DNA of 64,000 nucleotides from Lentisphaerota bacterium (GTDB lineage: Bacteria; Verrucomicrobiota; Lentisphaeria; Victivallales; UBA1829). The stretch covers positions 124,001 through 188,000 of the forward strand of contig SUVR01000003.1 in the NCBI GenBank assembly GCA_015061915.1. The letters run 5' to 3'. Within the stretch, counting starts at the first letter, position 1, and the number at the start of each line of letters is the position of its first letter. A program made the translations under genes and the position numbers. The notes under the pieces are model-generated. The model saw nothing but the letters and a program-made list of their open reading frames with translations. It was not told the DNA's origin and did not search any database. Shown here piece by piece: positions 1 to 64,000 of this stretch.

Positions 1-401
1 TCCGTGATCCGCGCCTCCCTGCCGGCTTTGTCCAGATCGCTGTGCAGTTTCAGCGCCTCCTCCAGCACGGCATAGATGCTCATACGGGGATTCAGCGAGG
101 CGTAGGGATCCTGAAAGATCATCTGGTAATCACCGCGGCTTTTCCGCAGTTTTTCTCCCTTCAATGCGAGCAGATCGGTGCCGTTCAGCGTAATGGAGCC
201 GGAAGTGGGCTCCTCCAGACGCATCAGTGCACGGGCGAGGGTGCTTTTGCCGCAGCCGCTTTCACCCACAAGTCCGAGAGTCTCCCCCTTCTCCAGCGTG
301 AACGAGACGCCGTCCAGCGCCTTGACAAACCGTTTGGGCGCAAAGAATCCGCCCCCGGCAGGGTAATATTTTTTGAGATCGCGGACTTCCAGCAGGGACA
401 T
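1..401 (-). CDS. Peptide/dipeptide ABC transporter ATP-binding protein (OppF/DppF-like), C-terminus cut by window edge
   Basis: Reverse-strand reading from ATG at 401 gives MSLLEVRDLKKYYPAGGG...LDGVSFTLEKGETLGLVGESGCGKSTLARALMRLEEPTSGSITLNG...YQMIFQDPYASLNPRMSI; Walker A GESGCGKST and Q-loop IFQDPYASLNPRM. Missing from the ORF track because it has no stop in the window. Confidence 0.9.
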   Translation of the reverse strand, partial: MSLLEVRDLKKYYPAGGGFFAPKRFVKALDGVSFTLEKGETLGLVGESGCGKSTLARALMRLEEPTSGSITLNGTDLLALKGEKLRKSRGDYQMIFQDPYASLNPRMSIYAVLEEALKLHSDLDKAGREARIT

Positions 402-406
402 CGCTC

Positions 407-1639
407 TTATGCCTTGACCTTGACTTCCTGGGGAAGTTCGCCAACTTCCCGCATATCCAGCAGGAAGTTCTGTTTTTTCAGTTCCGCCTGAAGGTCGGCA
501 ACATTCAGCTGATCGGGCGTGATGTTCCGTTCCGCAGCCATAGCAGCTGCCATACCGGCAGATTCACCGCTCATGGCGGCTGCCTGGATCACACGGAAGA
601 CCTGCCACGCTTCGCCGTCGGAGGCAAGGCAACGGCCCGCCGCCAGTACGCCGGGGAGATCTTTCGCCAGCAGCGCGCGATAGGGCAGACACCACAGATC
701 GTGTCCGCCGCGCCAGTCCGCCACAACGCCCACGCTGTCTTCAAAGTGGGTGAATTTTTCGTCCGTTTTCACGGTATAAACGCCCTCAATACGGCGGGAC
801 ATCCGGTGATTGACCATAGCGGGCAGCATGGCGGGGAAGGCGTGCTTTCTGCCGTGTTCCTTCTGGATATCCTTGTAGGCATCCAGCGCCAGTTTGCGGC
901 TCTGGGTCACAAAGCGGGAGACTTCCTTGCCGTCGATCCCGTGGAAGGGTTCGATCCCTGGGATCTGCCCTGCTCCGGTATCGCTGCAGCCCCAGCCGAT
1001 GAGCTGTGCCAGCGGGGTGCCGTCGTTGGTTTCTGCGGCTTTCTTCGCCGCTTCCATAGAGTAGCCCATGCCCCAGATGGAGATGTAATTGGTGCCGTCC
1101 ACAGTGGGAGTTCCGGCACGCCACGCAATATCGGCGTCCCCGGTGGCGTCCACAAATGCTTTTGCCTTGATCATACCGCGTCCGGACTTGTTTTCCACCA
1201 CGATCGCCGTGGCTCTGCCGGATTCGTCCCGCACGGTCCCGCACAGGAGCGTATCGTACCAGAGGACCACGCCCGCCTGATCCAGCAGTTCATCCATACC
1301 CAGCACAAAAGACATGGGGTTGAAGGCGCAGCCGTAACGGGCGCTGCCTTCCGGATTCTTCCAGTCCGGCACATCGCCGGGACCGTACTTGATACTGGTG
1401 AGGAGCAGTTCCTCGGAGATGCCGAAAGTGACCTGATTGTGGCGGCTGTCACTGAGGGGCAGATAGTAGAGAACGGAACCGATGGTGGCAAGCCCGCCGT
1501 TGAGGATCGTTTTTTCCACGAGTGCGGTCTTCAAGCCCCGTCTTGCGGAAGCCAGAGCGGCGGCGACACCAGCCATACCGGCGCCGGCGACCACAACGTC
1601 ATATTCCGTCACAAAATCGTACTTGCAAGCTGAATCCAT
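407..1639 (-). CDS. FAD-dependent oxidoreductase (FAD_oxidored family)
   Basis: N-terminal dinucleotide-binding motif DVVVAGAGMAGVAAALASARRGLKTALVEK; internal DATGDADIAWRAG and LPGVLAAGRCLASDGEAWQVFRVIQAAAMSGESAG. Confidence 0.85.
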   Translation of the reverse strand: MDSACKYDFVTEYDVVVAGAGMAGVAAALASARRGLKTALVEKTILNGGLATIGSVLYYLPLSDSRHNQVTFGISEELLLTSIKYGPGDVPDWKNPEGSARYGCAFNPMSFVLGMDELLDQAGVVLWYDTLLCGTVRDESGRATAIVVENKSGRGMIKAKAFVDATGDADIAWRAGTPTVDGTNYISIWGMGYSMEAAKKAAETNDGTPLAQLIGWGCSDTGAGQIPGIEPFHGIDGKEVSRFVTQSRKLALDAYKDIQKEHGRKHAFPAMLPAMVNHRMSRRIEGVYTVKTDEKFTHFEDSVGVVADWRGGHDLWCLPYRALLAKDLPGVLAAGRCLASDGEAWQVFRVIQAAAMSGESAGMAAAMAAERNITPDQLNVADLQAELKKQNFLLDMREVGELPQEVKVKA

Positions 1640-1663
1640 AATTCCGTATCTCCTTCACCTGAA

Positions 1664-3223
1664 TTATTTTGCGTATTCTACAGCCCGTGTTTCGCGGATG
1701 ATGGAAACCTTGATCTGACCGGGGTAGTTCATTTCTTTTTCGATGCGCAGGCAGATGTCCCGCGCCATCAGATTCGCCTGAGCTTCGGAAACTTTTTCGG
1801 GCTGGACAACCACACGGACTTCTCTGCCCGCCTGGAGCGCAAAGCAGGAATCCACGCCCGGAAATTCCTTGGCGATCGTTTCCAGCTGTTCCAGACGCTT
1901 GAGATAAAGTTCCGTGGTCTCACTGCGGGCGCCGGGACGGGAGGCGCTCAGGGCGTCGCAGGCATTGACCAGAATGCCGTAGATGGAAGTGGCTTCCACT
2001 TCGCAGTGGTGAGCGGCAACGGCGTTGATGACATCCTTGTTTTCGTTGTACTTCCGGAGCAGATCCGCACCGATGGCGGCGTGAGTGCCTTCCACTTCGT
2101 GGTCGACTGCTTTCCCGATATCGTGGAACAGCCCGATCCGGCGTGCTTTCTGTTCATCCAGTTTGAGTTCCGCAGCCATGGCACCCATAAACGCAGCGGT
2201 TTCGATGGAGTGTTTCAGAACGTTCTGGGAGAAGCTGAAGCGGAACTGCAGTCTGCCCAGCAGATTGATCAGCGCCTTGGGAACGCCGTGGAGACCGCAA
2301 TCCAGCACGGCGCGTTCGCCAACGGAGAAGACTTCTTCATCGATTTCGCGGGAGATCTTCTTGATGAGTTCTTCAATGCGGGTGGGGTGGATCCGCCCGT
2401 CGGAGATCAGTTTTTCCATAAGACGGCGTGCGATTTCCTTTCGGATGGGATCAAAGCAGGAAATGACCACCGCTTCCGGGGTATCATCGATCAGAATATT
2501 GACACCGGTGGCGGCTTCCAGCGCCCGGATGTTGCGGCCTTCACGCCCGATGATACGACCTTTCATTTCATCGTTGGGCAGGGGGATCGTGGCGGTGGTG
2601 CGTTCGTAGGTGCAGTCCCCGGAGTAACGCTGGATGGCGTTGACCATCAGTTCCTGGGATTCCCGTTCGATCCGGCGTTTGGCATCATCCAGCGCATCGC
2701 GGACCATAAGACCACATTCATTTTCCACTTCGCCTTTGAGTTTTTCCAGGATCATGTTCTTGGCGGTTTCCCGGTCCAGTTCTGCGATCCGCTGCAGTTC
2801 ATCGATCTGCTGGGCGATGGTAGCTTTCAGCTCATCTTCCTTCTTGATCAGACGCTGACGGTGCTCTTCCAGTTCGCCTTCCTTGCGTTCCAGGTTTTTC
2901 AGCTTGGAATCCAGTGAGTTGCTCTTGCGGTCCAGATTGTCTTCTTTCTGCTGGATGCGTTTTTCCGCCTGAGAGACTTCTTTCCGGCGTTCCTTGAGTT
3001 CGCTTTCGATCTCATCTTTGATGCGTCTGGCATCTTCCCGGGCAGTGATGTTTGCTTCCCGTTTGAGTGTTTCAGCGGCGAGCTCAGCTTCTTTCCGGAT
3101 CTTTGCAGCGGCAACAGAGGCAGATTTGCCCTGTGCCTTGTTGATGATGGCGCATACGATGGCGCCGACGATCAGCCCGCCGATACCGGCAGCAGCTGAT
3201 ACGAGGATGGAGGTTGTGTCCAT
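1664..3223 (-). CDS. rny: Ribonuclease Y
   Basis: N-terminal TM, long coiled coil, KH motif (GRIIGREGRNIRALEAATGVNILIDDTPE), HD domain (RRIGLFHDIGKAVDHEVEGTHA), C-terminus PGQIKVSIIRETRAVEYAK. Confidence 0.97.
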   Translation of the reverse strand: MDTTSILVSAAAGIGGLIVGAIVCAIINKAQGKSASVAAAKIRKEAELAAETLKREANITAREDARRIKDEIESELKERRKEVSQAEKRIQQKEDNLDRKSNSLDSKLKNLERKEGELEEHRQRLIKKEDELKATIAQQIDELQRIAELDRETAKNMILEKLKGEVENECGLMVRDALDDAKRRIERESQELMVNAIQRYSGDCTYERTTATIPLPNDEMKGRIIGREGRNIRALEAATGVNILIDDTPEAVVISCFDPIRKEIARRLMEKLISDGRIHPTRIEELIKKISREIDEEVFSVGERAVLDCGLHGVPKALINLLGRLQFRFSFSQNVLKHSIETAAFMGAMAAELKLDEQKARRIGLFHDIGKAVDHEVEGTHAAIGADLLRKYNENKDVINAVAAHHCEVEATSIYGILVNACDALSASRPGARSETTELYLKRLEQLETIAKEFPGVDSCFALQAGREVRVVVQPEKVSEAQANLMARDICLRIEKEMNYPGQIKVSIIRETRAVEYAK

Positions 3224-3228
3224 TGGTT

Positions 3229-3918
3229 TTATTCTCCTTGCAGTAGGGGATTGATGAAGCCGGAACGGGTGATGATTCTGCTTTCCGTGACAATAATATC
3301 CATGGGTCTGTCATGGGGTTGAGCAGGGATTTTGATTCCGTTCTGACATTCGTAAAAGATACCGATTGCCAGTTTGGGCTGCGCAGCTTCAAGCATACGG
3401 TCGTAAACACCTTTTCCCCTTCCCATTCGTGCGCAGGAAGGGTCAAAAACAACACCGGGGATGAGCCAGATGGCATCGTTGAGGACCTTGAGATCCGCCG
3501 CAGATGCGTCCGGACCGGGTTCGGGGATGCCGAATTTTGCGTTGCAGAATTCGAGGGAATCTGCAAAAGCAAAGTCGTATTTCTCCGCGCTGATATAACG
3601 CGGAAGACAAAGGGTGTTGCCTTGTGCAAGGGCTTCTTTCAGAACAGGTGCCAGATCAGGTTCCGTGCCGTCTGTAACATATCCTGCAATCGTGTAACTG
3701 CCCTTGATGCCGGAGAGGATATTCCGGATCTGCGCATTGATCGCAGCATCCGCTTGCGCCCGGATTTCCGGGGGGATCGCCTTTCTGGCGGCAAGCATGG
3801 ACCTCCGGAGCGCATTCCGCTGCTCCGCAGTCCCTTCCACATTCTTCGTGGATGAAAGATCATCCGGCTTCGTCATTTGGTGTTTTCTCCGCAGTGCCGA
3901 GCCGTACAGAACGATCAT
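3229..3918 (-). CDS. 5-formyltetrahydrofolate cyclo-ligase
   Basis: Contains DAIWLIPGVVFDPSCARMGRGKGVYDRML, the typical cyclo-ligase signature, and LCLPRYI. Confidence 0.9.
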   Translation of the reverse strand: MIVLYGSALRRKHQMTKPDDLSSTKNVEGTAEQRNALRRSMLAARKAIPPEIRAQADAAINAQIRNILSGIKGSYTIAGYVTDGTEPDLAPVLKEALAQGNTLCLPRYISAEKYDFAFADSLEFCNAKFGIPEPGPDASAADLKVLNDAIWLIPGVVFDPSCARMGRGKGVYDRMLEAAQPKLAIGIFYECQNGIKIPAQPHDRPMDIIVTESRIITRSGFINPLLQGE

Positions 3919-3933
3919 AAAAGTTTATGTAAC

Positions 3934-4137
3934 TGTTTGCTTTTCAGAGTACAACAGGAAAAGGACATTCGGCGTATCTCCGCCGTTTGTCTGCTTTCGA
4001 TCTCCAATTCTGCAATCCGTTGATAAACCATAATTCTCCGTAAAACCGGGAAGTCCTGTAACAGCAACAAACAATAGGTATATGTGAATGCCTGCCCACC
4101 ATGGGCAAGCCGTTGAGTAAACATATACCCTTTTTTT
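3934..4137 (+). ncRNA. Candidate small RNA (6S-like fold?) followed by a rho-independent terminator
   Basis: Intergenic, next to fthC. Outer stems TGTTTG(3934-3939)/CAAACA(4068-4073) and ACAGGA(3954-3959)/TCCTGT(4054-4059), internal hairpin CGGCG(3970-3974)/CGCCG(3981-3985), then a strong terminator at 4077-4137. Confidence 0.3.
4077..4137 (+). terminator. Rho-independent terminator
   Basis: GGTATATGT(4077-4085)/ACATATACC(4121-4129) stem with inner TGCCCA-cca-TGGGCA (4093-4107), then TTTTTTT. Confidence 0.6.
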
Positions 4138-4237
4138 AAATAAACAAGTGCCGGAGAAAAAATTTTTCAATTTTTTTCACAGACCGCGGGCTGTTTTTTT
4201 GAGTACGCTCAACGATGCCTGCCCGTTTTTTTCCGCA

Positions 4238-5510
4238 TTATTCCTGCGGACCGATCTCTTCCCGGTTGGCGAAGGGATAAGTCACGGGGATATCGGCTTC
4301 CAGCGTGAGGGGGGCGCCTTCGTTGCCGAAGGTCTCCACCGGATAGACGTCGAACCGGTAGCGTTTCCCTTTTTCCAGCGTGTTGGGCGGGATCCGGAAA
4401 ACCTGACGGGGATCCCGGTTCCGTTCCAGACGGTAGAAATTGCTGATGTACTTCGTTTCCATGACCTTGCCGGACTCCAGATCGGTCATGGTCAGACGGT
4501 AGGAATGGGTGAAATCGTCGTGTTCCGCTTCATCGAAGATGAGATAGACGAACCCGTAGTCCAGCCGCATGAGCATCTGGGCGTCGTCCCTGAACCGGGG
4601 GGCGGTTCGCTGCGATTTCCGGGCGTCGGTATAGATGGCGTTTTCCGGCTTGTGGGGGATCGCCACGGTCCACGGTTTATCCGCCTTGATCTCGTGCAGG
4701 TCTTCCGCATTGAAACGGCGGATCTCCAGATGATCATCGTAAAGATCCATGGTCATGAACCCGATCCCTTCCCGCGCAAAGGGAATGATGGGACCGCAGT
4801 TATTCACAAACCGTTCCGGCACACAGGCATAGCTCAAAGCGCCGGTGTTGATGGCGGTGAATTCACCCTGCCAGATGCAGCGTTCATCCTCCAGCGGGCA
4901 ATGGGTATGACCGGAGAAGGAAACCACCTGCGGGAAACGGTCCATGACCGCCCGGAGACCGGTTCGTCCGCTGCCGCCGTGGCTGCTGACGACTGTGTTT
5001 TTCGGGTGGAAATGGGTCACGATAAAGATGGGTTTCACCGGATCGCGCTTGACGCAATCTTCCAGAATGGGGATCAGTTTCTGACAATCCTCTTCCGAAT
5101 AATTTTTTTCGTTGTTGGAGCTGAACCCGATGAAATCGTATCCGCCGATGGTCTTGCGGCAGGGATCTTCCACGGGATCGTGGATCGCTTCACAGAAATC
5201 CTTGAACGCCTGATCCTGCGTTTTGCCGCTGACATTGGCATGAGTCCAGAAATCGTGGTTCCCGGCACAGTTGACCAGCTGCGGCATCTTGTCGCCGAAA
5301 TATTTTTTCACCAGATCGTAATAGTACGCAATCGGTGCGGGATCATCGCCGCCATCCGCCAGGTCTCCCGCCATCAGGATCACATCCACCTGTTTTTCTG
5401 CGAGGAATTTCAACACATTTTCGCAGTTGTGCATACCCCAGTTGCCCTTGTAAGCATAGCCCTGCACATCGCTGAGGATCCCGACTTTCAGATTTGGTGT
5501 TCTGCTCATC
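4238..5510 (-). CDS. Metallophosphoesterase
   Basis: Calcineurin-like motifs GILSDVQG, MAGDLADGG, NCAGNHDFW, VTHFHPK, SFSGHTHC. ATG at 5510 preceded by GGAG. Confidence 0.85.
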
Positions 5511-5690
5511 TTTCTTATCTCCATTCGTTGAATATCAATTTTTGCCTGTTCCATACAAAATAACAGCCCAACGCCAAAATGCAAGCAGAAAAATGCCATG
5601 TTTTCCGCTTTTTTTCTTGCAATTCCCCCTTACTAAGAGTATTGTAAAGTATGCTCAAACAACGATTCAACAACAGAAGGAGAAAGTCTG

Positions 5691-6458
5691 ATGGACCCGC
5701 TGATCCTCGCCACCTACAATGTCCGTGTTCCCTGTGACAAAGCCCCTTACGACTGGGCAAGCCGTCGCGTTCGCGTCTGCAAAATCATCAAGGACAACAA
5801 GTTCCACATTTTCGGAACCCAGGAGGCAGTGCCGGTTCAGATCGATGACATCGTGGCGGATACCGGCTTTGCGTACATCGGTCTCGGTCGGGACACCTTC
5901 AAGAAAGAAGGCGAACACTGCTGTATTTTCTACGATCCGGCGCGCCTCGAACTGCTCAACAGCGGCACTTTCAGCCTTTCGGAAAATCCGGATGTGCCGG
6001 GCGTGCCTGCCTGGGACGCCTGCTGCCCCCGCATCACCACCTGGGGTATGTTCCGGGATAAAGTCACCGGCAATGCGTTCTGCTACTACAACACCCACTT
6101 GGACCACCGTGGTAAAGTTGCGCAAATCAAGGGGATCGAACAGGTTGTGGAACACGCAAAGAATAACGGCGGCGGAGTTCCCATGGTGTTGGGTGGTGAC
6201 TTCAATGTGCGTCCCGGTACGGAAACGTATCTTTGCGCCGCGTCCCTGCTGAAGGATTCCGCAAAGATCTCTGAAACGCCTGCCACCGGACCTGCCACCA
6301 CCTTCCACGGCTGGGGCACGCGGGATGACGCCTATATCGACTTCATTTTCGTCAGCGAAGGAACCCGTGTTCTCTCCCACCGGATCGATGATTCCCTTGT
6401 AGATGGGGACTTTCCCTCCGACCACTACCCGGTCATTACGGAACTTGTTTGGGAGTAA
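5691..6458 (+). CDS. Endonuclease/exonuclease/phosphatase (EEP) family protein, no signal peptide
   Basis: ATYNVRV, GTQEA, YYNTHLDHRG, VLGGDFNVRPG, YIDFIFVSEGT, FPSDHYPVITEL. Confidence 0.88.
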   Translation: MDPLILATYNVRVPCDKAPYDWASRRVRVCKIIKDNKFHIFGTQEAVPVQIDDIVADTGFAYIGLGRDTFKKEGEHCCIFYDPARLELLNSGTFSLSENPDVPGVPAWDACCPRITTWGMFRDKVTGNAFCYYNTHLDHRGKVAQIKGIEQVVEHAKNNGGGVPMVLGGDFNVRPGTETYLCAASLLKDSAKISETPATGPATTFHGWGTRDDAYIDFIFVSEGTRVLSHRIDDSLVDGDFPSDHYPVITELVWE

Positions 6459-6464
6459 GAAGAT

Positions 6465-7337
6465 ATGCGTGCGATTTCTTTCTGCTGTCTTGTAATCATG
6501 ACGGCGCTCCTGCTTGGCGGGTGCCTCTCCATAGGGTATGGTGATCCAGAGGTGGATCTCGCCTTATTTACGTCCTTGCGCGTCGCCACGTTCAACGTCC
6601 GGGGACCTGCCAATCCGCCGCCGAACGACCAGAAAAGCCGTGAGCCGCGGATCCGTAAGATCATCGAAGACAACCGGTTCGATCTGTTCGGCGTTCAGGA
6701 GGCGTTCCGTGAGGAGCAAACTGCTCACATCGAAGCCATGCCCGGTTATGCCCGGATCGATGGCGGAAACAAAGCGTTTAAAGGCTGGAGCAGAAGAGAT
6801 TCCATCTTCTACCGGACGGACCGCCTCGAAGTATTGGATCAGGGCATCTTCATGCTGTCGGAAAAACCCGATTCCCCCGGCTCCAAGGGCTGGGACTGCG
6901 CGGAAGCGCGTCTGGCGGTCTGGGCAAAATTCGAAGATAAAGTCACCGGAAAGATCTTCTACCTGTATAACACCCATCTGGACCATGCGGGCAAACTGGC
7001 AAAACTCAATGGCGCGGCGCTGATCGTTTCCCATGCGGAAAAGAATGCCGCCGGCTGTCCCGTAATCCTGACCGGCGACTTCAACTCCACCCCCAGAAGC
7101 AAGGTGTATGCCCATGTGAGCAGCAGGTTGAAGGATGCCGCAAAGATCTCGGAAACACCCGCCGCTGGACCCGACATCACGTTTCAGGCGTTCGGAAAAA
7201 GCCGGCCCTGGTATGTGGACTATATCTTTGTCTCGTCCGGGATCAATGTTCTTTCCCACCGGATCATTGATACACTGGTGGATGGTCAATATCCCTCCGA
7301 CCACTTCCCCGTTATGGCTGAATTGATTTTGGAGTGA
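6465..7337 (+). CDS. EEP family lipoprotein, tandem paralog 2
   Basis: Lipobox-like LLLGGC near the N-terminus; TFNVRG, GVQEA, YNTHLDHAG, LTGDFNSTP, YVDYIFVSSG, YPSDHFPVMAEL. Confidence 0.87.
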   Translation: MRAISFCCLVIMTALLLGGCLSIGYGDPEVDLALFTSLRVATFNVRGPANPPPNDQKSREPRIRKIIEDNRFDLFGVQEAFREEQTAHIEAMPGYARIDGGNKAFKGWSRRDSIFYRTDRLEVLDQGIFMLSEKPDSPGSKGWDCAEARLAVWAKFEDKVTGKIFYLYNTHLDHAGKLAKLNGAALIVSHAEKNAAGCPVILTGDFNSTPRSKVYAHVSSRLKDAAKISETPAAGPDITFQAFGKSRPWYVDYIFVSSGINVLSHRIIDTLVDGQYPSDHFPVMAELILE

Positions 7338-7342
7338 CAGCA

Positions 7343-8191
7343 ATGAAAAAACTCCTTTCCCTTACCGCAACAATGTTTGCTGCACTGCTCTTTACCGCCT
7401 GTACCACGGTGGAACCCGGCCCGCTCCGGGTCGCCACTTTCAATATCCGGGTGCCGGTCGATAAAGGAGTCAATGCCTGGGAAAAGCGTCTTCCGCGCAT
7501 CCATAAAATCGTGGCGGACAACAATTTTCATGTATTCGGGATCCAGGAGATGTTCCGGAAAAGTCAGCACGCAACGCTGAACAGCTTTCCCGGATTCAAG
7601 CGGGTGGACGGGAACAATCCGGCGTATCAGAATCTGGCGGTCTATGATGTGATCTTTTACCGTCCGGAACGGCTGGAACTGCTGGATCAGGGCGTTTTTG
7701 CCCTTTCCGAAACGCCGGACGTGCCGAAGTCCAAAAGCTGGAACACCAATCTGCCCCGGGAGACCACCTGGGCAAAGTTCCGGGATAAATCCAACGGCAA
7801 GGTCTTTTTCCTGTATAACACCCATCTTGACCACCGGAGCGTTGCCGCACGCAGGAAAGGCACAGATGTCAATCTGGCGCACATCAAAGCCAATGCGGGT
7901 GATTTGCCTGTGATCCTGCTGGGGGATTTCAATGCACCGGAATTTACCGATGTTTACAAGAAGATCGCAGCCCGACTGAACGACTCCCGGAAAATCACCG
8001 AAACACCCGCAGCGGGTCCGTACAATACCTGCTCCGGATACAACCGGAAGCCCGGCGCAGGCGCTCATCTGGACTACATTTTCGTTTCTCCCGGTACCCG
8101 TGTCCTCTCCTACCGGGTGATCGATACGCTTGTGGAAGGGCAATTCCCCTCCGACCATTATCCGGTTATGGTTGAAATGGAACTGAAATAA
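7343..8191 (+). CDS. EEP family lipoprotein, tandem paralog 3
   Basis: Lipobox-like LLFTAC; TFNIRV, GIQEM, YNTHLDHRS, LLGDFNAPE, LDYIFVSPG, FPSDHYPVMVEM. Confidence 0.87.
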   Translation: MKKLLSLTATMFAALLFTACTTVEPGPLRVATFNIRVPVDKGVNAWEKRLPRIHKIVADNNFHVFGIQEMFRKSQHATLNSFPGFKRVDGNNPAYQNLAVYDVIFYRPERLELLDQGVFALSETPDVPKSKSWNTNLPRETTWAKFRDKSNGKVFFLYNTHLDHRSVAARRKGTDVNLAHIKANAGDLPVILLGDFNAPEFTDVYKKIAARLNDSRKITETPAAGPYNTCSGYNRKPGAGAHLDYIFVSPGTRVLSYRVIDTLVEGQFPSDHYPVMVEMELK

Positions 8192-8233
8192 GGTCGTTTT
8201 CAGAAAAATTTTGCACTTTTTTTCATTTTTCTT

Positions 8234-8261
8234 TTGATAAAGTGAAAAATGCGGTTATAGT
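8234..8261 (+). promoter_or_regulatory. Candidate sigma70-type promoter upstream of frr
   Basis: TTGATA (8234-8239), 16-nt spacer, TATAGT (8256-8261). Confidence 0.5.
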
Positions 8262-8312
8262 TCTATGCTGACAAAAAATCAAATTTTATGATCTAATTTT
8301 ACGGAGGTAAAC

Positions 8313-8873
8313 ATGAGCATCAGCGATCTGATGGACGAACTCGAAGAAAAGATGATGAATGCGGAAGAAGCCATGAAGCATGACTTTATGGCGATCCGTA
8401 CCGGCAAGGCATCCACTGCTCTGGTGGAAAACCTGCAGGTGGAATATTACGGCACTATGTCCAGACTCAAAGACATCGCCGGTCTTTCCACGCCCGATCC
8501 CCGCACGATCGCCATTCAGCCGTGGGACAAATCCGCCCTTTCCGCCATCGAAAAGGCAATCATCAACTCCTCTATCGGCATCTCCCCGGTCAACGACGGC
8601 AAGATCATCCGTCTCCCGGTCCCGCCCCTGACGGAAGAACGCCGTATGCAGCTCGCCAAGCAGGTGAAAGCACGCTGCGAAGAAGCGAAGGTTTCCATCC
8701 GCAACATCCGCCGCGATGGCAACGAAGCAGTCAAGAAAGCGGAAAAAGATTCCGAAATCACCGAAGACGATCGCAAGTCCATGCTGGAAGACATCCAGAA
8801 GCTGACCGATGATTACATCAAGCAGCTGGATGCCGTTGCAGCCGACAAAGAAAAGGATCTGATGACGGTCTGA
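8313..8873 (+). CDS. frr: Ribosome recycling factor
   Basis: FMAIRTGKASTALVENLQVEYYG...PDPRTIAIQPWDKSALSAIEKAI...GKIIRLPVPPLTEERR; full RRF length. Confidence 0.98.
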   Translation: MSISDLMDELEEKMMNAEEAMKHDFMAIRTGKASTALVENLQVEYYGTMSRLKDIAGLSTPDPRTIAIQPWDKSALSAIEKAIINSSIGISPVNDGKIIRLPVPPLTEERRMQLAKQVKARCEEAKVSIRNIRRDGNEAVKKAEKDSEITEDDRKSMLEDIQKLTDDYIKQLDAVAADKEKDLMTV

Positions 8874-8895
8874 TCCCTTTGATCCGCAAAGAAAG

Positions 8896-8933
8896 ATCCC
8901 GGTACACGTTCCGTGCGCGTATCGGGATTTTTT
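8896..8933 (+). terminator. Rho-independent terminator after frr
   Basis: ATCCCG(8896-8901)...CGGGAT(8923-8928) followed by TTTTT. Confidence 0.6.
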
Positions 8934-8987
8934 GTGCCGTGATGGAATGAAAATACACTGCCGGATGCCGGCTGATGGAGGGCTTGA

Positions 8988-11018
8988 TCACATCCCCGGA
9001 ACGGGTTTCTGCCGGTCACGCGGGACCCACAGGATCCGTTCCTCCAGACCGAGGGGGAAGATCCGCAAGTTCTGATACCGTCCGTTGATGGCGACCAGAT
9101 TATCCTGCGAGAACAGGAAGAGATACGGCTGTTCCTCGTGAAGCAGCTTATGGAATTTGTGATAAATCGCTGTCCGGGCGTCATCATCAAAGGTTTTGTG
9201 CAGTTCTTCGATCAGTTTATCCGCCTCCGGATTGGAAAAGGAGATGAAATTGCTGGAACCGGCGGTGGACGCGTTCTTTGAGTGCCAGAGCTGGTAGGGA
9301 TCGCTGTTCAGCGGCGTACTCCAGCCTGCCATAACGGCGTCAAAGTTCCGCCCTTCCATCCGCTGGATCACCACACTCCATTCCAGTGCAAGGACTTCCA
9401 ACTGAACGCCGGCTGCGGCAAAATCCTCTTTCAGGATCGGTGTCATACGGGTGTAGGAGCTATTCACACCGGGGAAGATCAGGGTGAACTTGAAGGGCTT
9501 GCCGCCCTTGTCCAGAATCCCGTCTCCGTCCGTATCGGTCCAGCCTGCTTCCTTGAGCAGGGCTTTCGCTTTCACCGGATCGAACGGATAGGGCTTGATG
9601 TCCTTGTCATACGCAACCGATCCGCTGAAAAACGTACCGGAAACCGGCGTTGCAAGACCGTGATAGATGTCTTTCAGCAGCCGTTCCCGATTGATCAGAT
9701 GGGAAAGCGCCACCCGGACACGACGATCCGCAAAGAGTGGGTTCTTCTGGTTCAACCCAATGTAACTGAATGACATAGACGGATAGCGGAATTTTTTGAT
9801 CGTGCCGTCTGTAAAGGGCTTGGTACCGGTATTGTTCAGCCATTGTTCCGGCGTCAGACTGTTGCAGTCAATATCGCCGGAGACAAGCGCCTGCAGCCGG
9901 GTACTGGGGTGTTGGATCACCCGGAACACATGAGTCCGGATCGGCGGCATGATCCCGAGGCTTCTGCCGAAATATTTTTCAAAACGCCGGAACACGATCT
10001 GTTTGCCCCGCTCCCAGCTGACCATCCGGTAAGGTCCGCAGCCGATGATCATACGGTTGCGCACGTTATCATCATTGAACTTTTTGCCGTCAAAAGGTCC
10101 TTCGTATGCGTGGTAAAGATGACGCGGCAGCGGCGAAAGGGAGAGCGTCACACCCTTGGCGAGAAAGTACGGTTCAGACCAGACCACTTCAAATTCCAGA
10201 TCATTGATGATCCGCACTTCTTTGATCCCGCTGAGATAGCCCCGCAGCGGTGCCGCATCCACATCCGGGTTCTTCACTGTATCAATGTAAAACTTGAAAT
10301 CGTGAGCGGTGACCGGCACATTTTTCCATTCTTTGCCGGTGACCGGATCCGTGAAATCGTGCCACAGGATCCCCGGACGCAGCTTGATCCGGAAGGTGCA
10401 GTGGTCCGTCGATTCCTCCCAGGTTTCTGCCAGCAGCGGTTCGTAAACGCCCGGCTTTTCAAGATCGTATTCTGCAAGGGAACTGTTGGCAAGTCCCCAG
10501 AAAGTGGATACCGTTGCTTCGTTCACGGTAATGGGGTTCAGATTGCCCAGATCCGTGGCGATGGCTTTGATCATTCTGCCGCCGGATTGTGCTTTTCTGT
10601 CATAATATTTTACATTGGCTGCCGGAATGGTTTTTTGTTCCAGTTGTTTTTGAAAATCCTGCGTGAGAACTTCCAATCTTTTGACGGAATCTGAAAGTGA
10701 CGGAATAAATTTCTGCGTAAAATCCGGATTGACGGAATTCTGACGGCGGGCTTGATCCGTCATTTTTTGCAGCTCTTCCGTCACATTTTTCAAGTCTTTC
10801 TGTAACTTTTTCAGGGCTTCTGTATCCGGGGAATTTGTCATAAAAGGAGCAGGGGAAAACATACTCTGATCCTGTGCCTCCTGAATGGCTGCCAGCTGTT
10901 TCTCCACGGCAAAACGCCGGTTGTCGATGGCATTGATCAGGGCGATCCCGAAAAAAATGACGGCAACCAGCAGCAGAATACCGATTCCGGTCAGCAGTCC
11001 GTTTCCGTGTCTCTGCAT
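8988..11018 (-). CDS. Peptide/oligopeptide ABC transporter substrate-binding protein (SBP_bac_5) with N-terminal TM and coiled-coil extension
   Basis: YEPLLAETWEESTDHCTFRIKLRPGILWHDFTDPVTGKEWKNVPVTAHDFKFYIDTVKNP; TM GIGILLLVAVIFFGIALI and heptad-rich segment before the SBP domain. Confidence 0.85.
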   Translation of the reverse strand: MQRHGNGLLTGIGILLLVAVIFFGIALINAIDNRRFAVEKQLAAIQEAQDQSMFSPAPFMTNSPDTEALKKLQKDLKNVTEELQKMTDQARRQNSVNPDFTQKFIPSLSDSVKRLEVLTQDFQKQLEQKTIPAANVKYYDRKAQSGGRMIKAIATDLGNLNPITVNEATVSTFWGLANSSLAEYDLEKPGVYEPLLAETWEESTDHCTFRIKLRPGILWHDFTDPVTGKEWKNVPVTAHDFKFYIDTVKNPDVDAAPLRGYLSGIKEVRIINDLEFEVVWSEPYFLAKGVTLSLSPLPRHLYHAYEGPFDGKKFNDDNVRNRMIIGCGPYRMVSWERGKQIVFRRFEKYFGRSLGIMPPIRTHVFRVIQHPSTRLQALVSGDIDCNSLTPEQWLNNTGTKPFTDGTIKKFRYPSMSFSYIGLNQKNPLFADRRVRVALSHLINRERLLKDIYHGLATPVSGTFFSGSVAYDKDIKPYPFDPVKAKALLKEAGWTDTDGDGILDKGGKPFKFTLIFPGVNSSYTRMTPILKEDFAAAGVQLEVLALEWSVVIQRMEGRNFDAVMAGWSTPLNSDPYQLWHSKNASTAGSSNFISFSNPEADKLIEELHKTFDDDARTAIYHKFHKLLHEEQPYLFLFSQDNLVAINGRYQNLRIFPLGLEERILWVPRDRQKPVPGM

Positions 11019-11320
11019 GATTTCTCCTGTTCTTCCAATTCCTTCAAGATCATCTCGGCGGGCGTGAGATATTTCTTGTTGTTATTACATTCTTTACAGC
11101 AGGGAACCACATTGCCGCGGGTGCTTTTTCCGCCCCGTGCGACCGGAAGGATGTGATCCATGGTCAGCTCGGAGGGCTTGAATTTTTTTCCGCAATAATG
11201 GCAGATCCCTTTGGCGAGTTCATTTTTCCACCAGGCGGAGTTGCGCAGTTCCCGGGCTTTTTTCCGTTCCCGTGCGACCTCCGCTTCGGAGCGCTTGGGG
11301 ATGTCGATCCAGTCTTCCAT
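10991..11320 (-). CDS. HNH endonuclease family protein
   Basis: CHYCGKKF...LTMDHILPVARGGKSTRGNVVPCCKECNNNKKYLTPAE. Confidence 0.85.
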   Translation of the reverse strand: MEDWIDIPKRSEAEVARERKKARELRNSAWWKNELAKGICHYCGKKFKPSELTMDHILPVARGGKSTRGNVVPCCKECNNNKKYLTPAEMILKELEEQEKSCRDTETDC

Positions 11321-11322
11321 AC

Positions 11323-12216
11323 TTAAACTCCTTGTGTCGGTTTCGAGAGATAAATTGCGATCAGGCGGGAAAGAATTGCTCCGGCAATAAAGATCCCGGT
11401 CAGGATCAGAGAGCCGAACAGAGCTGCCGCCGCTGCGTGGAGAAAGATCAGGGAAAAGAGGAGCAGCCCGCCGTTTCTGCGCACCTCATCCGGCGTGTTC
11501 GGGTACTGCAGCAGCCGGAATGACCAGTACATCAGCACGATGAAAAGTCCGGAGGAAAGCGCAGAAACGATCCCGCAAGTAATTGTGTACCAATGATCTG
11601 TCGGCATATTGACAGCAATCCCGAAAAGTGTCCCGTAAGCAATCACTGCTCCGGCAAAGAAAAAGCGGCGTCCCGGTTTCATTGTCAATTCCGGCTTGCA
11701 GGAAAGGACCTTCCATCTGCCGAAAGAATAGAGTATCAGTCCCAGTGCGAAGATCCCGGCTATGACTGTACGGTTGATTTCGGGGGCGGTGAGATCTATG
11801 GCAGCGATCACGCCCAGTGCCACCCGCAGACCGTGAGCAACAGGAAGACTTTTCAACGAAAAAGAAGCGCAGAGAAGCAGAAGAACTGCCAGAAATCCAG
11901 GAGGTCCGGCTATGATGGCAAAGGCGAGGGAAAGAAGCCCTGAAGCGACCATGGCGACCATGGCAGCCCTGGGAGACACGGCGCCCGAGGGCAGGGGGCG
12001 TTCCGGATGGCGCAGAATGTCATCCCTGATATTCAGGATCGACCGGAAAACCGAACCGCAGACCGATGCCAGAACAGCCGAGAGAGACAGTGCGATCAGG
12101 GGGAGGACAGCAAGTTGGGGCAGTTCTGCGGCGGTCAGAAGAAAGCCGGCAAACACATCACCGGGCAGGGTGAAAAGCTCCGGGACCCGGAGGAATGTCA
12201 GCCAGCTTTTCAGCAT
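11323..12216 (-). CDS. UbiA-like prenyltransferase family membrane protein
   Basis: Multi-TM protein with FRSILNIRDDILRHPERPLPSGAVSPRAA, resembling the NDxxDxxxD...RP(L/I)xxG UbiA motif. Confidence 0.65.
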   Translation of the reverse strand: MLKSWLTFLRVPELFTLPGDVFAGFLLTAAELPQLAVLPLIALSLSAVLASVCGSVFRSILNIRDDILRHPERPLPSGAVSPRAAMVAMVASGLLSLAFAIIAGPPGFLAVLLLLCASFSLKSLPVAHGLRVALGVIAAIDLTAPEINRTVIAGIFALGLILYSFGRWKVLSCKPELTMKPGRRFFFAGAVIAYGTLFGIAVNMPTDHWYTITCGIVSALSSGLFIVLMYWSFRLLQYPNTPDEVRRNGGLLLFSLIFLHAAAAALFGSLILTGIFIAGAILSRLIAIYLSKPTQGV

Positions 12217-12998
12217 GGGGAGATCCTCCGGAAAAGAGCCAGGGCGTTGGCGGTCGTCATAGCGGATACCGCATCCGTCGTTTGTTCCGTCAGATTTGCA
12301 AGTGCCTGTGCCGTAAATGGTAAAAATGACGGATGATTCGTCTTTCCCCGGTGCGGAACCGGTGCAAGATAGGGAGAATCTGTCTCCAGAATGATCTTTT
12401 CACGGGGCATTTCCGCCACCACCTGCCGGATATTATCAGCCCGTTTGAAAGTCAGCATCCCGCCCACACCGAACCAGGCGCCCAGATCGGCAAACCGTTT
12501 CATCCATTCCACTGTTCCGGCATAGGAATGAAGAACAAATTTTCCTCCGGCGGCGCTGTAATCTTTCAGAATGTCATAGCAGTCTGCATAGGCATTGTCA
12601 ACAGGATCCTTATCCCGGCAATGGACCACTGCAGGCAGATCCATTTCCAGCGCCAGCTTGAGAAAATCCCGGAAGACAGCGATCTGCCGGTCCCGCGGGG
12701 AAATGTCATAATAGTAGTCCAGCCCCAATTCCCCGATGGCGATGAGACGGGGACATTCCGCAAAGATTTTGTATGCTCCGGCTCCTTCCTGCATCTCCTG
12801 CGCTTCGTGGGGATGGACCCCGGCGGCGAAGAAAAAGTCAGGGCAGGCGGCGGCAAAATCCGCACTTTTACGGCTGTTTTCCAAACCGGAGGAACAGAAA
12901 AGCACCCGGGTGACACCGGCATCTGCCGCCAGTCGGTTGTAGGCAGCCGGATCAATGTCATTCTCAGTCAGATGTGCATGGGTATCAAAGAGATCCAT
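12210..12998 (-). CDS. TatD family hydrolase
   Basis: MDLFDTHAHL start; GVHPHEA, IGELGLDYYYD, VHCRDK, ILETDSPYLAPVPHRGKTNHPSF. Confidence 0.92.
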   Translation of the reverse strand: MDLFDTHAHLTENDIDPAAYNRLAADAGVTRVLFCSSGLENSRKSADFAAACPDFFFAAGVHPHEAQEMQEGAGAYKIFAECPRLIAIGELGLDYYYDISPRDRQIAVFRDFLKLALEMDLPAVVHCRDKDPVDNAYADCYDILKDYSAAGGKFVLHSYAGTVEWMKRFADLGAWFGVGGMLTFKRADNIRQVVAEMPREKIILETDSPYLAPVPHRGKTNHPSFLPFTAQALANLTEQTTDAVSAMTTANALALFRRISPC

Positions 12999-13000
12999 TT

Positions 13001-14353
13001 TTATCTTGCTTCTTTCTTTGTTGCGATCTGCCGGGTCATCCAGCCGGACTTGTGGACCGTCAGGACGCTGTACGGGGCGACCCAGAACATGGTAATAAAA
13101 CTGAATGCGCCGTAAACGTAGGACCACAGGGATTCCGTGTGGCTGTACCGTTTGGCGTAGATAAAAGCGGGCAGGGTGGACCAGAAGATAATGGAAATGA
13201 TGATGCCGGTGATGAAGGCAAAGGAGCCGTTGAAAATACTCCATACCACAAAGAGTGCCATAATAATGGGGCTGATCTGCCAGAAGGTCTGGACCACCAG
13301 ATTGATCTGCATCCCGGTCAGGTCCGGATCATTGATGTCCAGACGGCGGAAGGCGTACTTGAACAGCATGAAATTCTCCCGGAAATTCCCTCTGGTCCAG
13401 CGGATCATCATCTTGCTGAGGGCGAGATAACTGGTCGGCATTTCAGAATATCCCACAGCATCTTTCTGGAAGACCACCCGCCACCCTTCCCGGAGCAGAA
13501 TATTGGTCAGCGCCCGGTCTTCGGCGATCACTGCAGGTTTGCCGAAAAAGGATTCATTGACCCATTCATTGATGTACGGCAGCAGGGCGGACCGGCGGAA
13601 AGCGCTGAATGCACCCGGCTGACAGAGAACCGTGTGGAGCATACTCTGGGCGGATTTGAGGAACTCAAAGCCGAAGACAAAGCTTACATCCAGCATTCGG
13701 GGGATGATGCCGTCTTTCGTATTGGAAACCCGGACGCTGCCCGCAACGCCGCCGATCTTTTTATCTGCGACGAAGGGGGCAGCGATCTCCCGCAGGGAAC
13801 GGGGTTCCACCAGTGTATCGCTGTCCAGAGTTACGATGATCTCTGCGCCGGAAACCAGCAATCCCTTGCAGATGGCGTTCCGTTTTCCTGCATTTTTCGG
13901 CAGGTCGATGGCAATGATCCGCTGTCCTGCCTGTTCCACGGCAGCGTAAATCCAGTTCCAAGTATCGTCCCCGCTGCCGTCGTTGACTGTAATGATCTCC
14001 AGCTTGTTCGCCGGGTAATCGCTTTTCAGCAGATGGATCAGAGTCTTTTCCACCTGTTTTCCTTCATTGAAGGCGGGAACGATCACCCCGATCGTAGGCA
14101 GTTTTTCGTCGCCGGGATCGGGATAGCCCCGGTACTGATGCACCAGCAGGATCTGCCATGCAAAGTAAGCCATATTTGCCACCAGCATAACCAGACTGAG
14201 GAAAACAAAAATGAACAGCGTGAGCGGTGCATTTGCCAGATTTTCCGGAATGATCTTGCCGTAAAGGAAGAACAGCACAAAAGCAGCGGCAAAGATCAGC
14301 ATAATGCCGATCTTCGAGATCTTCTGCCAAATGTTGCCCTTCTGTGCCGGCAT
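13001..14353 (-). CDS. Family 2 glycosyltransferase, membrane-bound processive type
   Basis: IGVIVPAFNEGKQVEKTLIHLL, ITVNDGSGDDT, VTLDSDTLVEP, EDRALT, IRWTRGNFRE; flanking TM segments. Confidence 0.87.
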   Translation of the reverse strand: MPAQKGNIWQKISKIGIMLIFAAAFVLFFLYGKIIPENLANAPLTLFIFVFLSLVMLVANMAYFAWQILLVHQYRGYPDPGDEKLPTIGVIVPAFNEGKQVEKTLIHLLKSDYPANKLEIITVNDGSGDDTWNWIYAAVEQAGQRIIAIDLPKNAGKRNAICKGLLVSGAEIIVTLDSDTLVEPRSLREIAAPFVADKKIGGVAGSVRVSNTKDGIIPRMLDVSFVFGFEFLKSAQSMLHTVLCQPGAFSAFRRSALLPYINEWVNESFFGKPAVIAEDRALTNILLREGWRVVFQKDAVGYSEMPTSYLALSKMMIRWTRGNFRENFMLFKYAFRRLDINDPDLTGMQINLVVQTFWQISPIIMALFVVWSIFNGSFAFITGIIISIIFWSTLPAFIYAKRYSHTESLWSYVYGAFSFITMFWVAPYSVLTVHKSGWMTRQIATKKEAR

Positions 14354-14359
14354 AATCGC

Positions 14360-15151
14360 TTATCCGTTCCGTTTCTGCGGCGTTTTTCCGAATTCACGCA
14401 TAACGATTTGCAAATCCTTCCACGCTTCCGCTTTCATTGGCGGATTCCGCAGCAGATATGCCGGGTGGAATGTGGGAAGCGTTTTGATCCCCTTGTATTC
14501 AAACCAGTTACCGTGGAGACGCATGATCCCCCGCATATTGAGAAGATAGAGCAGCGGAACGGCACCGAGAAGCACCAGCACTTTTGGCTTGACCAGTTCG
14601 ATCTGTTGGTCCAGATAGGAAAGGCAGGCGCGGGCTTCCCCTTCTTCCGGATTCCGGTTCCCCGGCGGACGGCACTTGACAATGTTGGCGATGTAGACAT
14701 CATTCCAGCGGTCAAAGCCCATTGCGCCGATCATACGGGTGAGCAGTTCGCCTGCACGCCCCACGAAGGGAAGTCCCTGTTCGTCTTCGCTTTCGCCGGG
14801 ACCTTCCCCGATGAACATCAGTTCCGCATTGGGGTTGCCATCGCCGAAAACCACATTTTTCCGGGTGGAGCAGAGAGGACAGTTCTGACAATTCTGTACT
14901 GTCTGCGCCAATGCCTGAAGAGAACCGGCGAGGGGCTTGCGGACCGGCGGTTCCGGTGCATAAAGCGGGATCGTTTCCGGTGCCGGAGCAACAGGAGCAG
15001 GGGCGGGAGTGATGATCTTTTTCTCTTCCCGTGGCGGAGCGGCGGACATCAGCGCCTGCAGAAGGTCCGGGTCGATCTGTGCCGTCGGTTCGTGTGCGGC
15101 AGATTCTCTCAAGCGGAAAATGATCTCATCAAAAAGGTCGGCTTTTCTCAT
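14360..15151 (-). CDS. Family 4-type uracil-DNA glycosylase
   Basis: [51 protein letters not shown] and [32 protein letters not shown]. Confidence 0.93.
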
Positions 15152-15161
15152 GGTCGTTACC

Positions 15162-16421
15162 TCAATTTTGTTTTGTCAGGATCGGAACTGCGTCGCCGCA
15201 GAGGTGAATGGAACCGCACAAAACGCGCCATTCCCCGTCCGGATAACCGTTGGAGAGAGCCTGTTCCAGCGGCATGGAGTCGCAGGGTACGCCGGGAGCG
15301 ATGGCAGCAAGTTCGGCGGCAAGTTCAACACCGGTTTTGCTTTCCCGGCTGGTTTCCATATGGATGAACCGGAAGGAAAGGGCGAGATCTGCCAGTGCGG
15401 CAAGTCCGGCTGCGGTATCTTTATCGGCAAACGCGCCGAAAAGGAAGTGAAATTTTTTCCCCGGCATAACTTCCCGGAGCGTGGCAGCCAACACTTGTGC
15501 GCCCTCCGGATTGTGCGCCGCATCCATGATCATCTGCTGTTCCGGGAAACACTGAAAACGGGCATCCCAACGGGTATTTTTCATACCGTCGGCAGCGATG
15601 ACAGGATCGATTCCCAGTAAGGGGGCGGCGTATTGCAGCACGGCGTATGCCAGCGCCGCATTTTCCCGCTGATGCGGTCCGGCGAGAGGAGTCACAAGCT
15701 GTGTTCCGTCTTCCAGCGTAAAATGTTGCGGGATGGCGTTCTGTTCCACAGACCGGACTGCCGGTGAGAATGTCAGAGGCGCATGAAGTTCCCCTGCCCG
15801 GGTGCGAATGACATCTTTTGCCTCGTCCGGCGTGGCGGATGCGCAGAAAACGGGCGTGTTTTCTTTGATGATCCCCGCCTTTTCGTATGCGATCTTTCCC
15901 AACGTATCGCCCAGACGCTCTGCGTGTTCCATGGAGATTCCCGTAATGACGGATGCCAGCGGTGTGATGATGTTGGTGGAGTCCAGCCTGCCGCCCATAC
16001 CGGTTTCCCACAGAACAATATCCACATTGGCATCTGCAAAAATACAGGCGGCGAGTGCGGTAGTCGCCTCAAAATAAGTTACTTTCATTCCCCCGTTTGC
16101 CATACTTTGGATCGCAGGGAGGAGGCGGCGCACATATTGTGCCACGGTCACCGGAGCGGTTTCCACGCCATTGATCCGGAACCTTTCCCCCACATTGACC
16201 AGATGAGGCGAGGAATAAAAACCGGTTTTCAGACCTGCACTGCGGAAGCCCTGTTCCAACAGAGCGCAGACCGAACCTTTGCCGTTGCTTCCGGCAACGT
16301 GGATGAATTTCAATTTTTCCTGGGGATCGCCGAGACGCCGGAACAGTTCCCTGGTCTGATTCAATCCCAGTTTGATCCCGAAAAATTCCAATGAGGCAAG
16401 AAAATCAAGTTCCTGCAGCAT
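15162..16421 (-). CDS. folC: Bifunctional folylpolyglutamate/dihydrofolate synthase
   Basis: FIHVAGSNGKGSVCALLEQGFRSAGLKTGFYSSPHLVNVGERFRING; LWETGMGGRLDSTNII; MDAAHNPEGA. Confidence 0.93.
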   Translation of the reverse strand: MLQELDFLASLEFFGIKLGLNQTRELFRRLGDPQEKLKFIHVAGSNGKGSVCALLEQGFRSAGLKTGFYSSPHLVNVGERFRINGVETAPVTVAQYVRRLLPAIQSMANGGMKVTYFEATTALAACIFADANVDIVLWETGMGGRLDSTNIITPLASVITGISMEHAERLGDTLGKIAYEKAGIIKENTPVFCASATPDEAKDVIRTRAGELHAPLTFSPAVRSVEQNAIPQHFTLEDGTQLVTPLAGPHQRENAALAYAVLQYAAPLLGIDPVIAADGMKNTRWDARFQCFPEQQMIMDAAHNPEGAQVLAATLREVMPGKKFHFLFGAFADKDTAAGLAALADLALSFRFIHMETSRESKTGVELAAELAAIAPGVPCDSMPLEQALSNGYPDGEWRVLCGSIHLCGDAVPILTKQN

Positions 16422-16433
16422 AATCCGCTCCGA

Positions 16434-17636
16434 TCAATGAAGAATTGGGGACCAGTCCGGCTGGAACGTCCGGCTGGAACCGCTGAGAAGTTGGCGTCTT
16501 TTCCCGTGCCAGGTGTCAACGATATACAACCTGCCCCGGTCGGCAATGACAACATGGCGGTTGTCCGGCGCCCAGGAGGGACCTTCGCAGGAAATGGTTT
16601 TTCCACCGATGGTCACATTGTCGGAATCCTGCCAGGATCTGCCGGAACCTTCTGCCACCGCCAGCGAGTAGGTACCACCGATCTTTGCCGTGTATGCCAG
16701 AAGACCGTTTGCCGCAAAATCGGGGGTGACCCGTTCGCTGCCCCGGAGACCGGCGAGTCTTACTTTGCCTGACCCATCCGGAGCGATCACATAGAGTTGA
16801 GGACGCCCCGTTTCGTCCGAAACGAAGCAGATGTATCTTCCGTCCGGCGTCCAGGCAGGGCTGGCTTCTACGGATTTGTTGCGGGTGAGCCGCTTGAGAT
16901 TGCCGCCATCGGTGGGGCGCACATAAAGATCCACCTGCCCGTCACGGCTCAAAACAAGCGCAAGGTATCTGCCGTCCGGAGACAGGGCACCGCCTGCATT
17001 CATCCCGCGATAGGACGTGAGGCGTCTGCTTTTCCCGATGTCAAAACGATACTGGACCAGTGTGGTGTAGGAGTTACCGTAAAAACAGTAGATGATGCTT
17101 TTGCCGTCCGGTGCCCACGCCGGCTCAATGGAAAGAGTACGGTTGTTCGTGACCGGTTTGATGTTGCGTCCGTTGAAGTCGCACATATAGATTTCCCGGC
17201 AATTCCGTCCGGTTTCGACAGAAAATACGATCGCAGAACGGCAGATACCAGGAATGTTGAACAGATTTTTCAGGACTGCATCCACTGCTTCCGCAGCACG
17301 GCGTTCGGGATCAGAACTTCTGCCGTAGAAGTCTGCGATCTTGACACCGGCACCGTTTTTCAGCGTCAGAGTGACTGTGTTTCCGGACGATGCCATAGAG
17401 ATGATGTAGTCGCTTCTTCCGCCGGAGCGGACCATTTCAAACCAGCCGCAGTTGTTCAGATTGCGGGCGACGTGCTGGGCATTGGGCGATTGATCCGGGA
17501 TAAACAGCAATTTGGGATCCGTGTGCTTCTCCCCCATAATAACAACCCCTGCCCCATCCTGGGCAGACAAGGTGGCAATGGCACAGACACCGCAGAAAAC
17601 GGCAGCCAGTGAATAACGGAAAAATGTTTTCAGCAT
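16434..17636 (-). CDS. TolB-like periplasmic beta-propeller protein
   Basis: Signal peptide; repeated EPAWAPDGKSIIY, GGALSPDGRYLAL, SPAWTPDGRYICFVSDETGRPQLYV, GPSWAPDNRHVV motifs; TolB-like N-terminal domain. Confidence 0.8.
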   Translation of the reverse strand: MLKTFFRYSLAAVFCGVCAIATLSAQDGAGVVIMGEKHTDPKLLFIPDQSPNAQHVARNLNNCGWFEMVRSGGRSDYIISMASSGNTVTLTLKNGAGVKIADFYGRSSDPERRAAEAVDAVLKNLFNIPGICRSAIVFSVETGRNCREIYMCDFNGRNIKPVTNNRTLSIEPAWAPDGKSIIYCFYGNSYTTLVQYRFDIGKSRRLTSYRGMNAGGALSPDGRYLALVLSRDGQVDLYVRPTDGGNLKRLTRNKSVEASPAWTPDGRYICFVSDETGRPQLYVIAPDGSGKVRLAGLRGSERVTPDFAANGLLAYTAKIGGTYSLAVAEGSGRSWQDSDNVTIGGKTISCEGPSWAPDNRHVVIADRGRLYIVDTWHGKRRQLLSGSSRTFQPDWSPILH

Positions 17637-17755
17637 AAGGTTTTTTCCCTTTCAGATAATACGGTTGACAGATAAATTTACTTGATAATAAACATACAGC
17701 CGGATTGTAAAAAATCAAGCTGGATTGTAAAAAAATGAGAAAAGATACGCCGAAA

Positions 17756-17911
17756 ACGCTGCCCCGGTCCGGCGGCGGTCCGCCGGAGCTTGCTCCGGCA
17801 CTTTCCGGCGGCAGAAAACGGGGAAATACAAAAAAACAGAAGCTATGCCTCACTGCCGCCCCGGAAAGCCGCCCTTTTCGGGCGTGGACCGCCGCCGGAC
17901 CGGGGCAGCGT
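17756..17911. repeat. GC-rich nested inverted repeat with 26-bp perfect arms
   Basis: ACGCTGCCCCGGTCCGGCGGCGGTCC (17756-17781) is the exact reverse complement of GGACCGCCGCCGGACCGGGGCAGCGT (17886-17911); inner hairpin GCCGGAGC-TT-GCTCCGGC at about 17782-17799. Confidence 0.9.
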
Positions 17912-17920
17912 GTGAGCGAT

Positions 17921-18388
17921 TCAATCGTTTTCGCCGGGGCGTTTCCGGTTGTTTTTGACAGCGGCGCGTTTTGCCTTGTCGTTGCGCCGTTGTGCTTTTT
18001 GAGCGCGGGAGACTTTGGTTTTCTTCCGTTTTGCGGGTACGACGAGCGCAGATGCAAGGAGATTTTCCAGACGGATCCGTGCCAATTCCCGGTTCCGGGT
18101 CAGGCTGCGGGTTTCTTTGGCGAGGACCACGATCTTTCCGGCGGGGAATTGTGCAAGCAGCCGTTCCCGTACATCATCGGAAATCGCAGTTGAATTTATG
18201 ATGTCAAAAGAGAGTCTTACGCCGCAACTGGTCTTGTTGACGTGCTGTCCGCCCGGTCCGGAGGCGGGGCGGATAAAGACTTCTTCCAGATCAGCGTCCC
18301 GGAGGAGGTCCATTGCGTTGTCCGCCCGGTCTACCGCCGCGGGGACGGCGTCTGCCTTCTTTTTTCTTCTTTTCTTCATCTGCGTCAT
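17921..18388 (-). CDS. Peptide chain release factor-like / ArfB-like GGQ protein
   Basis: RPASGPGGQHVNKTSCGVRLSFD plus Lys/Arg-rich C-terminal tail; stand-alone RF-1 catalytic domain. Alternative start at 18313 (MDLLRDADLEEVFIRP). Confidence 0.8.
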   Translation of the reverse strand: MTQMKKRRKKKADAVPAAVDRADNAMDLLRDADLEEVFIRPASGPGGQHVNKTSCGVRLSFDIINSTAISDDVRERLLAQFPAGKIVVLAKETRSLTRNRELARIRLENLLASALVVPAKRKKTKVSRAQKAQRRNDKAKRAAVKNNRKRPGEND

Positions 18389-19016
18389 CGCTGCCGAACG
18401 CTTTTTTCTCCGGCGGGATCACGGTGAAGACGGCATAGGTGCTGCCGTTGAGTTGGATCGTCTTATCGGTAGGATAGATATTTCCGATCCAGACATCGCC
18501 CTTTTCCCCGATCAATCCGTAAAGGAAAATTTTTCCATAAAAGAGCGAATCCGGGGCATCGGAGTAAAGATAGCCCGCCATACCGGTCGGCGCTGTTTCC
18601 AGAGCGGAAAAGAGAACACTGTATTCATGGACGCCGGAGTGGATGGTCAGGTTTTTTGTGTAGTCCTGCACTCCTTCATATTCCCCGTACCGGTCCTGAA
18701 ATTTTTTCCGGATGATTTTTTCCCGGTCCTGAACTGCGTTGTAGATCCGTTCCACTACTTTCGGGTCACAGAACGGGAAGTATGACAGCGAGGCAGGGTT
18801 CATATCCACAAAGGGGATGAATTTGCGCAGTACATCCCCGTTTTCCGGATTGGTCCCCGCAGGAACCATAACACCGAACTGGTCTTTGGAAATAACTTTC
18901 TCAAGGGGGACGGGATCCCCTTTTTTGAGCAGGATCATATTTTGCTGTGCTGTCAGCGTTGCTCCGCAGGCCAATGCGCAAAGCAACAGCGTGCAGCGGA
19001 TGGATTTTTTCAACAT
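18291..19016 (-). CDS. Hypothetical secreted protein with Arg/Gly-rich C-terminal tail
   Basis: Signal peptide-like MLKKSIRCTLLLCALACGATLTAQQ; tail KKKKEGRRRPRGGRPGGQRNGPPPGR. Confidence 0.65.
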   Translation of the reverse strand: MLKKSIRCTLLLCALACGATLTAQQNMILLKKGDPVPLEKVISKDQFGVMVPAGTNPENGDVLRKFIPFVDMNPASLSYFPFCDPKVVERIYNAVQDREKIIRKKFQDRYGEYEGVQDYTKNLTIHSGVHEYSVLFSALETAPTGMAGYLYSDAPDSLFYGKIFLYGLIGEKGDVWIGNIYPTDKTIQLNGSTYAVFTVIPPEKKAFGSDDADEEKKKKEGRRRPRGGRPGGQRNGPPPGR

Positions 19017-19121
19017 ATTTTTTCTCTCCGGTTAGTACGATTGGGGACTCTTTTTTAATATAAAATGTCATCCTGTAATCGTCAAGGGGAAAAAAGAAAA
19101 AGTTGTAAAAAATCCACGGCT

Positions 19122-19625
19122 TTACCGGTTCTGACGGAGCTGATAGACCGGCAGAGCGATCCCGCGGTTGAAAAAGAATCCTCTTTCCGGTTCAATAAAA
19201 CCGTGCCAGATACTGCCCGGAGGGATGAGAAGTCCCCGGATGAAAACCTGCTGCGTTGTCCCGTTCAGATAGCCCACTGTCCCGCCGCGCAGAGGCAGAA
19301 TTGCATTGATCGTAACCGGTTCCCCATTCTTTTTCAATGGGTTCCATACATTCGCCGGCAGGGAACGCCCCCGCATGACCAGATAGTTTTGCAGGTCGGC
19401 AAGAGACTGTTCCATCAGATCACTGTACCGGACAGTACGGACCATGATCCCCCAATCGCCATCCGTTCCATCCGGTGGATGTGTGACCAGATGTACCCGG
19501 GTGAACAGGGGCGTGACATTCGTGATGTTGTATAGTGTTTCGCCGTTCTTCAGGATCAGATCCAGCGCACGGCACGGTATGGCGGCACAGAAAAGCACCG
19601 CACAGAGAACAAAATATTTTTTCAT
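19122..19625 (-). CDS. Hypothetical secreted protein
   Basis: Signal peptide MKKYFVLCAVLFCAAIPCRA; strand placement fits the flanking operon. Confidence 0.6.
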   Translation of the reverse strand: MKKYFVLCAVLFCAAIPCRALDLILKNGETLYNITNVTPLFTRVHLVTHPPDGTDGDWGIMVRTVRYSDLMEQSLADLQNYLVMRGRSLPANVWNPLKKNGEPVTINAILPLRGGTVGYLNGTTQQVFIRGLLIPPGSIWHGFIEPERGFFFNRGIALPVYQLRQNR

Positions 19626-19674
19626 AGGCTGCCTCCTCCTTTTGTGAGGTTAGACAGCCCATTCCCCGTGTTGT

Positions 19675-20793
19675 TCAGAGAGAATCCCGCTCTTCAGCCC
19701 ACTGACGGATCCGTTTTTCCGTGACCGCCAGCTGATCGCCCTGCAGCGAAGTGACGAACAGACGGAAATATTCCTCCCAGATCTCATGCAGCATCCGGAT
19801 GAACCCGACCCGTTCTTCCAGACGGGCATTCACTTCCATCTCCTCCCCTTCCGGCAGGGAAAGTCCGGTGAACGCAAAAGTATCTGCATCAAAGGTGAAG
19901 GTCCATTTTTCCGCATCGTTACGGGCAAGGATGATCTTGGCTTTTTTCAGCTTTTTACCCACCTGCAGAGCGGCTTTTGCTTCCGCAGAGGAGAGCGGAT
20001 TGCCTTTTTTGACCACGCTTTCGCCCGCACCGCAGAGTTCCGGATCTTTCGCCTTGGCGGGAGAGAAAGCAAAATTCAGCGGTCCCATAACGGAGATCGC
20101 CACATTGCCGAGTTTTTCTGTACGGCAGACAAACGGATCTTTTTCAGAGCAGTACCAGAGCCAGGTGAGGAAATCGCGCCCCGGCATCGGTTCATCTTCC
20201 GTACCTTTTTCCGAGGTGAACTTCAGAGAGGGAATATCGGCTTCCGTTCCCTGGAACAGCTTGATCATCAATTCGTTGGGCGTGATCGGCACCGGCTCCA
20301 CGCTGACCGCACGGAGAAATTCCGCCACAAAAACATCAAACGCCGCCGCAGAACTGCCGCCGAAGTAAAGAACATTGCTCACCCGGTCCACAATGCAGGG
20401 CGTGGCAGAGATACTGGGCGGCATTTTCATCAGATTTTTTTCGATGGCTTCTTCTTTGATCTGCGCCCGTTCCTTCTTGGTCAGTACGATCTTATCCGAG
20501 GCCTGCATCAGTGCCAGTTCCTCCCGGCGGCAGATGGCATTCAGCAGCTGCGCAGGGATCTTCCGTTCCGCTTTCCGCAGATTGATATAGAGATGTCCGC
20601 CGCAAATACAGGTGGAGTCATCGATTTTGGTTTCCAGAAGGTGTCTGCCGCTGACCCAACCCAGGACGGCTTCCTGCTTCACTTCGTCCAACATCCCGCC
20701 TTTGTATTTTGAAAAGCAGGCGAGAAAATCCTCCGGCAGTTCGCCGTTGAGGGGACAGATCATAAGGGCGGTGGAACCGGTTTCAAAAGACAT
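19675..20793 (-). CDS. RdgC-like recombination-associated protein
   Basis: Full-length protein with RdgC-like features including GRDFLTWLWYCSE and an N-terminal LLETKIDDSTCICGGHLYINLRKAERKIP segment. Confidence 0.6.
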   Translation of the reverse strand: MSFETGSTALMICPLNGELPEDFLACFSKYKGGMLDEVKQEAVLGWVSGRHLLETKIDDSTCICGGHLYINLRKAERKIPAQLLNAICRREELALMQASDKIVLTKKERAQIKEEAIEKNLMKMPPSISATPCIVDRVSNVLYFGGSSAAAFDVFVAEFLRAVSVEPVPITPNELMIKLFQGTEADIPSLKFTSEKGTEDEPMPGRDFLTWLWYCSEKDPFVCRTEKLGNVAISVMGPLNFAFSPAKAKDPELCGAGESVVKKGNPLSSAEAKAALQVGKKLKKAKIILARNDAEKWTFTFDADTFAFTGLSLPEGEEMEVNARLEERVGFIRMLHEIWEEYFRLFVTSLQGDQLAVTEKRIRQWAEERDSL

Positions 20794-20825
20794 AATAAAT
20801 TCTCCTTGTTTTTTTGTTGTAACAA

Positions 20826-21305
20826 TTACATTCCAAGCGCTTTACGGAGTTCGATCTGGAACTCCTGAATATCCTGTTCATCCGGCTGACCGCTGGCATT
20901 GTCCAGACCAAGTCTGCCGGTTTGATCCACATACCAGTCCGCCGTGACACCGGACCCGAATGAGACGGAGCCGGACATAGCAAAACCGGGTCTCTGGATG
21001 GGGCTGACCGAGACCGTTGTCGCACCGCGGACTTTTGCTGCACCATCCGGAGCAGGTGACGCCGGTTCAGCCGGGGCGGATGCCGGAGCTTCCTCTGCCT
21101 TCTTTTCTTCCGGGGCGGGTGCTGCGGCAGCCGCCTTTTCCGCTTCCTTCTTTTCCAGTACGGATTCGATTTCAGCGGCAAGGAGTCTCAGCTCCATAAA
21201 ACGGATCTTCACACCCTGTGCGGACAAGGCATCCTGAATCGCCGTCAGGCTCATTCCTGCAGCGGTTTTATCTGCGATAAACTGTTTGATTTCTTCCTGT
21301 GTCAT
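20826..21305 (-). CDS. Hypothetical Ala/Pro-rich protein upstream of the rdgC-like gene
   Basis: ORF MTQEEIKQFIADKTAAGMSLTAIQDALSAQGVKIRFMELRLLAAEIE..., short gap to the rdgC-like gene, same strand. Confidence 0.6.
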   Translation of the reverse strand: MTQEEIKQFIADKTAAGMSLTAIQDALSAQGVKIRFMELRLLAAEIESVLEKKEAEKAAAAAPAPEEKKAEEAPASAPAEPASPAPDGAAKVRGATTVSVSPIQRPGFAMSGSVSFGSGVTADWYVDQTGRLGLDNASGQPDEQDIQEFQIELRKALGM

Positions 21306-21527
21306 GGTTCATCTCCCGGTAATATGGATTGCATCAAAAGAATTTTGTTGTAATGTAACACCGGATCCGGATTTTGCAAGGAGCCGGAATGAAAAAAATC
21401 CATGCCGCCGCCGGAGGAAAAATCTTTTTGCAAAAAAGATCGAAAAGCATGGATCAGAGGGGTTGAAAAGGGAAAGAAATATGCTACTGTAAAGCGTTTT
21501 TCAAAAAAATGGAACAGGAGTGAAAAA

Positions 21528-22763
21528 ATGCGCAGCCGTACAAATATGATCCGGGAAAATCAGCTTGCCGAAAGCGGAGAGAACCCGGAACCCACATCTG
21601 CCATGCTGGAGGGCGTTCTGCTCATCAGTGTGGCGCTGGTGCTGCTGCTGTTTGGGCTGGCGATCCTCTTTTCCACCTCTGCCAGTACTGCAGGCGTGAC
21701 GCTGTTCTTCAAACAGACGATCTGGGCGATCGCCGGTCTTTTTGCCGGTGGGATTTGTGTCCTGGTGGGATACCGGACTTTTTCCAATCACAGCATGATT
21801 TTTCTGATCCTGCTCCTGATCCTCCTGCTGCTGCCGGTTACGGTGATGCGGCGGGCAGTGAACGGGGCATACCGCTGGATCGCGCTCGGTCCTGTCCGGA
21901 TCCAGCCTTCGGAATTCGCAAAAGTCGTACTGGTGCTGTTTTGTGCAAACTTTATCGCACGGCGGTCACGGGCTTTGGAAACGGCTCCCTTCAAAAAAAT
22001 CATTCTGCCTCTGACCGGTGTCCTCGCAGTGATCGCCCTGCTGGTGATGCTGGGGCGGGACCTGGGAACAACTGCCCTGCTTGCCGCTCTGTTCTTCGCT
22101 CTGCTCTGGATCGGCGGTTTGCCTGCCTGGTATGTACTGCCTCTGCCTCTGCTGGGGATCGCCGGTTTCCTGTTCATTCACGTGCCCTGGATCCAGAAGA
22201 TCCTCTTTTCCATCGGGATCCTCAACGATTACCGGTTGAAGCGTCTGACTTCCTACACCAACCCGCAGTATTATGCCAATGACGACGGTTTTCAGCTTTG
22301 GCAGTCTCAGAAAGCTCTGGGATCCGGGCACTGGTTCGGATTGGGGCTGACGGACAGCCGGTTCAAACGGAATTATCTGCCCGAAGCGCATACGGACTTC
22401 ATCCTTTCCATTGCCGGTGAGGAACTGGGGTTCGTGGCGATGATCGTGGTCATGTTCTTCTATTTGCTGTTGACCCTGCTCGGTTTTATTATCGCATACA
22501 AAGCCCGGACTCGCCAGGGAAGGATCATTGCTTTCGGTATGTCGGCATTTATCGGGTTGCAGGCGTTTATCAATATCGGTGTGATTTGCGGCGCGCTGCC
22601 CACAAAGGGAATGCCCGCTCCGCTGATCAGTTACGGCGGCAGTAATCTTATGACCTGTCTGGCAGCGATCGGGTTGATCTTCAGCGTGGCGCTGGATACC
22701 GTGAAGCCGGATTATGCTGACCGGATCCATGAACGGCTCTTTGCGTTCTTCCGGAAAAAATAA
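21528..22763 (+). CDS. ftsW: FtsW/RodA/SpoVE family peptidoglycan glycosyltransferase, probably FtsW
   Basis: Ten-TM-like protein; YRWIALGPVRIQPSEFAKVVLVLF, AHTDFILSIAGEELGF, PLISYGGSNLMTCLAAIGLI; AGGAG before ATG at 21528; murG immediately downstream. Confidence 0.93.
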   Translation: MRSRTNMIRENQLAESGENPEPTSAMLEGVLLISVALVLLLFGLAILFSTSASTAGVTLFFKQTIWAIAGLFAGGICVLVGYRTFSNHSMIFLILLLILLLLPVTVMRRAVNGAYRWIALGPVRIQPSEFAKVVLVLFCANFIARRSRALETAPFKKIILPLTGVLAVIALLVMLGRDLGTTALLAALFFALLWIGGLPAWYVLPLPLLGIAGFLFIHVPWIQKILFSIGILNDYRLKRLTSYTNPQYYANDDGFQLWQSQKALGSGHWFGLGLTDSRFKRNYLPEAHTDFILSIAGEELGFVAMIVVMFFYLLLTLLGFIIAYKARTRQGRIIAFGMSAFIGLQAFINIGVICGALPTKGMPAPLISYGGSNLMTCLAAIGLIFSVALDTVKPDYADRIHERLFAFFRKK

Positions 22764-22781
22764 AAAATAATCAGGAGCAAT

Positions 22782-23891
22782 TTGCTGAATATGAAAGACT
22801 TGAAACGGATTGCCATTACCTGCGGCGGAACCGGTGGACATTTCAACCCCGGCTTGAGTATTGCCCAGGAGTTCAATGCCGCCGGCGGGGAGGCGATCCT
22901 GCTGTTGGGCGGAAAACACGCGGAGAAACAGTTGAAGATCGCTGCTGAATGCGGCGTGAAAGCATACAAGATCCCCGCATCGCCGTTGAGTAAAAATCTG
23001 TTCCGCCTGATCCGGTTCGCTCTGGATGCCCTCAAAGGACGCAACCTCTGCCGGAAGATCATGCAGGAACATAAGGTACAGGCGCTCCTCTCGATGGGCA
23101 GCTATACTTCCATTCCCCCCTATCTGGCGGCGTACAGCCGGAAAATTCCTTTTTTCCTGCACGATGGCAATGCCCGGCTGGGAAAAGCAAATCTTGCCAT
23201 GAGCAAACGGGCGAAAGCCTTTGCCTTTTCTTTTCCCTCGGTCAACGCTTCCGGTGTGAAATGTCCGGCGGAGCTGACCGGATTCCCCCTGCGTGCCCAG
23301 CTCCTGCACTCCCATCTTTCCAGAGAGGAGGCATTTGCAAAGATCAATGAAACTTTCGGTGCCACATTCGATCCGGAACAGCCCACGCTTCTGGTCTTCG
23401 GCGGAAGTCTCGGCGCAGAGCGGATCAACCGGAATATCGACTTTACCAGCCCCGATTTGCAGGTGATCCATCTTACCGGACCGGGCAAGAAGGAGCAGGC
23501 GGAGACCTGTTACGCCGGAAAGCCGAACAAAGTGCTGGTGCTGGAATCTTTTGAAGATATGGGGCTGCTCTATACCGCAGCAGATTTCGTGATCTCACGT
23601 GCCGGAGGAAGTACCGTTTCCGAACTGGCATACTTCGGAAAATATGCTCTTCTGATCCCGTATCCGTTTGCAGCTCAACAACATCAGGATGACAACGCTG
23701 CGTGGCTCGCCTCGGCGGGCGGCGCAGAAGTGGTGGCAGATGCCGATTGCACGGCAACGCTGTTCCGGTCTATGATCGACCGTTGGGTCGCAAACCGGGA
23801 CGCCATTCTTGCCGCCGGGGAACGGAGCAGAGCGCTTGCCATGCCGGATGCCGCTGCAAAAGTCATTGCCATGATCCGCAAATATTTGTAA
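22782..23891 (+). CDS. murG: UDP-GlcNAc:undecaprenyl-PP-MurNAc-pentapeptide GlcNAc transferase
   Basis: IAITCGGTGGHFNPGLSIA, LSMGSYTSIPPYLAA, LLVFGGSLGAERIN, VISRAGGSTVSELAYFGKYALLIPYPFAAQQHQDDNA. TTG or ATG (22791) start. Confidence 0.95.
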   Translation: MLNMKDLKRIAITCGGTGGHFNPGLSIAQEFNAAGGEAILLLGGKHAEKQLKIAAECGVKAYKIPASPLSKNLFRLIRFALDALKGRNLCRKIMQEHKVQALLSMGSYTSIPPYLAAYSRKIPFFLHDGNARLGKANLAMSKRAKAFAFSFPSVNASGVKCPAELTGFPLRAQLLHSHLSREEAFAKINETFGATFDPEQPTLLVFGGSLGAERINRNIDFTSPDLQVIHLTGPGKKEQAETCYAGKPNKVLVLESFEDMGLLYTAADFVISRAGGSTVSELAYFGKYALLIPYPFAAQQHQDDNAAWLASAGGAEVVADADCTATLFRSMIDRWVANRDAILAAGERSRALAMPDAAAKVIAMIRKYL

Positions 23892-23937
23892 GGATATATC
23901 CACAATAATATAGAACAACTTAATTTCGGAGTGTTTT

Positions 23938-25317
23938 ATGAACCGGAGTCTTGTTGCGAATCCTGCCCTTCTTGCATCGTTTCAGGCGAAAGCCGATGCC
24001 ATGAAAGAGGCGTGTCTGAATTCGGAAAATATCGATTTTTCCGCCATCACCGGCACCTGTTATTACGTCAGCGAAAACGGAGACGATGCCAACGACGGCT
24101 TGACACCGGCGACACCGATCCGGACGCTGGAACAAGTCAATGCCCTGTCCCTTCAGTCGGGTGATGCGGTCCTTTTCCGGCGCGGCGATATGTTCCGCGG
24201 GACGGTTGTCGCTTGCAGCGGCGTCCTTTATTCTGCGTACGGGGAGGGTGCGAAACCGGTGATCTGCGCGTCCCGTCAGAACTATGCGGATCCCGCGCTC
24301 TGGGTGGAAACCTGTATTCCGGATGTCTGGCGCTGCACGCTGCCGATGAACAATGCGGGGCTGATCACTTTTGATCACGATCCCCGGACGATCGGAAAAT
24401 ATGATGCGCAGCTTGGTTGGCTGCTGCCCGGACATGATGCCGATGGATACCGTCATCTGGAACAGGCGGCGGATCTGGAATTCTGGTGCAATCTTGAAAC
24501 GCAAACGCTTTATCTCAAAAGTGTTGGTGCAAATCCGGGTGAACGGTTTGGCAGAATGGAGATCGCAGAAAACGTGCATGCCTTCAAGTTGTGGAATGGC
24601 GTGGGACAGGTGACGATCGACAATCTCCACATCACCCTTTGCGGCGGACACGGCGTCAGTGCAATGTGGGACGTGTACGATTTGGAAGTGCGGAACTGTA
24701 TTTTTGACTACATCGGCGGCTCTGTGTGGAGTGTGGCGCGTCTGATCCGTTACGGGAATGCGGTGGAGATCTTCGGGGGATGTCACAATTACCATGTGTT
24801 CAACAACTGGATCTACCAGATCTACGATACCGGGATCACTCATCAGTGCAACGACTGCAAGGATCTGGATGCGACTCAGGAAAATGTGGAGTATCACGAC
24901 AACCTGATCGAATACTGTTTCTGGAGTATTGAATATTACAACAGCCGGAACCGGTACGGCATCACCCGGAATATTTTTGTGCATGGTAATTTCTGCCGGT
25001 TCGGCGGCGATGGCTGGGGGTGCCGTCTCCGGAAGGAACGGATCCCTATGTACAGTTTCGGTTATCCTGCCGATGAAACGGAAAATTACCGCACGGAAAA
25101 CAATATTTTTGAGTTGAGCAGCGGCTATATTTATCTGCACGGAGCTTTTGTGGAGCCGGAAGGTGCCCTGTCGTTCCGCGGGAATACCTATATTCAGCAC
25201 GCGGGCGGAAAATTTGCGCTGTGGGGGAAGGATAACGAAATTCCGTTGTCCGGAGCGGAAAATTTTCTGGATAACATACTGAAGGAAACCGGTTACACCC
25301 TGATCACCGTGGAATAA
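23938..25317 (+). CDS. Right-handed parallel beta-helix repeat protein
   Basis: YYVSENGDDANDGLTPATPIRTLEQVNAL..GDAVLFRRGDMFRG, typical N-terminus of pectate-lyase-like beta-helix proteins. Confidence 0.75.
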   Translation: MNRSLVANPALLASFQAKADAMKEACLNSENIDFSAITGTCYYVSENGDDANDGLTPATPIRTLEQVNALSLQSGDAVLFRRGDMFRGTVVACSGVLYSAYGEGAKPVICASRQNYADPALWVETCIPDVWRCTLPMNNAGLITFDHDPRTIGKYDAQLGWLLPGHDADGYRHLEQAADLEFWCNLETQTLYLKSVGANPGERFGRMEIAENVHAFKLWNGVGQVTIDNLHITLCGGHGVSAMWDVYDLEVRNCIFDYIGGSVWSVARLIRYGNAVEIFGGCHNYHVFNNWIYQIYDTGITHQCNDCKDLDATQENVEYHDNLIEYCFWSIEYYNSRNRYGITRNIFVHGNFCRFGGDGWGCRLRKERIPMYSFGYPADETENYRTENNIFELSSGYIYLHGAFVEPEGALSFRGNTYIQHAGGKFALWGKDNEIPLSGAENFLDNILKETGYTLITVE

Positions 25318-25364
25318 AATTCCGTTTTTTTGAGCGTAAGCGGATCGGACTCCGGAAAAAAGCA

Positions 25365-25392
25365 TTGTACTTTTCAAAGTACGGTGTATATT
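25365..25392 (+). promoter_or_regulatory. Candidate sigma70-type promoter upstream of the MATE pair
   Basis: TTGTAC (25365-25370), 16-nt spacer, TATATT (25387-25392). Confidence 0.55.
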
Positions 25393-25432
25393 ATATGCTC
25401 AAAAAATCAGAAATAAATCAGGAATTTTATCT

Positions 25433-26806
25433 ATGGAAGATATGACCAAAGGGAGTCCGCTGCGGCAAATCCTTCGTTTTGCATTTCCGGTATTGCTCGC
25501 CAATCTCTGCCAACAAGCTTACCGGATCGCAGATGCGGCAGTCGTGGGGCGTTATCTCGGGAAAGAGGCACTTTCTTCAGTGGTGGGGGCTTCGGAAACG
25601 CTTCTTTTTATCTCGATCAGTTTCTTTCTGGGGTTGTCCTACGGGATGCCGATTATCACCGGACAATGTTTCGGCGCAAAGGATTACATCAATGTCCGTC
25701 GTTCGATCGGGCTTTCCGTACTGGTGATCAGCGGTCTTGCGCTCCCGTTGATGCTGACTGCCGGTTTTTCCACGGAATGGATGCTCCACCTGATGAATAC
25801 GCCGGAAAATCTGGTCAGTGGGGCTGCCAGTTATATGAAGGTCCTGTTCTTTACCGGGGTGATCAACGTGCTTCTTCTTCTGTTGATCTCGGTGATCCGG
25901 GTACTGGGCGACAGTATGGCGGCGTTGTTTATCATGGTTTGTTCCTGTGTTTTGAATATCGGTCTGAATGTGCTGTTCGTTGCGGTATTCGGCTGGGGGA
26001 TCCCCGGTGTTGCCTGGGCAACGGTGACTGCGCAGTTTATCCCGTTGGTTTTGGGTGTGATTTACTTCTGTTGGAAGATGCCTCAATTTGTACCGCATTT
26101 TGCTGACCTGAAATGGGGCTGGAATTTTATCTGGCAGCACTTGCGTGTGGCGATACCTGCCGGTTTCCAGAATGTGGTGGTGGCATTTGGGACGGTGATC
26201 GTCCAGTATGCGGTCAATAGTCTTGGTGAGGATGCCGTAGGTGGAATTTCTGCTACAGCCGCATTGGGGGGACTGGTCTATATGCCGTTGTTTGCCATTG
26301 CTGCCGCGCTTTCCACCTTCTGTGCACAGAATTTCGGAGCGCAGAATCTGCGCCGGATCATTGTCGGGGTGCGGAGAACCGCTGTGATCATTATGGTCTA
26401 TGTTGCAGTATCCACGATTCTGGTATGGATATTTGCACCGTTCCTTGCCACGATCTTTCTGCCGGAAACGGCTGAAAATGCCGAAACGATCCGGTATGGA
26501 ATACGGTTTTTACGTTTGCTTTCACCGTTCTATGTGGTACTGGGATTCCTCTTCATCTGTTCCCCGCCTCTTACCGGAATGGGGTATCCAAAAGCCCCGT
26601 TCTGGTCCGGAATTATGGAAATGATCATGCGTTGTGCATGTGCTTTGGTATTGACTAAATTCATCGGGTTCGATGGCGCTTGTCTGGCACATCCGGTGGC
26701 ATGGTTCGGAGCTGCTGTTATTGTGGTCCCGGATTATCTCCGGAAGATCCGGAAACTCAAACGGGACGGCATTCCGGTCCGCATCGAACGGGCGACCGAA
26801 TTATAA
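25433..26806 (+). CDS. MATE family efflux transporter
   Basis: MTKGSPLRQILRFAFPVLLANLCQQAYRIADAAVVGRYLGKEALSSVVG; 12-TM pattern. Confidence 0.93.
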   Translation: MEDMTKGSPLRQILRFAFPVLLANLCQQAYRIADAAVVGRYLGKEALSSVVGASETLLFISISFFLGLSYGMPIITGQCFGAKDYINVRRSIGLSVLVISGLALPLMLTAGFSTEWMLHLMNTPENLVSGAASYMKVLFFTGVINVLLLLLISVIRVLGDSMAALFIMVCSCVLNIGLNVLFVAVFGWGIPGVAWATVTAQFIPLVLGVIYFCWKMPQFVPHFADLKWGWNFIWQHLRVAIPAGFQNVVVAFGTVIVQYAVNSLGEDAVGGISATAALGGLVYMPLFAIAAALSTFCAQNFGAQNLRRIIVGVRRTAVIIMVYVAVSTILVWIFAPFLATIFLPETAENAETIRYGIRFLRLLSPFYVVLGFLFICSPPLTGMGYPKAPFWSGIMEMIMRCACALVLTKFIGFDGACLAHPVAWFGAAVIVVPDYLRKIRKLKRDGIPVRIERATEL

Positions 26807-26823
26807 AAGAAGGAATTTTTCTT

Positions 26824-28212
26824 ATGAGCAGAATGAAAGATATGACTGTTGGTGACCCCTTGTGGCAGATCCTGACTTTTTCCGCACCGCTTTTTGCGAT
26901 GAACCTGTTGTACCTGAGCTATGCGGTCGTCAATACGTATGTTGCCGGTAACACCCTCGGTCCAGCGGCTCTGGCGGCGATCGGCAGCGCTATGGGCGGA
27001 CTGCATTACTGCGTGTTCGGGTTCTTCAACGGCATGACAAGTGGTTTTACCGTTGTGACCGGTCAGCGCTTCGGGGCGAAAGATATGGCAAATGTCCGCC
27101 GTTCCATTGGTACTTCTTTCATCCTTTGTGCCTGTATCTCCCTGCCCCTGCTCATCCTGGCGGGATGCAGCGCTGAAGCCGCACTCCAGCTGCTCCGGAC
27201 TCCTGCGAAAGTCATTGGAAACGCCACCATGTACCTGCGGATCCTGTTCTTTTTCAGCTTTTTGAACATTATGCACCTGTTGCTGAACTCGATCCTGCGG
27301 GCGCTGGGCGACAGCAAAACGCCCCTTTACTTTTCCATCTACGGCACCCTTGCCAACATCGGGATGAATCTATTGCTGGTACTTTACTTCCGGCTCGGTG
27401 TCGCCGGCGTGGCGTGGGCAACGATCTTTTCCCAGAGTACCGCTGCCATCTTCTGCGCGACATACGCCCTGTGGAAAATGCCCATCCTGCGCCTGAAAAA
27501 AGAAGATTTGCGGATGGACTGGCGCTTCTCCTGGGAACACTTGCGGATCGCTTTGCCGATGGCATTGCAGTTCTCTGTCACATCGGTCGGGATGGTTGTC
27601 CTGCAATGGGCAGTCAACGACTTCGGACCGGAAGCACTGGGCGGGATCTCCGCCACCGGTCCGCTGGGAACACTGACGATCGCCCCGCTCTTTTCCATCG
27701 GGGTCGGGATCGCAACGTACGCCGCACAGAACTACGGCGCACGGAATCTTGCCCGGATCCGGGAAGGGGTCCGGAAGACTGCCTTTGTGGTGTTCTGCTT
27801 CACCCTCGCAACCAGTATTCTGATGTACATCTTTGCAGAACCGCTGGTCGACATCTTTGTGAAGGACGATGATCCCAATGCGGCAACGGTACTGGCATAC
27901 GGTACCCAATATTTGCGCCTGCAGGCTATGTTCTACGTGATCCTCGGTCAGCTTCTGATCTTCCGGAACGTTCAGCAGGGCATGGGTTACGCTTCCGCTC
28001 CCTTCTGGGCGGGCGTGGCGGAACTGGTCGCCCGTGTGGTGGGGGCTTTTGTCCTCGCACAGCTCTTCGGCTTTACCGGCGCTGCCCTCTCCCATCCGCT
28101 GGCATGGATCGGTGCAACGGTGGTTGTCTTCGGCGATTATGTCTTCACGATCCATAAACTGAAAAAGACCGGGATCCCGGTGCGGATCAAGACGGAAAAG
28201 AAAACCGCATAA
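26824..28212 (+). CDS. MATE family efflux transporter, tandem paralog
   Basis: MTVGDPLWQILTFSAPLFAMNLLYLSYAVVNTYVAGNTLGPAALAAIGS; ATG at 26824. Confidence 0.93.
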   Translation: MSRMKDMTVGDPLWQILTFSAPLFAMNLLYLSYAVVNTYVAGNTLGPAALAAIGSAMGGLHYCVFGFFNGMTSGFTVVTGQRFGAKDMANVRRSIGTSFILCACISLPLLILAGCSAEAALQLLRTPAKVIGNATMYLRILFFFSFLNIMHLLLNSILRALGDSKTPLYFSIYGTLANIGMNLLLVLYFRLGVAGVAWATIFSQSTAAIFCATYALWKMPILRLKKEDLRMDWRFSWEHLRIALPMALQFSVTSVGMVVLQWAVNDFGPEALGGISATGPLGTLTIAPLFSIGVGIATYAAQNYGARNLARIREGVRKTAFVVFCFTLATSILMYIFAEPLVDIFVKDDDPNAATVLAYGTQYLRLQAMFYVILGQLLIFRNVQQGMGYASAPFWAGVAELVARVVGAFVLAQLFGFTGAALSHPLAWIGATVVVFGDYVFTIHKLKKTGIPVRIKTEKKTA

Positions 28213-28239
28213 CTCTTGGAAAAAATTTTCAAAAAACGC

Positions 28240-28267
28240 TTGCATTTTTCTTTTGGCGGTTTATTTT
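28240..28267 (+). promoter_or_regulatory. Candidate sigma70-type promoter upstream of thyX
   Basis: TTGCAT (28240-28245), 16-nt spacer, TATTTT (28262-28267). Confidence 0.45.
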
Positions 28268-28322
28268 ACCGGAGTAAGTGTTTAGTTATAAATTGTTGTT
28301 AAAGACAAAGGACAGTGGAAAA

Positions 28323-29024
28323 ATGGCACAGCAGCACATCAACATTCCGCCCGAAAACCATGTGAGCGTTCTCGGCGGTCAGGGCTGGGTGGGACTGATC
28401 GACACCCTCGGAACCGAATCGACAATCGTTAACGCCGCCCGCGTTTCGTTCGGCAAGATCAAACAGGAAATGGATGACCGGGATGTGGGTCTGCTGAATT
28501 ACCTCATCGAAAACCGCCATACCTCCCCGCTGGAACACATCGTGTTCACCTTCAGCATCCATTGCCCCCTCTTCATCCGCGGTCAGTGGCACCGCCACCG
28601 CACCTGGTCCTACAACGAGATCAGCCGCCGCTATACCGAGATCGATATGGAATTCTACACCCCGGAACACCTGCGCCGTCAGGCGGAAACCAACCGTCAG
28701 GCAAGTGTGGAAGATGCGAACTTTGACGATGCCGCACTCCGGGAAATGATCCGCAAACAGAATACGGATTCCCTCAAGCTCTACAACGATCTGCTGGAAG
28801 CCGGTGTCTGCCGCGAACAGGCACGCGGCGTTCTGCCCCAGAACATGATGGTCACCTTCTGGGGTACCGTGGACCTGAACAACCTCCTGCACTTCCTGGA
28901 ACTGCGGGACAGCGAACACGCCCAGTGGGAAATCCGCGAGTATGCCAAGGCGATCAAGAAGCTTATCAAGCCGGTGATCCCCCATGTGGCGGCATACTAT
29001 GAAAGCAAAGGGCAGGTCTGGTAA
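28323..29024 (+). CDS. thyX: Flavin-dependent thymidylate synthase
   Basis: ThyX motif QWHRHRTWSYNEISRRYTE; NTSPLEH-like HTSPLEHIVFTF. Confidence 0.97.
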   Translation: MAQQHINIPPENHVSVLGGQGWVGLIDTLGTESTIVNAARVSFGKIKQEMDDRDVGLLNYLIENRHTSPLEHIVFTFSIHCPLFIRGQWHRHRTWSYNEISRRYTEIDMEFYTPEHLRRQAETNRQASVEDANFDDAALREMIRKQNTDSLKLYNDLLEAGVCREQARGVLPQNMMVTFWGTVDLNNLLHFLELRDSEHAQWEIREYAKAIKKLIKPVIPHVAAYYESKGQVW

Positions 29025-29055
29025 TAAGGAAAAAGCACTTTTTTCCGATCCGGAC

Positions 29056-29083
29056 TTGAACTTTTCAAAAATTATGTTATCTT
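29056..29083 (+). promoter_or_regulatory. Candidate sigma70-type promoter upstream of ferredoxin
   Basis: TTGAAC (29056-29061), 16-nt spacer, TATCTT (29078-29083). Confidence 0.45.
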
Positions 29084-29128
29084 AAAGATATACCCTAAGT
29101 AACTCAACCCTTATTGGAGGAAACGAAA

Positions 29129-29302
29129 ATGGCAGCTAAAGTCGAAACTGAAAAGTGCGTCGGTTGCGAAGCTTGCGTCGGGACTTGCCCCGTCAGCGCA
29201 ATCGCTATGAAAGATGGTGTCGCAGAAGTCAACGCTGATGAATGCATCGATTGCGGTGCTTGCGTCGGCGGTTGCCCCGCAGAAGCCATCGTCCAGGAAT
29301 AA
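29129..29302 (+). CDS. 2[4Fe-4S] ferredoxin
   Basis: CVGCEACVGTCPVSAI and CIDCGACVGGCPAEAI in a 57-aa protein. Confidence 0.96.
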   Translation: MAAKVETEKCVGCEACVGTCPVSAIAMKDGVAEVNADECIDCGACVGGCPAEAIVQE

Positions 29303-29327
29303 GTTTTTAACTTTTCCTCTACGGCAG

Positions 29328-29362
29328 ACCGGTCCGGAGTTCGCTCCGTGCCGGTTTTTTTT
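29328..29362 (+). terminator. Rho-independent terminator after ferredoxin
   Basis: ACCGGtCCGGAGttcgCTCCGtgCCGGT followed by a T-run. Confidence 0.75.
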
Positions 29363-29438
29363 GTGAAAATTTTTGAAAATGTGCTTGCATTTTTTTTGTG
29401 ATGGTATATTGTAGGACAATTAACCGGAAGGAGCAAGT

Positions 29439-30533
29439 ATGAAAGCTGAAAAAGTTTTGAGAGTGAACGCAACAAAGGAGCATAACCGCAACTCGGAAGG
29501 TGCCTTTGTGGAGCTGAAAGACGGAACCATTCTTTTCGCATACACCCGTTACAACGGCGAAGACTGGCGGGATGATGCCTCTGCGGACATCGTTGTGATC
29601 AAGTCCAAAGATGGCGGCACCACCTGGAGCGAGCCGGAAGTTGTGGTGGAGCATGACCCCGGTTACGGCAACGTGATGAGTGTTTCCCTCCTCCGTCTGC
29701 AGAGCGGAAGGATCTGTTTCATCTACCTGAAAAAACGCCTCTTTGAAGGTTGTACGGACTGCCGCCCCATGCTGAAATTTTCGGATGACGACGGCGCAAC
29801 CTGGAGCGAACCGCAGTATGTCATCGGTGCCCCCGGATACTACGTGGTCAATAACGACCGCCTGATCCAGCTCAAGTCCGGCCGTCTGCTGCTGCCTGCC
29901 GCCTGTCACCGCTGGAAAGGGCAGGTTTCTGCCACCAGTTTCGGATTGGACGGCAGAGCTGTGGATTATGTCTATTATTCCGACGATGAGGGCGCCACGT
30001 GGTACGAAGCGCCGGACTGGATCCTGCCTTCCGTCAGTGAAAGCCGTACCGGACTTCAGGAGCCGGGCGTGGTGGAGCTGGAAGACGGCAGAGTCATGCT
30101 CTGGGCACGGACCGATCAGGGATGTCAGTACAAAGCCTTCTCCTACGATGGCGGTCTGAACTGGACCGATGCCATTCCCGCCCCCGAATTTCTCAGCCCT
30201 GCCGCTCCCTTGAGTATGAAACGGGATCCCGTAACCGGCGATCTGGTTGCCATCTGGAACGACCAGAAACCCCGGTACGGCATGGCGCTGGATCATGCCG
30301 GCAGGTGTCCCTGGAGCTGGGACCGGGCGCCCTATGCTATGGCTTTCAGCAGCGATAACGGCAATACCTGGACCGGACATAACGCGTTCGATACCGAGGA
30401 AGGATGTGGGTTCTGTTACTGCGCGATCCTGTTCTGCAGCAACGGGAATCTCCTCACCGCATACTGCTCCGGCGGTAAACCCTACGGCACTGAAACTCTG
30501 CAGGATATTACGATCTGCCGTTTTACACGGTAA
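29439..30533 (+). CDS. Sialidase-like protein with BNR/Asp-box repeats
   Basis: Asp-box motifs SKDGGTTW, SDDDGATW, SDDEGATW, SYDGGLNW, SSDNGNTW; no signal peptide seen. Confidence 0.85.
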   Translation: MKAEKVLRVNATKEHNRNSEGAFVELKDGTILFAYTRYNGEDWRDDASADIVVIKSKDGGTTWSEPEVVVEHDPGYGNVMSVSLLRLQSGRICFIYLKKRLFEGCTDCRPMLKFSDDDGATWSEPQYVIGAPGYYVVNNDRLIQLKSGRLLLPAACHRWKGQVSATSFGLDGRAVDYVYYSDDEGATWYEAPDWILPSVSESRTGLQEPGVVELEDGRVMLWARTDQGCQYKAFSYDGGLNWTDAIPAPEFLSPAAPLSMKRDPVTGDLVAIWNDQKPRYGMALDHAGRCPWSWDRAPYAMAFSSDNGNTWTGHNAFDTEEGCGFCYCAILFCSNGNLLTAYCSGGKPYGTETLQDITICRFTR

Positions 30534-30578
30534 CAGCAATATCCCATTCCGACGGCGGGGCACGGCTGTCCGCCGGTG

Positions 30579-30625
30579 AAAAAAAGCGGGCTGCAGCTTT
30601 CGCTGCAACCCGCTCTGTTTTTTTT
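30579..30625. terminator. Bidirectional terminator between convergent genes
   Basis: AAAAAAAGCGGGcTGCAGC-tttc-GCTGCAacCCGCTctgTTTTTTTT: A-run and T-run on either side of one stem, between + gene 29439-30533 and - gene 30709-33126. Confidence 0.75.
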
Positions 30626-30708
30626 ACCGGGCGGACGGTGCGCTTTTTCAAGTGCACCCGGTGGACCGCATTTGCGGTCCGCCGTGCCGTGCCCCGGCGC
30701 GCGTATGC

Positions 30709-33126
30709 TCACTTCATGAGGGCTTCTTCCAGATATTTTCTGCGAAGATCTTCGACTTCATATCTCAACCCTTTCATCAGGGGCAGAGCATTGACATAGA
30801 CATCTTCGATTTCTTCGTCCGTCATATCTTTTTTGACTTTGGCTGCATATTCTGCCAGTTTTTCCTGCAACGGTTTGAGGTACTGCTGATAGAATTCCGG
30901 ATCGCCGATGAGTTCTGCACCCCAGGTGGCGAAAGCATCTTCTCCCATACCGGTTGCGCCGCCGTAGGGGATCAGCTTATAGTTGCGATAGGTCTTGAAG
31001 ATGATTTCTTTCCGGATCTCATTGAGCTGTTTTCTGTTCAAATCGAAACGGAGTCTTCCCCATTCGGACACGCCGTGCGGGCCCTGGGTACCGCCCCAGG
31101 TCATACCACCGGCGGGAGTCCACACGATGGCATCAAAGAGATAATCGGAACCATTTTCGGGCAGTTTATTGTAATGCGTTTCCCAGCCGAAGAAGATGTG
31201 GATCACATAATCGGTATCGGAGAAAGCAAATTCGGTGCGATAAGACCGTGCGGGGCTTTTATCGTCCAGACGGATCGCGCCTTTGTTGTTATACGTGGTA
31301 TAGAATGACCATGTAGACTTGCCAACCGGATCGGGACCGAAGCAGATATAGGGCTGATTGTGACCGGGTGCGAAGTAACATTCCGGGCTGACTGCCTTTG
31401 CGAAGCCCTGTTCCACTTCCCGTGCATTTTCCGCCTCGATCCGCAGGAACACATGCAGACCGTAACGGTCGGCAGCGGCGGTGATCTCGGTGGTTCCCAG
31501 CGGTTTTTCGGTGGGGTCGAAGGTCACGTTTCTGGCACCGGTCGCTACGTCGGTTTCAAAGAAGTCCAGTGCGCCGCGATAGGGGATATTGCAATACTGT
31601 TTTTCCAGTTTGCTGTAGATTTTGCGCCAGTCGGCAACACTGTAAATGGGCGTATCGAAATATTTGACCGTCAGGACGCGTTTTTCCGGCATGGCAAAAT
31701 ATTTCTGATAAGCGGCGGCATACTTTTCCGCCTCAGCCGTTTTTCCCCAGACCAGACACTGACGCGCCACGCTGCGGATAATGCCGTATTCTTCTTTATT
31801 GGACCGTTTTGCCGCTTTGATGACGGGCATAACATCTTTGCCTTCCAGCAGCGCCACGAAGCACTGGAATTTGAGTTTTTCCATATCCGTCAGTTTCAGC
31901 GTAGCGATATATTCGTTGGCAACCTTGATGGCATCCGCAGTTCTGCCGCAGGCACCGAGGGAGGACACATACAGCATTTTAGCGTGGACCGGCTCCATAT
32001 ATCTGGTATCCATGATCAGTTCGCAAAGCTCTGCGGCGAGAGCGTAGTCACCTCTGCCATACGCCATGAGGAAACCGCCATTCCGGGTGAATGCCCAGGA
32101 GAACTTGTCCTTTGCCGGGATCCCTTTCAGCGTTGCGCGGGCAGCAACATCTTCCGGCTCCATGGTATCCATACAGTAGTGCGCCGCAATATCAAACCGC
32201 TGTTTTGCCGGGTTCTTTGTATCCATCACAAACTTGCGGGCATCTGCAGTGCGATCGCAGGGAGACATGGACATAGACCCGTGATGAGTATTGCTCCTGC
32301 GGGGATTGGCAGGCGCATAGAAAAGCAGTTCTGCATAAAGATTGTTGGCTGCTTTCCAGAAAGCGGCGGCATCATCCAGTTTTCCGTAACGGAATGCGAT
32401 CGCGGCACCGTGAGAGGCGGCGGTCGTGGGATGGATCTTCATCGCTTCCCAGATGGTCTTTTTGTAGTTTTCGTAATCTTCATTCCAGCGGTAAACGTTG
32501 GCGAGGATGAGATAGGTCTTCGCCTGATACATTTTATCCAGCTGCTTCAGCGTCATGGCTTCGCGGGCAACGGCTTCGGCTTTCTTGAAGTCCTTGATCC
32601 CGGCATAGTATTCTGCCAGTTTACTGTAGGTATCAACTTTCTGAACGTCTTTGACCGCCTTGTCATTGATGATCGCCATAGCGGCGGGGACCAGTTCCAC
32701 ATCTGCGGCTTTGGCATCGTAGCACTGGATCGTCGTCCAGCCGGGCATACGGCAGCAGGAGATGATGTAATCGTAGATTTTGTACCGCACAGCGGGATCT
32801 GCGGCAAATTCGGGATCCTTCAGGAACTCTTTTGCCATTTCAATGCGCTGCGGATAGGAAACCTTTTTACTGAAAGACTTAAACTTTTTGTCGATTGCTG
32901 CAATACGTTCTTTGGTTTCCGCAACGCGTTTTGCAGCTTCCGCGGCGGCCTTTTTGCGTTCCAGAACCGCCTTCTGGGCAGGAGTCAGGGGTTTTTCCGG
33001 TGCCTTGACGGCGACCTTTTCCGGTGCTTCCGGAGCAGCGGCTTCGGGTTCCGTCGTACAGGCAGTCAGACAGAACAGCCCGGCAAGAACGGGATATGCA
33101 AAGATGGAATATTTCATGGTTCGCAT
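30709..33126 (-). CDS. Putative lipoprotein with TPR-like helical region and C-terminal CBM9-like domain
   Basis: Lipobox-like LFCLTAC; C-terminal region visibly similar to the protein at 37142-38521 (RYGLHVFLRIEA...; ...YEVEDLRRKYLEEALMK versus ...FVVDDLRTQYLQKQLLSE). Confidence 0.7.
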   Translation of the reverse strand: MRTMKYSIFAYPVLAGLFCLTACTTEPEAAAPEAPEKVAVKAPEKPLTPAQKAVLERKKAAAEAAKRVAETKERIAAIDKKFKSFSKKVSYPQRIEMAKEFLKDPEFAADPAVRYKIYDYIISCCRMPGWTTIQCYDAKAADVELVPAAMAIINDKAVKDVQKVDTYSKLAEYYAGIKDFKKAEAVAREAMTLKQLDKMYQAKTYLILANVYRWNEDYENYKKTIWEAMKIHPTTAASHGAAIAFRYGKLDDAAAFWKAANNLYAELLFYAPANPRRSNTHHGSMSMSPCDRTADARKFVMDTKNPAKQRFDIAAHYCMDTMEPEDVAARATLKGIPAKDKFSWAFTRNGGFLMAYGRGDYALAAELCELIMDTRYMEPVHAKMLYVSSLGACGRTADAIKVANEYIATLKLTDMEKLKFQCFVALLEGKDVMPVIKAAKRSNKEEYGIIRSVARQCLVWGKTAEAEKYAAAYQKYFAMPEKRVLTVKYFDTPIYSVADWRKIYSKLEKQYCNIPYRGALDFFETDVATGARNVTFDPTEKPLGTTEITAAADRYGLHVFLRIEAENAREVEQGFAKAVSPECYFAPGHNQPYICFGPDPVGKSTWSFYTTYNNKGAIRLDDKSPARSYRTEFAFSDTDYVIHIFFGWETHYNKLPENGSDYLFDAIVWTPAGGMTWGGTQGPHGVSEWGRLRFDLNRKQLNEIRKEIIFKTYRNYKLIPYGGATGMGEDAFATWGAELIGDPEFYQQYLKPLQEKLAEYAAKVKKDMTDEEIEDVYVNALPLMKGLRYEVEDLRRKYLEEALMK

Positions 33127-33130
33127 CTCC

Positions 33131-35041
33131 TTATTTGCTGTGTTTCAAGAGGTTGAGGATGTGGCGGATCATTTCCAGACGCGCCATGGAGAGATCGAAC
33201 GCATCGGTATCCATATCGGCGAGGAATTTGAGTGCCTGGCGTGCGGCGAAATCGCCGGGGACATTGGCGGCGTTGCCCAGGAGGGGACGCGCCAGCTGCT
33301 GAACGAGCGTGGCATAGCGGACATCGTCGATCCCTTCGCGGTGACCTTCCCACTGGAGGGTGTCCAACACGCCGTCAAAGTGCGTGTAATAGAAGTTCAT
33401 GCTGCGGAACGTTCCGCCGCGGGTATCATTGAAACCGGCGTTATGGAATGCATAGTTACTGTTGCAGGTCATACCCGCGCGCCACGGAGCAAGACCGTTC
33501 TGGCGGCGGTTGAAGGCAGGATTTTCCACCCCGACGTGCTGACAGGCGTACCAGCCGAAATCGTTGTCCGGAGAGATGAAGGAGAACTTGTCGGCGAGGT
33601 TGTGAGATCTGAAATCGGGCCAGGTCGGAGGCGTGAAGCAATCTGCCAGCCAACCGGCAAGGGCGTAGGTGTGGCGACTGTTGCTCCAGAATCCGAAACC
33701 TTCTTCGCGATAAATCTGGATCATGGGCAGGATGCCGCGCAGGGTTGCTCCGCCGTATTCATCCCCCCACGCCAGCTTGAAGTTGTTTCTGCCGAATTTG
33801 CGGATGTGCTCCTCTTTCTGACGCTTGGCATCAAAACGCATTTCTGCAAGGTTGGTCAGTTTCATACTGGTCGTAACGATAAAGTCGCGCTTGAGGCCGC
33901 CTTTGTCGATCAGGTCGAAACGGTAATATGCATTGCGGAAACCGGGGATCACATAGTTGTGAGCGGCAAAGTTTTTAAGCATGGAAACCAGCTGGGCTTC
34001 CGTCAGATCGTAGTCATTGCCGTTCAGCTGACGGATGAATTCGATGCCGTTGTATTCCGCCATTTCCGTGCGGAAGGGTTTATCCATATTTTTATACTGC
34101 ATGGGTTCCGGCAGTTTGAAAGGCAGGATCCGGAGCTGAACGGGGATCTTTCCGATGACTTTGCCGCCGTCCTTCAGGGTGATGGCGCCGGAATAGACAC
34201 CCGGCTTGCAATCTTCCGTCACGTGAGCGGTCAGGAAGAACTGTTTGAATTCGCCTTCGTTCAGGGTGGCACCGGCGAAAGTCTTGCTGTCGCAGAAATT
34301 GGGTTTCATGCTGCGGAACGAGCCGTCCAGACGATAAGAAGTCTGTCCCATATGTTCCAGAAGCGTATCGATCACCGGCGGCGGGGTGAGCCAGTGATAA
34401 TGGACCGTGCCGTCCTTTTCGGTCAGCCGGGCATAGTTGGAAACTTTTTTCGTATCGACCTTGATCAGATCTTCATCGTGGAGAAGCAGTTCCGGGCAGA
34501 GTTTGTATTCATTATCTTGGAAATAGCTGTACCACGCGTTGCCCGCCTGATACCACACCTTGACTGTCTTCAGATCCAGTCTGCTTTTCGGGAACACATT
34601 GCCTTCTTTGCTCTTGAGGTCGCTTACTTCAAACGCCACTTTCCCGTGCTGTTTGAACGCATAGATCACAAAGGATGCGGGTTCATACTCATTGAGCGCG
34701 GAATAGATCCGCAGAGGTGCGCCCGCCGTGCCATCCGTGGGATAGGCGTCCGGCAGATACTGTACTTCGCTCATAGCGGGTACCGAATAGTGGATGTAAC
34801 TGCCGGTGATCTTTCCCGCTTTGGCATCGGCGACCACACGGGTGACATTGGTCTTCTGTTTTTCCGTGCCGTTTTCCATCCGGTTGGCGTGATTGGACCA
34901 GATACTGTTCTCGCGGGTCAGAAGCTGATACGCTTTCAGCCATTCAGCCCGCTGTTCGGGAGGTGCCACTTCCACCTGTGCCGTCAGGGGGAACAGCGCG
35001 GCACCGGCAAGGAGTGCGGTCAGAAACGATTTTGCTTTCAT
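33131..35041 (-). CDS. Secreted DUF4091/GH123-like glycoside hydrolase paralog A
   Basis: Signal peptide; YSVPAMSEVQYLP, NEYEPASFVIYA, KVWYQAGNAWYSYF, REGIDDVRYATLVQQLARP; colinear with the paralogs at 35339 and 38600. Confidence 0.75.
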   Translation of the reverse strand: MKAKSFLTALLAGAALFPLTAQVEVAPPEQRAEWLKAYQLLTRENSIWSNHANRMENGTEKQKTNVTRVVADAKAGKITGSYIHYSVPAMSEVQYLPDAYPTDGTAGAPLRIYSALNEYEPASFVIYAFKQHGKVAFEVSDLKSKEGNVFPKSRLDLKTVKVWYQAGNAWYSYFQDNEYKLCPELLLHDEDLIKVDTKKVSNYARLTEKDGTVHYHWLTPPPVIDTLLEHMGQTSYRLDGSFRSMKPNFCDSKTFAGATLNEGEFKQFFLTAHVTEDCKPGVYSGAITLKDGGKVIGKIPVQLRILPFKLPEPMQYKNMDKPFRTEMAEYNGIEFIRQLNGNDYDLTEAQLVSMLKNFAAHNYVIPGFRNAYYRFDLIDKGGLKRDFIVTTSMKLTNLAEMRFDAKRQKEEHIRKFGRNNFKLAWGDEYGGATLRGILPMIQIYREEGFGFWSNSRHTYALAGWLADCFTPPTWPDFRSHNLADKFSFISPDNDFGWYACQHVGVENPAFNRRQNGLAPWRAGMTCNSNYAFHNAGFNDTRGGTFRSMNFYYTHFDGVLDTLQWEGHREGIDDVRYATLVQQLARPLLGNAANVPGDFAARQALKFLADMDTDAFDLSMARLEMIRHILNLLKHSK

Positions 35042-35338
35042 TCAGGACCTTTCCTGTTGTATGATGATGGGGACTCAATCTATTGCTACACTAACACCGG
35101 AAATGACAAAATCAAGAAAAAATCATTGAATAATATTCCTGTTTTATTGCCAGAAATGAGGTGCTTGCATATAATAGTATGATTGTTTTTAAAAAGCAAC
35201 TGAATTTTCTTGAAAAATTTACTTTATTTTTCCGGTTGACTTGCTATATTACTGTAAGATATGCCCCCGTGCGGGTGTAATAGTTAATGATTAAGTTTTC
35301 ATATTTGTAAATCAAACAACCGAAAGGAACACAATCAC

Positions 35339-37126
35339 ATGAAACGGAAATTGTTGTGCATGGCGGCTCTTACCGCTCTGCTGGCAGGTCCGGCTGCAGC
35401 GCAGAACATGGAATATTCCGTGGTCCCTGCTATGAGCAGCGTGAAGCGTCTTCCCACAACGGAACCGACCGACGGCGTCAAATCCGGCGTTCTCGGCTTT
35501 GTGGCGGCGAAGGGGGAATTTGAACCGGCATCCTTCGTGATCAAGTCGGATAAAGCCGCGAAGAAAGTGGTGCTGACGCCTACCGATCTCAAAAATGCCA
35601 AGGGCGACAAGATTCCCGCCTCTGCGCTGGATCTGAAGGTCATCAAGATCTGGTATCAGGCAGGCACCGGCTGGCACAGCTATTTTGCCGATACCACCGG
35701 CAGAACCCTGGTTCCGGAACTGCTGCTCAACGATGAAACACTGGTCAAAGTCGATCCCGTGAAAAAAGACAACTACCTGCGCGTGACCAACGCTCAGGGC
35801 AAAGTGGAACACGTCTGGATCAGCAACTATGTGGAACTGGAAATCCCCTTCGACACCTGGAAAAACACCATTGCCGACGCCCCCACGTTCCAGCCGTTCA
35901 CGCTGGATGCCAACGCCTGGAAACAGATCTGGGTGACCCTGGAAGCTCCGAAGAAGGCGGAAGGTCTCTACAAGGGCGAAATCAAAGTCACCATCGACGG
36001 CAAAAAGATGCAGAGCATCCCGGTCGCCGTCCGTGTGCTGCCCTTTGAATTGCCCACTCCCATGACGAATTACGATCTTTCAAGGGTTTATTATACAAGC
36101 ACTTACAATGGATTAAACTTGGCTGGCTATCTGCTGAGCAACGGGAAAGACTGGAAGACAGCCGAAGCCCGTCTGCGTGCGAACTACAAGAACCTGAAGC
36201 GCCACAATATGCTGAACCCCATGGTCCGCACCGCCCGTGCCATGGGCTACCGCTGGAACCCGGAGGAACAGGATGAAATCTTCCGCCGCCAGATCACGAT
36301 CTACAAGGAATGTGGTCTGGATACTTCTGCGCTTTTCGATGCCGTCCGCGGCATCCCCGACAACGGTTACCTGATGCACAAGGATCGCAAACTGCCGCTG
36401 GCAGAACAGAAGCTGCCCCCCTACTGGGAAAAAGACATCCTCGCCGGGAAAAAGATGGTGGAGGAAATACTGGGCAAGGGCGTTGACGTGTACTGTTTCG
36501 GCTGGGACGAACCCTCTATGGCGCGTCTCCGCGGTCAGAGACTTCCGTGGAAGTTCCTGCACGACAACGGCTTAAAGACATACAGCACCGCTCACTCCGC
36601 CCACCTGCTCCATGGCGGTTACAACGAAGACTTTGTGAACTACGGCGGCAGTTATGACAAAGCCTCCGCCGCAAAATGGCACGCGATCGGCGCCCGGATC
36701 ACCACCTACGCCGCACCTCACACCGGTCCCGAAAACCCGGATGTGGTCCGCCGCAATCACGGCATGGACCTCTATCTGTGCGACTTTGACGGCACCAACA
36801 ACTATGGATTGGACGGCGGCTGGAATGACTTCCGCGGCGCCACCTACAACTTCCGCGGTTTCAACTGGATCTACCCGGGTACCATCGAACCCATCAACAC
36901 CATCCAGTTTGAAGGGTTCCGGGAAGCGATCGACGACGTGAAGTACGCCACCCTTCTCCAGCAGCTCGCCCGCAAAGCCATCGCCACCGGTAAGACGGAC
37001 AAAGTCTACGCCGGCAGAATCGCGCTCCAGTATCTGGCTCTGATCGACGGCAAGAAAGCCGATCTGAATACGGTCAGACTCGAAATGATCAACCACATCA
37101 TGCGTCTCCGCACCATGGTGAAATAA
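35339..37126 (+). CDS. Secreted DUF4091/GH123-like glycoside hydrolase paralog B
   Basis: Signal peptide; NMEYSVVPAMSSVKRLP, GEFEPASFVIKSDK, REAIDDVKYATLLQQLARKAIATGKTDKVYAGRIALQYLALIDGKKADLNTVRLEMINHIMRL. Confidence 0.78.
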   Translation: MKRKLLCMAALTALLAGPAAAQNMEYSVVPAMSSVKRLPTTEPTDGVKSGVLGFVAAKGEFEPASFVIKSDKAAKKVVLTPTDLKNAKGDKIPASALDLKVIKIWYQAGTGWHSYFADTTGRTLVPELLLNDETLVKVDPVKKDNYLRVTNAQGKVEHVWISNYVELEIPFDTWKNTIADAPTFQPFTLDANAWKQIWVTLEAPKKAEGLYKGEIKVTIDGKKMQSIPVAVRVLPFELPTPMTNYDLSRVYYTSTYNGLNLAGYLLSNGKDWKTAEARLRANYKNLKRHNMLNPMVRTARAMGYRWNPEEQDEIFRRQITIYKECGLDTSALFDAVRGIPDNGYLMHKDRKLPLAEQKLPPYWEKDILAGKKMVEEILGKGVDVYCFGWDEPSMARLRGQRLPWKFLHDNGLKTYSTAHSAHLLHGGYNEDFVNYGGSYDKASAAKWHAIGARITTYAAPHTGPENPDVVRRNHGMDLYLCDFDGTNNYGLDGGWNDFRGATYNFRGFNWIYPGTIEPINTIQFEGFREAIDDVKYATLLQQLARKAIATGKTDKVYAGRIALQYLALIDGKKADLNTVRLEMINHIMRLRTMVK

Positions 37127-37141
37127 GGAAAGGACTGAACC

Positions 37142-38521
37142 ATGAAATTCAAAGCTCTCCTTTTTGCTCTCGCCGGCGCAGTGATGCTCTCCGGCTTCAC
37201 TCCTGCGCTGCAGGCACAGAAAAAAGCGCCTGCAAAATCTGCGGCAAAAGCTCCTGCAAAACCGCAGAAATATGATGCACGCAACACAAAAAATAAGATC
37301 AATGCCCTGATCAATATCAGCGCAGAACGGGATATCCAGAAGATCCGCGCCATGATCGCCGATTACCGGAAAGATGCGAAGTTCGGCGCCGATGCGCTCT
37401 ACACTTTCGACCTGATCGAAGCCGGTCTGAATGCCAAGGGCAATCCCAAAGCAGTGAAAATGCCCAAAACGCCGGAAGGCATGAACGCTTCTGCTGTGGA
37501 AAGTGCATTTTTCAGCACGGCAAAAGTCTTTATGCACCTCCGGGATTATCCCATTGCCCAGTTCTTCGGAACGGTCCGGCAGAAAGAAGTTCCGGTCTAT
37601 GTCTGTAACGCAGTCGCCCTCGCTCCGAAGGATGTGACCGGCTGGGAAACGACAAAGATCAACGCCCCCGTGGCGACCGGTTTTGAAAAATATAACGAAA
37701 AAGCCGCTGCGCTGCTCATCAACGACGTGAACAGTGTCCGTGACTCTGCCACGCTCAAGAGCGACAAAAACTGCCCCGTCTCCTTCCGCGTTGCAGCGGA
37801 TAAATACGGGATCAGTATTTACATCAAAGCAGTCACAGCGAAGGCTGACGAGATCTTCGCCGGTCTGGCGTATGGCGGTATGTACGAAATGTACCTGCAG
37901 CCGGGTCAGGGCGAGTTCTACTACCAGTGGCTTTACTATGTGAACCCGGAAAAATGCAACGAAGCCGAATGGATGACCCCCGGCAAGCACTATCGTTTCC
38001 TGAAAGAATACATAGAATACGATTCAAAGGCAGTCGAAGGCGGCATCGGTACGGTCTTCTTCATTCCCTGGACTATGCTCTATGACCGTCTTCCGGATGC
38101 CAAAACCGAATGGAAACTGGGCGTTGTGCCGTGGGTTGCTGAAGGCGGCTTCACCTGGGGCAGCGGTCAGGTCCACGAACTGAACAAGTTTGGTACGCTG
38201 AAATTTGCCGGTCTGGAAAAGATCATGCCGGAAATCAAGCGTCAACTGGTTATGGCTGCCTGGGGCAAGTACAAGAAGGAAAGCGGTGCAGTCCTCACCT
38301 TCTGGAACGATGAACAGCGCGGCGACCGCAAGTTTGAAGCGGAAGTGTTGATCCCCCTGAAGAACAAATGTGCTGAATGGGGCAAACTCGTCAAAGCGGA
38401 TATGGATGCCGCCACCGTGGAAATGCTCTTCAAGGAAGCAGTGCCCGTCTGGAACGAATTCCAGTTCGTGGTGGATGATCTCCGCACGCAGTATCTGCAG
38501 AAACAGTTGCTCAGCGAGTAA
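37142..38521 (+). CDS. Secreted CBM9-like protein, partner of paralog B
   Basis: Signal peptide; similarity to the C-terminal region of the 30709-33126 protein; 15-nt gap to the upstream gene. Confidence 0.65.
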   Translation: MKFKALLFALAGAVMLSGFTPALQAQKKAPAKSAAKAPAKPQKYDARNTKNKINALINISAERDIQKIRAMIADYRKDAKFGADALYTFDLIEAGLNAKGNPKAVKMPKTPEGMNASAVESAFFSTAKVFMHLRDYPIAQFFGTVRQKEVPVYVCNAVALAPKDVTGWETTKINAPVATGFEKYNEKAAALLINDVNSVRDSATLKSDKNCPVSFRVAADKYGISIYIKAVTAKADEIFAGLAYGGMYEMYLQPGQGEFYYQWLYYVNPEKCNEAEWMTPGKHYRFLKEYIEYDSKAVEGGIGTVFFIPWTMLYDRLPDAKTEWKLGVVPWVAEGGFTWGSGQVHELNKFGTLKFAGLEKIMPEIKRQLVMAAWGKYKKESGAVLTFWNDEQRGDRKFEAEVLIPLKNKCAEWGKLVKADMDAATVEMLFKEAVPVWNEFQFVVDDLRTQYLQKQLLSE

Positions 38522-38599
38522 AAATGGAACAAGTTGCGGGGCAGAACCTTTCCCTTGGGCTGCCCTGCAAAACAAGAAAGCCTTCGGGGGGTGCATCTC

Positions 38600-40387
38600 A
38601 TGAAACGGAAATTATTGGGTATCGCAGCGTTTGCCGCTCTGCTGACGGCTCCGGCAGTCGCACAGAATATGGAATATTCGGTTGTCCCTGCCATGAGCAG
38701 TGTCAAGCATCTGCCGGATGAGGAGCCGTCGGACGGGGTCAAGTCCGGCACGGTCGGTATCATTGCGGCAAAAGGCGAATTTGAGTCTGCCTCCTTCCTG
38801 CTCAAATCGGATCGCGCGGTAAAGCAGGTGATCCTGACGCCCACCGATCTGAAAAATACTGAAGGCGATACGATCCCCGCCTCCGCTCTGGATCTGAAAG
38901 TGCTGAAGGTCTGGTATCAGGCAGGCACCGGATGGCACAGTTACTTCGCTGATGTCACCGGCAGAACGCAGGTCCCGGAGCTGCTGCTCAACGATGAAAC
39001 TCTGATCAAAGTCGATCACGCAACGAAAGACAACTATCTGCGTGTGATCAATGCTCAGGGAAGGGCGGAATATGTCTGGATCAGCAATTACGCCGAAATC
39101 GATGTCCCCCTTGATCTCTGGAAAGATACCGTTGCCGATGCAGCCACTTTCCAGCCCATCTCGCTGGACGCCGGAATGTGGAAGCAGATCTGGGTGACAC
39201 TGGAGGCTCCGAAAGCGGCGGAAGGTCTCTACAAGGGCACGATCGATGTTGCCATCGACGGCAAAACGGTTCAGAAGATTCCCGTTGCCGTCCGGGTACT
39301 GCCCTTTGAGCTGCCCACCCCCATGACCAATTACGATCTGACAAAGGAATTCTATTGCGGGATCCTTACCAGCGACCAGTTGAACCGTTATCTTCAGCAA
39401 AGCAAGATGGACTGGGCGCGGTCCGAGGCGCGTCTGCGGGCGAGCTACCGGAATATGAAACGGCACAATCTGGTGCATCCCAATCTGCCCACCGCCCGGA
39501 ATCTGGGGTTCCGTCACAGCACCGAACTGGCAGACCGTGTTTTCCGGCGGAATCTGGAGATCTACAAAGAGTGCGGTATGGATACCAAAACGATCTTTGA
39601 TGCAGTCCGCGGGATTCCCGATTATGCCTATCTCAAGCACAAAGACCGGGATCTCCCTCTGGCAGAACAGAAACTGCCGGACTACTGGGAACGGGATATC
39701 CTCGCCGGGAAAAAGATGGTGGAGGAAGTGTTGGGCAGGGACGTCACCGTGTACTGTTTCGGCTGGGATGAACCGGGTATGCGCACGCTGCGCGCGCAGC
39801 GTCTGCCGTGGAAGTTCCTGCATGACAACGGGTTGAAAGTCATCAGCTCCGCCCACTCCGGACATCTGCTCCACGGCGGTTTCAACGAGGACTTTGTGGA
39901 TCTGGGCGGCACGTACGAAAAAGCCGAAGCAGCCAAGTGGCACGCCATCGGTACACGGGTCACCACCTATGCCGCCCCCCACACCGGACCGGAAAACCCG
40001 GATGTGGTCCGCCGGAATCACGGTCTGGATCTCTATCTCAACGATTACGATGGCACATATAACTACATGCTGAACAGCCGCTGGAACGATTTTACCGGTG
40101 CTGCATACAACTTCCGGAGCTTCAGCTGGGTCTACGACGGCTCCCTCGAACCGATCAATACGATCCAGTTTGTCGGGTACCGGGAGGCGATCGACGATGT
40201 GAAGTACGCCACACTGCTCCAACAGCTCGCCCGGAAAGCCATCGCAACCGGAAAGACGGAATATGTTTATGCCGGCAGGATCGCACTCCAGTATCTGGCA
40301 CTCATCGACGGCAAAAAAGCTGATCTGAATACAGTCCGTTTGGAAATGATCAACCATATTCTGCGCCTCCATTCAATGCTGAAATAA
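38600..40387 (+). CDS. Secreted DUF4091/GH123-like glycoside hydrolase paralog C
   Basis: Near full-length high similarity to paralog B (AQNMEYSVVPAMSSVKHLPDEEPSDGVKSG...; identical blocks such as LARKAIATGKT.YVYAGRIALQYLALIDGKKADLNTVRLEMINHILRL). ATG at 38600 preceded by a GGGGGG tract. Confidence 0.8.
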   Translation: MKRKLLGIAAFAALLTAPAVAQNMEYSVVPAMSSVKHLPDEEPSDGVKSGTVGIIAAKGEFESASFLLKSDRAVKQVILTPTDLKNTEGDTIPASALDLKVLKVWYQAGTGWHSYFADVTGRTQVPELLLNDETLIKVDHATKDNYLRVINAQGRAEYVWISNYAEIDVPLDLWKDTVADAATFQPISLDAGMWKQIWVTLEAPKAAEGLYKGTIDVAIDGKTVQKIPVAVRVLPFELPTPMTNYDLTKEFYCGILTSDQLNRYLQQSKMDWARSEARLRASYRNMKRHNLVHPNLPTARNLGFRHSTELADRVFRRNLEIYKECGMDTKTIFDAVRGIPDYAYLKHKDRDLPLAEQKLPDYWERDILAGKKMVEEVLGRDVTVYCFGWDEPGMRTLRAQRLPWKFLHDNGLKVISSAHSGHLLHGGFNEDFVDLGGTYEKAEAAKWHAIGTRVTTYAAPHTGPENPDVVRRNHGLDLYLNDYDGTYNYMLNSRWNDFTGAAYNFRSFSWVYDGSLEPINTIQFVGYREAIDDVKYATLLQQLARKAIATGKTEYVYAGRIALQYLALIDGKKADLNTVRLEMINHILRLHSMLK

Positions 40388-40529
40388 GGTTTGGCGCACG
40401 ATTCCGGTAAATAAAATCCCCCGTTCTGTGAACAGCCACAAGGGCTGTTGCAAAACTGTTTTCCTGTACCTGTTGCAATTGTCCTGATAAATATTTCTTT
40501 GAAAACAATCCATGCAGGCGGATTCAGAT

Positions 40530-40778
40530 GCGCTCCGGAGGAGCGCGGGATCACAGCCTATGGGCTTGCCCATAGGTTATGGATTCACCCACGATTTTGC
40601 GCTCTGCAGGAGCGCGGGAGCCGTCAGACAATTCCACCGTCTCCGGCACGCCTTCAGCGTGCAAATGGTATAGTATATCACTTTGACCTATGGGCAAGCC
40701 CATAGGCTATCATCTGGCACGCCTTCAGCGTGCTTTTCGCACCATCATTTATTTTCCTCAAACAGTTGGTTTGAGGAG
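40530..40778. repeat. Tandem array of short palindromes (three types, each present twice, plus a terminal palindrome)
   Basis: GCGCTCC-gga-GGAGCGC (40530-40546) and GCGCTCTgcAGGAGCGC (about 40599-40616); CCTATGGGC-tt-GCCCATAGG (40557-40576) and CCTATGGGC-aa-GCCCATAGG (40687-40706); GCACGC-cttca-GCGTGC (40646-40662 and 40717-40733); CTCAAAC-agttg-GTTTGAG (about 40757-40776). Confidence 0.9.
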
Positions 40779-40899
40779 CAATAAAAACAATGTAAAAAAA
40801 ACAGCGAAAGAAGTTGTTATTCTTTTCTGCCATGTCTTATTTTACACTCAAAAAAATAAGAAACGGAGCTGCGCATACTCTCTTTGACAGTTTTGCAAC

Positions 40900-41120
40900 A
40901 GCACCCCATACCTTTTGGCGTGGCAAACAAATCCCTTCGTGCCGCAACGAAACGAAGTTGAGTAGAGCGGCACAAATAAGAGGGCGCTTTGCGCCCCTGT
41001 TTTTGACGGCTCCCCCCCTTACCCCCATCATGCGATTGGTCGCCCGTCAAAAACAGACCCGTTCGGATCACCGGGGAACGTTTCCCCGGCGACATTAAGG
41101 TACGGAGCGTCAAAAAAAAG
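40900..41120 (-). repeat. Dispersed structured repeat, copy A
   Basis: Minus-strand TTTTTTTGACGCTCCGTACCTTAATGTCGCCGGGGAAACGTTCCCCGGTGATCCGAACGGGTCTGTTTTTGACGG... matches 62636 onward almost exactly; 13-bp inverted repeat CTGTTTTTGACGG (40997-41009)/CCGTCAAAAACAG (41044-41056). Confidence 0.92.
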
Positions 41121-41123
41121 TAC

Positions 41124-41160
41124 AAAAAAACACCCCGCAGACGGTTTGTTGCGGGGTGTT
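41124..41160 (-). terminator. Rho-independent terminator downstream of the epimerase gene
   Basis: Minus strand AACACCCCGC...GCGGGGTGTT followed by a T-run. Confidence 0.85.
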
Positions 41161-41188
41161 GCAAGCCAGCTTTTATGCTGTTGACGGC

Positions 41189-42112
41189 TTACTTGCCGAG
41201 GGCTTCCTTGTAAGCCTTCACAGCGATTTCCAGACCTTCATCGAAGGTGTAGGAGGGCTTGAAGCCGGTGGACATCAATTTATCCACGCAAGCGCTGGAG
41301 TGCTTCACGTCGCCAGCCCGTTCCGGCAGGTGGACGATCTTCGACTTGCTGCCCAGGATCTTCACGATCTTTTCTGCCAGATCGTTGATGGTGAGGCGTC
41401 CGCCGTATGCCACGTTGTACACGCCGGTGAAGTCGCTTTCCGCCATAAAGGCATTGGCTGCGGCGATGTCCTTCACGAAGATGAAGTCGCGGGTCTGTTC
41501 GCCGTCGCCGAAGATGGTGATATCTTCATTGTTCAGCGCCTTGGTGATGAAGATGGGCACAGCAGCAGCGTATGCGCTCTTCGGGTTCTGGCGGGGACCG
41601 AACACATTGAAGTAGCGCAGGCACGCAGTCTGGAGCTTGCCTTCTTTGGCGAACATATTGCAATAGTATTCGTCATCCAGTTTCGTGATTGCGTAGGGGC
41701 TCTTCGGTTCCGGATACATGGTTTCGACCTTGGGGCAAACCGGATTGTCGCCGTAGATGGCGGCGCTGGTGCTGAGAACCAGTTTTTTGCAGCCGGCTTT
41801 GGCGGCTTCTTCCAGCACGGTGATCATACCGACGCTGTTGAGGCGGTTGCATTCCAGGATCTCGGTCATGGATTCCGGCACGGAGATCATGGCGGCAAGG
41901 TGGAAGATATAGTCCACACCTTCCACGGCGCGGGCAACGTCATCCCGGTTGGTGATGTCGCCCTGGATGAATTCGCAGTCGAAGTTCTTGATGTTGTCAA
42001 CGAAACCGGAGCGCAGGTTGTCCAGCACGCGGATCTCTGCCTTGCCCTGATAACGTTCAACGATATGGCTGCCGATAAAGCCGGCACCGCCGGTAACGAG
42101 GATCTTTGTCAT
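41189..42112 (-). CDS. NAD-dependent epimerase, UDP-glucose/UDP-HexNAc 4-epimerase-like
   Basis: ILVTGGAGFIGSHIVERY Rossmann motif; YAITKLDDEYYC (YxxxK); FNVFGPRQNPKSAYAAAVPIFI. Confidence 0.9.
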   Translation of the reverse strand: MTKILVTGGAGFIGSHIVERYQGKAEIRVLDNLRSGFVDNIKNFDCEFIQGDITNRDDVARAVEGVDYIFHLAAMISVPESMTEILECNRLNSVGMITVLEEAAKAGCKKLVLSTSAAIYGDNPVCPKVETMYPEPKSPYAITKLDDEYYCNMFAKEGKLQTACLRYFNVFGPRQNPKSAYAAAVPIFITKALNNEDITIFGDGEQTRDFIFVKDIAAANAFMAESDFTGVYNVAYGGRLTINDLAEKIVKILGSKSKIVHLPERAGDVKHSSACVDKLMSTGFKPSYTFDEGLEIAVKAYKEALGK

Positions 42113-42114
42113 AA

Positions 42115-43212
42115 TTACTTAACCAGACCTTTCATAATTTCGTTCATCTTGTCTTCCTGTTCCTGCAGGCTCTGGACCAGCTTGAACTGGGTACGGCAAC
42201 GGTCCAGATTGTGACCTTCCCGTTTCGTCTTGAAGTACTTGTCTCCATCCAGATAATCCGTCAGGAAGCGGACGCCGATTTCAAAGGTGATGAGCATACC
42301 GGAGAAGGGCATATTTTCGATTTCAGCGGGCGTGAGGCATCCGCCGGCGCCTTCCAGGAAGCCGCGTGCGAGCGCTTCAAACATTTCCATCCGGGCATAG
42401 ACTTTGGAGAGATCCTTTTCGTCTTCTGCGGCGGGGCTGGTGCTGGTACGGACCAGGTCGCCGAAGTCGTAGAGAGAGATCCCCGGCATGATGGTATCCA
42501 GGTCGATCACGCAGATCCCTTCCCCGGTTTCATCATCCAGCATCACGTTGTTGATCTTGGTATCGTTGTGAGTGATCCGTTCCGGGATCTTGCCTTCCGC
42601 CATAAGGTCCAGCAGCTTGCTCGCCATGGCGCGGTTCTTCTGGAGAAACTCGATTTCCGCCTTGGCGGATTCCGCTCTGCCGCACACGTCTGCCGCCAGC
42701 GCCTTGTCGAAGTCAGCCAGACGGGAGGGGGTGTTGTGGAAGTTGGGGATCGTTTCATGGAGCCGGTCGCCGGGGATGTCGGCGAGGAGCTTCTGGAAGG
42801 AGCCGAACGCCTTGGCAGCCTGATAAGCGAATTCCGGAGATTCCAGCACGTCGTAGGTGCGTGCGCGATCCACAAAGAGGTAGGCGCGCCAGTACTTGCC
42901 TTCGCCGTCCACAAAGAACGGTTTGCCGTCGTTGGCATTGACGATCGTCAGGGCGCGGCGGGTGGCATCTTTTCTGCCTTTGAGTTTCAGCTTGCTGTGG
43001 TTCAGCACACGGGAGATGTTCTCCATGAGCTGTTCCGGCTGTTTGAAGATATTGGTGTTGATGCGCTGAACGATGTACTTGATCTGATGACCTGCCTGAT
43101 TGAAGACAGCCAGATACGTATCGTTGATATGACCGGAGCCATAACGTTCGCACCACAGGAAATCGCCCCAGATGTCAAAATGGGAAGAAACTTCTTTGAT
43201 CGTTGCGTTCAT
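42115..43212 (-). CDS. APH-family kinase resembling N-acetylhexosamine 1-kinase (NahK)
   Basis: YGSGHINDTYLAVF, IVQRINTNIFKQPEQLMENI, ERITHNDTKINNVMLDDETGEGICVIDLDTIMPGISLYDFGDLVRTS; strong resemblance to recalled NahK sequences. Confidence 0.85.
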   Translation of the reverse strand: MNATIKEVSSHFDIWGDFLWCERYGSGHINDTYLAVFNQAGHQIKYIVQRINTNIFKQPEQLMENISRVLNHSKLKLKGRKDATRRALTIVNANDGKPFFVDGEGKYWRAYLFVDRARTYDVLESPEFAYQAAKAFGSFQKLLADIPGDRLHETIPNFHNTPSRLADFDKALAADVCGRAESAKAEIEFLQKNRAMASKLLDLMAEGKIPERITHNDTKINNVMLDDETGEGICVIDLDTIMPGISLYDFGDLVRTSTSPAAEDEKDLSKVYARMEMFEALARGFLEGAGGCLTPAEIENMPFSGMLITFEIGVRFLTDYLDGDKYFKTKREGHNLDRCRTQFKLVQSLQEQEDKMNEIMKGLVK

Positions 43213-43221
43213 AACTTTTCC

Positions 43222-44127
43222 TTATGCAAAAAGGTTTTCCGGATAGACACCCTTGGCAATGAGCGCCTTGATGTCCGCCTGAACTCTGGGTTTGTCTTCC
43301 CGGTAGGTGACGCCGAACCAGGAGTCCGCACTGCGGAGGACTTTCACATTCGCCTTGCCGTTGTGGATCATTTCCGCCACAACGAAGGGAATGTAGAACT
43401 CGCTCTTGAGTTCCGTGCCGCGTTCCTTCAGGAACTCTTCAAACATAGCACCCATGCCGTCGAACAGGGAGGGCATAAAGCCCCAGAAGTTCATGCTGGA
43501 GATCTCTTCGCCGCAGAGTTCAACCTTTTCGCCGTTGTCATCGGTGAACACCGCTCTGCCGCCGCCGAGGGCTTCGATCTTGGTGCGTTCAATGACTTCT
43601 TTGAGGTTGTTGTTTTCGTCCAGTTCGCAGATGCCGCGGGAGACGGAGCCGAACTCGGAAAGCGTGTTCTTGATGGGGAAGCCCACCATGTAGAACTGGG
43701 AAGGATCGGTGTTTTCGCTCAAAGCCTTGCCCAGCTGTTCAAAGCCGCTCTTGCCGTAGAAGTCGTCCGCATTGATCACGGCGAAGGGTTCGTTGACTTT
43801 GCCCGCTGCGCACATAACGGCGTGACCGGTGCCCCAGGGTTTCGTTCTGCCTTCGGGAACCGTGAAGGGAGCCGGGATCGCATCCAGTTGCTGATAAACA
43901 TAATCCAGCTCGATCTTGCCTTCCCAGCGCTTGGAAACGACTTCCTTGAAGTCCGCTTCAATATCCTTACGGATGATGAAGACCACTTTGCCGAAGCCGC
44001 CGCGGATGGCGTCGTAAATGGAATAGTCCAGAATGATCTCGCCGTTGGGACCCACGGGGTCGATCTGTTTCAGCCCGCCGTAACGGGAGCCCATACCGGC
44101 TGCAAGAACCACAAGTGTCGGTTTCAT
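43222..44127 (-). CDS. Sugar-phosphate nucleotidyltransferase
   Basis: LVVLAAGMGSRYGGLKQIDPVGPNGEIILDYSIYDA; NADDFYGKSGFE. Confidence 0.9.
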   Translation of the reverse strand: MKPTLVVLAAGMGSRYGGLKQIDPVGPNGEIILDYSIYDAIRGGFGKVVFIIRKDIEADFKEVVSKRWEGKIELDYVYQQLDAIPAPFTVPEGRTKPWGTGHAVMCAAGKVNEPFAVINADDFYGKSGFEQLGKALSENTDPSQFYMVGFPIKNTLSEFGSVSRGICELDENNNLKEVIERTKIEALGGGRAVFTDDNGEKVELCGEEISSMNFWGFMPSLFDGMGAMFEEFLKERGTELKSEFYIPFVVAEMIHNGKANVKVLRSADSWFGVTYREDKPRVQADIKALIAKGVYPENLFA

Positions 44128-44151
44128 AGTCAGTTTTCCCTCGCTTTCCGA

Positions 44152-45552
44152 TTATGCCATGGGGAGGGACGCAGCTGCGATCGCCTGACCGTGACGTTTC
44201 GTCTTTTCGTCCGGAACCTCGAAGACAACCGTGTATTCGGGGAACTGGGTCTTGATGACATTTTCGGCTTCCGCCTGGATGATGTCGCCGCCCTTGCCGG
44301 AGGTGACACGGCCCAGGAAGAGAACGCTCTTGATTTCGGGATAGAAGTCGCAGAAACGGGCAATGGTGTAACCGAAGGCAACACCGATGCTGCGATAGAT
44401 CTTTTCTGCTCTGGGATCGCCTTCTTCCATGAGCTTCTGGACGCCGATGAGGCGTTCCGGGAACTTCATTTCAGCGGGGAATTCAATACCGGCGAGGGGA
44501 GCCAGACGGGCAACACCCTGCTGGGAGAAGAACTGCACGCCACAGCCCAGGTCGCCGCTCCATTCGTCAGCGGGAGCACCGTCGCGGTAGTCGATGGGCA
44601 CGAAAGCCAGTTCGTTCAGCCAGTCGGTGATATTACCGTCCGGGTTCACGTAGCCGCCAGCCATACTGGTTCCGAGGGAGACGCCCAGGATGCTGTTGCT
44701 GTTCAGCTGCATGGAACCGGCAAGTGCGGTCACTTCGCCGTCGTTGACGATTTCAAAGGGAACGCCCATTTCCTTGGCGACATCCAGGAAGATGTTGGCG
44801 ACTTTGCTTTCAAAGTCCTGCTTGGGCACGCCGCGGAAGAGAGAGGAGATACGGACGCGGTTCTGGACGATCACACCGGCAGTGGAGCCGCCGATGGCAT
44901 CCACGCGGGGCAGGTGAGCTGCAGCACGCTTGAGGGAGTCCAGGATACCTTCTTTGTGGTAGGAGGGATCCTGCTGGAAGTAGGGGTCCCATGCGATTTC
45001 TTCAGAGAAGACCACTTCGCCGTCGATCATGGCAGCGGCTTTGCGGTCGGAACCGCCCAGGTCGAACCCGATCCGGCAGCCGTTCAGGTGTCTGCCGAGG
45101 GGCTGAGCGGTGGTTTTTGCGGCGGGAGCGTTTTCGTACGGGGTGTAGCAGATTTCCACGGGGTTGCTGTAAATGTTGCCCATGACTTCGGAGTCGAACT
45201 TGCGTTCGCCGTTCTGCAGGTCGTAGATCGCCTTCATGGCATCGGCAACGCGCTGATCGCCGGCGATGGTCACTTTGTAGCCGCCATAGATCCAGAACAT
45301 GGACTTGACGAGACGTTCCACGTGGCGCAGGTTCGCCTGGAATTCACCTTCGTTTGCGTCGCCGAAAAGGATCGTTTCATAGACGCTTGCGCTCTGATCG
45401 TTCCGTTCCATCACGATCTTCACGTTCACGGCTTTGCCGGAAGCCTTCACGGCTGCCTGAAAAGCGCGGTCCCAGAGTACTGCCGGCACAAAGTCGGTGT
45501 CAAGACACGGCACAATGCCCGGTTTTGCATTTTTTGCGATTTCTGCCATCAT
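44152..45552 (-). CDS. ROK/ASKHA-like sugar kinase domain protein with unassigned ~150-aa N-terminal region
   Basis: RIGFDLGGSDRKAAAMIDGEVVFSEEIAWDP, AIGGSTAGVIV, EIVNDGEVTALAGS, LGVSLGTSMAGGYV; N-terminal region not assignable by eye. Confidence 0.7.
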   Translation of the reverse strand: MMAEIAKNAKPGIVPCLDTDFVPAVLWDRAFQAAVKASGKAVNVKIVMERNDQSASVYETILFGDANEGEFQANLRHVERLVKSMFWIYGGYKVTIAGDQRVADAMKAIYDLQNGERKFDSEVMGNIYSNPVEICYTPYENAPAAKTTAQPLGRHLNGCRIGFDLGGSDRKAAAMIDGEVVFSEEIAWDPYFQQDPSYHKEGILDSLKRAAAHLPRVDAIGGSTAGVIVQNRVRISSLFRGVPKQDFESKVANIFLDVAKEMGVPFEIVNDGEVTALAGSMQLNSNSILGVSLGTSMAGGYVNPDGNITDWLNELAFVPIDYRDGAPADEWSGDLGCGVQFFSQQGVARLAPLAGIEFPAEMKFPERLIGVQKLMEEGDPRAEKIYRSIGVAFGYTIARFCDFYPEIKSVLFLGRVTSGKGGDIIQAEAENVIKTQFPEYTVVFEVPDEKTKRHGQAIAAASLPMA

Positions 45553-45732
45553 GGTTTGTTTCTCCTTATGACGGTTGTTTTATGTTGATTTTGGTTGAAT
45601 TTTGAACGTTTCTCCTGAAAAAATCGCAGGATTACCCTTAATCTACACTCAAAACAAATGAAAGTCAACAAAAAAATATGAAAAAAGCAACTTTTTTATA
45701 TATAAATGTGCCGTGGCGCTGCAGAAAAGAGA

Positions 45733-46698
45733 TTATTTCGCGCGGAAAGTGAGGGGGATCGCCATTGCGCGGGGCGGGGCGGGCACGACTTTCAGATTGC
45801 GCATCGTGTTGCGGACGGCGTCATCCATTGCGGCAATGCCGGAAGACCGGGTGATCTTCCAATCCACGACCTGCCCGTTCGATGCGATCGAAACCATGAC
45901 CAGCGTTTCCGGTTTGCGATTTCCCAGTTGAGCATCGGATGGCTGACGGAACCGGGGTTCCACGAATGCTTTGAGTTTTCCAAGATATTCCCGGTCTTTT
46001 GAGTCTGCCAAAATACCTTCCACGCCGGATCCCAGTCCAGCCGTTCCTTTCCGGAAATCGGCAAGTGCCTGTGCCCGGTTGCGCGCAGCCTTTTCCGCCG
46101 CCTCTCGGGCAGCCCGTTCCCGGGCAACTCTCTGTCTTTCCGCCTGTTCCCGTATCTTCCGGGTAACATCGGATTCCCGTTCCCGGGTGACCGTTTTATT
46201 CTTATTCTTTTCCCGTTGCGCCCGGATCCGTTCCTCAATGGAGGGGTGTCTCGGCTTGGGCTTCGGCTTGACCTGCGGCTGCGGTTTGGGTTTCGGTTTG
46301 GGTTTGGGTTTCGGTTTTACTTCCGGCTGTTTCGGCTCCGGTGGTTTTATTTCGGGCCGCGGAGGGGGCGGGGGCAATTCCGGCAGAGGTTCGATCTCCG
46401 GCAGCGGGGGAAGCGGCTGATATGCTTCCGGCTCCCGTGTCGGGACCGGTGTTTCCGGAGCCGGCAGCGGTGCGCTGGAACCGGGCAGATTCATAACCAC
46501 CGGAATAATGACTTCTTTCGGAAAAACGGGTACTTCCTCCCGTTTCAATCTTTCGTTATCAAACCATGTCAGCAGGCACAGAAAAGGAACCAGCAGTGCA
46601 TGAACGATCACAACGGTGAGGGTCAGTTTTCTGTTGATTGCCCCGTTGTAAGGATCCATACCGTGACGGATCAACTGTGCCGCATCGGAAAGTCTCAC
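45733..46698 (-). CDS. TonB/TolA-like energy transducer
   Basis: One N-terminal TM; Pro/Lys-rich linker (KPKPKPKPKPQPQVKPKPKPRHP); C-terminal VMVSIASNGQVVDWKITRSSGIAAMDDAVRNTM. Confidence 0.87.
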   Translation of the reverse strand: MRLSDAAQLIRHGMDPYNGAINRKLTLTVVIVHALLVPFLCLLTWFDNERLKREEVPVFPKEVIIPVVMNLPGSSAPLPAPETPVPTREPEAYQPLPPLPEIEPLPELPPPPPRPEIKPPEPKQPEVKPKPKPKPKPKPQPQVKPKPKPRHPSIEERIRAQREKNKNKTVTRERESDVTRKIREQAERQRVARERAAREAAEKAARNRAQALADFRKGTAGLGSGVEGILADSKDREYLGKLKAFVEPRFRQPSDAQLGNRKPETLVMVSIASNGQVVDWKITRSSGIAAMDDAVRNTMRNLKVVPAPPRAMAIPLTFRAK

Positions 46699-47114
46699 TG
46701 TTCCGCCTCCTCCGTGGTGACGAGGGAGACATTTTTGAAGCCGTTTCCGTGGATCTTTGCCAGGAAAGCAATCACTTTTCCATAGGACAATTCTTTGTCT
46801 GCCCGCAGGAATATTTTGAAGTCAGGATTTCCCCGGAAAGACATCAGTTTCATAATACATTCATCCTGAGAGATCGTGTTGCCTTCATAGATCACATTGC
46901 CATCTTTGGTCAGGTTGATTGTTTTGAGGTTCTGTTCATCTGCTGCGTCCTTCGGAAGAGGGTCTGCATTCATTTGCGGGGGATCGACTTCAATGGTGTA
47001 CTCCAGCAAAGGGGCCGTAATCATAAAGATGATCAGCAGAAAAAAGAGCGTGTCGATCAATGGGGTCAAGTTGATCGTATCATAAGGAGATGAGTTGAAA
47101 CGGCGTCTTGCCAT
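46695..47114 (-). CDS. ExbD/TolR family biopolymer transporter
   Basis: INLTPLIDTLFFLLIIFMITAPLLEYTIEVDPPQ. Confidence 0.93.
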   Translation of the reverse strand: MARRRFNSSPYDTINLTPLIDTLFFLLIIFMITAPLLEYTIEVDPPQMNADPLPKDAADEQNLKTINLTKDGNVIYEGNTISQDECIMKLMSFRGNPDFKIFLRADKELSYGKVIAFLAKIHGNGFKNVSLVTTEEAEQ

Positions 47115-47123
47115 AGTATCACC

Positions 47124-47864
47124 TCAATATTGCTGTCCGTCAGATGCAGCGGCGATGCTGTCGAGCTGTTCGATCTTGAGTCTGGAATGAAATTCCTCCG
47201 CGAAGTTATCCAACTGAACCGTCATCTTGCGGATGGCGGCAGTAATGATATTGTATCCCACCAGCGACGGGATGGCAACGATAAGTGCGATGACCGTGGT
47301 AAGAAGAGCGCCGGAAACGCCGGGTGCGAGCGTACTGATATCTGCTTTTCCCTGGCTTGCAAGGTTGGTAAATGCGATTGTAATACCCCAAACCGTACCG
47401 AAAAGTCCGAGGAAGGGGCTGGCGCTGACGGCAGTCTGCAGGAAGATCATGCTTTTATCCAGTTTTACCAACTGGTCTTCGATCGTTTGTTCCACATTGG
47501 ACTTAACGATTTCCAGTTCAGCATCGCTGAGTGCGCGGCGTGTTCCTGTTGCCCGGTCGACCAGATGAAAAGCCTCAATCCTGTTTTTTGCGGCGAGGTA
47601 GACTGCAGCGAGGGGGCAATACGCCAAATTGGAAGACTCATTCAAGGAAAGCGGCGAACGTTTTTCCCGGAAAACCTTGAGGAAACGGTTGTTTGCTTCT
47701 TCCAGTTTACGCATACCGCAGTATTTGTTGACCATCACGATCCAGGTGAAGATGGAAAAGATGAAGAGGACAATACAAATAAGCTGTCCCAGCAGGTCGC
47801 TGTGTGAAAAAGCGTAAAGCAGACCGCTGTCAGAGGCGAGAATTGGCGAAAAAATAGTGTACAT
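47124..47864 (-). CDS. MotA/TolQ/ExbB family proton channel
   Basis: TAVSASPFLGLFGTVWGITIAFTNLASQGKADISTLAPGVSGALLTTVIALIVAIPSLVGYN. Confidence 0.95.
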   Translation of the reverse strand: MYTIFSPILASDSGLLYAFSHSDLLGQLICIVLFIFSIFTWIVMVNKYCGMRKLEEANNRFLKVFREKRSPLSLNESSNLAYCPLAAVYLAAKNRIEAFHLVDRATGTRRALSDAELEIVKSNVEQTIEDQLVKLDKSMIFLQTAVSASPFLGLFGTVWGITIAFTNLASQGKADISTLAPGVSGALLTTVIALIVAIPSLVGYNIITAAIRKMTVQLDNFAEEFHSRLKIEQLDSIAAASDGQQY

Positions 47865-48011
47865 AATTGATTTTTACCCTTCAAAGTTTAATTTTTTCAA
47901 AAAAAGAGCTTCTTTTTTCTAAAAATACTTTGCCCTTTGCTAAAAATCAATGTATATTGTAAAAATATTTGATAAAAAAACATTAAAATCAGGTTAAGGA
48001 GCAAAAAAATT

Positions 48012-49016
48012 ATGGAAAAACCGTTTTATGTGTTGGGCTTTGATATCGGCGGGACCAAGATTGCAATCTGTCTTGGTACCAGTGATGGGAAACTGATCGG
48101 TTCCACTCGTGTGGGAAATCAGGACCGTGATCCTGCCGAAGTGCTTCCTGAACTTGTTGCTGCCGGAAAAAAGCTGCTCGCAGATACCGGTATTGCTGAA
48201 AGCGATCTGCGTGCAATCGGGATCGGTTCCCCCTCCCCTATGGATTTTGAAAAGGGGATCATCCTCGGTCCCTTCAACATGAAGCTTTGGAAACACGTGG
48301 CGATCCGGGATTACCTTGCAGAAGCTTTTGGCGTGGAAGCGTTCTTTGATAACGATGCCAATGCTGCCGGTTTGGCAGAATGGATCTTCGGCGCAGGTCA
48401 GAATACCCAGAATATGTTGTATCTCACGATGAGTACGGGAATCGGTGCCGGGATCATTGCCAATGGCAGACTCCTCCGCGGCAAAGAGAACTACGGCGGT
48501 GAAGTCGGACACATGGTCCTGGATGTGAATGGCCCTGTGTGCAACTGCGGTTTGCGCGGTGACTATGAAGCATTCTGCGGCGGGAAGGCGATTGCTCAGA
48601 GACTGCAGGAAGAACTGAAAGACAAACCGGAATCCGCCATTATGAGAGCAGCCGGCGGCGATGTGGAAAAGATCGATATGCGCGCGCTGGAGATCGCCGT
48701 GCGTGAAGGTGATGAATACGCCTGCAAAGTGTGGGATGATATGATTGAACGCAATGCCCAGGCAATGGGTATGCTTATGAATATTTTTAATCCCGAGATC
48801 ATTGCTCTCGGAACCATCGCTCTGCGGACCGGCGATCTCTTTATGAAGCCGCTGCTGGAACGGGTCGGTAAATATTCCTGGAAGCAGATGAACAGCGTCT
48901 GTTCCATCGTGACCAGTAAGCTTGATACGAAAATCGGCGAATACTCCGGCGTGGCTGTCGCTCTCTACTCCCTGTATGAACGTGGCGATTGGCAGTTGCC
49001 CTGGGAACAGAAATAA
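48012..49016 (+). CDS. ROK family glucokinase-like kinase
   Basis: YVLGFDIGGTKIAICLG, DNDANAAGLAEW, MSTGIGAGIIANGRLLRG, GGEVGHMVLDVNGPVCNCGLRGDYEAFCGG. Confidence 0.92.
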   Translation: MEKPFYVLGFDIGGTKIAICLGTSDGKLIGSTRVGNQDRDPAEVLPELVAAGKKLLADTGIAESDLRAIGIGSPSPMDFEKGIILGPFNMKLWKHVAIRDYLAEAFGVEAFFDNDANAAGLAEWIFGAGQNTQNMLYLTMSTGIGAGIIANGRLLRGKENYGGEVGHMVLDVNGPVCNCGLRGDYEAFCGGKAIAQRLQEELKDKPESAIMRAAGGDVEKIDMRALEIAVREGDEYACKVWDDMIERNAQAMGMLMNIFNPEIIALGTIALRTGDLFMKPLLERVGKYSWKQMNSVCSIVTSKLDTKIGEYSGVAVALYSLYERGDWQLPWEQK

Positions 49017-49044
49017 GCGTATCCCGGGCGGAGAGGAACAGAAT

Positions 49045-49542
49045 ATGGCAAACGGAAAAAAAGATCTGAAACAATACTATTCCTGCAAACGCAAGCCGGA
49101 CTTTGTGACCTGGACTGCGATCGGGTTGTTTCTGATTGTGATTCTGCTTCAGGTGTACCTGATCGTGTTCCTGCCAATGCAGCTCCGGGAAGGTGAAACA
49201 CTGGCGTATAATGTGGCACGGGATAAGATGCTGCAGAATATTGATGTGTTGCGTTCAAGACTGCCGAAAGTGAAAATGACCGATGAGCTTGCCGAAGGCG
49301 AGCTGCAGATGACAAGAAGCGCTTTTGAGCGTTTGATGCTTTATACCCGTGAACACCGGGACGGATTGGATCTGGCTCAGGTCACAGAGCTTTCGCAACG
49401 TTTCCAGATGTTTGATTTCATGCTGCGGCGCTGGACGGCAAAACAGCCGCAGTATTATCTCCACCGGGAAACGATCGATCAGAAAAAATATGTACGAATG
49501 CTCGAAAAGCGCATTCAGGAACAGGAGACAATTTCAAAATGA
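49045..49542 (+). CDS. Hypothetical single-TM protein
   Basis: MANGKKDLKQYYSCKRKPDFVTWTAIGLFLIVILLQVYLIVFL...; overlaps the rfaE1 start by 4 nt. Confidence 0.7.
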   Translation: MANGKKDLKQYYSCKRKPDFVTWTAIGLFLIVILLQVYLIVFLPMQLREGETLAYNVARDKMLQNIDVLRSRLPKVKMTDELAEGELQMTRSAFERLMLYTREHRDGLDLAQVTELSQRFQMFDFMLRRWTAKQPQYYLHRETIDQKKYVRMLEKRIQEQETISK

Positions 49543-50558
49543 GTATTTCCGCAGACCGCTTGAATGCGATTATCGAAAAAACAAAAAATGTCCGGATCGC
49601 AGTTCTTGGCGACCTGATGCTGGATCGCTATGTTTCCGGTACGGCATCCCGTCTTTCTCAGGAAGCTCCGGTTCCTGTGCTTCATGTCCGCAAATCGGAA
49701 GTCCGGCTTGGCGGTGCAGCGAATGTGATGCGTAACCTGACCAGTCTTGGTGTTCAAAAAGTTCTTGCATTCGGGATCGTCGGGCAGGATCGGGATGGCG
49801 AAGAACTTTGTACCTTGTTGAACCGTGGCGGGGTTGATACAGAAGGTGTCCTTGCTGTTCCGGATCGCCGGACTACTGTAAAACAGCGCGTGATCGCCAG
49901 CAGTCAGCAGGTGGTCCGTATGGATTTTGAAGATACGGAGCCTGTTGCGGAAGAAGTGCGCAATGCACTGGTTGATATGATCTGCGCCCGGATCAGGACC
50001 CATGAGATCGATGCACTGATCCTGGAGGATTACGCCAAAGGTCTGCTGGAACGGGAAATGCTTCAGGTGATCGCAGATACTGCCCGTGAGTATGGCGTTT
50101 ATACATCACTTGATCCGCATCCCGGTCACGATATGAAGGTGCGCGGTCTTTCCCTGATGACTCCGAACCGGGCAGAAGCATTTGATCTTGCAGAGCATTA
50201 CTGGACAGAACCGGAAGATGTGGTGGAAGAGGACTGTGTCTTGCGAAAAGTCGCAGCAAAAGTTATGGAAAACTGGATACCGGATTCTCTGTTGGTTACA
50301 TTGAGTCATCAGGGTATGGCACTCTTCAAACGGGAGCAGCCGGAATCGATTTTCGTGATCCCGACTCTTGCCAAGGAAGTTTTCGATGTTTGTGGTGCCG
50401 GTGATACCGTGATCGCGACTTACACCCTTTGTATGGCTGCAGGCTCGACCGGTGAAGAGGCCGCAGAAATTGCCAATCATGCTGCCGGGATCGTCGTTGG
50501 GAAGGCGGGCACTGCTGTTACGGATATTCCCGAATTGATGGCAAGTTTTCACTGGTAA
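49539..50558 (+). CDS. rfaE1: PfkB-family heptose-7-phosphate kinase (RfaE1/HldE N-terminal domain type)
   Basis: IAVLGDLMLDRYVSGTASRLSQEAPVPVLHV..RLGGAANVMRNLTSLG; FDVCGAGDTVIATYTL. Confidence 0.88.
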   Translation: MSISADRLNAIIEKTKNVRIAVLGDLMLDRYVSGTASRLSQEAPVPVLHVRKSEVRLGGAANVMRNLTSLGVQKVLAFGIVGQDRDGEELCTLLNRGGVDTEGVLAVPDRRTTVKQRVIASSQQVVRMDFEDTEPVAEEVRNALVDMICARIRTHEIDALILEDYAKGLLEREMLQVIADTAREYGVYTSLDPHPGHDMKVRGLSLMTPNRAEAFDLAEHYWTEPEDVVEEDCVLRKVAAKVMENWIPDSLLVTLSHQGMALFKREQPESIFVIPTLAKEVFDVCGAGDTVIATYTLCMAAGSTGEEAAEIANHAAGIVVGKAGTAVTDIPELMASFHW

Positions 50559-50565
50559 TCGCAAA

Positions 50566-51147
50566 ATGACGGCACGGAAGATCATTCTCGCCTCCGCTTC
50601 TCCAAGAAGAAGAGAATTGCTGACGAAGGCCGGGTTTCCGGTTTTTGAGATCGTACCTTCCCCCGCCGATGAATTGATGCCGGATGGTGTGAATGTTTAC
50701 CGTCTTGCTCTCGAAAATGCAGTCCGGAAGGCGATTGCCGTGGCAGACCTTCATCCGGACGCCCTGGTAATCGGTGCGGATACATTGATCGAATTTGAAA
50801 ATGAGGCTATTGGCAAGCCCCGGGATCGGCAGGACGCCATAGATACTCTTTGCCGACTTGCCGGAAAAACACATTGCGTTACCACCGGAGTGTGTCTCTG
50901 CTGCCGTGCTGTAAACCTGCTGACCCGTTTTGCCGGGATCAGCACGGTGGAATTTCTCCCTTTTGACAGAGCCACTGCAGAAAGATATGCAGAACTTGTT
51001 CCGGTTCTGGATAAAGCCGGTTCCTATGCCATTCAGGATCACGGAGAAATGATCATTAAAAAAATCACAGGCGATTATGACAATATTGTCGGGCTGCCTG
51101 CTGCCCGTTTGAAAGAAGCGCTTGAAACAGCTTTGGAGGTATGCTGA
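50566..51147 (+). CDS. maf: Maf family nucleotide pyrophosphatase
   Basis: KIILASASPRRRELLTKAGFPVFEIVPS; VIGADTLIEFE; KAGSYAIQDHGEMIIKKITGDYDNIVGLP. Confidence 0.93.
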   Translation: MTARKIILASASPRRRELLTKAGFPVFEIVPSPADELMPDGVNVYRLALENAVRKAIAVADLHPDALVIGADTLIEFENEAIGKPRDRQDAIDTLCRLAGKTHCVTTGVCLCCRAVNLLTRFAGISTVEFLPFDRATAERYAELVPVLDKAGSYAIQDHGEMIIKKITGDYDNIVGLPAARLKEALETALEVC

Positions 51148-51148
51148 T

Positions 51149-52474
51149 ATGCAGAAGAATCAGGAAAAACCGGTCCTCTGCTGGCTGCCGCCTCTGTATT
51201 TCGCCCAGGGATTACCTGCGGTACTTATTGCGGAAGTATCCATCATCCTTTTCAAGGAATTCGGTATGATTGATTCTGCCGTTGCTTTCTGGTCGAATTT
51301 CCTGGGGTTGATCCCCCTGCTTCTGATTAAAATTTTCTGCGCTCCCATTGTGGATTCTTTTTCCCGGCGAAGAAATTGGATTTTTGTCGGACAGCTTGCA
51401 CTTGCCTGTTTGTTTCTGCTTTCCGGTTTTGCCTGCAAATTTACGGAACCGCTCCCGTGGCTGATTTTATTTTTCTTTCTGGCATCTCTGGTTTCCGGTG
51501 TGCATGATATTGCCGCTGACGGATTTTACATTCTGGCTCTGGATGACCATCGACAGGCTGTCTACTCCGGTTTGCGCAGTGTATTCAACCGGGTTGCGGC
51601 GGTTGTGGGCAGCGGTGGGTTTATTATCTTTGCCGGATGGTTGGCAGAATCAGGAGGTTGCCAGATCAGTACGGCGTGGGGGGTGACTCTTGCCGGTGCG
51701 GCAGTCTCTCTTTTTCTTCTGGCGCTCTGGAGTGGGATCTTCATGCCGCACCCTGCATCCGATTTACCGAAGCAATTTTCCTTTTCCGGTTTCGGAAAAG
51801 ATTTTTCTACGGTTTTTGTCTCATTTTTTCAGAAAAAATATGTTTGGACTGCATTGCTGTTTTTGCTGCTGTACCGGCTCGGCGAAGCGCAGCTCAGTGT
51901 GATGTCACGCCTTTTTCTTCTGAGCGGGGATGGTTTGGCTTTGAGTAAGGTCCAATATGGCAGTATGGTGGGCGTATACGGCGTGGCAATGATGCTCGCA
52001 GGCGGTGTGATTGCCGGTTTCCTCTGCGGCAAGTTCGGACTTGGTAAAATGCTTTTACCGATGGTGCTGGCGATCAATGTGCCGGATTTGCTTTATGTGC
52101 TGCTCGCATTCTGGCAGGGAGCAGTACCAACCGCTTTGACCGGTGTCTGTGTTGCGGTGGAACAGTTCGGGTATGGATTCGGGTTTGCCGGTTATATGTT
52201 ATTTATGGTCTGGTTTGCTTCCACCAGTAAAGATGAACATAAGACCAGTCACTTTGCTCTCATGACTGTATTTATGATCGCCGGGCTGCGTCTGCCGGGT
52301 ATGCCCTCCGGCTGGATCGCAGAACATATTACGCAGTGGGTCCCTTGCGGATGGTCAAAATATCAGCTCTTTTTCCTCTGGGTTATCGTCTGTACCCTGC
52401 CCGGTTTCTGGGTTACCTGGCTTGTCGGCAGGATCGTTGATCGTACCTACGGCAGAAAGACCCAAAGGTCATAA
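51149..52474 (+). CDS. MFS transporter, AmpG-like
   Basis: 12-TM-like; PPLYFAQGLPAVLIAEVSIILFKEFGM, SGVHDIAADGFYI. Confidence 0.8.
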   Translation: MQKNQEKPVLCWLPPLYFAQGLPAVLIAEVSIILFKEFGMIDSAVAFWSNFLGLIPLLLIKIFCAPIVDSFSRRRNWIFVGQLALACLFLLSGFACKFTEPLPWLILFFFLASLVSGVHDIAADGFYILALDDHRQAVYSGLRSVFNRVAAVVGSGGFIIFAGWLAESGGCQISTAWGVTLAGAAVSLFLLALWSGIFMPHPASDLPKQFSFSGFGKDFSTVFVSFFQKKYVWTALLFLLLYRLGEAQLSVMSRLFLLSGDGLALSKVQYGSMVGVYGVAMMLAGGVIAGFLCGKFGLGKMLLPMVLAINVPDLLYVLLAFWQGAVPTALTGVCVAVEQFGYGFGFAGYMLFMVWFASTSKDEHKTSHFALMTVFMIAGLRLPGMPSGWIAEHITQWVPCGWSKYQLFFLWVIVCTLPGFWVTWLVGRIVDRTYGRKTQRS

Positions 52475-52501
52475 AAAATATCTTTTTCTTTAAAATTTAT
52501 C

Positions 52502-52529
52502 TTGTATAAATCTTAAAGTGTGCTATGTT
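52502..52529 (+). promoter_or_regulatory. Candidate sigma70-type promoter upstream of ftsK
   Basis: TTGTAT (52502-52507), 16-nt spacer ending AAAGTGTGC, TATGTT (52524-52529). Confidence 0.55.
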
Positions 52530-52574
52530 TCCGAGTGATGGATACATATAATTTTTGAAGAAAGGATACGGATC

Positions 52575-55268
52575 ATGGAGTCGGATATGGGGGCGCAGAG
52601 CTGGAGATTCCGTAAACGAGATGTTTTTTACCTGGTTCTTTTTGTTTTGCTCATTCTTGCAGTAGTTTCCCATTCAGCTGAGGATATTGCAGTTTTGTCG
52701 GGTGGATCGATCGCACCGCTGCAAAACTGGATCGGATTGTGCGGAGCTTACACGGCACGTGCCCTTTTCTTTACGTTCGGACTCGCTGTTTATCCGTTAT
52801 TGATTCTTTTCGGACTCTCCGTTGTCCGCAGTTTTCTGCCCTATCCCTTAAAACGGAACAGCGGATATTTCTGGTCCTTTCTGATGCTCGCTTTCGGGTT
52901 GGCTTTGCTCTATGGTTTGTATCCCGGCAATGAGACATTTTTGCAGTGGACAGACAGCCTTGGGATCGGGAGAAACTCCGAACTTGTAAAAAATTCCGCC
53001 CTCAGCGGAGGTCTGCTTGGACAACTTTTCAGCTCCCCGGAAGTTCCCGGCGAGATCGCAGCCGGTCTTTTGCGCAGATTGATCAGCGAGATCGGAACAC
53101 TGGTTGTTTCTCTTGCGATGATCATTTTTGCTTTGGTACTGATTGCATGGGTGGATCTCAGGGGGATCATTGCTGTGATCCGGAGCGAAAAAAAGAATAT
53201 GCCAAAGGAGCCGGTTCAACCGCTTTTTTCCGCAGCGAAAGAGATGCCGGTTCAGGAGACACCTCCTTTTGATCCCGGAGAAGATGCTGACCATGGTAAT
53301 GGTGTAACGCCGGTTGATATGGAGGCGGAGAAACCCACATTTATGGAGCGGATGGGCAGCTTGTTCGGAGAACTCTCCCGTAAACCGCAGGATCGTAATA
53401 ATAGCAACAGAGAAGCCGCTTACCCGGTGTCGGAAGGGCATCCCGCCGATGACGACGATGATGGTGAGTATGTAATCGTTCCTCCGCGCAGTAATACGTT
53501 GCCACCCTCCGGAGGAGGTGTCCGGCAACCTGTTTATACGCCGGAACCTCCGGCCCCCCGCACACAACCGCAGCCTGTTCCGCAGCCCCCGCCGGAAATC
53601 GTTTCCAGACCGGAATCTGTCCGGACGCCGGTTGGCGTGCAGCCGGCAATCAAGCAGTTCGGGGATACCAGTGGGGATGACCGGACAAAGACTTCGGCAG
53701 CCACGCAAACGAATTGTCCGGATTATGAACTGCCGTCTGTCAAAATGCTGGATCAGCATAATGATGCCCGGATCGAGGATATGGAATATTTGGAGAAGGG
53801 CCGTGAGCGCCTTCAACAGGTTCTGGACAGCTTCTCGGTGGCAGGTCATGTGGAAAATATTGTGGTTGGTCCCCGTGTGACCCGTTTTGAAGTACAGTTG
53901 GATGAAGGAGTGGAAGTCAGTAAGATCACCCGTATCTCCAGCAATATTGCAATGAAGATGGAAGCGTCATCTGTGCGAATTCTTGCGCCGATCCCCGGTC
54001 GGGATGCAGTCGGAATCGAAGTGCCGAACAAGGTATCCAGCACAGTGTATATCCGGTCTGTTATGGAAAGCGAAGCATGGGTGCAGAATACCAAACCCAT
54101 TCCCATTGTATTGGGACGCGATGTGGAAGGCAAAGCTGTTGTTACGGACCTTTCGCGGGCTCCCCATATGTTGATCGCCGGTTCCACCGGGTCCGGCAAA
54201 TCGGTTTGTATGAACACATTGATTATGAGTCTGCTTTTCAAGTTCAGTCCGGAACAGTTGCGCCTGATTCTGGTTGACCCGAAAGTTGTGGAAATGGCTG
54301 CCTACGCTTCGATTCCACACTTGATCACCCCGGTGGTCAATGACCCGAAGAAAGTCCCGCTTGCTTTGCGTTGGGGCGTAAATGAAATGGAGCGCCGGTA
54401 TCGCCTTATGGCAAAAGTCCTGGCAAAAGATATGAAGACCTTTAACAGCCGCCCGCCTGAAAATCCGCCTGTTTTGGATGATGAAGGCGAACCGATCCCT
54501 GCAAAGTTGCCGTTCCTTGTGATTATCATTGACGAGTTGGCGGACATCATGATGACGGAAGCCAAGAAGGATGTGGAAAACAGTATCTGCCGTATCGCTC
54601 AGAAGGGGCGTGCTTCCGGAATTCACCTTGTGATCGCAACTCAGACCCCGCGAAAAGATGTCATTACCGGTATGATCAAGGCAAACCTGCCGGTGAAGAT
54701 CGCGTTCAAGGTCGGTTCCAATATGGACAGCCGCGTGATCCTGGATACCGGTGGTGCCGAAAAACTGCTGGGGATGGGAGACTTGCTGTTCTGTCCGCCG
54801 GGAGCCTCCAATCTGGAACGAATCCAGATGACCCTGGTGACGGATTCCGAGATCCAGCGGATCGTCGATTTCTGCTCCAGTCAGGTGGAACAGAAATTCG
54901 ATTCCGGTGTATTGGCAGAAGATGTGGAAATCAAAGACGGTTCCGGAACCGTCGCAGAACCGACAGCTGCTACCGCCGCTGATGATGAATGGGAAGAAGA
55001 TCCGCAATGCTCGCCGGAAGTCATTGATTCGGCTGTTGCAAAGTATTTGAAGCCCGGAGATTCACCGTTGCTGAAGCAGGCACTGGAATTGGTGATCAAT
55101 GAACGGCAGGCGAGTATTTCGTTCTTCCAGAGACGACTTGGAATCGGTTACAATAAATCTGCCGAACTGGTAGATCAGTTGGAGCAACGTAATATTATCA
55201 GTAAGCCTCTGGGTGGCGGTCAGAAGCGGGATATCCTGATCCTGGATGGCTTGGAAGTGGCAGAGTGA
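52575..55268 (+). CDS. ftsK: DNA translocase FtsK/SpoIIIE
   Basis: Four N-terminal TMs, Pro-rich linker, Walker A HMLIAGSTGSGKSVCMNTLI, LVDPKVVEMAAY, FLVIIIDELADIMM, C-terminal winged helix RRLGIGYNKSAELVDQLEQ. Confidence 0.97.
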   Translation: MESDMGAQSWRFRKRDVFYLVLFVLLILAVVSHSAEDIAVLSGGSIAPLQNWIGLCGAYTARALFFTFGLAVYPLLILFGLSVVRSFLPYPLKRNSGYFWSFLMLAFGLALLYGLYPGNETFLQWTDSLGIGRNSELVKNSALSGGLLGQLFSSPEVPGEIAAGLLRRLISEIGTLVVSLAMIIFALVLIAWVDLRGIIAVIRSEKKNMPKEPVQPLFSAAKEMPVQETPPFDPGEDADHGNGVTPVDMEAEKPTFMERMGSLFGELSRKPQDRNNSNREAAYPVSEGHPADDDDDGEYVIVPPRSNTLPPSGGGVRQPVYTPEPPAPRTQPQPVPQPPPEIVSRPESVRTPVGVQPAIKQFGDTSGDDRTKTSAATQTNCPDYELPSVKMLDQHNDARIEDMEYLEKGRERLQQVLDSFSVAGHVENIVVGPRVTRFEVQLDEGVEVSKITRISSNIAMKMEASSVRILAPIPGRDAVGIEVPNKVSSTVYIRSVMESEAWVQNTKPIPIVLGRDVEGKAVVTDLSRAPHMLIAGSTGSGKSVCMNTLIMSLLFKFSPEQLRLILVDPKVVEMAAYASIPHLITPVVNDPKKVPLALRWGVNEMERRYRLMAKVLAKDMKTFNSRPPENPPVLDDEGEPIPAKLPFLVIIIDELADIMMTEAKKDVENSICRIAQKGRASGIHLVIATQTPRKDVITGMIKANLPVKIAFKVGSNMDSRVILDTGGAEKLLGMGDLLFCPPGASNLERIQMTLVTDSEIQRIVDFCSSQVEQKFDSGVLAEDVEIKDGSGTVAEPTAATAADDEWEEDPQCSPEVIDSAVAKYLKPGDSPLLKQALELVINERQASISFFQRRLGIGYNKSAELVDQLEQRNIISKPLGGGQKRDILILDGLEVAE

Positions 55269-55284
55269 GAACACGGAGAGAGTA

Positions 55285-56223
55285 ATGTTATATACAAATA
55301 ATGAAAAACCGAAGACAGAGGATCCCGGAGTACAGGGGGATCTGTTTGGCTACCGCGATTTAACGCCTCCCCATGAAGATGAATGTCCCGCAGAGGATTT
55401 TGACATTATTTCGGAGCAGGCACCGGATGCAGCCGGAGTAACGCCGGAGACGCTTCCTCTGATTCAGGAATCACTTGTTTCGCCATCGCCCGCAAAGTCG
55501 GAGGCGCCGAAAAAAGCTCCATTGATCTTCTCTGCCCGGGCTCCGATCCCGACCCGTGGCGGAATTGCGCCGGAGGAGGAAAATGAACGGCGGAAACGTA
55601 TTATTGAACAAACAGCCAGGGAAATTCCACCATTGATGCTGGATCAGATCCCGCCTGATGCCTCTTTAGGGAAAGTTTTGATTATGGCACGGGAAAATGC
55701 TGCATATACTATCGAAAACGTCACTGATATTACGCGCATCTCCAATAACAATATCATTTCTCTTGAGACGGGAAATTTCAAACGGCTGCCCTCCTATATT
55801 TACCGGGTTGCATATCTGCGTGAGTTGTGTAAACTTTATAAACTGCCTCAGGAGACAGCGGATTTTATTTACAAGCTTCATGATCAGTTCCACGATAAGA
55901 ATGATGCAGCCCGTCAGCGGGAACTCTCCACAGATATGAAAAATGTTTCTGCCGAGGAGCGGCGCGCCAACTGGATCTTTACCGGCGTGATCGCAACGAT
56001 CGGATTGGTGATCATTCTGGCGATCTGGGCTGTGATCATTGCGCTTGTCAAGCACAATGGAGAGAAGGAAGCATATCAGCAGCAGACCGTAAATACACCG
56101 GCAGTACAACCTTCTGCAGCTCCGGTGAATTTTGATCAGAGAAAATTGGAAAATCTGACTCCGGTACGTATTCTGGATCTTCGTACGCTTGAAATGAGTA
56201 ATTCGGGCAAGACCCGCGAGTAA
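55285..56223 (+). CDS. RodZ-like helix-turn-helix membrane protein
   Basis: HTH-like LGKVLIMARENAAYTIENVTDITRISNNNIISLETGNFKRLPSYIYRVAYLREL; TM GVIATIGLVIILAIWAVIIALV. Confidence 0.75.
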   Translation: MLYTNNEKPKTEDPGVQGDLFGYRDLTPPHEDECPAEDFDIISEQAPDAAGVTPETLPLIQESLVSPSPAKSEAPKKAPLIFSARAPIPTRGGIAPEEENERRKRIIEQTAREIPPLMLDQIPPDASLGKVLIMARENAAYTIENVTDITRISNNNIISLETGNFKRLPSYIYRVAYLRELCKLYKLPQETADFIYKLHDQFHDKNDAARQRELSTDMKNVSAEERRANWIFTGVIATIGLVIILAIWAVIIALVKHNGEKEAYQQQTVNTPAVQPSAAPVNFDQRKLENLTPVRILDLRTLEMSNSGKTRE

Positions 56224-56232
56224 AAGCAGTTT

Positions 56233-57354
56233 TTATTTCTGCCGGAAGCCCCAGTCCAACAGATTTTTTGTAAAACGGTCCCGGTCAGCTGCGCTGTTGA
56301 AGCCGGTTACGACCGCAAGCAAACGCCTGCCATTCCGGTCGCATACCGCAGCAAGACAAAGTCCGGCATTATTGGTATAGCCTGTCTTGATCCCGCTGAC
56401 GCCGGGAGTATGGAATCTTCCTTTTTTCAGCAGATTATTGTGGGAGATCAGGTCATTTTTTGTGCGAAATGTTGCGGTTGTGGAAGAAGACCATTGATGC
56501 AGCTCCGGGAAGGTGAGATATGCCTCACTGAGGATAACCAGATCCCGCACAGAACTGACATTATCCGGCTTCCCTTCATTTTTGCCGGGGAGTCCATGCG
56601 GATTGTAGAATTTTGTCTGATACATCCCCAGTTCACGGGCGCGTTTATTCATCAATTCCACAAATTGATCCGCTGAACCGTTACCGAATGTCTGTGCAAT
56701 CAGGTAGGTCGCATCATTAGCGCTTTTTACGGCAGCTGCAGCCATCAGTTTCCGGAGAGGAAATGATTTTTCAGCCGGACGGAAAGCAACTCCGCTCGGT
56801 GGAATCTTTCTGGCTTGCGGTGTGATCTCAATTTCTGAATCCAGCGTTATGTTACATTGAGGTTGATGCAGCATTTCGTAGGAGAGAAGCAAGGTCATGA
56901 TCTTGGTCAGAGAAGCGATCGGGACCTGCTTATCCGGATTCAACTGCCAAAGGATCCTGCGGCTGTTGAGATCAACCAAAATCCCGCAGACCCGGCTGTA
57001 ATTCTTTGGCGATTTTTTGTTCCAGTTTTTCAGATCAAGAATTCTGCCACTGACAGCACCTGTTGATGTAAGCGAACCCGGGCGTTTTGCTTTTTCCAGA
57101 AACCGACGGGCTGCAACAGTTGTTTCCTGCTTCGGTTCTGCCGGAGATGGAGTGTTTGCTGTGACCGGTGAATCTGCTTCAACAGGCGGCTGCTGAAGTG
57201 GCGGGAAAAGTGGCGCAACCGACTCATTGGTTGTGCTCGTATTACTGCAACCGGGCAGTAATACAAGCAGCAACACAAAGATATGAACAAAAACTACTGC
57301 CAGGACTGTGATAATGATACCGCGTTTATCCATAATCCCGGAAGTCCTGATCAC
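56233..57354 (-). CDS. D-alanyl-D-alanine carboxypeptidase (PBP5/DacA-like)
   Basis: SxxK ASLTKIM, SAN, KTG (SGIKTGYTN). GTG start overlapping the leuA stop, or ATG at 57333. Confidence 0.92.
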   Translation of the reverse strand: MIRTSGIMDKRGIIITVLAVVFVHIFVLLLVLLPGCSNTSTTNESVAPLFPPLQQPPVEADSPVTANTPSPAEPKQETTVAARRFLEKAKRPGSLTSTGAVSGRILDLKNWNKKSPKNYSRVCGILVDLNSRRILWQLNPDKQVPIASLTKIMTLLLSYEMLHQPQCNITLDSEIEITPQARKIPPSGVAFRPAEKSFPLRKLMAAAAVKSANDATYLIAQTFGNGSADQFVELMNKRARELGMYQTKFYNPHGLPGKNEGKPDNVSSVRDLVILSEAYLTFPELHQWSSSTTATFRTKNDLISHNNLLKKGRFHTPGVSGIKTGYTNNAGLCLAAVCDRNGRRLLAVVTGFNSAADRDRFTKNLLDWGFRQK

Positions 57355-59075
57355 GCATCCTGCTGGCGTTCATCAAGGATTGCTTTGTTCAGTGCTGTAA
57401 ACAGTGCCAGGATCGCTGCCTGGTCAATGTTTTCATGGCGTCCTGCACCGTAGAAAAGAGCATTATCCGTTTTCCGTCTGACCCCAACGAATGCCAGCGC
57501 CTCGGCGTCAGCATTCGTACCCAATGTCCTTTCAGAAAAGTCTTCCAGAATGAAGTCAAAGAGGTGTTCACTTTCACGGATCGCATGGACCGTAGCGGAG
57601 AGCGGACCATTACCGCGGCCGCGCACTTCCATCGGCTTCCCATCGAATTCAATGGAAAGTTTTACATCGATCTTGCTGCTCTGTTCATTTTCATTATGCG
57701 TTTCGTCCTGATTCACACGGGAGAACTTGCGCAACTCGAAGGGGCCGGAGCAATTCACAAATTCGTCATTGAAGATCTGGATCAGCATATCGCCATCCAG
57801 CTCACATTCGTGTTCATCTGCATAGCGCTGAACTGCAGCTCCGATAAACGGGTGCATACTCTTCGGCGGGAAAATGCCGAATTCATGTTCCAGAATATAT
57901 GCTACACCGCCTTTACCGGACTGGCTGTTAATACGGATCAGACGCTCATACTTTCTGCCCAGATCTGCCGGATCAACGTGCAGATAAGGAACCTTCCAAC
58001 CCAGTTTGAACATTTCACAAGCTTTGTCCTGATTGTCCAAACCTTTGCGGATCGCATCCTGATGAGAACCGGAGAATGCTGTGAATGCAAGCTGACCGGC
58101 GTACGGATGCCGTTCATGCACTTCAATACCGGTAGCCTTTTCGATCACACGCACAATATGCGGCACATCGCTGAAATCCAGCTTGGGATCGATCCCTCTG
58201 GAAAACAGGTTCAACCCCAGAATCAGAATATCCAGGTTCCCCGTCCGTTCCCCGTGACCGAGCAAACAGCCTTCCACCCGTTCCGCACCTGCCATCAGAG
58301 TCATTTCCGTGGATGCCACGGCGCAACCCTGGTCGTTGTGAGAATGAACGCTGATCGTTGTTTCATCCATATAAGGATAATGTTTCACAAAATATTCGAT
58401 CATATCGGCGTAATGGAACGGCGCACGGCGTTCCACGGTTTGGGGCAGGTTCAAAATGAAGTCCCGTTTCTTGGAGGGACCCCATGTTTCCTTGACTGCC
58501 TTACACAGTTCGACGCAGAAATCCAGATCGGTATCTGTGAACTCTTCCGGAGAGAACTCATAGGCAACTTTGCCCCAGAGACCGGCTTCTTTCAGATACT
58601 TGATCACAAGTTTTGTGCCGTCGACAGCCATTTTGATCACTTCATCATGCGTCTTGCCGAAAACGATCTTGCTGTGCAGGTCGCTGGTCGCCACATACAT
58701 GTGCAGGATCGTGTTATCCTGCCCCTTCAGCGCTTCAACAGTGCGCTTGATGAGGTTTTCCCGTGCCTGGGTCAGCACGGAAATGCGGACGCCTTCCGGG
58801 ATCAGTTTCCCTTCGATCAGCCGGCGTACAAAGTTGAAATCATCCTGCGACGCAGATGGAAAAGAGACTTCGATTTCTTTAAACCCCACGTCGCAAAGAA
58901 GCTTGAAATATTCCAACTTTTTTTCCGGATTCATAGGCAGCGGAAGAGCCTGGTTGCCATCCCGCAAATCTACGGAACACCAGGTGGGCGCTTGTGTGAG
59001 TTCACGGTCGATCCAGTCCCGCTTGTCCAACGGGATCCGTTCCGGTCTCACATACTTCGGAAAAGTTGTATTCAT
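57351..59075 (-). CDS. leuA: 2-isopropylmalate synthase (long form)
   Basis: APTWCSVDLRDGNQALPLPMNPEKKLEYF; SVHSHNDQGCAVA; C-terminal regulatory domain. Confidence 0.96.
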   Translation of the reverse strand: MNTTFPKYVRPERIPLDKRDWIDRELTQAPTWCSVDLRDGNQALPLPMNPEKKLEYFKLLCDVGFKEIEVSFPSASQDDFNFVRRLIEGKLIPEGVRISVLTQARENLIKRTVEALKGQDNTILHMYVATSDLHSKIVFGKTHDEVIKMAVDGTKLVIKYLKEAGLWGKVAYEFSPEEFTDTDLDFCVELCKAVKETWGPSKKRDFILNLPQTVERRAPFHYADMIEYFVKHYPYMDETTISVHSHNDQGCAVASTEMTLMAGAERVEGCLLGHGERTGNLDILILGLNLFSRGIDPKLDFSDVPHIVRVIEKATGIEVHERHPYAGQLAFTAFSGSHQDAIRKGLDNQDKACEMFKLGWKVPYLHVDPADLGRKYERLIRINSQSGKGGVAYILEHEFGIFPPKSMHPFIGAAVQRYADEHECELDGDMLIQIFNDEFVNCSGPFELRKFSRVNQDETHNENEQSSKIDVKLSIEFDGKPMEVRGRGNGPLSATVHAIRESEHLFDFILEDFSERTLGTNADAEALAFVGVRRKTDNALFYGAGRHENIDQAAILALFTALNKAILDERQQDA

Positions 59076-59211
59076 CATTCGTTCCTTAGAATGGATTTTT
59101 CTTCCATTCTCTCCTTCCTGTGGTTTAGGGTTCACTGTGTAATATACAAGACTTTTTCCTTTTTTAAATAGCAGACGCAAGAAAAAAGATATTTTTTTTG
59201 ACTTTTTTTTC

Positions 59212-59239
59212 TTGTATCTCGATTTTTCTATGCTAACTT
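59212..59239 (+). promoter_or_regulatory. Candidate sigma70-type promoter upstream of the secreted protein at 59296
   Basis: TTGTAT (59212-59217), 16-nt spacer, TAACTT (59234-59239). Confidence 0.4.
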
Positions 59240-59295
59240 ATGAAAAATTACTGTTTTTATCTATAGTTTCTGTAAAAGCGAAAGGATGAGTCGAA

Positions 59296-60546
59296 ATGAT
59301 GTCAAAAATGAAAAAAATCTTTCTTGCAGTGCTTGTCGCTGTTGGTTTTGCTGTGCCGCAGCTTTCCGCACAACAGTCGGTCGCCGCAAAATATGTGGAT
59401 CAGGATGGTTTCACTTATGCAATTCGTGATTGCGGCTATATGCTCTCCTGGATCGAAGAAGTTTACAAGGTGGGGACAGCAAAGTTGGCTTCTGATCCCA
59501 AGTTCGTCATTTTTGATAAGGTGATTCGTGAGTTTTGGAAAGAATGTAATGCTTCCCAGTGGGGGTACGCCGCAATCAGCGGAAAGGAAGTCAGTCCCGA
59601 TTTTTATTCCATCAAGCAGTTCGGAGAACTTCCGGCAGCCAAACGGACCGGCTGGCTTTGGAAACTTTCCCCCAACTCCCGGACAGTTCCATTTGTCGAT
59701 GTTATGCCGAAACATACGCTGGTCGGTTTCGGTTGCAATTTTAACGGCGCAGCTCTGGTTGCAATGGTGGATCATTATGTCGCAAAATTCGGAGATCAGC
59801 AAATCAAAGACGGTTATGCCGGATTCCTCGCACAAGGGCAGGAACAGGGCGTAGATGTGAAAAAGATCCTTGCGTCCATCGAAGGTCTTTCTTTTGCTGT
59901 CGAAGCCGACCCCGCGCGACTGGTTATGCCCGGTTTTTCTTCTGCGGCTTTGATCCTGGCGGTGAAGGATCGCTCCCTTATGGATGCTGTTTTGCAGATC
60001 GCAAAAACAGAGAATCCCGGTCTGGTGACTGCAGCCGGCGAAATCCTGATTCCCACGGAGTACGGCGCTGTCGCAATCTTCCAGGTTGGAAAGTACTTTG
60101 TTGCAACAACTGACCCCGCTGGCGTGAAAAATGTGATCGCCGGAAAAGCTCCCTCCCTGAAACAGAATCCCGATTATATCAGATATTCTGCCGGGACGCC
60201 TTCAGCAGGAATTGGTTTTATGTTCATTTCTTCTGAACTTGGAAAAACTGTCCTGCCGGCTTATCTGCCTTTGATCCCGGCTGAAGTTACTCAAAAGGTG
60301 GATGTGAATGCTCTGTGCAAAGTGATCGGGATCGGTCCTGCCGTTTACAGCGTATATTATATGAATCAGGATGGGTGTGGAACGATAACCAATACCGGCA
60401 GTAAAGGGCTTGCCATCTTTTGCAGCGATTCTTCTATGGGAATGGCTGCTTCTTACCAGATAATGGCTTTGCTCGGTTGTTATCCCGATCTCCTCAATAC
60501 GGATGATTTTCAGGAAACGGATGATTTTCAGGAAGTGACTGAATAA
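59296..60546 (+). CDS. Hypothetical secreted protein
   Basis: Signal peptide KKIFLAVLVAVGFAVPQLSAQQ; 416-aa ORF; no family recognised. Confidence 0.7.
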   Translation: MMSKMKKIFLAVLVAVGFAVPQLSAQQSVAAKYVDQDGFTYAIRDCGYMLSWIEEVYKVGTAKLASDPKFVIFDKVIREFWKECNASQWGYAAISGKEVSPDFYSIKQFGELPAAKRTGWLWKLSPNSRTVPFVDVMPKHTLVGFGCNFNGAALVAMVDHYVAKFGDQQIKDGYAGFLAQGQEQGVDVKKILASIEGLSFAVEADPARLVMPGFSSAALILAVKDRSLMDAVLQIAKTENPGLVTAAGEILIPTEYGAVAIFQVGKYFVATTDPAGVKNVIAGKAPSLKQNPDYIRYSAGTPSAGIGFMFISSELGKTVLPAYLPLIPAEVTQKVDVNALCKVIGIGPAVYSVYYMNQDGCGTITNTGSKGLAIFCSDSSMGMAASYQIMALLGCYPDLLNTDDFQETDDFQEVTE

Positions 60547-60694
60547 AGCAGAGCGTTTATCTTCCGGCAAAAGGTAGCTGGTCAAACTCCGGCTGCCTTC
60601 CGTTTTTTTGTTGAAATATGTATAGTATGACGCAAAAAAACAGTCGGATTATGAAAAAAATTAAAAAAAATTATGCTTTGCGGACAAAATACTA

Positions 60695-60722
60695 TTGATT
60701 TTTTGGACATTGCAGGTATAAT
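60695..60722 (+). promoter_or_regulatory. Candidate sigma70-type promoter upstream of the tolC-like gene
   Basis: TTGATT (60695-60700), 16-nt spacer, TATAAT (60717-60722). Confidence 0.55.
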
Positions 60723-60839
60723 ATATAATAGGCGCTGGATGTTTTTTGAAAAAAGAATGTCCAACGTTGTGCGTATTTTTTTTGATAACAAATAACAAAA
60801 AAATAAACTAAAAACCCGATAGAAGTGGGGGAAGAAACA

Positions 60840-62570
60840 ATGAAAAAAATCTTAACTATGGCAGGCATTATGCTCGCCGGTCTTGCTGCTCTGACTGGCT
60901 GTAAGACCCAGGAAGACTACGCAAATGATCGCGCGGTCAATGCAGTCCAGCACTGGGAACAGTCCCGCTGGAACAAGTTTGATGAAAAGCACGAGTTCAA
61001 ACTGGAAGAGTGCATCAGCCTCGCCATGGAACACAACCTGGACATCAAGGTTGCCAAACTCGAAGAAGAAGTCACCCGCAATCAGATGATTGCCGAAGCT
61101 ATGGGTATGCTGCCCGAGCTTACTGTCTCCAATAACTACAGTCATCGTGACAACACGGCTGCTTCCAGCAGCAAGTCTGTGTCCGAAGGTGGTGCCACTT
61201 ACAACTACTCCACTTCCACCGAACGCGATATTAACTATTTGAATATTGACCTGGCACTCAGCCTTATGGACTTCGGTCTGGCTGCTGCGAACACGGTTCA
61301 GGCAAATGACCGCACTCTGATCCGCGAACAGCGTACCCGCAGAGCTGCTCAGAACCTGCAGCTGGATGTGGTCCGCGTTTACTTCCAGGTCGCTGCCGCT
61401 CAGAAAGCCATCACCATCACCAATGATCTGCTCAATAAGTGCAAAACCCGCTATGAACTGATCCGCGAAATGGCTCAGAAGAAATACATCGACCCCTTCC
61501 GGGCATTCGATGAAACCCGTCGTTTCGTTGATATGGAAAAGCGCCTGACCAACTACACCCGCAGCTATGACAACAGCCGCGCTGAACTCCGCGCTCTCCT
61601 CGGCCTCGCCGGCAGCAATGACATCATTGTGGATTCCTCCATGCTCAATGTGGATATGCCCCCGGTGTTCGATCTGCCCTCCATCGAAGTTCAGGAACAG
61701 ATCGCTCTTCTCAACAGACCGGAACTCTATGAAATCGATATGACCCGTCACATCAACGTGGTGGAACTCTACAAGACCATCATTATGATGTTCCCGAACG
61801 TCCGTATGTACCTCGATTTCACCAACAGCACCAACAGCTTCCTCTACCACTCCAGCTGGATGGAAATCGGTATCCGCGCAGCTTACAACCTGCTCAAGCT
61901 CCCGCAGCAGATCATGCGTGCCCGCAGCTACTACAAGCAGATCGAAGCGGAAGATGCCCGCAACTATGCCCAGGCGATCGGTATCATCGCTCAGGTCCGC
62001 ATTGCCAATGCGAACCTCAAGAGCATGAGAGACCGTTTTGTGCTGGATAACAACATCTACAAAGCATACAGCGAAAACCTGAAGAATGCGGAAAAAGGCA
62101 TCAAGTCCGGTACCGGTCTGACCCAGCTGGAACTTGACCACATCCGCCTTGCCACTGCTGAAACCCAGATCGAACGCCTGATGTCCCTCGGCAACTACTA
62201 TGTGGCATACTACCGCGTCCTCAACACGATGGGTATCGATGGTACCAAGATCGGTGCAAACGACAGCTTTGTGAAGGCCTGCCAGCAGAAGCTGGAAGCC
62301 GCCCGTGCGGAAGCCGAAGAAGGTATCCGTGAAGCTTGGGAAGTTGCCCGTCAGGAAAAGTGGGTCGATATCCCGGTTGCTCCCCCCAGCGTTGCCAAGA
62401 AGGCAGCTCCGGCAGCAAAGCCCGCAGCCAAAGCTGTTGCCAAACCGGCAGCGAAACCCGCAGCTAAAGCTGTTGCCAAACCGGCAGCAAAGCCCGCAGC
62501 TAAAGCTGTTGCCAAACCGGCAGTGAAACCCGCAGTGGCTGCTCCGGCAAAGGCACCGGTGAAGAAGTAA
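60840..62570 (+). CDS. TolC family outer-membrane efflux lipoprotein with Ala/Lys/Pro repeat tail
   Basis: Lipobox-like LAALTGCKTQ; OEP-type helical repeats (LEECISLAMEHNLDIKVAKLEEEV..., ALLGLAGSNDI); C-terminal (AAKPAAKAVAKP)n. Confidence 0.88.
   Translation: MKKILTMAGIMLAGLAALTGCKTQEDYANDRAVNAVQHWEQSRWNKFDEKHEFKLEECISLAMEHNLDIKVAKLEEEVTRNQMIAEAMGMLPELTVSNNYSHRDNTAASSSKSVSEGGATYNYSTSTERDINYLNIDLALSLMDFGLAAANTVQANDRTLIREQRTRRAAQNLQLDVVRVYFQVAAAQKAITITNDLLNKCKTRYELIREMAQKKYIDPFRAFDETRRFVDMEKRLTNYTRSYDNSRAELRALLGLAGSNDIIVDSSMLNVDMPPVFDLPSIEVQEQIALLNRPELYEIDMTRHINVVELYKTIIMMFPNVRMYLDFTNSTNSFLYHSSWMEIGIRAAYNLLKLPQQIMRARSYYKQIEAEDARNYAQAIGIIAQVRIANANLKSMRDRFVLDNNIYKAYSENLKNAEKGIKSGTGLTQLELDHIRLATAETQIERLMSLGNYYVAYYRVLNTMGIDGTKIGANDSFVKACQQKLEAARAEAEEGIREAWEVARQEKWVDIPVAPPSVAKKAAPAAKPAAKAVAKPAAKPAAKAVAKPAAKPAAKAVAKPAVKPAVAAPAKAPVKK
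62412..62519 (+). repeat. Three in-frame 36-bp tandem repeats encoding AAKPAAKAVAKP
   Basis: GCAGC(A/G)AA(G/A)CCCGCAGC(C/T)AAAGCTGTTGCCAAACCG at 62412, 62448 and 62484, then a partial fourth unit. Confidence 0.95.
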
Positions 62571-62598
62571 TTTCTTTCCCGATTCATTGTTCCCCGAA

Positions 62599-62631
62599 CG
62601 GTTCCGATCATCAGGTCGGAACCGTTTTTTT
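62599..62631 (+). terminator. Rho-independent terminator after the tolC-like gene
   Basis: CGGTTCCGA(62599-62607)/TCGGAACCG(62616-62624) followed by TTTTTTT. Confidence 0.88.
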
Positions 62632-62635
62632 ATAC

Positions 62636-63040
62636 TTTTTTTGACGCTCCGTACCTTAATGTCGCCGGGGAAACGTTCCCCGGTGATCCGAACGGGTCTG
62701 TTTTTGACGGGCGACTGATCGCAGTATGGGGGTAAGGGGGAGCCGTCAAAAACAGGGGGTGCAGAGCACCCTCTTACTTGTGCCGCCCAACTCAACTGCG
62801 TTTCGTCGCGGCACGGGAAGATCTATTTGCCACGCCAAAAGGTTCGGGGATGCAAAGCACCCTCTTACTTGTGCCGCCCAACTCAACTGCGTTTCGTCGC
62901 GGCACGGGAAGATCTATTTGCCACGCCAAAAGGTTCGGGGCGCAAAGCACCCTCTTACTTGTGCCGCCCAACTCAACTGCGTTTCGTCGCGGCACGGGAA
63001 GATCCATTTGCCACGCCAAAAGGTTCGGGGTGCAAAGCAC
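62636..63040 (+). repeat. Dispersed structured repeat, copy B, continuing into ~90-bp tandem repeats
   Basis: 62636 onward matches copy A; 13-bp inverted repeat 62698-62710/62743-62755; CTCTTACTTGTGCCGCCCAACTCAACTGCGTTTCGTCGCGGCACGGGAAGATC(T/C)ATTTGCCACGCCAAAAGGTTCGGGG recurs at 62771, 62862 and 62952. Confidence 0.95.
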
Positions 63041-63335
63041 CCTTTTCATTGTACGGCTACCGCGGTCGCTGAAGCTATGGCGGGACAAGCAGCTTCGCAA
63101 GCTCGCTTGCCGTACGGAGGGATTTTGTTTGCCATATATGAAACAATGCAGCGCTCGCTTGCGACACATAGGAGTTTATTTTACTCATGGTTCGGACCCT
63201 TCGGACGAAAAGGCTCATCCCAGTCATCCCAGTCTTCTCATAAGAGGGCTGTTGCGGCATACTTTGTGTGATCCGGGATAAAATCAGGAGAATATGTCCC
63301 TGTTAAAGTTTTTTTTCGCAGTTGATGTTCTCTGC

Positions 63336-63363
63336 TTGTAATTTTTAAAAAGTGTGCTATATT
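63336..63363 (+). promoter_or_regulatory. Candidate sigma70-type promoter upstream of efp
   Basis: TTGTAA (63336-63341), 16-nt spacer ending AAAGTGTGC, TATATT (63358-63363). Confidence 0.6.
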
Positions 63364-63406
63364 TTAGCGAAACTCAAATTATCAACCAATTTAACAGGAG
63401 TATTTT

Positions 63407-63976
63407 ATGTACAGTGCAGCAGACTTGAAGAAAGGCCTGAAGATCGAAATTGATGGCGAACCCTATGCCATTACTGAATTTGAATTCTGCAAACCCGGCA
63501 AAGGTACCGCTCTTTACCGTTGCAAACTGAAAAGCATGATCACCGGCAGCACCATGGACCGCACTTTCCGCCCGGTGGATAAAGTCGGCAAGCCGGACCT
63601 GGAAGAACGGGAACTCTACTATTCCTATCAGGATGGCGACAGCTATGTGTTCAGCGATGCCGAAACCTATGAAGAAGTCACAGCCAACGCCGATCTCCTC
63701 GGCAAGAGCATCTACTTCCTGATCGAAGAATCCCTCTGCAACGGTCTGTTCTTCAATGGCAAGCTGATCGATATCACCCTGCCCACCTTCATTGAAAAGG
63801 TCATCACCGAAACCGAACCCGGCGCCCGCGGCGATACCGCTTCCACTAACGTGATGAAGCCCGCCAAGATCGATAACGGCTACGAACTGATGGTCCCGCT
63901 ATTCATCAACGAAGGCGACACCATTAAGATCGATACCCGTACCGGTGACTACTCCGAACGCGTCAGCAAAGGCTGA
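63407..63976 (+). CDS. efp: Elongation factor P
   Basis: EFCKPGKGTALYRCKLKSMITGSTMDRTFRPVDKV...; full three-domain length; C-terminus IKIDTRTGDYSERVSKG. Confidence 0.97.
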   Translation: MYSAADLKKGLKIEIDGEPYAITEFEFCKPGKGTALYRCKLKSMITGSTMDRTFRPVDKVGKPDLEERELYYSYQDGDSYVFSDAETYEEVTANADLLGKSIYFLIEESLCNGLFFNGKLIDITLPTFIEKVITETEPGARGDTASTNVMKPAKIDNGYELMVPLFINEGDTIKIDTRTGDYSERVSKG

Positions 63977-64000
63977 TCGTTCCCGTGACTCCGGGCAACC

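Follow-up and report, generated by a model that had tools for sequence, protein, structure and literature searches.

The window, that is, the whole stretch of 64,000 nucleotides analysed here, belongs to genome G000 (2.49 Mb in 31 contigs, 97% complete) and carries two copies, A and B, of a structured repeat, the first behind an epimerase-like gene on the minus strand and the second behind a TolC-like gene on the plus strand. The features of the two loci are as follows.

41131-41158, minus strand: intrinsic terminator stem-loop of the epimerase-like gene (ORF 41189-42112, minus strand), stem CACCCCGC..GCGGGGTG, d-score 47, 0 of 200 shuffles as good
41124-41130, minus strand: T-tract (T7) in the register common to all copies, 4-5 nt before the element (register analysis, 16 sites)
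40997-41118, minus strand: conserved core of copy A, TTTTTTTGACGC ... CCGTCAAAAACAG (covariance-model match G000:C9:164997-165118 and alignment)
41067-41093, minus strand: hairpin 1 of copy A, with 12 bp and an ACG loop
40997-41056, minus strand: hairpin 2 of copy A, CTGTTTTTGACG(g)GC / GCCGTCAAAAACAG; its loop, TGGGGGTAAGGGGGGGA, is G-rich
40901-40996, minus strand: single hairpin unit behind the copy A core, matching the copy B units as a direct/inverted repeat
62599-62624, plus strand: intrinsic terminator stem-loop of the TolC-like gene (ORF 60825-62570, plus strand), d-score 55, 0 of 200 shuffles as good
62625-62631, plus strand: T-tract (T7) in the common register, copy B (register analysis)
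62636-62755, plus strand: conserved core of copy B (covariance-model match G000:C9:186636-186755, E 7e-36)
62661-62687, plus strand: hairpin 1 of copy B (pair analysis)
62698-62755, plus strand: hairpin 2 of copy B (pair analysis)
62756-63043, plus strand: tandem array after copy B, in which Tandem Repeats Finder counts 3.2 repeats of a 90-nt hairpin unit at 96% match

The blocks quoted for the two copies in a preliminary description of this DNA were found as given, and their near-identity was borne out, the arms at 41014-41129 and 62625-62740 being 92% complementary over 116 nt. As described there, the terminator stems before the copies (41131-41158 and 62599-62624) are unlike, and both elements begin in the same orientation and at an equal point, located here at 4 nt past the T-tract; the 13-bp inverted repeat is real, as is the 8-bp palindrome, which forms part of a longer 12-bp stem. 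The 90-nt unit of the copy B array contains GGGTGC..GCACCC and GTGCCGC..GCGGCAC hairpins. Rfam gave no match at the gathering score in the window, nor for three loci when E was relaxed to 1. The TolC-like protein itself ends in a repetitive, KPAAKAVA-rich tail (window positions 62397-62547; 12-bp and 36-bp DNA repeats).

BLAST of the element against its genome and relatives, proposed earlier as a check, identified 14 cores in G000 and 10 in G001, in agreement with the covariance model. G001 is the sister species and the sole other species of the genus compared (72% complete); its contigs agree with the records for Lentisphaeria bacterium RGIG8655, obtained from water-deer cecum, and its count of 10 is to be read as at least 10, several copies being cut by contig ends. 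All 14 copies in G000 matched the covariance model at E 1e-24 or better and consist of a core of about 120 nt with no gene inside. With 14 genomic copies the element is far beyond chance, and because their flanks are unrelated, a single segmental duplication, the trivial origin considered in the preliminary description, was ruled out. The covariance-model search of 137 genomes of the order returned no match outside G000 and G001, and a pattern-based search of about 85,000 GTDB species returned 10 stretches in RGIG8655 and 22 matches elsewhere. The latter, none in Lentisphaeria, resemble the motif over at most 18-22 nt and were treated as chance, as was a match in G013 (L025) comprising 24 nt of the T-rich start alone. 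The viral contigs, phages and plasmids searched yielded no matches, and a phage, plasmid or viral origin was rejected on that ground. Judged from these searches, the element is restricted to one genus of uncultured gut Lentisphaeria.

The order of parts within the core is TTTTGTTTGACGC - hairpin 1 (12 bp) - CTGTTTTTGACG(g)RC - variable loop - TGGGGGTAAGGGGG - GYCGTCAAAAACAG. Across 21 distinct copies, standard pairing was found in 546 of 546 pair cells, with changes on both sides at four pairs and at none in slid controls, and with a covariation score of 0.068 against 0.027 for shuffled data. In hairpin 1 both-side changes occur at 3 pairs among the 21 copies and 100% of cells are paired, and in hairpin 2, which has 14 pairs, one pair shows a both-side change (G-C to A-T in 3 copies). 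The evidence that compensatory changes keep the two core hairpins appears good but not abundant, and comes largely from one old lineage (L015 and its orthologue L054; for one pair also L013). An outer stem, TTTGACGC / GGAGCCGTCAAA, which forms in some single-sequence folds, is absent from the consensus fold and was discarded. At the two ends of the core, TTTGACG and CGTCAAA form terminal inverted repeats of only 7 bp, and a further copy is located internally.

In most copies the core is directly followed by a short hairpin, in the versions GGGCGC/GCGCCC, GGGTGC/GCACCC or CACCCC/GGGGTG, and then by further hairpin units, the array behind the 5' core comprising a variable number, from 0 to about 6, of tandem units of about 90 nt; no array follows the core in the divergent copies L013, L015 and L054. 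Hairpin units without a core are rare (G000:C1:46371-46485; a case in G001:C66 is cut by the contig end). The composite of core and array has no matching outer ends, the inverted repeats of the core not lying at its outer end, and the candidate 3' motif TTCGGACnnTTCGGAC is also found alone at other places. TTCGGAC repeats were considered as the 3' end of the element and rejected: they stand behind many copies, yet also alone after other genes, and are treated here as a small repeat in their own right. Short tandem TTCGGACnn repeats occur behind genes with or without a core (L149, L159, L161 and many cores, e.g. L002, L005, L009).

Placement was analysed at 16 non-orthologous sites (the 14 of G000 plus L047 and L048 of G001) aligned on TTTGACGC. 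Automatic calls took many antisense ORFs, and the direction of the genes was therefore assigned by visual inspection, with stop codons and recognisable proteins as guides. At all 16 sites the order is a T-tract at -16 to -11, about five unconserved bases and T4-G/A-TTTGACGC; at least 4 T in the 6 positions from -16 to -11 were present in 16 of 16, compared with a mean of 0.45 and a maximum of 5 of 16 at background offsets of -300 to -60. An upstream gene or rRNA ends in the same sense at 15 of the 16 unrelated sites, convergent gene pairs flank most of them, and L009/L049 adjoins the start of a divergent gene. When the sites were tabulated against terminators, the fixed register of the T-tract held throughout, but the tract was the U-tract of a terminator, with the stem ending right before it, at only 5 of 16 (L001, L004, L011, L013, L048), where five different stems occur, each with 0 of 200 shuffles as good. 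At L002, L003, L005, L008, L010 and L015 the terminator lies some tens of bases farther upstream and at L006 about 85 nt upstream, in each case with a separate T-tract at the register; at L007, L012 and L047 no terminator was evident from the stop codon to the element. T-tracts as such are preferred; terminators often supply them but are not the rule. The earlier proposal of a mobile element targeting terminator T-tracts thus stands as regards dispersal, a single orientation relative to upstream transcription and species-specific occupancy, but the tract need not be that of a terminator. Because of the terminator cases and of two unoccupied orthologues in G001 (L091, L092), the sequences suggest that the T-tract is the target and not part of the element. 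Alternatively, the T-tracts, phased at about 10 nt, might be a bent-DNA feature that has been retained.

Six sites with homologous flanks are occupied in both species (epimerase, rho, L005, L008, L009, L015), so these insertions are older than the species split. L013 and L011 are occupied in G000 only, their G001 orthologues (L091 and L092, respectively) showing the terminator, the T-tract and GT(A) and no element, and L047 (pyrF; L047/L088) and L048 (L048/L087) are occupied in G001 only; with two species compared, gain and loss are not separable at these differing sites. The comparison of orthologous loci proposed in the preliminary description therefore furnished unoccupied loci, but no exactly matching empty site or target duplication, the right flanks being non-homologous or diverged. 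At the gene end represented by L087 in G000 and L048 in G001, the former has a GC-rich palindromic repeat with A/T-tracts and the latter the element, a difference that amounts to fast repeat turnover at one site.

Divergence between orthologous copies was 0.083 at rho, 0.058 at L009 and 0.042 at the epimerase gene, and in 3 of the 6 orthologous pairs a paralogue at 0.025-0.042 was closer than the orthologue to each or one member, which, from few differences, suggests gene conversion or replacement among copies. The G001 contig L049 combines the left flank of L009 with the right flank of L012, which in G000 are inverted relative to each other and 15 kb apart; the sequences are best explained by a rearrangement with its breakpoint at the element, via homologous recombination, an assembly error at the repeat being less likely. 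The corresponding apparent inversion between L009 and L012 covers G000:C10 134.4-149.6 kb compared with L049/L052 in G001. Contig breaks of G001 likewise coincide with element copies.

The reading preferred here, to which a probability of roughly 0.6 is assigned, is that of an ageing, gene-less, non-autonomous MITE- or BOX-like element with T-tract-directed insertion, which spread in the ancestor of the genus and whose copies are now recombination sites. Spread would have taken place in that ancestor and probably to some extent later too, catalysed in trans by a transposase or another enzyme. Entry would have been 4-7 nt past a same-strand T-tract, which would have served as insertion target instead of being carried by the element. 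Intrinsic terminators would be a common intergenic source of such tracts and 3' regions would tolerate inserts, which together would explain why the element lies behind genes and in sense to their transcription. Its copies would now be mostly inherited, partly homogenised within each species, and would serve as sites of homologous recombination. A stricter formulation, a one-sided targeting rule by which an unrecognised enzyme places the 5' end 4-7 nt past any same-strand T-tract and terminators are merely frequent, nearly harmless landing sites, is put forward tentatively. The fixed register turns a loose impression of proximity to terminators into a testable insertion rule, which would explain how a repeat can spread without harm to genes; the element also adds a structured repeat family for Lentisphaeria, in which the literature search found none, and marks points of recombination, given the contig breaks of G001 and the one rearrangement that coincide with its copies.

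That the repeat is instead an RNA module kept by selection, its two hairpins protecting or processing mRNA 3' ends after readthrough or terminator-less transcription, is unlikely. Covariation preserves the structure, the module would sit in sense behind genes at 15 of 16 sites, three of these (L007, L012, L047) without a terminator directly between stop codon and element, and six sites are retained in both species. However, DNA palindromes in mobile elements likewise show paired changes, the terminators that precede the element at five sites are strong (d-scores 44-61), so that little transcription is expected there, and one site (L009/L049) is beside a divergent gene start. Occupancy also differs between the sister species at housekeeping genes such as pyrF, Rfam holds no relative, and scores for internal terminators lie under the threshold or close to it. 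Protection of mRNA 3' ends at sites lacking a terminator of their own is possible on the predicted structures.

A REP/BIME-like or PATE-like element moved as single-stranded hairpins by an IS200/IS605-type or RAYT tyrosine transposase is distinctly unlikely. In its favour are the two hairpins, whose feet bear short conserved motifs, the strand-specific position within T-rich sequence, the failure to see a target duplication and a degraded IS200-like gene in G000; this broken gene, away from any copy, is the sole Y1 transposase match in that genome, and RAYT was rejected as the mover on that account. No intact Y1 transposase was found in G000 (97% complete), in G001 (72% complete) or beside a copy, nor a Y1 transposase flanked by the repeat; the core alignment contains no 20-40 bp palindrome with a GTAG (or CGTC) tag, and the hairpin foot bears no GTAG-type tag. 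We know of no outer T-tract rule for this class. The enzyme survey covered Y1 transposases and the reverse transcriptase domain RVT_1; RVT_1 was absent from G000 and present once in G001, and SINE-like reverse transcription was rejected. Outside cores, the 12-mer CTGTTTTTGACG occurs only twice per genome, in unrelated sequence, and the assembled parts of G000 and G001, both incomplete, contained no autonomous relative, no lone ends and no end-motif copy linked to a transposase. Since neither an autonomous relative in the assembled part nor an intact Y1 gene was found, the non-autonomous element has probably ceased to move or else relies on an unrecognised enzyme.

Quite improbable is a portable two-way terminator for convergent genes, in which U-tracts for both directions would come from CTGTTTTTG, present in one arm and mirrored in the other, hairpin 1 acting in sense and the GGGCGC/CACCCC hairpin just past the core in antisense. 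Convergent genes do flank most sites, and the antisense hairpin, as GGGCGC, GGGTGC or CACCCC, directly precedes CTGTTTTTG in most copies, scoring -17 to +11; these are weak values against 44-61 for host terminators, the sense side scores mostly -19 to +1, the 95% level for shuffled sequences lies at -4 to -10, and L013, L015 and L054 are without the antisense hairpin. In neither sense nor antisense did the element attain a host-like d-score, and by these predictions it would be a weak terminator at best. The remnant of a group IIC intron, a class that inserts in sense after terminators and thus resembles the element in its placement behind terminator hairpins and T-tracts (PMC3898094), is close to refuted, as the element is only 120 nt long, a hairpin directly before the T-tract is missing at 11 of 16 sites, and neither a group II intron match in Rfam (E up to 1), a domain V intron core in Rfam nor a reverse transcriptase (RVT_1) in G000 was found.

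The preferred reading, a T-tract-directed non-autonomous element, was compared with published systems, and the literature on insertion elements aimed at terminators offered analogies, none matching the element. BOX of Streptococcus pneumoniae, a family of non-coding intergenic repeats of the form boxA-boxB(n)-boxC, is similarly short, genus-limited, structured if transcribed and composed of a fixed 5' module followed by variable internal modules (PMC3049150), whereas the present array has no established conserved 3' module, no target duplication was seen here, the sequences are unrelated and a fixed T-tract lies 5' of the element. SPRITE of the same species occurs near gene 3' ends, linked to terminators and T-rich sequence, and is likewise dispersed and enriched there, with the empty site and target duplication undefinable in both cases (PMC3049150); SPRITE is itself terminator-like, however, and in the present case any terminator is that of the host gene, with the element located past it. 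The BrickBuilt MITE of Porphyromonas gingivalis, 10 of whose 19 copies have predicted terminators or polyadenylation sites around them, has the same layout of a leader followed by a minisatellite array and is also entirely intergenic (PMC4596501), but possesses terminal inverted repeats and 23-nt units where the present element has hairpin units of 90 nt and a T-tract in fixed register. GTAG- and CGTC-tagged REPs are also dispersed extragenic palindromes, CGTC REPs having no dedicated transposase (PMC3733652), but they are single palindromes of 20-40 bp with an unpaired tag, while the CGTC of the element is inside a paired arm of a 120-nt core. Unlike group IIC introns, the element has no intron RNA or reverse transcriptase and does not require a hairpin before the T-tract. 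By analogy, its layout resembles BOX and BrickBuilt and its placement SPRITE; because the defining features of each system were lacking or undecided, it was filed as a non-autonomous dispersed intergenic element and not assigned to BOX, BrickBuilt, SPRITE or group IIC introns.

A second palindromic dispersed repeat (GCACGCTGAAGGCGTGC ... CCTATGGGCTTGCCCATAGG) was observed at window positions 40530-40733, at L149 and behind the array at L002 and L053. It occupies the same intergenic regions, and several repeat families seem to accumulate behind genes in this genus.
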